Shown here: piece by piece, positions 1 through 38,251 of the stretch | Numbering within the stretch: position 1 is the stretch's first letter | Layout: each line of letters starts with the position of its first letter | Assembly: GCA_913058185.1 (NCBI GenBank) | Contig: CAJXQX010000034.1 | Coordinates: forward strand, 1 to 38,251 | Source: an uncultured Verrucomicrobiota bacterium | Lineage (GTDB): Bacteria > Verrucomicrobiota > Verrucomicrobiia > Opitutales > Opitutaceae | Direction of reading: 5' to 3' | DNA length: 38,251 nt | Notes under the pieces: model-generated | The model's database searches: none | What the model was told of the DNA's origin: nothing | What the model saw: the letters and a program-made list of their open reading frames with translations, nothing else | Made by a program: the position numbers and the translations under genes

Positions 1-47
1 GAGATCAGCCTCGGTCTCGTGGGCTCGGAGATGTGTATAAGAGACAG
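1..47 (+). other. Illumina Nextera i7 adapter remnant (artefact)
   Basis: Positions 14-47 match the 34-base Nextera Read 2 transposase adapter, and its last 19 bases (29-47) are the Tn5 mosaic end. Positions 1-5 (GAGAT) match the end of the P7 primer, and positions 6-13 (CAGCCTCG) sit where the 8-base i7 index lies; I recall this as Nextera index N710. This is library-construction sequence, not genome. Real sequence starts at about position 48, exactly at a transposition junction. Confidence 0.97.
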
Positions 48-110
48 GTGTGCGAATGACCAATGACCGATAGGCTGATGGAGGGGATTGTGATCGTGCG
101 AAGGAGATGG

Positions 111-209
111 GGTAGGGCGGGTCTCGCCGAGACCGCCGACGGTTAGTCTTGGGCAAGCCGATGTTACGGTCCCACTCCGCTGCGGCTCGCTCGGCGATCG
201 AGCCCTACC
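111..209. repeat. Dispersed palindromic (REP-like) element
   Basis: The stretch is bounded by inverted ends GGTAGGGC (111-118) and GCCCTACC (202-209). It holds two further dyads: GGTCTCG/CGAGACC (120-126 and 128-134) and GGCTCG/CGAGCC (184-189 and 199-204). No ORF is supported between the adapter and the toxin stop at 233. The wording resembles non-coding repeats I associate with Opitutaceae genomes, and it lies just 3-prime of the toxin gene, where such elements often sit. The dyads are visible in the sequence; family membership is inference. Confidence 0.6.
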
Positions 210-232
210 TTTTGCGGTTGCTTCTCGGGTGA

Positions 233-628
233 TTAATCGGGGCGGCGGATGAGCAGGCCGTCAATGTTTTCGAAGTGGGCATCCCGCGTGCACATGGTGA
301 GGCCACTTTGCATCGCGGACGCGGCAATCCACATGTCGTTGGTTGGGATTGGTCGGCCCTTTTTCTTTAGCTGCGCAAAGATGCCGGCATAAAATTCTGC
401 GGTATCCGAATTGTGTGAACCCGTGCCGACGCGGGTGTTGGCGGAAAACGTTTCGAGCAGTTGGCGGTTTTGTGATTCGCGGGTGCCGATTCGGAAACCG
501 GCGAGAAGTTCGCCGATCACGACCGAGCATAACACAATCTTCTCCGCGCGGCCGAGGAGGTCGACGACGGCGGGATCTCCGCGCAGGAATGCGACGTAGA
601 TATTGGTATCAATCAAGAGCCGACTCAT
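233..628 (-). CDS. PIN-domain toxin, VapC/FitB type
   Basis: This is a PIN-domain ribonuclease, the toxin half of a type II toxin-antitoxin pair; family members cleave RNA, often tRNA, using Mg2+. Counting from the ATG at 628, the four acidic active-site residues are visible: Asp7 (LLIDTN), Glu40 (IGELL), Asp98 (TNDMWIAA) and Asp116 (TRDAHF). The length of 131 residues is normal for the family. I chose the ATG at 628-626 because it overlaps the antitoxin TGA as ATGA, the usual arrangement for translational coupling; a GTG two codons upstream (634) is possible. The exact RNA target cannot be read from the sequence. Confidence 0.9.
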   Translation of the reverse strand: MSRLLIDTNIYVAFLRGDPAVVDLLGRAEKIVLCSVVIGELLAGFRIGTRESQNRQLLETFSANTRVGTGSHNSDTAEFYAGIFAQLKKKGRPIPTNDMWIAASAMQSGLTMCTRDAHFENIDGLLIRRPD

Positions 629-885
629 TCCCACATCCCCGGGTCGATTTTATCGAATGCGGCGGTGGCCTTGGTGAATGTTGCGGCGTCTTCGTCGGTC
701 CAACCTCCGGCGAGTTGCAGAAGTTCGCGATTGAGTGGGGGGAGATTCGTGCCGTTTTCGAGTCCGTAAGACTCTCGGAGTTTGTTCAAAACGACGGTGT
801 TTAGGCTTTGGGACGCGTAGGCAGCTTGTTCCTCCAGCACCTGTTTGAGCTCATCGTCAATGTTGCGCAAAGTGATCGTTTTCAT
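625..885 (-). CDS. Ribbon-helix-helix antitoxin, VapB/FitA type
   Basis: This 86-residue protein is the antitoxin of the downstream PIN toxin. The N-terminal ~40 residues (MKTITLRNIDDELKQVLEE and on) have the beta-strand plus two-helix pattern of Arc/FitA-type ribbon-helix-helix DNA-binding domains. The C-terminal part (about 45-86), ending GMWE, would wrap the toxin and block its active site. It is first in the operon and shares an ATGA with the toxin gene. A strongly dyad-symmetric sequence (911-953) lies 25 bases upstream of its start and probably serves as its autoregulatory operator. Confidence 0.88.
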   Translation of the reverse strand: MKTITLRNIDDELKQVLEEQAAYASQSLNTVVLNKLRESYGLENGTNLPPLNRELLQLAGGWTDEDAATFTKATAAFDKIDPGMWE

Positions 886-910
886 GTGATTAATGTAAGA
901 GGAATCGAAT

Positions 911-953
911 GTGATTCAAGAATAGATTCAAAATGAATCAATATGTGAATCAC
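911..953. promoter_or_regulatory. Nested palindromic operator of the TA operon
   Basis: The 43-bp site is symmetric about position 932. The outer arms are GTGATTCA (911-918) and TGAATCAC (946-953); the inner arms are GATTCA (925-930) and TGAATC (934-939), with AAA at the centre. A further GAATC lies at 902-906. Two palindromic half-sets on a common axis is what tandem RHH antitoxin dimers bind in FitAB/VapBC operons. The site lies between the antitoxin and the divergent ABC transporter, so it may also affect that promoter. Binding is inferred, symmetry is seen. Confidence 0.65.
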
Positions 954-1013
954 TGCGGACGAGTTCCTGCACGACTGGGTTGCGCCGCTCGATTGTGGGT
1001 TCATATTTCCGCC

Positions 1014-1721
1014 ATGGCCCAAACGGACCACATCATTGAACTTCGTGACCTCCTGTTCGCCTGGAAGGCAGGATTACCGTCGGTGTTGGATATGCCGGCT
1101 TTCACGTTGGCTCGAGGGAAGTCTTTGCTGATCCATGGTCCAAGTGGTTGTGGCAAATCCACGTTATTAAATTTATTCGCGGGAGTGCTGGTGCCGAGTA
1201 GCGGTTCGTTGCGGGTGTTGGGGCGTGATCTGCCGCAGCTAAAAAGTGCGGAGCGAGATGCGCTGCGGGCGGATCAAATCGGGTTTCTTTTTCAGCAGTT
1301 TAACTTGGTGCCGTATCTTTCATTGATCGATAATGTCACGCTGCCGTGCCGGTTTTCGGCGGCGCGCCGGAAGCGGGCGTTGAGCGCCGGCAATTCGTTG
1401 GACGAGGTGGCCGGGCGCTTGCTGACCGATCTGGGGCTAGAGACGGATCACAACCGGCCGATCACAGCGTTGAGTGTGGGACAGCAACAACGGGTCGCTG
1501 CGGCGCGCGCATTGATCGGTGGTCCGGCCTTAGTCATCGCTGACGAACCGACGTCTGCACTCGACCCGCATTTGCGGGACAATTTCGTCGAGCAGTTGTT
1601 TGCTTCGAGTCGGGCCGCGGGCAGCACGGTGATTTTGGTGAGTCATGATCCGGAGCTCGGGAGGCACTTTGATGAGGTGATGGATTTGCGGGATCTGAAT
1701 AGAGCGGAGGAGCACCCATGA
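1014..1721 (+). CDS. ABC transporter ATP-binding protein, LolD/MacB type
   Basis: This is the cytoplasmic ATPase of a two-component ABC system with the permease that follows. The Walker A GPSGCGKST (about residues 42-50), the signature LSVGQQQRVA (about 153), the Walker B with DEPTSALD, and the H-loop SHD are all intact. Size and motifs fit the MacB/LolD/FtsE class, which couples to FtsX-type permeases rather than importing small solutes through a channel. I prefer the ATG at 1014; an in-frame ATG at 933 would start inside the toxin-antitoxin operator and add an atypical 27-residue leader. No clear Shine-Dalgarno is visible. The stop overlaps the permease ATG as ATGA. Confidence 0.88.
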   Translation: MAQTDHIIELRDLLFAWKAGLPSVLDMPAFTLARGKSLLIHGPSGCGKSTLLNLFAGVLVPSSGSLRVLGRDLPQLKSAERDALRADQIGFLFQQFNLVPYLSLIDNVTLPCRFSAARRKRALSAGNSLDEVAGRLLTDLGLETDHNRPITALSVGQQQRVAAARALIGGPALVIADEPTSALDPHLRDNFVEQLFASSRAAGSTVILVSHDPELGRHFDEVMDLRDLNRAEEHP

Positions 1722-3016
1722 CGCTGTTGCACCTAGCTTTGCGAAGTCTGCTCAATCGTCGTCTCACGGTGGGACTCACCGTGTTATCAGCCGCGTGCAG
1801 CGTGATGCTGCTGTTGGGCGTGGAGCGTCTGCGCACGGAATCGCGGCAGAGCTTCATGAGCACGGTAGCGGGCACCGATCTGGTGGTCGGCGCGCGCAGT
1901 GATGGACCTCAACTCTTGCTGCAGGCGGTGTTCAATATTGGTTACCCGACGCGCAACATCGGATTGGATGCCTACGAGGAAATTGCCGCCAATCCCGCGG
2001 TGGCGTGGATCATCCCGCTTTCAGTCGGCGACACGCATCGTGGGTTCCGGGTGGTGGGCACCAATGAGTCTTACCTAACGCATTATCAGTTCGCCCGGGA
2101 TAGGCATTTGGAACTCGAATCGGGCGATTGGTTTTCCGGAGAAGACAGCGCGGTCTTAGGTGCCGCAGTGGCGCGAGAGTTGGGCTACCGGGTGGGTCAG
2201 GAAATGGTCGTGGCGCACGGAGCGGGCGAAATCAGTTTTGCGCACCATGAAGAGCATCCGTTTCGAGTGAGTGGTGTTTTGGCGGCAACGGGCACCCCCG
2301 TGGATCGCACCGTTTTGGTGAGCCTGCGCGGAATCGATGCGATGCACGCGGAGTTTCAAGGCGCGCGTGATCAGACCGTGGACATCACGGATCCGTTAGC
2401 GGTGGCGATGGCTCGGGCAGAGGCGCACGATCACGCCCACGACGACCACGGGGAGATTGGGTCAGGCAGCCTGTCGGCTTTGTTGGTAGGGCTGCACCAG
2501 CGCGGCGCGGCCTTGGGATTGCAGCGAAGTATTAATGAATCAGATGCCGAGCCTTTAACGGCGGTATTACCGGGCGTCGCGTTGCAGGAGCTTTGGGTCG
2601 TGGTCGGGGTGATCGAGCGGAGTCTCTTACTCCTCGGTGGTTTCGTGGTCGTGGTGGGGTTGATGGGCATGTTGAGCAACCTGCTCGCCACGCTCGATCA
2701 GCGTCGGCGTGAGATGGCGATCCTGCGTTCGGTGGGAGCGCGGCCCGGACAAATTATGGCGCTGCTAGTGGTCGAGACGTCGCTCGTAACCGCCGCGGGT
2801 GCGGTGCTGGGATTAGGGTTAGTTTCAGCTGCGATGTTATTTGGTGCCCCGATCCTCGAGACGCGCTATGGCCTTTATCTTGAGGTGGGCGCGCCGAGTG
2901 CGGCCGAGCTACGACTCCTCGTGGGAGTCGTTCTCGCTGGCACGATAATTGGACTGATTCCGGGATGGCGCGTGTATCGACACGCGCTCATCGACGGCCT
3001 GACGCCGCGACTTTAA
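1718..3016 (+). CDS. FtsX/MacB-like ABC permease with His-rich loop
   Basis: The 432-residue membrane partner has the FtsX-family plan: one N-terminal transmembrane helix (about 12-34), a large extracytoplasmic domain (about 40-285), then three C-terminal helices. The cytoplasmic coupling motif RREMAILRSVGARPGQ follows the second helix. Members move lipoproteins, peptides or drugs, or transmit mechanical signals. A His/Asp-rich cluster at residues 237-244 (HDHAHDDH) sits in the periplasmic domain, which suggests metal binding; zinc-regulated transporters of this family are known, but the link here is inference. It is translationally coupled to the ATPase, and its TAA shares four bases with the stop of the convergent MFS gene. 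Confidence 0.85.
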   Translation: MTLLHLALRSLLNRRLTVGLTVLSAACSVMLLLGVERLRTESRQSFMSTVAGTDLVVGARSDGPQLLLQAVFNIGYPTRNIGLDAYEEIAANPAVAWIIPLSVGDTHRGFRVVGTNESYLTHYQFARDRHLELESGDWFSGEDSAVLGAAVARELGYRVGQEMVVAHGAGEISFAHHEEHPFRVSGVLAATGTPVDRTVLVSLRGIDAMHAEFQGARDQTVDITDPLAVAMARAEAHDHAHDDHGEIGSGSLSALLVGLHQRGAALGLQRSINESDAEPLTAVLPGVALQELWVVVGVIERSLLLLGGFVVVVGLMGMLSNLLATLDQRRREMAILRSVGARPGQIMALLVVETSLVTAAGAVLGLGLVSAAMLFGAPILETRYGLYLEVGAPSAAELRLLVGVVLAGTIIGLIPGWRVYRHALIDGLTPRL

Positions 3017-4233
3017 GCGGGCTTGTTCTCGGTTTTGAAGAACAGGGCGAAGATGATCATCACGCCTACGGCGAAGGCGCCAGGCAGCCACCAGAACGAT
3101 TGCCACTGGGCGAGGCTGAGGCCGGATTCGTCTTGGAGGAAGTGGTTGAAAACCGCCCCGGCTGCTTGCGCGCCGATCAGCATACCGGCGCCATTAGTTA
3201 CGAGCACGAGCAAACCCTGAGCTTGGCCGCGGATTTCGTCGCTGGCGCGTTGGTCCACGTAGATCTGACCGGTGACGAAAAAGAAGTCGTAGCAGATGCC
3301 GTGCAGCGCGATGCCACCGAGGATCATCCAGGTCACTTGGTCAGGTGCACCGAGGGCAAACAGTCCGTAGCGCAGGGCCCAAGCGGCCATGCCGATAACG
3401 AGCATCCATTTCACTCCGAGCCGCCTGAACAGGAATGGCATGATGAGCATGAAACCAACTTCGGACATTTGCCCGATCGTTTGGGTGCCGGCGATGTTGG
3501 TGAAGCCGGTGGCGCCGAGGTAGAGCTGGGTGAAGTTATAGTAGGCGGCGAGGGGGATACAGATCAGGAAAGAGCAGGCGAGAAAGACAAAGAAGGAGGG
3601 GCTCGCCAATACCCGCAGGGCATCGATGCCGAGGATAGCGGTGAGGGAGATTTTTTTGCCGCGACCGGAAGGCGGGGTATGGGGTAGCGAGAAACAGAAA
3701 ATGCCGAGGATGATCGAGGCGATGGCGGCCGAGTAGAGCGGGGCGGAGGTGCTTTCGGCGGTGGTGCCCATGGCGCGCCCGAGCACGAAAGAGACAAACA
3801 AACCAGCGACGATCCAGCCGAGGGTGCCGAAGACGCGGATGCGCGGGAACTGTTTTTCTTGGTCGGTGATGTGGTGAAAGGCGAGTGCGTTGGACAGGCC
3901 GAGGGTCGGCATGTAGCAGAGGTTATAGAGCAGTAGGGCCCAGATGAACGCGGTGGGATTGCCCGTGAGTTGCGGCACGAAGAACAGCACGGCGCCACCG
4001 ATGATGTGTAGGGTCGCGAGGACTTTTTCGGTGGCGAAGAATCGATCGGCGACGAGCCCGAGCGCGAGCGGCGCGATCATCGCGGCGAGGGGGTTCACGG
4101 TGTAGGGCCAGTGCGTGAGATTGGACATGCCGTTGGCGGTCATGTAGACGGCGATGGACGTGAACCAGCTTCCCCAGACAAAAAACTGGAGAAACATCAT
4201 GATGCTGAGGCGGGTGGTCGGGGCGTTGTTCAT
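3013..4233 (-). CDS. MFS transporter, nucleoside:H+ symporter-like
   Basis: A 406-residue integral membrane protein with about 12 hydrophobic segments. The N-terminus (LSIMMFLQFFVWGSWF) and the LGLVADRFFATEKVL loop match the NupG/XapB-like nucleoside:proton symporter branch of the major facilitator superfamily, which is widespread in Bacteroidetes and Verrucomicrobia. I use the ATG at 4233, because family members start shortly before this conserved motif; upstream in-frame starts add an unrelated 33-residue segment. The gene is convergent with the ABC permease and shares a TTAA stop with it, and is divergent from the Gfo/Idh/MocA gene. The real substrate (nucleoside or sugar) cannot be set from sequence. 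Confidence 0.82.
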   Translation of the reverse strand: MNNAPTTRLSIMMFLQFFVWGSWFTSIAVYMTANGMSNLTHWPYTVNPLAAMIAPLALGLVADRFFATEKVLATLHIIGGAVLFFVPQLTGNPTAFIWALLLYNLCYMPTLGLSNALAFHHITDQEKQFPRIRVFGTLGWIVAGLFVSFVLGRAMGTTAESTSAPLYSAAIASIILGIFCFSLPHTPPSGRGKKISLTAILGIDALRVLASPSFFVFLACSFLICIPLAAYYNFTQLYLGATGFTNIAGTQTIGQMSEVGFMLIMPFLFRRLGVKWMLVIGMAAWALRYGLFALGAPDQVTWMILGGIALHGICYDFFFVTGQIYVDQRASDEIRGQAQGLLVLVTNGAGMLIGAQAAGAVFNHFLQDESGLSLAQWQSFWWLPGAFAVGVMIIFALFFKTENKPA

Positions 4234-4401
4234 GGGCAATTCGGGTGGACGGACGAGTCGATCCGGTGGAGGTAGACTCAGCACCATGGGGAGGATCGCG
4301 CGATTTTCGAGTCTCAGTTCGCTGACAGTCAATTCTTCGGGCGCGGGGCGATAACAGAGGTGGATTTACTCTGAACCCAGTTTTCTCTTAACTCGGTGGC
4401 A

Positions 4402-5460
4402 ATGATCACCCCTCAACCCTCTGTTACGTCCGAATCTCCCTGCTTAGGTTGGGGCATTCTGTCCACGGGCCGCATTGCCGGTGTCTTCGCTCGGGATTTG
4501 CCGGGTTCTCACCTTGGCCAACTTGTGGCGGTCGGGAGCCGGTCAGCCGAGTCCGCCGAACGATTCGCCGGCGAACACGGGATTGATCCCGAGCACGCCC
4601 ATGGTTCGATCGAGGCTTTGCTGAGCGATGATGCGGTCGATGCGGTTTATGTGGCTTCGCCCCACCCGATGCATTGCGCCGGGGTGGTGGCCGCGCTCCG
4701 GGCTGGTAAACACGTGCTTTGCGAAAAACCGATCGCGATGAGTTTGGCCGAGCTCGAAGCGATGCAGACGGCGGCCCGCGAGAATAGCCGCACCCTGATG
4801 GAGGCGTGGATGTATCGTTGTCACCCGCAGACCAAACGATTGGTCGAGCTGGTTCGTGATGGATCGATTGGTGAACTTCGGCATATCCAGGGCACGTTCA
4901 GTTTCGCGGCGACCTACGACCCAGCAGGCCGGTTGTGGAACAAAGCATTGGGCGGCGGAGGCATTCTGGATGTCGGAGGATACCCATTATCCTATGCCCG
5001 TTTGTTGGCCGGTGCGGCGCAAGGCCGGGGTTTCGCCGATCCGGTAACCTTGGCCGGAGTAGGCGTTTTGCATCCCGAGTCAGGGGTCGACACCCAAGCT
5101 TCCGCCGTTCTTCAGTTTGCTGGCGGCGTCACTGCGGCGATTACTTGTGGCACCTTGGCTCATCAGGAAAATGTGGTGCGTATTTACGGGACCAAGGGCT
5201 GGGTATTGGTGCCATCCCCCTACATTGTTAGGCGCGATGCTGGTCCGACCGAGCTGCATCTTTATCGCGGCGACCATGCGACTCCCGAAATTATTACCGT
5301 ATCGGCAGATCGAGGAACCTACGCCTATGAGGCCGATGCTTTTGCGGCGGCGGTTCAGTCCGGAGCAGCGGAAGTGCCGGAATGCACACGGGCTGACTCC
5401 CATGGTAACCTTGGCGGCCAACTCGAATGGTGCCGTCAGCTTGGACTAAACTACGTATAA
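4402..5460 (+). CDS. Gfo/Idh/MocA family oxidoreductase
   Basis: A soluble NAD(P)-dependent dehydrogenase of about 352 residues. The N-terminal Rossmann fold begins LGWGILSTGRIAG. The family EKP motif (HVLCEKPIAM) provides the catalytic lysine, and a C-terminal alpha/beta domain contains GGGGILDVGGYPLSYARLL. Closest in style are trans-dihydrodiol/xylose dehydrogenase-like members that act on cyclic sugars or polyols. A GTG at 4396 (two codons upstream) is an alternative start. It is divergent from the MFS permease with a ~170-base spacer, so the two may form a sugar uptake and oxidation unit, but nothing in the sequence proves it. Confidence 0.85.
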   Translation: MITPQPSVTSESPCLGWGILSTGRIAGVFARDLPGSHLGQLVAVGSRSAESAERFAGEHGIDPEHAHGSIEALLSDDAVDAVYVASPHPMHCAGVVAALRAGKHVLCEKPIAMSLAELEAMQTAARENSRTLMEAWMYRCHPQTKRLVELVRDGSIGELRHIQGTFSFAATYDPAGRLWNKALGGGGILDVGGYPLSYARLLAGAAQGRGFADPVTLAGVGVLHPESGVDTQASAVLQFAGGVTAAITCGTLAHQENVVRIYGTKGWVLVPSPYIVRRDAGPTELHLYRGDHATPEIITVSADRGTYAYEADAFAAAVQSGAAEVPECTRADSHGNLGGQLEWCRQLGLNYV

Positions 5461-5531
5461 ATTAGAGATTTGCGGGTGGAGTTTCCTGTTGCAGGTCGTT
5501 TGAATAACGCCGCGTCTTTAAGGATTAGATT

Positions 5532-6749
5532 ATGAAAAGACTCAGCCCTATCTTTGCATTCGCGTTTGTTTTATCAGTAGTAACGTTACCGCTATGGGGC
5601 GCTGATGGGTCTACGAGTTCGTCTAGCCGCGACCGTTCGCCCGCTGGATCCGTGGTTTCGGCGGTCGCTGGCGTCACGGGAATTGCGATTTCGCCGCTGC
5701 TCGGGACCGGAGCTTACGGTGCTTATCAATACTTCTCCACTCCGACCGAAGAGCGGGCCAACTTGCCGTGGTTCGCCCAGATGAGTTTCTGGCTGCCAGC
5801 ACTCGGATTGGTCGGAGCCGTAGCCGCCAAGGACGTGGCAGGAGCGGCCTTGCCGCCCGGTTGGAAGAAGCCACTCGATGTGCTCGATACTTTAGAAAAC
5901 AAGGTTACGGGACTCGTCGCGGCGGGTGCGGTGGTGCCGTTTTCCATGTCAGTTTTGTCTAAGGTGATTCTGGACGGTGGCGATGGTATGGCGCTAAACC
6001 CCGAGGTGATCTCCACCGGCAGTCTCGCGACCATTCACCTCGCCGCGATCGATTGGTCATGGTTGCTCAATATTCTCACCGTTCCATTTGGCGTCGCGAT
6101 TTACGCGGTGGTTTGGATGGCCTCGCACGCGATCAATGGACTTATCCTTTTGAGCCCGTGGGGTGCGATTGATGCGTCGCTCAAGGCGGCCAAGACAGCG
6201 TTGTTCGGACTCGTTACGCTTTCCGCCACCATTGATCCATGGATCGGAGCGATCCTTTCGCTGGTTGTCATTTTGATTTCCATTTTGATCGCGGGTTGGT
6301 CGTTCCGGCTGACGATCTTTAGTTGGATATTCTGCTGGGACTTTTTCACGCGCCGCAGTCGCCGGTTTTCGGTCGGCATGCATCGTACCTCGGTGTTTGC
6401 AGGGGTCGGACTCAAGGGCGTGCCCCAACGCACCTACGGTAAGCTCGTCCACGGTGATGCCGGGAATAATACATTCGTCTACAAACCGTGGATGGTGATG
6501 GCGGAGAAGACGGTCCCGTTTCCCGATGGCGACAACCTCGCCGCAGGTCGCGGAGCATTCTTTTCCAATGTGACTGATGGGGATAACGAAGTTCTCGTTT
6601 TGCCACCACGTTACCGATCCCACGAAGCAGAGATGGCGAGCATGTATGGCTTTAAGCAGGGGGTCGAACCCATCGGACTGAACAAAGCATGGAGCTGGTT
6701 GCGTAGCGCGATGGGCTTCGGCTCCAAGACGGCTGCGGCGGCCGCATAG
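5532..6749 (+). CDS. Hypothetical multi-pass membrane protein
   Basis: I do not recognise a named family. The 405-residue product starts with a signal-like hydrophobic segment (about 5-22, ending PLWGAD) and a Ser-rich stretch. Several Ala/Gly-rich hydrophobic segments follow, including a long one at about 235-275 (IGAILSLVVILISILIAGW), and then a basic boundary (FFTRRSRRF). The last ~130 residues are soluble, contain GLKGVPQRTYGKLVHGDAG and LPPRYRSHEAEMASMYG, and end in an Ala run. An AAGGA sequence lies ~9 bases before the ATG. It precedes a decayed FIST/histidine kinase operon by only 15 bases, but no functional link can be shown. Confidence 0.7.
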   Translation: MKRLSPIFAFAFVLSVVTLPLWGADGSTSSSSRDRSPAGSVVSAVAGVTGIAISPLLGTGAYGAYQYFSTPTEERANLPWFAQMSFWLPALGLVGAVAAKDVAGAALPPGWKKPLDVLDTLENKVTGLVAAGAVVPFSMSVLSKVILDGGDGMALNPEVISTGSLATIHLAAIDWSWLLNILTVPFGVAIYAVVWMASHAINGLILLSPWGAIDASLKAAKTALFGLVTLSATIDPWIGAILSLVVILISILIAGWSFRLTIFSWIFCWDFFTRRSRRFSVGMHRTSVFAGVGLKGVPQRTYGKLVHGDAGNNTFVYKPWMVMAEKTVPFPDGDNLAAGRGAFFSNVTDGDNEVLVLPPRYRSHEAEMASMYGFKQGVEPIGLNKAWSWLRSAMGFGSKTAAAAA

Positions 6750-6764
6750 CCCTTCAGGACTTTT

Positions 6765-6974
6765 ATGAAGACTCAAATGTTACGTTGGCAGGACGGAAAC
6801 GGGATGGGTCCTAACGGAGCTTTGGCCGAGGCAGTCCTGACCGAACGGGGCAACCCTCCGGAAACCGTCGGTTCTTATTCCTACGGTGAAATACGACCGG
6901 GAGGCGTAGGTCATAGTTGTGAACTGCCCAACCAGACCGTGACCCTAACGACTTTTGCCGAACGCACCTCGTGA
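6765..6974 (+). pseudogene. FIST-domain sensor remnant (large internal deletion)
   Basis: The 69-codon ORF joins two ends of a FIST protein. Its start, MKTQMLRWQDGNGM, matches how FIST_N proteins begin. Its end, GSYSYGEIRPG...CELPNQTVTLTTFAE, matches the conserved FIST_C terminus (Y-S-Y-G-E-I, then L-x-NQT-x-T). Complete FIST proteins run ~370-400 residues, so roughly 300 residues are missing, with the junction probably near 6805-6825. FIST proteins bind small ligands and feed sensor kinases. The stop overlaps the following kinase start as GTGA, and AGGA lies 5 bases before the ATG, so the old operon architecture is preserved. The deletion kept the reading frame. Confidence 0.7.
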
Positions 6975-8711
6975 GTGATAAGAAACGGCACCCTTTGTTG
7001 GCCCGACAGATTCGCAAGAATCTGCCCGGGGTAGATTTGGCGCAGAAACCATGGTGCGATTTTATTGAGACCGTAAACGACTCATACGGGCAGGCGGACC
7101 AGGAACGCGAACTTGGCGAGCGCACGCTCGATGCGGTCTCGGAAGACCTCACCGAAGCTAATGAGCAGATCCGTCGCGACGCGGAGAACCAACTCAACCA
7201 ACTCACGCGATACTATTCGAATACCCTCGATTTGCTTGTTGCTGTGTTTCCGGCCTGACGAAGACGGTGGGTTTAAGCACACCCTCTGCCGCGGTGTGCT
7301 GGCCAAGAAAATGGGATATGCATCCGAGCGAGTGGAAGGTATCCGGCTCGATAAGATTTTACGCGGACCGTTGTTACGCCGGATGGAGCGGGTGTATCGC
7401 GCTGCCTAGGCGGGGAAAATTAAAATATTCGAAGGCGGCAGCAAACGATGGGACGTTCGATTTCTGGCCGAGTTTTTACCCCGCCGCCAGAATGGCCATG
7501 TCATCGAAGTGATTGTTTCCGCCATGGAAGTCACCGATCTTAAAGAGAGTGAAGCCGCTCTGCGCGCGGCGAAAATTCGCGCCGAAAGTGCCGACCGCGC
7601 GAAGAGTGATTTTCTCGAGGTGATGAGCCACGAAATCCGCACGCCGTTGAATAGCGTCATCGGATTCATCAGTTTGTCGCGCTCATCCCAACTTACGGAA
7701 GAACAGGCTCAATTTGTTAAGATCATTGAAACCTCCGGAGAAGGATTACTCGAGATCATCAATGACGTCCTCGATATTTCTAAAATTGAAGCCGGTCGCA
7801 TGGAGCTTTCTTTGGAGGCGGTCGAAACCACTATGCTGGCGCATGAGGTGGTCGCCTTGATGGCATCGCGGGCCGACGAAACAGGGGTGCGTCTCGAGAT
7901 CCAGTTTATCAACGAGCTACCGGAGGAAGTGAAAACCGATCGAGCCCGATTGCGGCAGATTCTTATCAATCTCGTGGGCAACGCCATCAAGTTTACGGCG
8001 GAAGGTTCGGTCATACTTGAGATGGGTTACGGTCCGGACAGTGAGCTTCACTGTAAAGTGACGGATACGGGAATTGGTATTCCTCCCGAGGGCATCGATC
8101 GCCTCTTTAAAGAGTTTAGTCAGGTCGATTCCTCTACCACGCGTGACTTCGGTGGCACCGGGTTGGGCCTCGTGATTTGTAAACGTTTGAGTGAAGCCAT
8201 GGGTGGAGCGATCGCGGTGACTAGCGAGTCGGGCAAGGGCTCATGTTTCGCTTTCCATATTGAGGCGCCGCGGGTTGAGCCGATTTCGTCTGACCTCGCT
8301 GATCTGGCCGATGTGGTCGCGGTTCCGATTAAGAGCCCAGACGATAATCCACGAATTTTGGTGGTCGATGACAACCCCATCAATCGCAAGGTGTTCGGCT
8401 CCACGCTTAAGGTAGCGGGTTATGCTCAAGTTGAGTTCGCCTTCGATGGATTGCAGGCTCTCGAGGCCGCCCGAAATGAGTTACCCGATATAATTTTCAT
8501 GGATGTCGAAATGCCTCTAATGGATGGCATGACCGCAACTACGGAAATTCGCGGATTAGCGAGAAGCACGGGTAAAACAACTTGGATCATTGGACTCAGC
8601 GCGAACGTCTGGCCCGACACGGTGCGTCGATCGGAGGAAGTGGGAATGAACAACTATCTGGTCAAACCGGTGCGACGTCATGAGGTCGTAGCCGCCATCA
8701 ATGAGCGTTAG
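6971..8711 (+). pseudogene. Hybrid sensor histidine kinase, frameshifted with stop
   Basis: Reconstructed order: N-terminal coiled coil (from GTG 6971, HPLLARQIRKNL...), a PAS-like domain, HisKA (EVMSHEIRTPLNS), HATPase_c (INLVGNAIKFT, GTGLGLVICKRL) and a receiver domain (RILVVDDNPINR, IIFMDVEMPLMDG). The frame of 6971-7258 ends in TGA, and the homologous sequence (FRPDEDGGFKHTLCRG) continues in the +1 frame from about 7247. That is explained by one extra T in the TTT at 7247-7249. The continued frame then has a TAG at 7407-7409 before AGKIKIFEGG. From GTG 7509 a 400-residue HisKA-HATPase-REC fragment is still open and could be expressed. The kinase pairs with the FIST remnant just upstream. 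Confidence 0.85.
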
Positions 8712-8765
8712 CGCTCAGATTGATCGTCGCTGCGACCAGAGATCAGCGGGACGATTAAATTTGAT

Positions 8766-9629
8766 TCAGTTGCGTCGGCGCATCTCGGCTTGGCGCATTG
8801 GCATGCCGTCGATCAGAGAAAACAGTTCGGCGGGTTTCAGTGGTTCATTTTGCTCCCACTTACGCCCGCCATCTTTCCCGATCAGGACGGCAGAAAATGT
8901 ATCTGCACCGAATTGCGAAATAACCACGAGGTCGCGCTCATCCATGCCCGCTTGCTGTTCCGAAAATGCTTGTAGTTGGGCTCGATAGGCCGGGTTTGCG
9001 GCGGTCGATGCCTTTAGTATAACGACCCGATCAATTCCGCGGTGGGCGGACAAATCGACGTGCTCGGGCACCCGTTCGACCGGTATGTGAACTTCGGCGG
9101 TTTTCATAAACCACGGAGTAAATGGTCCATCCCAAAATACGCCGTAGGGCTCACCGATTGCCCGCCATTCGGATTGCTCGGTTAGCCACCCTTCCAGCGC
9201 CGCGCGCGTTTTCTCATAGCTCGATTGACTGTAGCTTCCTTTGGCGCCGCGAACCGCGACGGTGCGTTCGGGAACTTCCAACACCTCGACATTGGCGGTG
9301 CTGCCTTTGACTTTTTCTAATTCACTCGGTGCTACCCAAAACATCATGGACGCGTCTTCGATGGTAGCCTCGACCGGCGTGGTCATGGCGATGTCGTTGC
9401 TCGAAATGTAGCGAAACAACGGCCCGAAAAGTCGGCCACCATTATCGAAGTAGTTTCCCGGCGCCGTGGATTTCAGCAGCACGCCTGCCGGTAGAGTTTT
9501 GATTTCATTACTCCCCGGAGGCGTCGCGGGAAAAGCGGATTCAGCAGCCATGACGGGTGCGACTAGCAGCAAAGCCATGATCCCGATGCTCCGACAGGTT
9601 TCCAATATGGGTTTGGTCCAGCAATGCAT
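8766..9629 (-). CDS. Secreted SOUL heme-binding domain fused to DUF4174
   Basis: A 287-residue exported protein. It has a signal peptide (about 1-28, VAPVMA/AES), then a SOUL/HBP domain (about 40-195: IKTLPAGVLLKS, GPLFRYISSNDIAMTTPVE, PFTPWFMKTAEVHI). SOUL proteins bind heme or other tetrapyrroles. Residues ~200-287 match DUF4174 (VVILKAS, GMDERDLVVISQFG, SAVLIGKDGG, LFSLIDGMPMRQAEM), a thioredoxin-like domain of unknown role. The C-terminus MRRRN is normal for DUF4174. The gene lies 33 bases after the beta-barrel gene on the same strand, downstream of a CarH-like regulator, so it may belong to a light or redox-responsive unit. Activity is not known. Confidence 0.82.
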   Translation of the reverse strand: MHCWTKPILETCRSIGIMALLLVAPVMAAESAFPATPPGSNEIKTLPAGVLLKSTAPGNYFDNGGRLFGPLFRYISSNDIAMTTPVEATIEDASMMFWVAPSELEKVKGSTANVEVLEVPERTVAVRGAKGSYSQSSYEKTRAALEGWLTEQSEWRAIGEPYGVFWDGPFTPWFMKTAEVHIPVERVPEHVDLSAHRGIDRVVILKASTAANPAYRAQLQAFSEQQAGMDERDLVVISQFGADTFSAVLIGKDGGRKWEQNEPLKPAELFSLIDGMPMRQAEMRRRN

Positions 9630-9662
9630 GGGATGGTGACGTCAGGTCGAATGGAGTGAGGT

Positions 9663-10574
9663 TCACCAGCGTTGGGTGAACGCGAGGGCGAACAAGACAG
9701 CTGGATCGTAGTCGGTGCGAGCCAAGAGGCGGCCGCCTGAGTCTTCGAGTTCCAGCTCACCACCGACCACGGTGCCGACATAGAGGTCGAGGTTGCCGCC
9801 GGATTGAAACTCTCGCGAGGCGCGGACAAACATCGCGGCGCCCTCATTTTGCCCGAAGCCATTTGGTGCCGGACCGACATCGTTGAGTGCAAATCGACTG
9901 ACTCGATAGCCGCCACCGAAGCCGATTTCCCAGCCGGTCAGGCCAGTGTAAACGATTTCAAGTCCCGCAGGACCACTGGGCCCGGGGCGGAACGGATTCG
10001 ACAGCCTCCAGTTGTCGGCCATTTGCCAGTAGACGAAGATGACCGGGAAACCACTCGTGTCTTCTAGGCCGTAGAACGCCCCGCCACCGATGCCGAGGGT
10101 GAGTTCACGACTGAAGGTCTTGGTGTAGCCAAAGATGGCACCGAACTCAATGCTGTCACTGAAAGACGCCCCCGATTCCCCGGAAGATGTCACGCTGGGC
10201 ATGAGGAACAGGGAGGATTTCCGATCGATGGCGTAGCGATACTGCAGGCTGAGTTGTAACTGGTCGATGTCCTCCCATGGATTGAATCCACCCAGCGCAG
10301 GCACGCCTTCGAAACGGTAGCCCAACATGGTGTAGCACAGACCGCCACCGATTGAACTGCCGCCATCGAGTCCGCGGATAGCGCCAAATTTGAAGCCCAG
10401 CCGATGGATGCTCATGTCCCCACCGGCATTCATATCAGCGGAGCCTTGGAAGACCCCGAGGACCTCGCCGGCGTAGAAGGTTTCCCCGGCGGGGATGGGC
10501 GGTCCCATCTGGGCTTGGAGCGAGATTGTGACTGTGGCCAGAATGGCGGGCAGAATTTTGATCGAGAAGGGCAT
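9663..10574 (-). CDS. Outer-membrane beta-barrel protein, DUF6268-like
   Basis: A 303-residue exported protein with a signal peptide (about 1-21, ISLQAQ). The remainder is alternating amphipathic strands rich in Gly, Tyr and Phe (LQLSLQYRYAI, LTLGIGGGAFYGL, GWEIGFGGGYRVS), and the last residue is an aromatic (FALAFTQRW), as expected for a barrel inserted by BamA. The pattern resembles the DUF6268 outer-membrane family of Verrucomicrobia and Bacteroidetes; I am moderately sure of that name. The next gene on this strand is the SOUL-DUF4174 protein, 33 bases downstream, so the two are probably co-transcribed. Confidence 0.68.
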   Translation of the reverse strand: MPFSIKILPAILATVTISLQAQMGPPIPAGETFYAGEVLGVFQGSADMNAGGDMSIHRLGFKFGAIRGLDGGSSIGGGLCYTMLGYRFEGVPALGGFNPWEDIDQLQLSLQYRYAIDRKSSLFLMPSVTSSGESGASFSDSIEFGAIFGYTKTFSRELTLGIGGGAFYGLEDTSGFPVIFVYWQMADNWRLSNPFRPGPSGPAGLEIVYTGLTGWEIGFGGGYRVSRFALNDVGPAPNGFGQNEGAAMFVRASREFQSGGNLDLYVGTVVGGELELEDSGGRLLARTDYDPAVLFALAFTQRW

Positions 10575-10690
10575 GACTGTTTTGGTTAAAAAAATTTAGA
10601 TTGTGAACAAGTCCGCCGTGATGATGAGCGGGTGAGTGATTTTATCTTATGGAAAGGGGTTCTGACACAGGCCTAGCGGTGGCGTTGCGC

Positions 10691-10702
10691 GGTTACGTAA
10701 CC
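10691..10702. promoter_or_regulatory. Perfect 12-bp palindrome upstream of the barrel gene
   Basis: GGTTACGTAACC lies in the 169-base gap between the carH-like gene and the beta-barrel gene, flanked by GCGC on both sides. No T-run follows on the minus strand, so it looks more like an operator or stable hairpin than a terminator. The regulator that might bind it is unknown. Confidence 0.3.
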
Positions 10703-10743
10703 GGCGCAGAACGACTGGTGCAGATCGCTGGATTTCGGTCGTT

Positions 10744-11733
10744 TTATGTGCCCAAGCTTGTTTTCACGCGATCGATCTCATCAGCGAGCCGGTGTCGGCG
10801 ATTGGCACTGAGAATTTTGTAGAGTCCGTCAATATCTCCGACGACTTGAGCCTGAATTTCTGCGAGCTCTTTTTGATAGCTTTCGCAGGCACGCCCACCG
10901 GCTACGATTCCGACGCGGGAGGGCAAAAGTCGGCGGAGCATGCGTAGTTGAGCGGGGAGGTCCGGATCGTCCGGAGGGTGAACTAGACTCAGCGCGACCA
11001 GACGGGCTTCGGAACGAATGGCAGCCCCGGCGATCTCCGCCGCGGGGAGACTCGATCCGAGATGAACCACATACCAGCCGGCGGATCCCGCGGCAGCGGC
11101 CGTGATCACCGCTCCAAATTCGTGCAACTGTCCGGCGGGAGTTACGGTGATTATGGTGGGAGAGCTCCGACTGATGGCGTAGGATTGCACCTGGCCCAAC
11201 AAGTAGGTGCGCAGAGCGGAGGACGCGAAATGTTCGTAAGCTCCGGTCAGTTCACCTTCACGCCAGAGTCGACCGATGTTCTGCATCAGCGGCACAATCA
11301 GTTTAGTGAGCATGCCTTGGTAACCGAGCTCGATGGACGCTTTGTCGAGCGACCGCTGCAGCGCCTCGGCATCCATATTCTCAACAGCTTTGAAGGATTC
11401 GACCACCTCGGGAGGCAGGGACTGCGCAGCGACGGAAAGCGCGCCCGGAGCATCCTTGGCCCTGCTGGGCTTAGGGTTGGCTGTGGATTCTTGCGATAGT
11501 TGGCACAGCATATCCGTCGGTAGGGTCGCCACGTTACCGATTCGGTGTCCGGCCTGAGTGCAGGTGTGCAGCATACTCAGTCTCTCGACGTTTTCGTCGG
11601 AGTAGAGTCGTCGGTTGGTTTCCGTGCGGTCGGGAGAGAGGGCACCATAGCGCTTTTCCCACATCCGAATCAGGTGCGAGGACACCCCACTACGTTCGGA
11701 AGCAATTTTAATGGAGTAGCGGATTTCGGACAT
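10744..11733 (-). CDS. MerR-family regulator with B12-binding domain, CarH/LitR type
   Basis: A 329-residue cytoplasmic repressor. Residues 5-75 are a MerR winged helix (YSIKIASERSGVSSHLIRMWEKRYG, read as separate helices), and residues ~105-310 are a four-helix bundle plus Rossmann cobalamin domain. The CarH light-sensor signature W-x9-EH is present (W157, E167-H168), as is the lower cobalt ligand His204 in QLHEFGA. The acidic residue two before that His in classical B12 motifs is Gln here. Known CarH proteins bind adenosylcobalamin, repress in the dark and fall apart in light. I use the ATG at 11733; an upstream TTG is unlikely. It is divergent from a fasciclin gene and upstream of the barrel and SOUL genes. 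Confidence 0.87.
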   Translation of the reverse strand: MSEIRYSIKIASERSGVSSHLIRMWEKRYGALSPDRTETNRRLYSDENVERLSMLHTCTQAGHRIGNVATLPTDMLCQLSQESTANPKPSRAKDAPGALSVAAQSLPPEVVESFKAVENMDAEALQRSLDKASIELGYQGMLTKLIVPLMQNIGRLWREGELTGAYEHFASSALRTYLLGQVQSYAISRSSPTIITVTPAGQLHEFGAVITAAAAGSAGWYVVHLGSSLPAAEIAGAAIRSEARLVALSLVHPPDDPDLPAQLRMLRRLLPSRVGIVAGGRACESYQKELAEIQAQVVGDIDGLYKILSANRRHRLADEIDRVKTSLGT

Positions 11734-11775
11734 TTTTAAAAAACGTAACAAATCTTAAACAAAATGAAAGTCGAT

Positions 11776-11813
11776 ATGTTAAATATTCTACGAAATATTG
11801 TAAGTCATTGTAA
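11776..11813. promoter_or_regulatory. Helically phased direct repeats in the carH-fasciclin spacer
   Basis: The 205-base AT-rich spacer contains ATTGTAA at 11797-11803 and again at 11807-11813, exactly 10 bp apart. Weaker versions occur at 11776 (ATGTTAA) and 11785 (ATTCTAC), giving about one copy per helical turn. CarH proteins bind phased direct repeats rather than one palindrome, so this is a reasonable candidate operator for both divergent genes. The repeats are seen; binding is inference. Confidence 0.4.
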
Positions 11814-11938
11814 AACAGTCGGAAACATTTCGTTTAAAAATATAGACAAAACTAAGTCAAGGAGTTGCAAGTTCAAATAAGTTAGACGAAAACGAGACAT
11901 CTTCCACCCAGGCAGTGCTTAAACAACCCTATTCAAAA

Positions 11939-13231
11939 ATGAAAATACTGATCTCTTACCTTCTCGCCGGTGTAGTAGCGGCTTCTCCAGTCCTCGCCGC
12001 TGGCCACCTCCATGACGACGTCGAGGTTCGGAACCTCTCTACCCGCGGTGTCGTGGGTGCCGGAGAAGAAACGATGATTACCGGAATTTCGGTCGAAGGC
12101 CCGAATACCGACTATGTTTCGGTGCTGTTCCGTGGCATCGGACCCTCCCTCACTGAATTCGGCGTGATGAACGCTGCGGGCAATCCATCCATCAATCTGT
12201 ATAAAGGTGCCACTTGGATGTCCTCGAACGATGATTGGGCGACAGGCGGACAATCCTTCGCCCTTCGAGCCTCAGGATTCGCCCCGACCGCCGCAACTGA
12301 GAGTGCGTTGATCGCCAATCTCATCCCTGGGACCTACACGCTTCACCTCAGCGGAGACCACATCGGTGTCGGCCTAGCTGAGGCTTACTTCATCGAGGAG
12401 AAATCCGTTCCACAGAACCTGATCGACGCTGGGTCGTTCACGACGCTCGTGGCTGCGGTCCAAGCGGCTGGGTTACTCGATACCTTGCTCGGCCCCAGCC
12501 CCTACACGCTTTTTGCTCCGACCGACGAAGCCTTTGGCAAGCTCCCGGCTGGCACGGTTGAGGGACTACTCAACGACATTCCCGCTCTCTCCAATATCCT
12601 CCTGTATCACGTGGTGTGGGGCAAGGAAGTGATGGCGGCTGACGTCTCCAAAAACCCGGTCGTCATGGCCAATGGCGGAGTCGCCAGTCTCACCGTCGCG
12701 GACGGGGCTAAGATCGATAACGCCAGCATCATCGAGGTCGATTGGATGGGCACCAATGGTATCATCCACGCCATCGATCAAGTGATTCTGCCGGGAACCG
12801 CTCCCGGCGATCAGACCATCGTTGGGAACCTCGTAGCCCAGGGTAATTTCACGACTTTGGTAGCAGCCGTCACCGCCGCAGGACTGGTTGATACGCTCAA
12901 TAGCGCCGGACCTTTTACGCTCTTTGCTCCGACCGATGCCGCATTCGCCAACTTTGATCAGCTCTGGGAGCTTCCTCCGGGAACAATCGAAGGTATCCTT
13001 AACGACATCCCGGCTCTCACCGACATCCTCCTCTACCACGTGATCAGTGGCGCCAAGGTTGAGTCGTCCGCCGTCACCGCTGGCAGCGTCAACATGGCCA
13101 ATGGTGATGCCGCGACGCTTTCCACCGAAGGCGGAGTGAAGATCAACGAGGCCAACGTGTTTGGCGTCGATTGGCAGAGCTCCAACGGCGTGATTCATAT
13201 CATCGATTCCGTGATCCTGCCACCCATGTAG
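11939..13231 (+). CDS. Secreted protein with NLSTRG domain and two fasciclin (FAS1) domains
   Basis: Counting from the ATG at 11939, a signal peptide covers about 1-21 (AASPVLAAG). Residues ~28-150 form a domain beginning VRNLSTRG and ending near a NDDWA motif, the same unit seen twice in the metalloprotease at 21572. Two FAS1 domains follow (about 158-287 and 295-430), each with the FTTLVAAV, TLFAPTD and ILLYHV motifs and a closing I-H-x-ID-x-VILP. FAS1 domains mediate adhesion or matrix interaction. A GTG at 11915 gives a longer leader, but the ATG gives a clean signal peptide. It is divergent from the CarH-like regulator and is followed by a strong terminator. Confidence 0.88.
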   Translation: MKILISYLLAGVVAASPVLAAGHLHDDVEVRNLSTRGVVGAGEETMITGISVEGPNTDYVSVLFRGIGPSLTEFGVMNAAGNPSINLYKGATWMSSNDDWATGGQSFALRASGFAPTAATESALIANLIPGTYTLHLSGDHIGVGLAEAYFIEEKSVPQNLIDAGSFTTLVAAVQAAGLLDTLLGPSPYTLFAPTDEAFGKLPAGTVEGLLNDIPALSNILLYHVVWGKEVMAADVSKNPVVMANGGVASLTVADGAKIDNASIIEVDWMGTNGIIHAIDQVILPGTAPGDQTIVGNLVAQGNFTTLVAAVTAAGLVDTLNSAGPFTLFAPTDAAFANFDQLWELPPGTIEGILNDIPALTDILLYHVISGAKVESSAVTAGSVNMANGDAATLSTEGGVKINEANVFGVDWQSSNGVIHIIDSVILPPM

Positions 13232-13270
13232 TTGTCCTTTTGGTTAGTCAGTCAGGTTAGATTAGATATT

Positions 13271-13302
13271 GCGCGGACCGGTTTCGACTGGTCCGCGTTT
13301 TT
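13271..13302 (+). terminator. Rho-independent terminator of the fasciclin gene
   Basis: A stem CGCGGACC (13272-13279) pairs with GGTCCGCG (13290-13297) around a 10-base loop, followed directly by five T. It lies 41 bases after the fasciclin stop. The remaining ~210 bases to the next gene contain no ORF I would support. Confidence 0.85.
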
Positions 13303-13512
13303 CATTTTCAAGATCTTTGATTCGTCCAGTCCGGGCGATATCGGGAATCGCGATCGTTTGTCCGCTGACTCTGATGAACTGATTAACCTCGCCCAAGATT
13401 CCGCGCAGGTGGAGATTTTGAGGAAATACGGACTCTCCGCCGTTACGCGACATGCGAGCATCGATACGCTATTTTCTCCAATCTTCCGTCCTTACCAGCT
13501 TAAACCCCAATC

Positions 13513-14559
13513 ATGAAAGCCCTCGTTCTTACCGGACCTTCTCAATTCGAAATTCAAGACGTAGTCCAACCCGAGCCTGGCCCGGGTGAGGTGCTCATCA
13601 AGGTCATGGCGTGCGGCATCTGTGGCAGCGACGTGCATGGCATGGATGGCAGCACCGGCCGCCGCCAACCTCCGGTTATCATGGGACATGAAGCTTCCGG
13701 CGAGGTCGCGGGGCTCGGCGAAGGCGTCGATGACTACGCATTGGGCGATCGCGTGACCTTTGATTCCACGGTCTATTGCGGCGAGTGCAGCTACTGCCAA
13801 TCCGAGAAAGTTAATCTCTGCGAAGATCGCAATGTGATCGGCGTTTCCTGCGATGATTATAATCGTCCGGGCGCGTTCGCCCAGTATCTGGTCGTGCCGA
13901 CCCGCGTGCTCTATCGCTTCGGTCCGTCTCTTGATTTTGCCAAGGCGTGTATGGTTGAGCCGCTTTCGATCGCGTTTCATGCGGTGAGCCAAACCGACAT
14001 TCCCCTCGGCGCGTCCGTGGTCGTGGTCGGAGCGGGCATCATCGGCCAGATGGTCGTGCAAACGGTGCGTCGCGCCGGATGCGGCACCCTGATCGTCGCT
14101 GACCTCGAGGACTCGCGTCTGGCCGTCGCCTCCAAGCATGGAGCCGACTACGCCGTGAACTCTGGCAAGGAAGATTTGGTCGCCCGCGTCAAGGAACTCA
14201 CCGATGGCATGGGAGCCGACATCGTGATCGAAGCGGTCGGGGCCGAGCCCACCATTCGAGCGGGCATCGCCTGTCTGCGGAAGGGCGGGGCCATGACGGT
14301 GATTGGCAATATCTCACCGAACATCAGTTTCCCCATTCAGGAAGTCGTGACGCGGGAGTTACGCGTGCAAGGCACCTGCGCTTCGGCCGGAGAATATCCC
14401 GCCTGCCTAGAGTTCTTGGAGCGAGGTTGGATCGACGTGAGCGACGCGATCAGTGAGGTTGTTCCGCTCGACCGGGCCCCCGAAATGTTTGAGCGACTTC
14501 ATCACCGCGAAGCGGGCCTCAACAAAGTAATCCTACAACCCCAGGAGGTGTCATCATGA
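13513..14559 (+). CDS. Zinc-dependent alcohol (polyol/sugar acid) dehydrogenase
   Basis: A 348-residue medium-chain dehydrogenase. Catalytic zinc ligands are Cys37 (CGICGSDVHG) and His59-Glu60 (GHEASGEV). The structural zinc cysteines are 89, 92, 95 and 103 (YCGECSYC...LC). The NAD-binding Rossmann motif is VVVGAGIIGQMV, with an acidic residue (VADLEDSR) after the second strand that favours NAD over NADP. It fits the sorbitol/threonine/L-idonate/galactitol-phosphate dehydrogenase group. The stop overlaps the SDR start as ATGA, so the two enzymes are made together; the pairing resembles idnD-idnO, but the substrate is inferred only from context. Confidence 0.88.
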   Translation: MKALVLTGPSQFEIQDVVQPEPGPGEVLIKVMACGICGSDVHGMDGSTGRRQPPVIMGHEASGEVAGLGEGVDDYALGDRVTFDSTVYCGECSYCQSEKVNLCEDRNVIGVSCDDYNRPGAFAQYLVVPTRVLYRFGPSLDFAKACMVEPLSIAFHAVSQTDIPLGASVVVVGAGIIGQMVVQTVRRAGCGTLIVADLEDSRLAVASKHGADYAVNSGKEDLVARVKELTDGMGADIVIEAVGAEPTIRAGIACLRKGGAMTVIGNISPNISFPIQEVVTRELRVQGTCASAGEYPACLEFLERGWIDVSDAISEVVPLDRAPEMFERLHHREAGLNKVILQPQEVSS

Positions 14560-15335
14560 ATGACCTATTCGACCTGACCGGCCAAGTGGCCATCGTGACC
14601 GGCGCGAGTCGGGGACTCGGCCAATACTTCGGACGCGCGCTGGCCAAAGCCGGAGCCGATCTCGTGATCACCGCCCGCAAGGTGGAGGATCTCGCGGATT
14701 TTCAAAAGGAGATCGAAGGTCTCGGTCGCCGCGTCCTGCCGCTCGCCTTGGACGTGCATTTAGCTGAGAGCATCACCGCCATGGCTGACGCGGCGCAGGC
14801 GCACTTCGGGCGGATTGATATTCTCGTGAACAATGCCGGTTGTAACGTGCGCAAACCCGCGCTCGAGGTCACCTGGGAAGATTGGAATCTCGTGCTCGAT
14901 ACGAATCTACGCGGCACCTTCTTCGTGGCGCAGGCCGTGGCCCGACACATGGTCGGACGCAGCTACGGTCGCATCATCAACATCGGTTCGGTGACCAGTG
15001 TGGCGGGTTACGCGGGCCTCGGTCCTTACTGCGCGAGCCGCGGTGGGGTGAAGCAACTCACCATGAGTTTGGCTGACGATTGGGGCACTCACGGTATCAC
15101 CGTGAATTGCCTCGCGCCGGGTTGGTTCCAGACCGCGCAGAACAAAGTGCTCTACGACAACGAGGAATGGGTGCGCTACCTGTGCGATCGCATCCCACTG
15201 AAACGTCCGGGCAAGCCGCGCGACCTCGATGGTGCCGTGGTATTTCTCGCGTCGCCTTCGAGCGAATATGTGACCGGCCAGACTTTACTCGTCGACGGTG
15301 GCATCAGCACCGGTGCGACCAAAGCGACCGTATAA
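14556..15335 (+). CDS. SDR oxidoreductase, gluconate 5-dehydrogenase-like, YxxxR variant
   Basis: A 259-residue short-chain dehydrogenase. The cofactor motif is TGASRGLG (15-22), then NNAG (92-95), catalytic Ser145 and Tyr158. The residue four after the tyrosine is Arg162 (YCASRGG), where the family normally has Lys. The codon is CGC, so this is not a one-base misread of AAA or AAG. The C-terminus PSSEYVTGQTLLVDGG is typical of SDRs such as gluconate 5-dehydrogenase or 2-deoxygluconate 3-dehydrogenase. It is coupled to the zinc dehydrogenase, consistent with two-step redox conversion of a sugar acid (for example idonate to 5-ketogluconate to gluconate). Confidence 0.87.
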   Translation: MNDLFDLTGQVAIVTGASRGLGQYFGRALAKAGADLVITARKVEDLADFQKEIEGLGRRVLPLALDVHLAESITAMADAAQAHFGRIDILVNNAGCNVRKPALEVTWEDWNLVLDTNLRGTFFVAQAVARHMVGRSYGRIINIGSVTSVAGYAGLGPYCASRGGVKQLTMSLADDWGTHGITVNCLAPGWFQTAQNKVLYDNEEWVRYLCDRIPLKRPGKPRDLDGAVVFLASPSSEYVTGQTLLVDGGISTGATKATV

Positions 15336-15383
15336 CAAATCGCTTGGCCCGGAGGGCGTGGGGCGATTGTTTAGCACTGCCCC

Positions 15384-15836
15384 ATGAGTAAATCCCCCAA
15401 ACCCGAACCCGCCTCCGATGCTGTTGCCCTCAGCTCTTTGCGGTTTGGTTGGTGGGCGCTGGGGATCTCGCTGAGCCTCGGCTTGGTGCTGGAGGTGCTA
15501 CACGGATTCAAGATCGGTTGGTATCTCGATGTGGGAAATGAGATCCGCCGACTCATGCTGACGCTGGCGCATACCCACGGGACTTTGCTGGCGCTGGTGA
15601 ATATTGCGGCGGGCGTTTCGGCTAAAGTTTTTGGCGCGGCGATCCTGCCGGCGCGCGCCGCGGGCGCAGTGCGTCTTGCCGCAATCTTGATGCCGATCGG
15701 ATTCTTGCTCGGCGGCATCGTCATCCACGACGGCGACCCCGGACTCCGAGTGCTCCTCGTGCCGGTCGGCGGATTCCTGTTGGTCTATGGCGTTGCCGCC
15801 ATCGCGATCGCGGTGAACCGCAGTCGTCGGGCGTAA
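15384..15836 (+). CDS. Hypothetical four-helix membrane protein
   Basis: A 150-residue protein with four hydrophobic segments (about 24-42, 62-82, 95-112 and 122-142) and short loops. An RLMLTLAHTHGTLLALVN segment carries two His residues in or near a helix. I do not recognise a named family. The final codons and the TAA stop lie inside the left arm of a palindromic repeat that begins at 15826 (S-R-R-A-stop), so the C-terminus appears to have been set by that element. It starts 48 bases after the SDR gene and may be read from the same transcript. Confidence 0.65.
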   Translation: MSKSPKPEPASDAVALSSLRFGWWALGISLSLGLVLEVLHGFKIGWYLDVGNEIRRLMLTLAHTHGTLLALVNIAAGVSAKVFGAAILPARAAGAVRLAAILMPIGFLLGGIVIHDGDPGLRVLLVPVGGFLLVYGVAAIAIAVNRSRRA

Positions 15837-15892
15837 AGCCCGACCCACTCATTCCATTGCGCCCTGCATGTGGGTCGGGCTTTACGCCCGAC
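15826..15892. repeat. REP-like double-hairpin element between convergent genes
   Basis: Two perfect 23-base inverted arms (15826-15848 and 15870-15892) enclose a 21-base centre. Each arm is itself a hairpin with the core GTCGGGCGTAAAGCCCGAC. The same core, with one base change, recurs at 20551-20569. The element separates the membrane protein gene and gcvP, whose 3-prime ends face each other, and could terminate transcription from both sides. It supplies the stop codon of the membrane protein gene. Confidence 0.88.
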
Positions 15893-15906
15893 AGTTCCCC
15901 GTAGTT

Positions 15907-18888
15907 CTAAGCCTCGTCGACGAACGCTTCCATTCCGACGCAGGAGCAGACCAGATTTCGGTCGCCGTAGACATTGTCCACGCGACCGACTGCCGGCCAG
16001 AACTTGGTCTGTCGCGTCCAGGCACTGGGGAAGGCCGCCAACTCTCGGGAGTAGGGATGGCTCCAATCACTCGCGGCCAAAGCTTGCGCCGTATGCGGGG
16101 CGTTGACCAAAGGATTGTTACCCGCGTCGGATTCGCCGTGAACCACCGCCTGCATTTCGCCGTGGATGGCGATGAGGGCGTCACAGAAGCGATCGAGCTC
16201 GGCGAGGGATTCACTCTCCGTGGGTTCGATCATAAACGTGCCCGCGACCGGCCAGCTCATGGTTGGGGCGTGAAAGCCATAATCGATCAACCGCTTGGCG
16301 GCGTCCTCGACTTCGATGCCGTGAGTCTTCCAGGCCCGGAGATCGATGATGCACTCATGCGCTACCAGATCTTGGTTGCCGCGATAGAGCACGGGGAAGA
16401 ACGGCTCGAGGCGTTTGGCGATGTAGTTGGCGTTGAGGATGGCGATCCGGGTGGCCTCGGTGAGTCCACTCGCGCCCATCATGCGGATATACATCCAGGA
16501 AATAACTAGGATACTAGCCGAACCGTAAGGTGCCGCGGATACCGCGCCGACCCCACCGGCTTCACTTGTTACTCGATGCTTGTTACTCGATCCGTCTTCA
16601 GCCGGATGTCCCGGGAGGAAAGGCGCCAAGTGCTTGGCGACCGCGACCGGACCTACGCCCGGTCCGCCTCCGCCATGTGGAATACAAAAGGTTTTGTGGA
16701 GATTGAGGTGGCAGACATCGGCGCCGATGTGGCCGGGGGAGGTGAGCCCGACCTGCGCGTTCATGTTGGCGCCATCCATGTAAACCTGTCCGCCGGCATC
16801 GTGGATGAGTTGGCAGATTTCGCGTATGGTAGATTCAAATACACCGTGGGTGGACGGGTAGGTGATCATCAGCGCGCCAAGATTGTCGGCATGGGCTGCA
16901 ATGCGGGCCCGCAAGTCATCGAGATCGATGTTGCCCTGATCGTCGCAACCAATCGGCACGACCTTCAGGCCGCCCATAACCGCACTCGCCGGGTTGGTGC
17001 CGTGGGCGCTGGTGGGAATAAGACAGACGTTGCGGTGAGACTCACCCCGAGCGGCGTGATAGGCGCGGATGGCGAGCAGCCCAGCGTATTCGCCTTGGGA
17101 TCCGGCGTTGGGTTGGAGGGACACCGCATCGAAGCCGGTGATTTCAGCGAGCCAGGTTTCGAGGTCCTCGACGATGCGTTGGTAGCCCGTAGTCTGATTA
17201 CGCGGCGCGAAGGGATGCAGTTGACCGATCTCAGGCCATGAGACGGGGAACATCTCGCTGGCGGAGTTGAGCTTCATGGTGCACGAACCGAGCGAGATCA
17301 TCGAGTGACACAACGAAAGATCCTTGGCCTCGAGCTGTTTGATATAGCGCAGCAACTCGTGCTCGGTGTGGTGCTGATTGAAGACGGGATGGGAGAGGAA
17401 GTCAGACTCGCGCGCAAACGCGGCAGGGAAGGCGGCGAGACCGGGGTCACCGACCCCGGCTACAACATCGGAGCCAGAATTCTCTGTAGCCGGGGTCGCT
17501 GACCCCGGTGTTTCATCCAGCACGGACAAATCCAACTTTGCCTCCGCGCTGAAACACCCGAGCAACTGAACGAGATCGTCGGTGGTGGTGGTCTCGTCGA
17601 GTGAGATGCCGAGACACGAATCGTTGACGCGGCGCAGATTGAATCGATGCGCCTGAGAGGCGGAGTGGGCGTGCTCGATATCGATGCCACTGACCGTAAG
17701 CGTGTCGAAGGTCGGGGCGGTGTTCACTGTCGCGCCAACTTCGCGCAGGGCAGCGGCCAGCAAATCGGTGAGCAACTTCGTCCGGCGGGCGATTTTACGG
17801 AGCCCATCCGGGCCATGATAGACCGCATACATCGAGGCCATGACTGCGAGTAGGACCTGAGCGGTGCAGATGTTGGACGTCGCCTTGTCGCGGCGAATGT
17901 GTTGCTCGCGGGTGCCGAGGGCCAGACGCATGGCGGGGTTGCCGTGGCGATCCTTGGAGACGCCGACGAGACGCCCCGGCATCTGCCGTTTGTAGGCGTC
18001 TTTGGTGGCCAAAAATCCGGCATGTGGTCCACCGAAACCGAGCGGCACGCCGAAGCGTTGAGCCGAACCGACCGCGATATCTGCGCCGAATGCTCCGGGA
18101 GGTTTGAGTAAGGTCAGCGCGAGTAGATCCGTCGCGACGATAGTATAGGCTTTCACCTCGTGGGCCGCGGCAAAGAAGGCGCCGAAGTCATGGATGTCGC
18201 CGGAAGTGTTGGGGTATTGCACGAGCACGCCAACGGTCTCGGCGTCAGGCGCGAAGCTCGCGTGGTCACCGACGACGACCTCGAGTCCGAGAGGTTCGGC
18301 GCGGGTGCGCACGATATCGATCGTTTGCGGGTGACATTTTTCGGAGACGAAGAAGGTGCTGCCTTTGCCCCGGCGCAGGCGGTGAGCCATCATCACGGCC
18401 TCAGCTGCCGCGGTGCCCTCATCGAGCATAGAAGCCCCGGCGATTTCCAATCCGGTGAGGTCGGTGACGAGGGTCTGGAAGTTGAGCAGAGCCTCCAGTC
18501 GGCCTTGGGAAATCTCGGCCTGGTAGGGCGTGTAAGCGGTATACCAGCCCGGGTTCTCGAGAATGGTGCGCTGAATCACGGCAGGCGTGTGGGTGCCGTA
18601 GTAGCCCTGTCCGATGAAGTTGGTAAAAACCTGATTGGCGGCAGCAATGCTCGCGAGTTCGGCCAGCGCGGCGGATTCGCCCAAAGGCCCAGGAATGGAC
18701 ATCGCACCCTCGCGGCGAATGTCAGTCGGCACGGCGGCATCGACGAGCGCATCAAGCGAAGGTTGGCCCAGGACCTTGAGCATAGCAGCCTGCTCCGTTG
18801 CGTCCGGCCCATTGTGGCGACGGGCAAACGAATCGGTTGGACGTAAAAGAGAAGAGAGCGACGCGGCGCCGGTCACGGAAGCAGACAT
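15907..18888 (-). CDS. gcvP: Glycine dehydrogenase (decarboxylating), P protein
   Basis: This is the PLP enzyme of the glycine cleavage system: it decarboxylates glycine and passes the aminomethyl group to the lipoyl arm of GcvH. It is a single 993-residue polypeptide of the fused alpha-beta form. The N-terminal half starts [16 protein letters not shown]; the C-terminal half carries the PLP lysine Lys732 (HLNLHKTF), followed by a Gly-rich loop. Most family members are ~950-960 residues. The excess is partly two odd segments: residues ~460-483, encoded by a palindromic repeat between the halves, and residues ~766-775, encoded by a 14-bp tandem repeat. gcvT and gcvH are not nearby. A terminator stem abuts the start codon. 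Confidence 0.97.
16565..16591. repeat. 14-bp tandem duplication inside gcvP
   Basis: CTTGTTACTCGAT occurs at 16565-16577 and 16579-16591, separated by one G, giving a period of 14. Because 14 is not a multiple of three, the two copies are read in different frames (S-S-N-K and R-V-T-S) within residues ~766-775. The surrounding frame stays open. Confidence 0.9.
17440..17509. repeat. REP-like palindromic element inserted in frame in gcvP
   Basis: Arms 17440-17464 and 17485-17509 are inverted copies matching at 24 of 25 bases, each containing a smaller GGGGTC/GACCCC hairpin, with a 20-base centre. The whole 70-base element is translated as residues ~460-483 of GcvP, a Gly/Ala/Pro/Thr-rich segment ([13 protein letters not shown] then [10 protein letters not shown]). 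It falls in the linker between the two homologous halves of the enzyme, where an extra loop is tolerable. Confidence 0.9.
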
Positions 18889-18889
18889 G

Positions 18890-18917
18890 AAAAAGACGGT
18901 AGGCTGAGCCCACCGTC
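18890..18917 (-). terminator. Terminator of the PEP-CTERM gene, abutting the gcvP start
   Basis: On the minus strand a 10-bp stem GACGGTGGGC / GCCTACCGTC (one G-U pair) with a 3-base loop is followed by TTTTT. The T-run ends one base before the gcvP ATG (18888). It should stop transcripts from the PEP-CTERM gene at 18970-19785. If gcvP is transcribed from further upstream, the stem would lie in its leader and hide the start region. Confidence 0.78.
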
Positions 18918-18969
18918 CGGCAAATTGAATTACACCGCAGTGCGAGGTATTAGCTCCACCCGTTCCAGC

Positions 18970-19785
18970 TTAAGCGGACGTAGCTGAAAACTGCTCACGC
19001 CGGCGACGGCGGGAAGCCGCAAACCCAAGCATCGCGAGTCCTGCCATAGCGGCAAAGGACGAGGGTTCAGGGACCGCTGTGGCCGAGAAGCTGAGGGCAA
19101 AGTTATCGATTGCGATTATGTCTAAATTGCTCGTCCCCGCTGTCTTAGTCCCGCGCAGGCGGAAATATACAGACTCACTTTGATCGTTCATCGCGGAAAG
19201 AGTTACTGGGTTAGCCGTTATCGTCGTCTGGTTTGAGTATTCTCCCGCTGATGCATCAGGAGTGGTGATGGTTGAACCGATTTGTGTGAAAGCTCCCGAA
19301 CTGCCGACTCTGTATTCTAAGTCATATGTTTGCGACCCGCCGGTGAGGCTGATGGTGAATAGATCTACGCTGAGAGAGAAGTTTTCGAATCCTGAGGTGT
19401 TGCTGATCGAGACCATCGCAGCGCCATCCCGAGTATCTGCGGCACTGCCGGAGATTGAGCGCCATCCTAAGGCTCTATCAGTGTTCGCTGCTTGAGTCGC
19501 CCCAGTGGTCGTATAGGTGATGTTGTCGCTGGAAACGTTACGAAAATCAGAACCTGCGCTGGAACCGCCAGTTGCCCAGGATGTGGTTGCCGAAACGATC
19601 GTGGTGCCTGTTCCGAAAGTGGTGGATGTGGCGTTTGTGTAGACAGTCCAGCCCGAGGGCAGGCCGCTGCCCAATGAATCGAAGTCTTGCGAGTAGGCAG
19701 TTCCGGAGAGCGTGACCTGTGCCGACGAGTTCACGGTAGCGAAGCCAATAGAGAGAGCTATGAGTATAATTCGGGGTGATTTCAT
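18970..19785 (-). CDS. PEP-CTERM sorting domain protein
   Basis: A 271-residue exported protein. A signal peptide covers about 1-22 (FATVNSSAQ). The middle is Thr/Ser/Gly-rich and beta-rich, like many surface proteins. The C-terminus carries the PEP-CTERM signal: VPEPSSFAAM, a short hydrophobic helix (AGLAMLGFAA) and the basic tail SRRRRREQ. In this system an exosortase (EpsH/XrtA type) recognises and processes the signal; no exosortase is present in this window. The specific role of the protein is unknown. Confidence 0.9.
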   Translation of the reverse strand: MKSPRIILIALSIGFATVNSSAQVTLSGTAYSQDFDSLGSGLPSGWTVYTNATSTTFGTGTTIVSATTSWATGGSSAGSDFRNVSSDNITYTTTGATQAANTDRALGWRSISGSAADTRDGAAMVSISNTSGFENFSLSVDLFTISLTGGSQTYDLEYRVGSSGAFTQIGSTITTPDASAGEYSNQTTITANPVTLSAMNDQSESVYFRLRGTKTAGTSNLDIIAIDNFALSFSATAVPEPSSFAAMAGLAMLGFAASRRRRREQFSATSA

Positions 19786-19881
19786 ACTTAGTGCGAATAA
19801 TGTGCACTAAGCATGCCGTGCCGCAAGCGTTTTGCTTGTTTCGCTTGTGTCTCTTGGCGGCGGTTTGCAGAGGTTAGATTC

Positions 19882-20544
19882 ATGAAACGTTCAGAAAAGG
19901 CCAGTTATGTAGGGGATAAGTTGGCCGAGCTTTATCCCGAAACGCCCATCCCGTTGGATCATTCCGACCCGTATACGCTACTCGTTGCGGTGCTGTTGTC
20001 CGCCCAGTGCACCGATAAGCGGGTAAACCTGGTCACGCCGGCCCTGTTTGCGTTGGCCTCGAGTCCACAGGGCATGGCCAAAAAGTCTGTCGATCAGATC
20101 AATGCGATCGTGCGCCCATGTGGGTTGGCGCCACGCAAGGCGGCTGCAATTCAAGGTCTCTCTCAGATCCTCATCGATAAACACGGAGGTGAGGTGCCAA
20201 AAACATTTGAGGACCTGGAAGCGTTGCCCGGGGTGGGTCACAAAACCGCCTCAGTGGTCATGGCCCAGGCCTTCGGGTTTGCGGCCTTTCCAGTGGATAC
20301 GCACATCCTCCGCTTATCCCAGCGCTGGAAACTGAGCCCCAAAGGCGGGACGGTGCAGCGGGTCGAGAAAGACCTGAAACGTCTCTTCTCGGAGGACTCC
20401 TGGAACAAACTGCACCTACGCATCATCTTCTACGGCCGCGAACACTGCTCTGCCCGAGGTTGTGACGGCCATACCTGTGAAATCTGTGGGCATCTAAACG
20501 GACCACCCAAAGCAAAACGTAAGCGGGTAGCGAAGCGCGTGTAG
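19882..20544 (+). CDS. nth: Endonuclease III (DNA glycosylase/AP lyase)
   Basis: Base-excision repair enzyme that removes oxidised pyrimidines and cleaves the resulting abasic site. From the ATG at 19882 (AGAGG lies 8 bases upstream) it is 220 residues. The helix-hairpin-helix LPGVGHKTA carries catalytic Lys121, and Asp139 is in FPVDTH. The C-terminal cysteines that should hold a 4Fe-4S cluster are C189, C194, C199 and C202, spaced C-x4-C-x4-C-x2-C. The textbook spacing is C-x6-C-x2-C-x5-C, so the cluster is either arranged differently or lost. A basic tail (KAKRKRVAKRV) follows. Upstream ATGs (19813) add an unlikely leader. Confidence 0.92.
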   Translation: MKRSEKASYVGDKLAELYPETPIPLDHSDPYTLLVAVLLSAQCTDKRVNLVTPALFALASSPQGMAKKSVDQINAIVRPCGLAPRKAAAIQGLSQILIDKHGGEVPKTFEDLEALPGVGHKTASVVMAQAFGFAAFPVDTHILRLSQRWKLSPKGGTVQRVEKDLKRLFSEDSWNKLHLRIIFYGREHCSARGCDGHTCEICGHLNGPPKAKRKRVAKRV

Positions 20545-20550
20545 GTTGCT

Positions 20551-20569
20551 GTCGGGCATAAAGCCCGAC
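20551..20569. repeat. REP-like hairpin, second copy of the GTCGGGC core
   Basis: GTCGGGC (20551-20557) and GCCCGAC (20563-20569) flank ATAAA, seven bases after the nth stop. The core matches the arms of the element at 15826-15892 except for one loop base. It may act as the nth 3-prime end. Confidence 0.75.
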
Positions 20570-20595
20570 AATATCGTCCCGGAAAACCGTCCGCC

Positions 20596-20648
20596 GGGGT
20601 CGGGTCGTAAAAAAGTTTATGCCAATAGACTTTTTACGACCGGACCCC
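20596..20648. repeat. Long palindromic element with GGTCGTAAAAA arms
   Basis: Left arm 20596-20616 (GGGGTC, GGTCGTAAAAAA, GT) pairs with right arm 20629-20648, with one mismatch and one bulged A, around a 12-base loop. The GGGGTC...GACCCC ends are like the ends of elements mobilised by REP-associated (Y1) transposases. No transposase is present here. Only the palindrome is directly seen. Confidence 0.7.
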
Positions 20649-20782
20649 TTCCACACAGCTCACATATTCCCGGACGACCATAGCCGAGCCCAATCCCATC
20701 CCGACAACCCGACCACGAAATCCGTCTTGATTTGCCGAACCCGGTCATTCACGTTGCCCGCTCCTCGCAAGAGGTTGGCGAC

Positions 20783-20860
20783 GGACGCATAGTCTCAGTT
20801 GGTTAGAGCGCTTCCTTCACACGGAAGAGGTCACAGGTTCGAGTCCTGTTGCGTCCACCA
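20783..20860 (+). tRNA. tRNA-Val (anticodon CAC)
   Basis: The acceptor stem GGACGCA pairs fully with TGCGTCC and is followed by A and an encoded CCA. The anticodon arm is CTTCC-TTCACAC-GGAAG, giving anticodon CAC. The T arm is ACAGG-TTCGAGT-CCTGT. The D arm (GTCTCAGTTGGTTAGAGC) is one base longer than usual, and only CTC/GAG pairs cleanly. The gene decodes GUG valine codons. Confidence 0.95.
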
Positions 20861-21169
20861 CCGATTCGATTCGGGTCGGTGCCCGCGATCCTGTCCGCCG
20901 AAGCGAATTCGCGAAGGAGGAAGGCCAACGGGCGAAGGAGGGCCATGGCTCTGGAGCCGGAACTTCGGCTGGCAGGCCACCGACTTGAATCGAAATGGCT
21001 CCTCCTTCTCGTTCGTCAAATCGGAATAGCGTGGTAGTAAGCCCGTTTTGAGGCTGAACCCGACAATGGTCGGGGCGGTCTGAGTTACTTTCCTGCATGA
21101 GATTGGTGCTCATTTCGCTGTTCGGTTATCTATTGGAGGCTGAGGCAGTTTGTGCATTCTTGAAGCACG
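20861..21169. other. Non-coding stretch downstream of tRNA-Val
   Basis: About 310 bases without a supported gene. It contains an imperfect dyad at 20894-20921 centred on GCGAATTCGC, with CCGCC-GAAG and GAAGGAGG flanks, which resembles dispersed repeats in related genomes. Short ORFs here, including an antisense one ending in a Gly-Leu-Glu-Pro-Val-like phrase across the tRNA, are spurious. No attachment site or integrase is visible. Confidence 0.5.
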
Positions 21170-21466
21170 ATGAAAACGGTTCAATTTCGCACCCGGGTTG
21201 AGCCGTCTCTCAAGAAAAAGAGTGATTCAATTCCCAGAGCTCTTGGCCTGGATATGGAAACATTTGTTTCCATGGCGCTGACCCAGCTCGTCAATCGGCG
21301 TGGTTTGCCATTCGCCGTGACAGAATCTGATGAAGACTACTTTTCCTATGAGTATGGGCTGAACCGAAACGAATCGGTCGGGGCCGGAAATCGGATGCGT
21401 GCTGCGAGCAAACGCGATAAAACGCTTGGTCGGATTAAGACGATCAGTGGACCGGAGGATCTCTGA
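21170..21466 (+). CDS. RelB/DinJ-family antitoxin without visible toxin
   Basis: A 98-residue protein whose N-terminus (KTVQFRTRVEPSLKKKSDSI, then LGLDMETFVSMALTQLV) is a DinJ/RelB-type ribbon-helix-helix domain. The RRGLPFAV phrase that closes this region in the family follows, and a charged C-terminal tail would contact a RelE/YafQ toxin. The 105 bases to the next gene hold no toxin ORF, and none lies upstream. It is therefore a solitary antitoxin: either a leftover, a trans-acting antitoxin, or a repurposed repressor. Confidence 0.78.
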   Translation: MKTVQFRTRVEPSLKKKSDSIPRALGLDMETFVSMALTQLVNRRGLPFAVTESDEDYFSYEYGLNRNESVGAGNRMRAASKRDKTLGRIKTISGPEDL

Positions 21467-21571
21467 TCACGAAGCGCACTACCCCTACCTCAGTCATCCA
21501 TCTTTGTTGGACCGGAACCGCTGCACGATGCTCCGGTCTCATAAACCCAGCCGCTACTCCCGGCCTTAATT

Positions 21572-24049
21572 ATGCCCGAACGCTCTCACTCTTCCCGTCG
21601 TTTCCTCCGGCTTGGCCTGTTGGCGCTGGGGTTGGGCGTGATGATTTGGCAAACGGGGCCGCAGCGCAGCGTTTGTTTGATCGATCCCATTGGGGCGTTT
21701 GGTGGCCCCGGTGAAGGTGAAGCCCCGCTCAGCCAAGTGGTCGCCACCGCCTCTGAATCGGAACCTCGAAAGGTTCTAGTCGCGGCGGTTGCCCCTGAAT
21801 CAGCGAAGGCGCGGCCCAGTGCCCTCTGGTCGTTCACCGCGGCTCCGGCCAACGCCGTCGAACTCGAACACCGGGCGCCCGCGCGCACCTCCGCCGTCCA
21901 TTACGTGGAAGTCGATCGCAACCTCCTCTCCGGAAAATCTGCCGTGATTTGGCAGGCGGGCGAACAACTCATCCTACCGCTACCCGATGGTCGCGAAGTC
22001 GGCGTGACGATAGACTCGACTGAAGCTCGCGGCCCCGATCGATTTGTGGTTTCGGGGCGGATTGATGGAGTAGCGGGCAGTCGTTTTCTACTTTCGGTTT
22101 CCGACCAACATGTGGCCGCTTCAATCGAGGGGTTAGCTCCGGCGGAGTTTCAACTGCATTCCATTGGCGCGGCGGACGAACCGATCGTGCAGCTCTTTGC
22201 CCTAGATGAGCCAGGCGATCAAACGTGCAACACGGTTCTACCCGGGTTTGATCTAGAAGGGCAGGCGCTGGCCGCTCTCGCTGCCCGCAACGGTGCCACT
22301 CCGCCTACCGCCAACACGGAGGTACTCACCAGTGGTGATGCGGTGGTCGACCTTTTGGTCGCCTATACCGACGCGGTTACCGCTTCTTTTGGATCAACCA
22401 ACAGTGTGATGACGCAGATCGACTTGAGCGTTGCCAAGGTGCAGTCGGATTTTGCCAACAGTGGAGTGACTGCGCGTATCCGACTAGTGGGCACGGTAGA
22501 GGTTGAGTTGCCGGGCGATAGTTCCACCGCCGGCCAATCAGGCTGGCAGAACACGGCGTTGCAGCAGGTCACGGCTACGCAGGACGGGGTGATGGATGTC
22601 GTGCATGCGCGCCGTGATGCGTTGGGCGCCGATCTCGTAACACTCGTGGTGCGGCGCACTGACCCCCGCAGCACTGGCATCGCCTACCTGTTTCAGGGAC
22701 TTGAATCAACGACGGCCCCATTCTTTGCATTCTCGGTGATTAACGCTGCCGACTTCAGTGTCGGCGTCGTGATGAGCCACGAGTTGGGTCATAGTTTCGG
22801 ATGCGCCCATGATCGGCAAAACGCGGGAAACAGCGGACTGTTTGATTACAGTCACGGCTATCGCGTCACCGCCGCCACTGCCAGTGGGGGGGCGCGGCAA
22901 GTTCGCACCATCATGGCCTATGCGCCGGGGACTCGCGTGCGGTATTTCTCCAATCCAGAAAAATCAATTACGTCGTCCACGTCGACTTCGGGCACGCTGA
23001 CCTTCGCCGCACCATTGGTGTTGGGCGTTCCGGAAGGGCAATCCGATGAGGCCAACAATGTCAGCACGATCGAGCAGACTGCATTTCAGGTCGCCAATTT
23101 CAGGTTGTCCGCCGACCAATCGGATGCCGGACGTCTGGTCAATGTTTCTACCCGTGCTTGGGTGGGATCGGGTGACCGGGCGTTGATCGGTGGGTTTGTG
23201 CTGGGAGGCGAAAACACGAAACAAGTTCTCGTGCGCGCACCTGGTCCGGCCATCGGTGCAGCTCCGTTTAATGTGCCGACCGTCCTCGTCGATCCGGTGC
23301 TGCGAATCGATCGAATTGGAGACGGAACGATTGCCATCAACAATGATTGGGGTTCGCCCGCCACCAACGGCATTGCCGTTGCCACCGCCGCGACCGCGGC
23401 GGGTGCCTTTGCGTTTTCCACCGGCAGTCTGGACGCCGGAACGGTGGTTGAGCTCGCCCCCGGAAGTTACACCGCAACCGTCGAAGGTGCCGGCGGGGCT
23501 GAAGGTAATGGTTTGATTGAGGTTTACGAAATTGGGACTTCCGGGTCTCCGCGTTTGTTGAACCTTTCCACGCGGGGATATGCCGACGTCGAGCAGCCGA
23601 TGATCGCTGGATTCGTGGTGAGCGCGGACCCGGGAGCCAGCGATCAACGCAAGTCGATATTCATTCGAGTTCGAGGACCGTCTCTCACCAACTACGGGTT
23701 GGCCGAAGCATCGGTGATGTCTGACCCAATTATCGAAATCTACGATGCGAATGCTCAGTTGGTTTTCTACAACGACGATTGGGATCCACCTAGCACGGAT
23801 ATCGACGGGACCAACCGAGACGGCATTCCGCTGTTGCTCCGGGGTATGGTTGACCAGTTGTCCGAACAGGTCGTTTTTAATGCTGCCACCGCGGTCGGGG
23901 CTACGGATATGGAACCGACCGAGCCTGGCGTCGTGCTCGAACTTCCGGCAGGTATTTACACCGTGTTCGTGCGCCCCTTTGAGCAGTTGCCAAATCAGCC
24001 AGCTGAACCAGGCATCGCCATCGTCGAAGTCTTCGAAGTCGACCTCTAG
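21572..24049 (+). CDS. Secreted zinc metalloprotease (reprolysin-like) with NLSTRG repeats
   Basis: An 825-residue exported protein. A signal/anchor helix lies at ~11-26. Residues ~60-220 look like a propeptide, and the catalytic domain spans ~240-510. Zinc motif HELGHSFGCAHD (His403, Glu404, His407, His413, Asp414) and Met-turn Met448 (RTIMAY) place it in the metzincin clan, M12-like. Residues ~522-655 and ~662-825 are two copies of the NLSTRG domain (VNVSTRAWVG...NNDWG; LNLSTRGYAD...NDDWD), also found in the fasciclin protein. The tail domains probably mediate surface binding or secretion. The natural substrate is unknown. Confidence 0.9.
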   Translation: MPERSHSSRRFLRLGLLALGLGVMIWQTGPQRSVCLIDPIGAFGGPGEGEAPLSQVVATASESEPRKVLVAAVAPESAKARPSALWSFTAAPANAVELEHRAPARTSAVHYVEVDRNLLSGKSAVIWQAGEQLILPLPDGREVGVTIDSTEARGPDRFVVSGRIDGVAGSRFLLSVSDQHVAASIEGLAPAEFQLHSIGAADEPIVQLFALDEPGDQTCNTVLPGFDLEGQALAALAARNGATPPTANTEVLTSGDAVVDLLVAYTDAVTASFGSTNSVMTQIDLSVAKVQSDFANSGVTARIRLVGTVEVELPGDSSTAGQSGWQNTALQQVTATQDGVMDVVHARRDALGADLVTLVVRRTDPRSTGIAYLFQGLESTTAPFFAFSVINAADFSVGVVMSHELGHSFGCAHDRQNAGNSGLFDYSHGYRVTAATASGGARQVRTIMAYAPGTRVRYFSNPEKSITSSTSTSGTLTFAAPLVLGVPEGQSDEANNVSTIEQTAFQVANFRLSADQSDAGRLVNVSTRAWVGSGDRALIGGFVLGGENTKQVLVRAPGPAIGAAPFNVPTVLVDPVLRIDRIGDGTIAINNDWGSPATNGIAVATAATAAGAFAFSTGSLDAGTVVELAPGSYTATVEGAGGAEGNGLIEVYEIGTSGSPRLLNLSTRGYADVEQPMIAGFVVSADPGASDQRKSIFIRVRGPSLTNYGLAEASVMSDPIIEIYDANAQLVFYNDDWDPPSTDIDGTNRDGIPLLLRGMVDQLSEQVVFNAATAVGATDMEPTEPGVVLELPAGIYTVFVRPFEQLPNQPAEPGIAIVEVFEVDL

Positions 24050-24174
24050 AAGGTGGGACACGCAGCTGAGACGCGGCGGCGCAGGGTGACCCATAATGTC
24101 CCGCAACTGCCTCGTTCCCAGCGGGTGCCTACGAGGTAAACGCGGTTGGCTCGAAGTGTGCAAGGGTGTCACGC

Positions 24175-26760
<2,586 letters not shown>

Positions 26761-26778
26761 TCGCGCTTTCTCTTTACT

Positions 26779-26839
26779 CCTTATCTTTATCATTCTCGAG
26801 CGGCGAAGCTAGCCCTCTGACGCTGAGATAAAGATAAGG
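26779..26839. terminator. Bidirectional hairpin between convergent clpB and dus
   Basis: CCTTATCTTTATC (26779-26791) and its exact inverse GATAAAGATAAGG (26827-26839) are separated by 35 bases that include CTCGAGCG/CGCTGAG. It starts 19 bases after the clpB stop and ends 17 bases before the dus stop. Its position suggests a shared 3-prime end, but the stem is AT-rich and lacks T-tracts, so it could instead be a repeat element. Confidence 0.5.
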
Positions 26840-26856
26840 ATAATGAGGGGGAGGGG

Positions 26857-27966
26857 CTACCAGTTATCCACTGGTCCTCTGGGGACCGGGATGGCTTCGC
26901 GTTGAAACACGGGGTCGTCTTCGTCGCGGAGGAAGGACGCGACCATCGGGTCGGGGGCATACTTCGAAAGCAACACGCCGTCGTCGTCGCAGAATTTTTT
27001 GCGCCACTCGATGAAGTCGGCAACCGCCTGCTCAAAGTCGGCGCGTGAGTTGATCTTGATGATGTCGCGCTTGAAGGGTTTCGACGGTCCGAACCGTTTG
27101 GCATACCACGGTGCAACCTTGCGAAAGAACTTTGCCCCGCGCTCTTCACCATAGAATTCGGCGTAACGCTCGAAGTGAAGTTTCAGCACGCGAATGCGCT
27201 CATTAAAATTTGGTTCAGGAAGTAACTCGCCCGTTTCGAGCAGATGGGCGGTGCGTTTGAAAATCCATGGATCGTAAAATGCCCCGCGCCCGATGCTCAC
27301 TCCGTTGCAGCCGGTTGCGTTCATCATGTGCACGGCGGCCTCTGGAGTGGTCACATCACCATTACCGATGACGGGGATGGTGTTCACCGCGTCGACCACG
27401 GCGCGAATACCGTCGAGATTCACGCGACCGCTGAATCCCTGAGCGCGGGTGCGGCCATGAACGAAGACAGCGGCGCAACCGGCATCCTCCAGCGTTCTAG
27501 CCAAGTTGGGAGCAGTCAGGTTGTCCTCGTCCCAACCCAGACGCATTTTAGCGGTGATAGGGATTTTTACGGCGTCGATCATCCCGCGCACGAGAGCGGC
27601 GGTTTTATCGAGTTCCGTCATCATCGCAGAACCGCCGCCGATGTTGACGACCTTGCGAACCGGGCAGCCCATGTTGATGTCGACGGACTGCACGCCCATC
27701 TCCTCACACATGATGGCAGCGTCGCGCATTTCCTCGGGCACGGCGCCAAAAAGTTGGATGGCGAGCGGGCGATCCTCGGCCGAGGTGGCCACAAGCTTCA
27801 ATGCGGTCCGATTGCGCTCAAGGAGCGAGCGGGCGTTGACCAGGTCAGTGGTCGCCCAGCCCAGTCCGCCAACTTCCCGCACTGTCAATCGCATGGGCAG
27901 GTTGGTATAGCCCGCCAAAGGAGACAGGAACAAAGGAGAGTATAATTCTATCGGTCCGATGCGCAT
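26857..27966 (-). CDS. dusB: tRNA-dihydrouridine synthase (DusB-like)
   Basis: FMN enzyme that reduces uridines in the tRNA D-loop with NADPH. From the ATG at 27966 it is 369 residues, a little longer than average. The start IGPIELYSPLFLSPLAGYTN and the active-site Cys in NMGCPVRKV are typical. The phosphate/FMN loop (VHGRTRAQGFSG, IGNGDV, SIGRGAFYDPW) and a C-terminal helical RNA-binding domain (from ~260) follow. I assign the DusB subgroup with some caution. An ATG at 27987 is possible but lengthens the N-terminus beyond the family norm. A perfect palindrome (28021-28043) lies 55 bases upstream, the same motif as at the HTH gene promoter. Confidence 0.88.
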   Translation of the reverse strand: MRIGPIELYSPLFLSPLAGYTNLPMRLTVREVGGLGWATTDLVNARSLLERNRTALKLVATSAEDRPLAIQLFGAVPEEMRDAAIMCEEMGVQSVDINMGCPVRKVVNIGGGSAMMTELDKTAALVRGMIDAVKIPITAKMRLGWDEDNLTAPNLARTLEDAGCAAVFVHGRTRAQGFSGRVNLDGIRAVVDAVNTIPVIGNGDVTTPEAAVHMMNATGCNGVSIGRGAFYDPWIFKRTAHLLETGELLPEPNFNERIRVLKLHFERYAEFYGEERGAKFFRKVAPWYAKRFGPSKPFKRDIIKINSRADFEQAVADFIEWRKKFCDDDGVLLSKYAPDPMVASFLRDEDDPVFQREAIPVPRGPVDNW

Positions 27967-28020
27967 TACGAATTCATCGCAGAGCATCCCGCACTCATTT
28001 CGCGATTCAACCCTACAATA

Positions 28021-28043
28021 AGTTTAACCATATTGGTTAAACT
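28021..28043. promoter_or_regulatory. Operator copy 1 (AACCATATTGGTT type), upstream of dus
   Basis: AGTTTAACCA (28021-28030), TAT, TGGTTAAACT (28034-28043): a perfect 10-bp inverted repeat in the gap between the HTH gene stop and the dus start. The same core occurs twice in front of the HTH gene. Regulation of dus by that protein is inference. Confidence 0.65.
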
Positions 28044-28063
28044 TCAACCGAGACGGGATGGGT

Positions 28064-28426
28064 TTAGGTGGAGATGTCGAGGCCGGCCCGTCTCTGTTGC
28101 AGCCAGAAGAGGATGCGGAGTAGCGTTTCGGCGTCGGGTACCCGTCGCTCACCGGTAACCCAGTCTGATATGCGCTGAGGCGGAACTTCCAAAAAACGTG
28201 CTAGCCGACTTTTAGCTCCATAGGTTTTCAATTCACCTCTCATCTCCTCAATCACGATGTTCCAAAGCGGCGTGTCATGTCCCGGATTCCGCCGTGGGGC
28301 GGTGGGAGATACTCGGTTTCGTCTTCGAACTTTTTTGGCCTGCCGTAGCGCGAGTTCTGCCGCGGTCACAAAGTCTTCACCCAGGGTGACCCAGATTTTC
28401 ATATCCGAACGATCAAACACACTCAT
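28064..28426 (-). CDS. Small HTH (XRE-like) DNA-binding protein
   Basis: A 120-residue basic protein. The N-terminal ~50 residues (KIWVTLGEDFVTAAELALRQ then KKVRRRNRV) are of unknown function. Residues ~75-115 form a helix-turn-helix (GAKSRLARFLEVPPQRISDW), followed by ERRVPDAETLLRILFWLQ. I associate this domain plan with small regulators found in many copies in Verrucomicrobia. Two copies of a palindromic operator lie just upstream (28436-28452, 28481-28497) and a third lies 3-prime of it, before dus. It therefore probably represses itself and perhaps its neighbours. An internal ATG (codon 9) is an alternative start. Confidence 0.72.
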   Translation of the reverse strand: MSVFDRSDMKIWVTLGEDFVTAAELALRQAKKVRRRNRVSPTAPRRNPGHDTPLWNIVIEEMRGELKTYGAKSRLARFLEVPPQRISDWVTGERRVPDAETLLRILFWLQQRRAGLDIST

Positions 28427-28435
28427 GGACCAACC

Positions 28436-28452
28436 TTAACCAATATGGTTAA
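28436..28452. promoter_or_regulatory. Operator copy 2, at the HTH gene start
   Basis: TTAACCA (28436-28442), ATA, TGGTTAA (28446-28452), ten bases upstream of the HTH gene ATG. It is placed where a bound repressor would block transcription or translation start of that gene. Confidence 0.65.
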
Positions 28453-28480
28453 AAACGTGCGAGGTCGCATTCGGTGAACT

Positions 28481-28497
28481 TTAACCATATTGGTTAA
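28481..28497. promoter_or_regulatory. Operator copy 3, in the divergent spacer
   Basis: TTAACCA (28481-28487), TAT, TGGTTAA (28491-28497). It is the mirror image of copy 2, including the flanking CC and GG, 45 bases away centre to centre. It lies ~83 bases upstream of the divergent DCC-family gene, so one regulator could govern both directions. Confidence 0.65.
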
Positions 28498-28579
28498 GGT
28501 TTTGGTGATTCGGCGAAGAGGGGAGCAGGTGAGGTTTGGTGACGGAGTGGAGTGGGTTGCGTTACCGGGACGGAGGTGA

Positions 28580-29020
28580 TTGTCTTGGGAGGTGATCAAT
28601 TCGGCCGAGGCGAAAGAATCTTTGCTGCTCTTCGATGGAGAGTGCGGGCTTTGTCAGGCGCTGATGCGGTTTGTGCTGCGTCGGGATCGTGCCGGTCGAA
28701 TCAAGGTGGCTTCTCTGCAAGGAGTCACGGGTCAGACAATGTTACGCCGGGCCGGGCGGCCGACGCAGGACTTCGACAGTTTGGTATTCTTCCCAGAGAT
28801 CTCCCGTAACGATATTCTGATGCGCACGGATGGAGTGTTCGCGGTGTTCGCGGCCTTACCCGGGGGCTGGAAAACGGTTGGGCGGCTCCTGGGGATGTTG
28901 CCCCAGAGTTTTCGAGATGGCGGTTACCGGATTATCGCGCGAAGTCGTCGCCGGATTTTTGGAGATCCGCGGCCGGACGGGCTGGACGATCCGGCGTGGG
29001 CTGACCGGGTGCTTCCGTAG
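28580..29020 (+). CDS. DCC-family (DUF393) thiol-disulfide protein
   Basis: A ~146-residue thioredoxin-like protein. The family motif DGxCxxC is present near the N-terminus (LLFDGECGLCQALM), followed by RRDRAGRIKVASLQG and the C-terminal YRIIARSRRRIFG typical of DUF393. Members are predicted redox proteins, with no firmly established reaction. The start is uncertain: no ATG is in frame; TTG 28580 is the first possible codon and GTG 28592 the next, with a GGAGG at 28572-28576. The gene is divergent from the HTH regulator across a spacer with two operator copies. Confidence 0.82.
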   Translation: MSWEVINSAEAKESLLLFDGECGLCQALMRFVLRRDRAGRIKVASLQGVTGQTMLRRAGRPTQDFDSLVFFPEISRNDILMRTDGVFAVFAALPGGWKTVGRLLGMLPQSFRDGGYRIIARSRRRIFGDPRPDGLDDPAWADRVLP

Positions 29021-29023
29021 GGA

Positions 29024-29627
29024 CTAAGCTTTGAGGCGGGCGGTGAGCCGGGCTTTGATGGTCGGCCACTCATCGGGGAGGATGCTGTAGTAGACCGTGT
29101 CGCGCACGAAACCGTCGTAGCATTTCATGTGACGCCGGAGCATGCCTTCGCGGGTGGCGCCGAGTAGTTCGATCGCGCGTTGCGAAACGGTGTTACGGGC
29201 GTCGGTTTTGAGTTGGAGGCGTTCGCATCCTAGAGTCTCGAAACAATGAGTGAGGAGCAGGAGTTTGGTGGCCGTGTTGATTGGGCTTCGATGCTCGGCA
29301 GGAGCTAACCAGGTGTAGCCGATTTCGACGGCGCGCTCAGCGGGCCGAATATCGAAGAGACTGGTCGAACCTACGGCGACTCCTTCGGGCTGACGAATGA
29401 TGGCGAAAGGTTGGCGACGGCCGGCGAGTTGATCATCGAGCGCATCGGTAACCCAACCCACGGCATCCATCGTGGCCCCGAACGGAGGGGTGGGTTGAAA
29501 CTCCAACGAGGGGGTGACTGTGTCCCGCGTGAAAAAGGTTCGGGGCGTGAGCAGGGCGGAGTGGTTCCAAGGTCACCCATTGATTGTTCAATGTGACGGG
29601 ACGAACTTTGAAGACCGGTTCGCTCAT
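29024..29627 (-). pseudogene. GNAT acetyltransferase (RimJ/RimL type), frameshifted
   Basis: The start (MSEPVFKVRPVTLNNQWVTL) is at ATG 29627, which overlaps the upstream aminotransferase stop as ATGA, so it is the natural start. This frame reads EPLRPAHAPNLF and then loses homology. The rest of the enzyme continues in the +1 frame: LEFQPTPPFG, the acetyl-CoA region (IGYTWLAPAEHRSPINTATK), then LQLKTDARN and a GATREGMLRRH end. One extra T in the T5 run near 29534-29538 would explain it. Family members acetylate protein N-termini or small amines. A shorter product of ~160 residues from TTG 29506 is possible but lacks the first strands. Confidence 0.82.
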
Positions 29628-30787
29628 GCGGACCCCTGTGCTGCTTTTACGCCGATTGCAAAGCGTCGGAGTCCTTCTTCGAGGGTTACGGTGGGGCAGC
29701 CAAAGTTGAGGCGCACAAAACCGTTGTGGGCTGCGCCGAAGAAGTTGCCGTCACTCAGGCCGATACCGTGCGACTCAAAGTGGGCGACGGGGTCGCTGAG
29801 GTTAAGTTCGGTGACGTCGATCCAGTAAAGGTAGGTCGCTTCTTGAGGACCGGTGGCGGTTACGCCGGGAAGATCAGCCAGAGTCTGGGTGATGAGCTCG
29901 GCGTTGGCTCGCAGCGTCGCCAATAATCCTTGGCGCCAGTCTTCGGAGCGACCGTAGGCGGCCTCGCACCCGGAGAGTCCCAAGACGGTGACCTCGGGGA
30001 GTAAACCGCGGCTATTCCGTTCGAGACGATGGCGGAGTTTGTCATTGGAAATGACGGCCAACGTGCAGCCGAGGCCGGGAATATTGTAGGTCTTGCTCGG
30101 AGCCATCAGCGTGATGGTGCGCTCTGCCAGTTCCAGGCTGATCATCGAGCTCGGAATATGCGGTAGCGTATCATCGAGGATCAGGTCGCAGTGGATCTCA
30201 TCGGAGATGAGCAAGAGGTCGTGTTTTTCACAGAACGCGCCAAGGCGTTCGAGCTCATCGCGGCGCCAGACGCGGCCGATGGGGTTGTGCGGGTTGCACA
30301 GGTAGAACATTTTCGTCTGCGGCGTGACCGCTGCTTCGAGGGCGTCCCAGTTGAGCGTCCATGCATTGTTTTCGCGATTCCAAGGAACTCGAACAGCTCG
30401 GCGATCAAAGTTATGGCCCGCGGTGAGGAACGGCGGATAGACCGGAGTGAGGGTGAGGTAAGTGTCGTCGGGTTCGGAAAAGGCGAGGGAGCAGAGATTG
30501 AGCCCGCAGACCATGCCCGGTAGCCAAACGATCCACGCGGGATCGATCTCCCAACCGTAGTGCTCACGATGATGAGTTACGATGGCTTCCAAGGTGGAAG
30601 GCACCGGCCGACCGTAACCGAAGACGCCATGATCTACGCGTTCATGGAGTGTCTCCAAGATGGCGGGCGCTGATTTGAAATCCATGTCCGCAACCCACAT
30701 GGGCAGAATATCTTGGCCGGCGTATTTCTGCCATTTTTGGGAGTCCGTATGTTGACGGTCAGGAGGCGTGGTGAAGTCGGATGACAT
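29624..30787 (-). CDS. PLP-dependent C-S lyase/aminotransferase, MalY/PatB family
   Basis: A 387-residue fold-type I PLP enzyme. The N-terminus has the PatB/MalY signature DSQKW and LPMWVADMDF. Substrate and PLP contacts follow (NPHNPIGRVW, SDEIHCDLI), and the PLP Schiff-base lysine is Lys232 (APSKTYNIPGL). Family members cleave cystathionine or cysteine to release homocysteine or sulfide, and MalY also modulates MalT in E. coli. Full-length and intact. It heads a two-gene unit with the frameshifted acetyltransferase, coupled by ATGA. Confidence 0.9.
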   Translation of the reverse strand: MSSDFTTPPDRQHTDSQKWQKYAGQDILPMWVADMDFKSAPAILETLHERVDHGVFGYGRPVPSTLEAIVTHHREHYGWEIDPAWIVWLPGMVCGLNLCSLAFSEPDDTYLTLTPVYPPFLTAGHNFDRRAVRVPWNRENNAWTLNWDALEAAVTPQTKMFYLCNPHNPIGRVWRRDELERLGAFCEKHDLLLISDEIHCDLILDDTLPHIPSSMISLELAERTITLMAPSKTYNIPGLGCTLAVISNDKLRHRLERNSRGLLPEVTVLGLSGCEAAYGRSEDWRQGLLATLRANAELITQTLADLPGVTATGPQEATYLYWIDVTELNLSDPVAHFESHGIGLSDGNFFGAAHNGFVRLNFGCPTVTLEEGLRRFAIGVKAAQGSA

Positions 30788-31030
30788 GTTAGTTTGCTAG
30801 CAGTAAACGGACAGGCGCGTGGCGAAAGCACGGATTGCGCGCCAAGCGTGACGAAATTTCCCGGGTGTGACACGAGATCGAGGACAAAAGGGCACAGTCA
30901 TCGAAATTACAATTATCTTAAGTTATTTATAGTAAACGAAATATGCATAATCACTCGCAGGCATTGTTTATTCAAATCTCATCAGTAATCCCGCCGAATG
31001 GTGGGTCTTAATAATTAAATAAAAAACATC
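30788..31030. promoter_or_regulatory. AT-rich divergent promoter region, patB-like / hsp20
   Basis: A 243-base spacer, strongly AT-rich from 30900 to 31030, between divergent genes. It must hold the promoters of both the PatB-like gene and the Hsp20 pair. A -10-like CATAAT lies near 30951-30956, without a convincing -35. No sigma-32 consensus and no CIRCE repeat are seen. The 31031 start lacks a Shine-Dalgarno and follows an A/T-only leader. Confidence 0.4.
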
Positions 31031-31477
31031 ATGAGATACATTCGTTACAACACCCCGACCCGCCGTTCCCTGCCTGCCGCCGCATTTGGTCGCGGTGTTT
31101 GTAATGGTTTGGAATCCGAAATCGATCGACTCTTCAACGCTGCTGCCAGTGGGTCGCAAAGCCCCCATTCTGGCAGCCGCTTCCCGGTCGATGTCTACCA
31201 AGACAAGAACAACCTCTACGTGCGGGCCGAGCTTCCGGGCTTTGGTCGCGACGACATCAATGTCGAAGTCGTGGACGGTAATCTGACCCTCGAAGCGACT
31301 CGCAAGAGTGACTCCGAAAAAGCGCCGCTTGCCGCAAAGTTCAACCGCTCGGTCACCTTGCCCGACGATGTGAAAACAGACGGTGTAACCGCCGCCTACG
31401 TCGATGGTGTCCTTCCCGTCACGCTACCGAAGCTGGAAGAAGTCAAACCGCGCAAAGTTTCCGTAGCGGTCGGCTAA
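31031..31477 (+). CDS. Small heat shock protein, Hsp20 family (first of pair)
   Basis: A 148-residue chaperone that holds unfolding proteins for refolding by DnaK/ClpB. It has a variable N-terminus (to ~50), then an alpha-crystallin domain (FPVDVYQDKNNLYVRAELPG, FGRDDINVEVVDGNLTLEA) with the closing AAYVDGVLPVTLPK and RKVSVAVG tail, the latter containing the V-x-V anchor. A second Hsp20 follows 50 bases downstream, an IbpAB-like arrangement. ClpB lies on the same strand ~4 kb upstream but is not in the same operon. Confidence 0.93.
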   Translation: MRYIRYNTPTRRSLPAAAFGRGVCNGLESEIDRLFNAAASGSQSPHSGSRFPVDVYQDKNNLYVRAELPGFGRDDINVEVVDGNLTLEATRKSDSEKAPLAAKFNRSVTLPDDVKTDGVTAAYVDGVLPVTLPKLEEVKPRKVSVAVG

Positions 31478-31527
31478 ATGTGCGACCGTCCTACGTCATT
31501 ATTTAGAAATAAAAATAGGGAAATATT

Positions 31528-31932
31528 ATGAACTTAATTCACTCACTCATCCCTTCGCTGAACCGAAATCTGGTTGTGAACGAAGGACACCACGACAAAG
31601 ACCTCGGTCCGACGGTGCAACCGAACTACGAGATCAAAGAAACCGACGAAGCCTTTAACCTCTCGGTCAACCTGCCTGGTGTGACCAAGCAGGATTTGGC
31701 CATCACCGCTGAGGCAGAGTCCTTACGCATTGTGGGCAAACGCTCGTGGAACCGTCCGAAAGACTGGACGGTCAGCCACCGCGAAACATCGGATGCGATC
31801 TACCTGCTCGAGCTTGAGCACGACAATAGGGTCAAAACCGACAATATTAACGCGAAGCTCAGCGACGGCGTGTTGCGCCTGAGTCTACCCAAGGCCGAGG
31901 CGATCAAGCCTCGACGAATCGAAATCTCTTAA
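31528..31932 (+). CDS. Small heat shock protein, Hsp20 family (second of pair)
   Basis: A 134-residue paralogue of the preceding gene. The alpha-crystallin domain (PNYEIKETDEAFNLSVNLPG, VTKQDLAITAEAESLRIVG) ends with LSDGVLRLSLPK and a RRIEIS tail with the I-x-I motif. It lacks most of the N-terminal arm of the first copy, and the sequences are quite divergent, so the two may form hetero-oligomers. AGGGA precedes the ATG by 8 bases. A strong terminator follows. Confidence 0.93.
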   Translation: MNLIHSLIPSLNRNLVVNEGHHDKDLGPTVQPNYEIKETDEAFNLSVNLPGVTKQDLAITAEAESLRIVGKRSWNRPKDWTVSHRETSDAIYLLELEHDNRVKTDNINAKLSDGVLRLSLPKAEAIKPRRIEIS

Positions 31933-31972
31933 TCCGCGACCGGATCCGTAAGCCACAACCTTAACCCGTAAC

Positions 31973-32005
31973 CGCGCCGGTGCTTTTCGAAGCCCGGCGC
32001 GTTTT
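31973..32005 (+). terminator. Rho-independent terminator of the hsp20 pair
   Basis: CGCGCCGG pairs with CCGGCGCG, extended by GCTT/AAGC and closed by a TTCG tetraloop, then TTTT. It lies 41 bases after the second hsp20 stop. Confidence 0.85.
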
Positions 32006-32062
32006 CGTGGAAACGGAGGGAAGAGAACGATCAGACCAAAGGACCAGCGAGTTAGACGGGAC

Positions 32063-32851
32063 TTAAGGCTGGTCGTATTTCTCGAGGTTGTTGCTGCGGA
32101 TCATGCCCCGAATCTTGGCGACGTATTCGTAACCTTGTTCGGAGTAGCTGCGGAGACCCTCGACCAATATACTTCCCTGGATTGGTTTGTTCTGCTTGCG
32201 CAAGCTGGCGCGACTGGCGCGCAAACGGAGGTGAGGGTCGTGCGTATTGAGATTGTGGATATATGCGGCGAGGCCACCAGTCACGGTGTCGTATGAGGCT
32301 ACTTCCCAAGTAGCGCCGGCCGGGCGACGTTTGGGCACCATACCGGTGCCGGGTTCATAGGTCCGCATACCGAAGAGATTGTTGCCTTCGCGAGCGAAGC
32401 GGGAGGTGCCCCAGGCCGATTCGACCGAGGCCTGAGCCAATACCATGGAGGGGGGAATGATATCCATGCGTTGGGCCAGAAGTCGGAGGGTTTCGTCGGT
32501 GATCTTTTCCACCGAATCGAATTCGTATTGCTCAAGTTTTTTGTGAACCCAGCCGCGATCGGATCTCCCGGGTTCTTCGCCCGGTTCTAGGTCGGCTCGG
32601 ATATCGAGCAGGCGTTCGCGGTCGGCCAAGATGTCGGCGTTGGCTTCGTCGACGTGAGGAGCGAGGTAGCTGAAGAAGGCTTCCTTCTTTTCATCGACCT
32701 TTTCGTAGGAAGAAAAATCAGGCAGGTGGTCTGATGTGATGGACCGGGAAAGTGACCACAGCAGTAGCACTCCGATCGCGATGACGACCCCGAATAGCCG
32801 AGGCTGATTGAGGAGGCGTTTGAGCAGACTTGGTTTGGGGTTAAGGCTCAA
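32063..32851 (-). CDS. Bax-like glucosaminidase-domain protein
   Basis: A 262-residue protein with one N-terminal transmembrane helix (about 19-36), a linker, and a C-terminal glucosaminidase (GH73-like) domain. The catalytic acid is the Glu of MVLAQASVESAWGTSRFA, followed by NNLFGM and the closing RSYSEQGYEYVAKI. This is the layout of the E. coli Bax protein family, predicted to act on peptidoglycan in the periplasm. The start is a TTG whose T-T-G-A overlaps the upstream gene stop, so the two are coupled. Confidence 0.85.
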   Translation of the reverse strand: MSLNPKPSLLKRLLNQPRLFGVVIAIGVLLLWSLSRSITSDHLPDFSSYEKVDEKKEAFFSYLAPHVDEANADILADRERLLDIRADLEPGEEPGRSDRGWVHKKLEQYEFDSVEKITDETLRLLAQRMDIIPPSMVLAQASVESAWGTSRFAREGNNLFGMRTYEPGTGMVPKRRPAGATWEVASYDTVTGGLAAYIHNLNTHDPHLRLRASRASLRKQNKPIQGSILVEGLRSYSEQGYEYVAKIRGMIRSNNLEKYDQP

Positions 32852-33267
32852 GAACTGATTCGTTTGAGGTGAAGGACTTTTTTATCACCGACCCAATATT
32901 CCACGTAGTTGGCGGTGGTCTCGACCCAATCGGTCCATCCGTTGGGTTCGTGACCAGCGTTAGCGGGGGAGATCAGATCGTATTCTCCGTTGAACCATTT
33001 GCGGTATGCTTCACCGGGAAGCATGGAGACTCGCAAGGTGACGGCCTCGGTGCGGCGGTCGACCTGGCGCTTGAGGTAAATGCGGTCAGTGCGATAGGAA
33101 ACGTCCTGCAGAAAATCCATATCTATCTCGATAACCTCGAAGGGACCGACGGTTTTTCTAGCAATCGATTCCCCGGTCGCCGGAGGTGCCCCGGAGTCGT
33201 CACTGGCGAGGAGCAGAGTGGAAGTGCAGCTGAAAATCAGCCCAGTGAGGAGCAATCGAATCTTCAT
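32848..33267 (-). CDS. Hypothetical exported protein upstream of the glucosaminidase
   Basis: A 139-residue protein with a signal peptide (about 1-21, STLLLA/SDD). No family is recognised. The mature part is acidic to neutral with beta-like stretches (VGPFEVIEIDMDF, DRIYLKRQVDRR, YVEYWVGDKKVLHLKRI). It is the first gene of a coupled pair with the Bax-like enzyme (four-base overlap), so a role in the same cell-wall process is a fair guess but not shown. Confidence 0.75.
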   Translation of the reverse strand: MKIRLLLTGLIFSCTSTLLLASDDSGAPPATGESIARKTVGPFEVIEIDMDFLQDVSYRTDRIYLKRQVDRRTEAVTLRVSMLPGEAYRKWFNGEYDLISPANAGHEPNGWTDWVETTANYVEYWVGDKKVLHLKRISS

Positions 33268-33358
33268 GGGTGAGATGATATTCGTTGGGACCCATTAAGC
33301 AAGTCCAGCCCCCGGTCCCAGATTGACGCGAATCGGACGGTGATGGCATCCTGTTTAG

Positions 33359-34018
33359 ATGATGCCCCGTTTCCTACTTCCTACCTTGAGTTTTTTGTTG
33401 GTTGGCGCATCACCCGCGGCTGAGCCGCTTAACCCGAAGTGGGAGGAGGAGATATCTCGGATCGAGCAGCGGGAAAAGATGGAGCCATTGAGGGAAGTCG
33501 GGGTGCTTTTTACCGGTAGCTCCAGTATTCGTCGATGGGCGACCTTGGCCGAGGACTATCCGGAAGTAGCGCTCATAAATCGAGGTTTTGGCGGATCTCA
33601 GATCTCGGATTTAGTCGCCTACTTTGATCGCGTGGTTCTCCCGGGTAAACCGTCGCAGATCATCATCTACTCAGGGACAAACGATGTGAATGCCGGAGAA
33701 TCACCGGAACAGGTGTTGGGCGACTTCGCGACGCTTTGTGGCATGATCGAGCGAGCACTGCCGGGCACAAAAATCGCGTTCATTTCATGTGCACCGAATC
33801 CGAAGCGTTGGCCGCAGCAAGTGGACTATGAAAAGATGAATGCGATCGCGGCAGCTTATTGCGACCGGATGGGTTACGACTTTATTGATGTGTGGGCCCC
33901 GATGCTCGGGGAGGACGGCCAGCCGTCGCGCGATATATACGTTGAAGACAAACTCCACATGAACGCAGCGGGTTACGTGATGTGGAAAGCGATCGTCGCT
34001 CCGTATCTGACCAAGTAA
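33359..34018 (+). CDS. Exported SGNH/GDSL hydrolase
   Basis: A 219-residue exported esterase of the SGNH superfamily. It has a signal peptide (about 1-21, VGASPAAEP). Block I Ser is in LFTGSSSIRRW, block II Gly in NRGFGGSQ, block III in YSGTNDVN (the Asn of G-x-N-D), and block V Asp-His in DKLHMNAAGY, so all catalytic blocks are intact. Such enzymes deacetylate sugars or cleave lipid esters; the closest style is the acetylxylan/platelet-activating-factor acetylhydrolase-like group. An ATG-ATG pair makes 33362 an alternative start. Confidence 0.88.
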   Translation: MMPRFLLPTLSFLLVGASPAAEPLNPKWEEEISRIEQREKMEPLREVGVLFTGSSSIRRWATLAEDYPEVALINRGFGGSQISDLVAYFDRVVLPGKPSQIIIYSGTNDVNAGESPEQVLGDFATLCGMIERALPGTKIAFISCAPNPKRWPQQVDYEKMNAIAAAYCDRMGYDFIDVWAPMLGEDGQPSRDIYVEDKLHMNAAGYVMWKAIVAPYLTK

Positions 34019-34019
34019 T

Positions 34020-34858
34020 TTAAGCGCGAACGCGAGAGCGTCGACGGGAGCCGCCGACGCATCCTAATGCCAGCACTCCGGCGATGGTGGCCCATGAACT
34101 GGGCTCCGGCACGGCTTGAAGATCTAAGGTGGTGATGGTCGTAAACGAGCCAATCGTGTTGGTGCCGGTGATCATGGTGGCGGTGCCATCAAAACGGGTG
34201 AAGCCGATCTCTACTTGGTAAGTTTGTCCTGAGGTTAGATCGAAGGCGTTGAAATTTAGCGACTGTGAATTCCCGGAATTGCCGTTGTTGGCGCTTTGAG
34301 AGAAGCTGTGGCCGTTACCATTAACGCGAATCTCGATACGACTCAAGTTGTCGAGGTAGTTCGTCGAAAACGTGTTGCTGCTGATGGTGAGTGCATCGCT
34401 AGCATTGAACATGAATGTGCCGCTGGACCACGAGCCGGTGTTCATTGAGGCGACCGGAACGTTGCTGTAGAGATTGTTGGAAACCGCGACCGTGGCGGAG
34501 AAACCGTTGAAATTAAATTTGTAGTTCGTATCGGCGTAGGTCGCGTCTAAGTTGCTTGATCGGCGTGGCCGGAGGATTCGTAATACCAAGCGCTGCGTCC
34601 GCTATTGTAGGCGAGATTCCACGTGGTGGTGCTGTCATCGACGGATGGTGCTGAGGCAGGGTGTCCGGCGTTGTAGGTGCCGGACTGATCGGCAACTTGA
34701 GCTATAAACGAGTGTCCGATCGACTCATTGAACGCCGTCGTGCTGGTATCGGTCTGCGAATGATCGACGGCCTTATTGATGAGGAAAAGTGTGTTCTGGG
34801 CGAAGGCGACCGAAGCGAGCAAAATTCCTACGATTAACGAAGGGAAGAAGCGGGGCAT
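34020..34858 (-). pseudogene. PEP-CTERM protein, frameshifted
   Basis: From ATG 34858 there is a signal peptide (FFPSLIVGILLASVAFAQ) and a Ser/Thr-rich stretch to SSGHADQAT, where the frame ends at a TAG (34547-34549). The continuation, LDATYADTNYKFNFNGF to the PEP-CTERM signal VPEPSSWATIAG, a hydrophobic helix and the basic tail GSRRRSRVRA, is in the -1 frame (to 34020). One missing T at about 34550-34553 would restore a single 279-residue ORF. It is probably a surface protein. The stop lies two bases from the end of the convergent SGNH gene. Confidence 0.85.
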
Positions 34859-34913
34859 AGGAGAACCATAGGTAATGCCACCCGCATGCAACAAGCGTAA
34901 ACTGAATGGGTCT

Positions 34914-35620
34914 CTAGCGGCTCGGAGTCCAATCCGTGTTGACCTCAAGCACCTTGATGCTGCGCGGGCTCTTGGCCTCGAGAATCACTTCCACCCCACG
35001 GCGGCGGTTGTTGGAGGTGGTCCCCATGCTGTCATAGTGGCTGTAGTAAGCGATGCCCTTGACTCGGTAGCGGCCGGTCCAGCCGGGAATTGCCGTGGGA
35101 CCATCCAACTCAACTTCACACTGAGTGGTCGTGGTGTAGCCCGAGCCGGTTCGTTGTTCGTATCCGATGTGGCGCAAGGCGGCGGTTTCTGCCTTGGCGG
35201 AGACGGCAGCTTCGATCGCGGCGCGGAGGGTGGCGTTATTCTCGGGCGATCCAATCGGGGACGCCGTAGGCGAGCGGGTATTGGAAGGTTGTGGGGTTAA
35301 AGGTCGGGCCCGTTCACGTGAAGAGTCCTGCGCGGGATACTCTTAGAGGCGGTTGGCGATACGTTGAGTCACGAAGCCGGGGAAAAGCGCCTTGGGGGTA
35401 AGGTTTGAGTTCTCGATCCTCCAAAACGTAAACGAGGCCGGATTCACGGTTGATGCTGGTGATCGCGACATCTTTCAGCACCCGGCCATTGGCGAGATTG
35501 ACCCGCTCATAGCGCAGATCGAGGGGCATCATGGGTTGAGCGTGGCTGGTGAGCGCTGCGATCACGAGCGCAAGTAAAGCAAAGTGCCGGTCGCGAGATC
35601 GAGGGTGGCGGCGTTTTCAT
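34914..35620 (-). pseudogene. Exported protein of unknown function with several lesions
   Basis: Reconstructed from the ATG at 35620: MKTPPPSISRPAL, then in the +1 frame a signal peptide core (ALLALVIAALTSHAQ; extra T near 35578-35583). Next come LDLRYERVNLANGRVLKDVA and LVYVLEDRELKPYPQ, then another +1 shift near 35385-35395 to LFPGFVTQRIANRL. An in-frame TAA follows (35343-35345), and the same frame stays open to 34914 (ENNATLRAAIEAAV, YEQRTGSGYTTTTQ, NTDWTPSR). Two frameshifts and one stop in ~700 bases mark it as decayed or badly sequenced. I do not recognise the family. Confidence 0.65.
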
Positions 35621-35721
35621 AGCAACTATTGACCGTATATAGGGCGGTTTGGTTCCGTTCGAGGCTAGACGTGGTCGGAGTGTTTTGCCCATGCTTTTCA
35701 GAGCCTCCTCTCGTTTGCCCC

Positions 35722-37563
35722 ATGCACCCTCTCCTTATTGCCCTTCTCGCCGGCGTCGGCTTCATCATCGCGTACCACACGTATGGACGTTGGCTCGGCG
35801 GTAAAATCTTCAAGCTTTCGGCCAACGCGGTGTGCCCGTCGCGCTCGATGGCGGATGGCAATGACTACGTGGAAACGTCAAAGGGGGTGGTGTTCGGTCA
35901 CCACTTTGCATCGATCGCGGGAACGGGGCCGATTGTGGGGCCAGCGATTGCCATCATGTGGGGTTGGGTGCCGGCGCTGCTGTGGGTGATCTTTGGCTCT
36001 ATTTTCGTTGGAGCGGTGCACGACTTCGGTGCATTGGTGGTTTCACTTCGTAACAAAGGACAGACGGTCGGCGATATCTCTGGGCGCGTGCTCAATCGCC
36101 GGGTGCGGCTACTCTTCCTGTGCATTCTATTTTTGGCTCTGACCATTGTTCTCGCAATCTTCGGATTGGTAATCGCTTCGGTGTTTCGAATGTTCCCGAG
36201 CGCGATTGTGCCGTGTGTGATTCAAATCCCGATCGCGGTGGGGATCGGATCGTGGCTCAACCGAAAAGGGAAGAGCATCACGGGGCCGTCGATCGTGGCG
36301 TTGGCCGTGATGTATTTGACCGTGATATATGGCGATGTGGGATTCCTGCACACGCTGAACATGGCGATGGCGGGTTGGTCCTCGATTACGTGGGTGTTCG
36401 TGCTGCTGACCTATTCGTATGTGGCCTCGGTGTTGCCGGTTTGGTCGCTCCTGCAACCGCGCGATTATATCAACGCGTTGCAACTGATCTCGGTGTTGGC
36501 GCTGCTGGTTCTGGGTATTTTGGCTGCCTCTTTTTTTGGCGGAGCGCCCGTGGGCGGTGGCGATGTCCGGCCGGTGTTGGCGATGGCCGCGCCCGCACTC
36601 AATCCGAACCCGGTGGGAGCGCCGGCGATGTTTCCATTTTTGTTCATCACGATCGCATGTGGCGCGATCAGTGGGTTTCACTGTTTGGTGTCTTCAGGCA
36701 CGACTAGTAAGCAGCTCAAATCGGAACCGGACGCCCGATTTGTGGGCTACGGTGCAATGCTGACGGAAGGGTTTCTGGCGACGCTGGTGATCTTGGCTTG
36801 TGGCGCGGGAGTGGGCCTGGGCATCGCGGGGGACGGCGGAACTTTGTTAAGTGGCAGCGAAGCGTGGGGTCACCTTTATGCGGATTGGAATGCCAGCTCG
36901 AGTTTGGGTAATAAGATCGGTGCGTTCGTGACGGGATCGGCAAATTTCTTAACCGCGCTCGGATTACCGAGTGGTGTAGCGATCGCATTGATGGGCGTCT
37001 TTGTCGCATCGTTTGCGGGCACAACGTTGGATACGGCTTGTCGGTTGCAGCGTTACATCGTGCAGGAGCTGGCCAATACAGTTGCTCCTAATGCGGATGG
37101 TGGGCTCGACCTGTTGGCGTGGCTGCGCGGCAAACATGGCGCGACGATTTTTGCGGTGGGCACGGCGTTCATTTTGGCGGCGGTGCCGCCGACTGGATTG
37201 GAGTGGTCGCTGGCGAATGCGGGCAAAGGTGGCATGATTTTGTGGCCAGTTTTTGGCGCGACCAATCAACTCCTGGGAGGCCTCTCCTTTCTGGTCGTGA
37301 TGTTCTATCTATGGCGCCGAGCGGTGCCGATTTGGTTCCTCGTCGGACCAATGATCTTGCTGCTGATCCTGCCCGCGTGGGCGATGACACTGCAGGCGTT
37401 TATCGGCGAGAACAGTTGGTTGGCTAACGAGAATTGGCTGCTGGTGGGCATCGCGATCATCACGATGGCGTTGGAGGCCTGGATGGTGGTCGAAGCGATT
37501 CAACTCTTTCCGAAGGTCAAAGGCATCGTCGAGGAAAACGCCGTGCAGCCGATCGAAGCCTGA
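35722..37563 (+). CDS. cstA: Carbon starvation protein CstA-type transporter
   Basis: A 613-residue inner-membrane protein with at least 14 hydrophobic segments. The conserved CstA phrases are present: YGRWLGGKIFKL, FGHHFASIAGTGPIVGPA, VGAVHDFGALVVSLRN, GAISGFHCLVSSGTTSKQL and FVASFAGTTLDTACRLQRY. CstA and its paralogues import peptides or pyruvate under carbon limitation. E. coli CstA is longer (~700), while shorter forms like this are common elsewhere. I use the ATG at 35722, since 35629 adds a non-homologous 31-residue leader. The E. coli-type yjiX partner is not present; an unknown membrane protein gene converges 3-prime of it. Confidence 0.93.
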   Translation: MHPLLIALLAGVGFIIAYHTYGRWLGGKIFKLSANAVCPSRSMADGNDYVETSKGVVFGHHFASIAGTGPIVGPAIAIMWGWVPALLWVIFGSIFVGAVHDFGALVVSLRNKGQTVGDISGRVLNRRVRLLFLCILFLALTIVLAIFGLVIASVFRMFPSAIVPCVIQIPIAVGIGSWLNRKGKSITGPSIVALAVMYLTVIYGDVGFLHTLNMAMAGWSSITWVFVLLTYSYVASVLPVWSLLQPRDYINALQLISVLALLVLGILAASFFGGAPVGGGDVRPVLAMAAPALNPNPVGAPAMFPFLFITIACGAISGFHCLVSSGTTSKQLKSEPDARFVGYGAMLTEGFLATLVILACGAGVGLGIAGDGGTLLSGSEAWGHLYADWNASSSLGNKIGAFVTGSANFLTALGLPSGVAIALMGVFVASFAGTTLDTACRLQRYIVQELANTVAPNADGGLDLLAWLRGKHGATIFAVGTAFILAAVPPTGLEWSLANAGKGGMILWPVFGATNQLLGGLSFLVVMFYLWRRAVPIWFLVGPMILLLILPAWAMTLQAFIGENSWLANENWLLVGIAIITMALEAWMVVEAIQLFPKVKGIVEENAVQPIEA

Positions 37564-37569
37564 TTTTCG

Positions 37570-38064
37570 TCACTGGACTTGGGGCTCAAGGGTCTTGAAA
37601 CCGGCGAGCAGTGCGTCGATCTCGTGCAGTCGGGGTTGATGGACCGTGCGGATCAAATGGCGACCCCGTAGAAAGATAAAAGTAAGGATGCACAGGTCAG
37701 GCACCAAGAGAACGACGGAGAGTAACGGACTGGATCCAAACATGAAGGCAAACTCCGAACTGAAGACGATGCTGATGCCGCCAATCAGCACACACGAAGC
37801 TAGGGCGAGAGGGCTCGCGCGCCACAGGAGAATACGCTGCACGGTTTGCGAACGGGCCTCTGAGATGCAGTCGAGTAGGGAGTGGCCAAACATCCGTCGG
37901 TTCGATTTTCGGACGAAGAAATTCGCCAGTATAACCGCGGCCAACGTGCCCACCCAAGCGGGAGAGATCAACGCTGGACCGAGCGGTGGCATCATGTCTT
38001 TCTCCCGCAAGGCAACCGCACCCACGGTGGCAAGTTGGTAGACCCAGAATCCGACCCATATCAA
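37570..38064 (-). CDS. Hypothetical membrane protein with uncertain 5-prime end
   Basis: The 164-residue ORF from TTG 38064 begins inside a transmembrane helix (IWVGFWVYQLATVG). Further hydrophobic segments follow near 34-50, 85-105 and 112-132, and it ends with HEIDALLAGFKTLEPQ. The frame stays open upstream to 38245, with plausible protein (RRIRRIIDTIPSQFSAS, ECRVATVAGFVSTLAL), but contains no ATG, GTG or TTG. So the true N-terminus may have been lost, frameshifted, or use a rare start. A GGGGTC-type repeat end at 38182-38208 overlaps this region. No family recognised. Confidence 0.55.
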   Translation of the reverse strand: MIWVGFWVYQLATVGAVALREKDMMPPLGPALISPAWVGTLAAVILANFFVRKSNRRMFGHSLLDCISEARSQTVQRILLWRASPLALASCVLIGGISIVFSSEFAFMFGSSPLLSVVLLVPDLCILTFIFLRGRHLIRTVHQPRLHEIDALLAGFKTLEPQVQ

Positions 38065-38181
38065 TGCTAGGGTGGATACGAAACCAGCGACAGTAGCTAC
38101 CCGGCATTCGGTGGAGGCGGAGAACTGGGATGGAATCGTATCGATGATCCTGCGGATTCGTCGACAACGTCCGGATTGGAT

Positions 38182-38208
38182 GAGTGAAATTGAGCCTGGC
38201 CTGACCCC
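38182..38208 (-). repeat. Possible end of a GGGGTCAGGC-type repeat
   Basis: On the minus strand GGGGTCAGGCCAGGCTCAAT and the following TTCACTC resemble the conserved ends of REP-type elements in related genomes, starting with GGGGTC like the palindrome at 20596. Its partner arm is not visible before the window ends. It lies in the leader or N-terminal region of the last gene. Confidence 0.35.
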
Positions 38209-38251
38209 GAGAAATGGGACGATTGAAAACTGAAGTTCTGCGGCCTATAAA

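Follow-up and report, generated by a model that had tools for sequence, protein, structure and literature searches.

Small helix-turn-helix proteins of Opitutaceae and the bracketing, dispersed palindromes that covary with them

The window, meaning the whole analyzed stretch of 38,251 nucleotides from the genome of an uncultured Opitutaceae bacterium (G000; 4.09 Mb in 159 contigs), carries a gene for a small helix-turn-helix (HTH) protein between dusB and a DCC1-like gene, together with three perfect copies of TTAACCANNNTGGTTAA, in which the arms TTAACCA and TGGTTAA enclose TAT or ATA (Table 1). A scan allowing up to three mismatches returned the same three copies and none further, and shuffled windows gave 0.50 matches on average and 2 at most, with three reached in 0 of 100 shuffles. 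The original prediction, made from the letters alone, had been of three operator copies belonging to the regulator; all three exist and are perfect, and the first begins at 28024, three bases away from the predicted 28021. Their placement was predicted correctly: ten bases separate the 28436 copy from the HTH start codon at 28426, the 28481 copy lies in the divergent spacer towards the DCC gene, and the 28024 copy lies between the regulator and dusB. The window also contains a tRNA gene (20783-20857, plus strand).

Table 1. Positions of the HTH gene, its neighbors, and the palindromes within the window.
Feature	Position	Strand	Description
dusB, tRNA dihydrouridine synthase	26857..27987	-	TIGR00737 above cut-off
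Palindrome 1, AAGTTTAACCATATTGGTTAAACTT	28020..28044	none	25 bp, with 17-bp core at 28024-28040; interval between HTH stop and dusB start
HTH gene	28064..28426	-	120-aa Cro/XRE-like protein; query that seeded the family search
Recognition-helix codons (residues 83-91)	28154..28180	-	Predicted; part of the palindrome-covarying stretch
Palindrome 2, TTAACCAATATGGTTAA	28436..28452	none	Ten bases 5' of HTH start codon
Palindrome 3, TTAACCATATTGGTTAA	28481..28497	none	HTH-DCC spacer
DCC1-like thiol-disulfide oxidoreductase gene	28580..29020	+	PF04134; divergent from HTH gene

The HTH protein has Pfam matches to HTH domains, all of them below the curated cut-offs (HTH_3 with 20.5 bits against 23, YdaS with 23.7 against 30), and no Pfam match to an HUH/Y1 transposase domain up to an E-value of 1. 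Its AlphaFold model contains helices only (residues 6-36, 53-65, 71-79, 83-91, and 99-113), with average pLDDT values of 81-96 across 10-residue blocks from residue 51 to 120. A compact helical HTH fold is predicted (mean pLDDT 81.6), in which helices 71-79 and 83-91 would be the usual HTH contact elements. Many of the displayed Foldseek matches are HTH regulators, all at an E-value of 0.047 or worse, and there are fold likenesses to EDF1/Mbf1, HipB, and restriction-modification controller proteins. The top sequence-profile matches are human DUX4 homeodomains (E 0.004), and prophage Pfl 6 Cro is matched at 0.047.

Bracketing of the HTH genes and covariation with the recognition helix

The HTH family is nearly limited to one family of Verrucomicrobiota, the Opitutaceae. 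One search with the single protein found no relative; at an E-value of 0.001, homologs occur in 31 of 95 genomes, all 31 within the 61 genomes of the same family and none among the 34 others. A profile search of 288 genomes of the phylum, in which up to 15 candidates per genome were scored, found at least 16, with 14 belonging to the same family and 2, both weak, to the same class. Among named records, 64 loci were found, mostly labeled Opitutaceae, Opitutia, Opitutae, or an Opitutaceae genus, with some labeled merely Verrucomicrobia and one Akkermansiaceae. Two homolog loci (L042, L136) were left out of the family set; alignment A1 used 60 of 65 (leaving out L041, L042, L051, L134, and L136), and alignment A3 left out 3 of 45 listed proteins. 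Besides the window gene, G000 has three further homologs on other contigs. The closest homologs from other genomes are those of G004 (71% identical) and G006 (50%).

Most of the HTH genes lie between two copies of the same palindrome. Bracketing was defined as palindromes within 300 bp on each side of the gene that are identical to each other at 16 or more of 19 positions. Among 117 unique homologs, 114 have 250 bp on both sides (three at contig ends were dropped), and 79 of these 114 are flanked on both sides by matching palindromes, with 35 failing the test. The same test was passed by 1 of 143 control genes of up to 800 bp, and that one (L152) has homolog coordinates. The palindrome versions vary among homologs, examples being TGTCACGTAWTACGTGACA, TGTCACCTAWTAGGTGACA, TGTCAACTAWTAGTTGACA, ATGTTCGTAWTACGAACAT, and AGTAACCTAWTAGGTTACT. 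The upstream palindrome is centered a median of 39 bp ahead of the predicted start codon (quartiles 17-77) and the downstream one a median of 29 bp past the stop. With palindrome copies on both sides of its gene, the HTH protein most likely represses itself, and autoregulation is a fair inference from this arrangement. The two members of a bracketing pair show no preference for inverted orientation (40 inverted, 39 direct), and for these pairs we set aside REPIN-type inverted pairing; elsewhere in the genomes, closely spaced pairs look mostly inverted by eye.

The palindrome version also changes with the protein. A half-site could be assigned for 94 of the 117 homologs, and across these 94 an arginine at residue 85 goes with G at base 4 in 74 of 85 cases, compared with 0 of 9 for any other residue (Fisher 1.6e-7); proline at residue 83 goes with A at base 8 in 7 of 9 cases versus 7 of 76 for arginine (Fisher 2e-5), and lysine at residue 83 with T at base 9 in 7 of 7 versus 6 of 76 for arginine (Fisher 4e-7), all of these numbers being inflated by shared ancestry since related homologs are not independent. 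High mutual information falls mainly at residues 72, 82-88, and 95, which belong to predicted helix 2, the recognition helix, and the following loop, and residues 49, 76, 101, and 111, outside the recognition helix, are also found within the top 25 pairs. On a tree built without the helix, each trait has two or three well-supported independent pairs, none of the traits running opposite on average, but these numbers are too small to reach significance. The original prediction that the motif gives a binding site to an uncharacterized regulator family is thus strengthened on three counts: the bracketing by each homolog's own version, the covariation with recognition-helix residues, and the restriction of the exact window motif to 3 of 95 genomes, namely the window's own (26 copies in G000) and the two other genomes whose homologs come closest (23 in G004 and 4 in G006, in assemblies that are 82 and 69% complete).

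Dispersed palindromes and their neighbors

All of the 26 exact copies of the 17-bp motif in G000 have TAT or ATA at the center, and the reversed-pattern control gave 0. Abundance of the motif without relation to the regulator, which would have counted against the original prediction, applies by half: the motif is abundant, but its sites are tied to the regulator family. With up to two mismatches G000 has 41 sites (control 1), among which 7 are of the distinct class GTAACCATWATGGTTAC and one is GTAACCAATATGGTTAC. These form a second palindrome class in G000, to which no bracketed HTH gene is assigned; the three that were read (L100-L102) have an outer A...T. Of 58 genomes, 25 contain the pattern GTMACSTAWTASGTKAC (control 0); these all belong to the same family, and 0 of the 20 genomes outside it have the pattern. 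Counts are higher in family genomes that have a homolog (non-zero in 19 of 21) than in those that lack one (6 of 17; Mann-Whitney on counts, 9e-6). All 20 sites in G001 are GTCACCTAWTAGGTGAC, and G003 has 19 GTCACGTAWTACGTGAC sites, 7 of GTCACCTAWTAGGTGAC, and one mixed; the single HTH homolog found in G003 is bracketed by a GTCACC version despite the 19 GTCACGTAWTACGTGAC sites. On the single-contig chromosomes of G001 and G003, site positions show no departure from a uniform distribution (KS p 0.46 and 0.22). The flanking bases outside the 19-bp core have more in common among G004 sites than among G000 sites: in 22 aligned G004 sites position 11 is always A, with G often at 10 and 14 and C at 15.

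The sites lie mostly outside genes. Gene calling relied on a simple script of our own that scores codons and misses short genes, the window HTH gene among them, so that the three window sites are counted there as one divergent gap. By this script, 86-90% of loci in G000, G004, G001, and G003 are called coding, and sites inside predicted genes number 0 of 26, 1 of 23, 4 of 20, and 6 of 27, respectively. Some sites overlap a predicted gene end (L016, L068), and one match inside a gene (L083/L080), in a stretch of conserved protein, may be chance. Convergent, divergent, and tandem gap regions with sites number 5/4/7 in G000, 5/5/7 in G004, 2/4/8 in G001, and 0/1/16 in G003, against intergenic length shares, in the same order, of.19/.40/.41,.25/.33/.42,.18/.42/.39, and.16/.13/.71. 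Divergent gaps are not favored, and in G000, G004, and G001 sites fall in convergent gaps about as often as expected from gap length; in G003 there is no convergent site region and 16 of the 17 intergenic ones are tandem. Of 30 proteins encoded near sites that were scanned (28 from G000, 2 from G004), 26 match Pfam with no theme, the matches including NUDIX, YgjP, class II tRNA synthetase, alcohol dehydrogenase, hemB, cysS, recQ, an AlkZ-like protein, radical SAM, and a TonB plug protein.

Among the best 30 of 39 genomes with a dusB match, the HTH gene is directly upstream of dusB in G000, G001, G002, G004, G005, G007, and G028, and by coordinates it is also upstream of dusB in G006, which makes 8 genomes in all. 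The dusB match beside the G006 HTH gene (G006:C4:28121-28924) has two internal TAA codons. In the same best 30, and at the similarity threshold used, palindromes are found upstream of dusB in 6 of the 7 HTH-dusB loci (not in G028) and between HTH and dusB in 4 of the 7. The versions differ, with a TTTAACCAT half in G000 and G004, TGTAACCAT in G001, and TGTCACCAT in G002, G005, and G007. In this set 23 dusB loci lack the HTH gene, and 1 of them (G023) has a family-type palindrome upstream, indicating that the palindromes go with the HTH gene; two more have upstream palindromes that are GC-rich and unrelated. The predicted compact circuit governing dusB and the DCC gene finds no support, given this near absence from HTH-less dusB loci and the 26 genomic sites whose neighbors share no common theme, and control of these two genes is not the main point.

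Palindrome versions at orthologous positions

Some site neighborhoods are shared between genomes. Orthologous genes are common to 11 of the 23 G000 site loci and to G004 site loci, with L081 and L083 among the 11 holding near-exact sites only, and neighbors are shared with G000 sites, despite other palindrome versions, by 5 of 18 G001 loci (L140, L144, L148, L149, and L153) and 3 of 22 G003 loci (L158, L163, and L174). In the comparisons of gaps among G000, G001, and G003, which were read by eye, the gap at L149, L153, and L144 appears to be the same as in G000. In the gap 3' of a radical SAM gene, G000 has a AGTAACCTA-type palindrome (L030 1449) and G004 a TTTAACC-type one (L074 9418).

The clearest series of versions at one position lies inside a reading frame. 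Among the best 30 of 52 genomes with a match, a 3beta-HSD/epimerase-like gene has a palindrome in one loop in 10 orthologs, 8 of them centered at codon 231 and the others at 226 and 233, with eight half-site versions; in the remaining orthologs of this set the loop has nothing or apparent degenerate remnants. In eight genomes the epimerase palindrome could be compared with that of the resident HTH gene, and the two are alike at 16-19 of 19 positions (sum 144 of 152, permuted mean 123.6), a fit reached in 4 of 40,320 permutations; G025 and G031, with 2 of the 10 palindromes, were left out of the test since they have the epimerase palindrome and no detected HTH homolog. The worst of the eight fits (16 of 19) is that of G003 to its GTCACC-version homolog. 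A DEAD_2 helicase gene has a palindrome in one loop in 4 orthologs, in three versions, among the best 30 of 45 genomes with a match; for these the resemblance to the resident HTH palindrome is not significant (4 of 24 permutations as good). The apparently empty epimerase loops suggest that copies arise by insertion, and the resemblance to the palindromes of resident proteins suggests later maintenance. With somewhat less than even confidence, we propose that an Opitutaceae genome may hold several mutually distinct HTH-palindrome families, whose positions would be inherited, even in reading frames, and whose sequence would be rewritten within a genus to match whichever family protein resides there; this would amount to a new class of intragenomic partnership.

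Possible origins and roles of the palindromes

The reading that we favor, at a probability of roughly 55%, is that these are autoregulated DNA-binding HTH proteins with dispersed cognate sites that would have been inserted and then maintained, and that most likely serve a positional role. The small HTH protein, probably as a dimer, would bind a 19-bp palindrome composed of two half-sites of 9 bp each, and from the bracketing copies it would repress its own gene. The other copies would have entered as short insertions, some between genes and some in linkers of coding sequences, and would be preserved in versions that resident family proteins can bind; as the recognition helix changes the half-sites would change along. 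The dispersed copies may serve as protein-bound landmarks, for bridging or insulation, in the manner of sites for nucleoid-associated proteins. A positional role is most likely because most copies have no clear promoter preference and no common neighbor function, an argument from negative evidence. Several observations count against the favored reading: the 35 of 114 homologs that are not bracketed, the small number of independent pairs on the tree, the high-scoring residues outside the recognition helix, the helicase result, the poor match in G003 between its main palindrome version and its one HTH homolog, the epimerase palindromes of G025 and G031, the tandem placement of G003 sites, and the outer-arm pairing in G004.

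It is unlikely that the HTH protein is a conventional transcription factor with a regulon, whose dispersed palindromes are operators that coevolved with its specificity. Specificity and operators are known to coevolve in LexA-type regulators, and the avoidance of coding sequence, the site loci shared by G000 and G004, the mostly tandem gaps of G003, where operators could lie, and the conserved HTH-dusB order would all fit a regulon. However, in G000, G004, and G001 convergent gaps contain sites about as frequently as gap length would give and divergent gaps are not used beyond expectation, some sites overlap gene ends, several lie inside reading frames, and the neighbors lack a common function. 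The XRE/Cro-C1 autoregulators are alike in being small HTH proteins with palindromes adjoining their own genes, and the weak YdaS, HTH_3, and Cro matches point to them; here, by contrast, all matches are weak, there is a long N-terminal helix, and tens of sites are dispersed near unrelated genes.

We doubt to a similar degree that the palindromes are selfish elements of the REP/REPIN type that an unseen transposase has spread, the HTH protein being a passenger or regulator, and that re-insertion at hot spots produced the different versions. REP/REPIN sequences of RAYT (TnpA-REP) systems are short dispersed palindromes, mostly outside genes, that flank a dedicated gene and form several families per genome (PMC3733652, PMC8266576), and the palindromes described here are likewise dispersed mostly outside genes, flank the HTH gene, and come in several families. 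In both the epimerase and the helicase genes, some alleles of the loop are filled and others apparently empty, which, with the extra flanking bases common to G004 sites, also agrees with selfish spread, as do two versions separated by 45 bp within a single predicted reading frame of G006 (L094, 2956 and 3001) and two that lie side by side in L099. The partner gene differs, since that of REP/REPIN systems encodes an HUH Y1 tyrosine transposase, whereas the helical HTH protein has no recognizable catalytic domain; the palindromes here are also near-perfect, have an odd A/T center, and lack the inverted preference in bracketing pairs. Moreover, re-insertion alone explains neither the centering of 8 of 10 epimerase palindromes on the same codon nor their resemblance to those of the resident proteins. 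REP/REPIN-RAYT repeats and XRE/Cro autoregulators are the closest known kinds; the system described here departs from the first in that its partner gene encodes no transposase, and it scores below the family cut-offs of the second. O. terrae is rich in GTAG repeats (PMC3733652); the cores listed here have no GTAG.

RNA hairpins, acting as terminators or stability elements independently of the HTH protein, are a far less probable explanation. As RNA, the window copies are predicted to fold well (-10.9, -5.3, and -11.9 kcal/mol, with -24.3 for one extended copy), and arm pairing at positions 10 and 12 from the center is above shuffled values in G000 and G004, in G004 at several positions out to about 21. 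This outer-arm pairing in G004 favors a hairpin or recent copying, and replication template switching could also produce perfect arms. In G000 the arms pair little above shuffled values beyond about position 13, and we do not take the long outer arms to prove an RNA structure. Hairpins would predict neither bracketing of one gene family, nor covariation with a recognition helix, nor presence only with close homologs. A phage origin was likewise set aside, with 7 stretches having an exact match in viral_contigs.

Returning to maintained sites for an autoregulated HTH protein, two known systems offer partial parallels. E. coli fis is autoregulated, lies in a dusB-fis operon, and encodes a nucleoid-associated protein (PMC4751926). 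The window gene likewise encodes a small DNA-binding protein, if our reading is correct, beside dusB and has many chromosomal sites (26) with no regulon theme; it differs in its gene order (HTH-dusB), in the high specificity of its sites, and in having three other homologs in G000. No relation to Fis was found in the Pfam, sequence-profile, or Foldseek matches of the HTH protein, and the dusB-fis parallel is an analogy, not homology.

The second parallel is with Rickettsia palindromic elements, in which palindromic insertions are tolerated in frame in protein-coding genes. Those elements are much longer; the palindrome described here spans about six residues, and its sequence is related to a resident DNA-binding protein.

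Among the titles and abstract openings listed in searches of openly licensed PMC papers, none describes this HTH-palindrome system. The family supplies specificity variants of a small HTH protein by the dozen, and with an apparent target beside each gene they would make a recognition code readable and directly testable. They also make it testable how the specificity of a DNA-binding protein and that of its tens of scattered sites shift together over short evolutionary distances. In addition, they name a likely protein partner for a family of palindromic repeats in a phylum that has been little studied.

The order of the recQ and AlkZ-like genes differs between G000 and G004 (L024 2452-6598, L067 400-3987). 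We set aside cassette movement or site-specific recombination as the source of this rearrangement, since identity between the AlkZ-like genes is only about 60% and they may therefore be paralogs. In G003 (L163) sites lie between recQ and an AlkZ-like gene, and in G004 palindromes flank the AlkZ-like gene on both sides.
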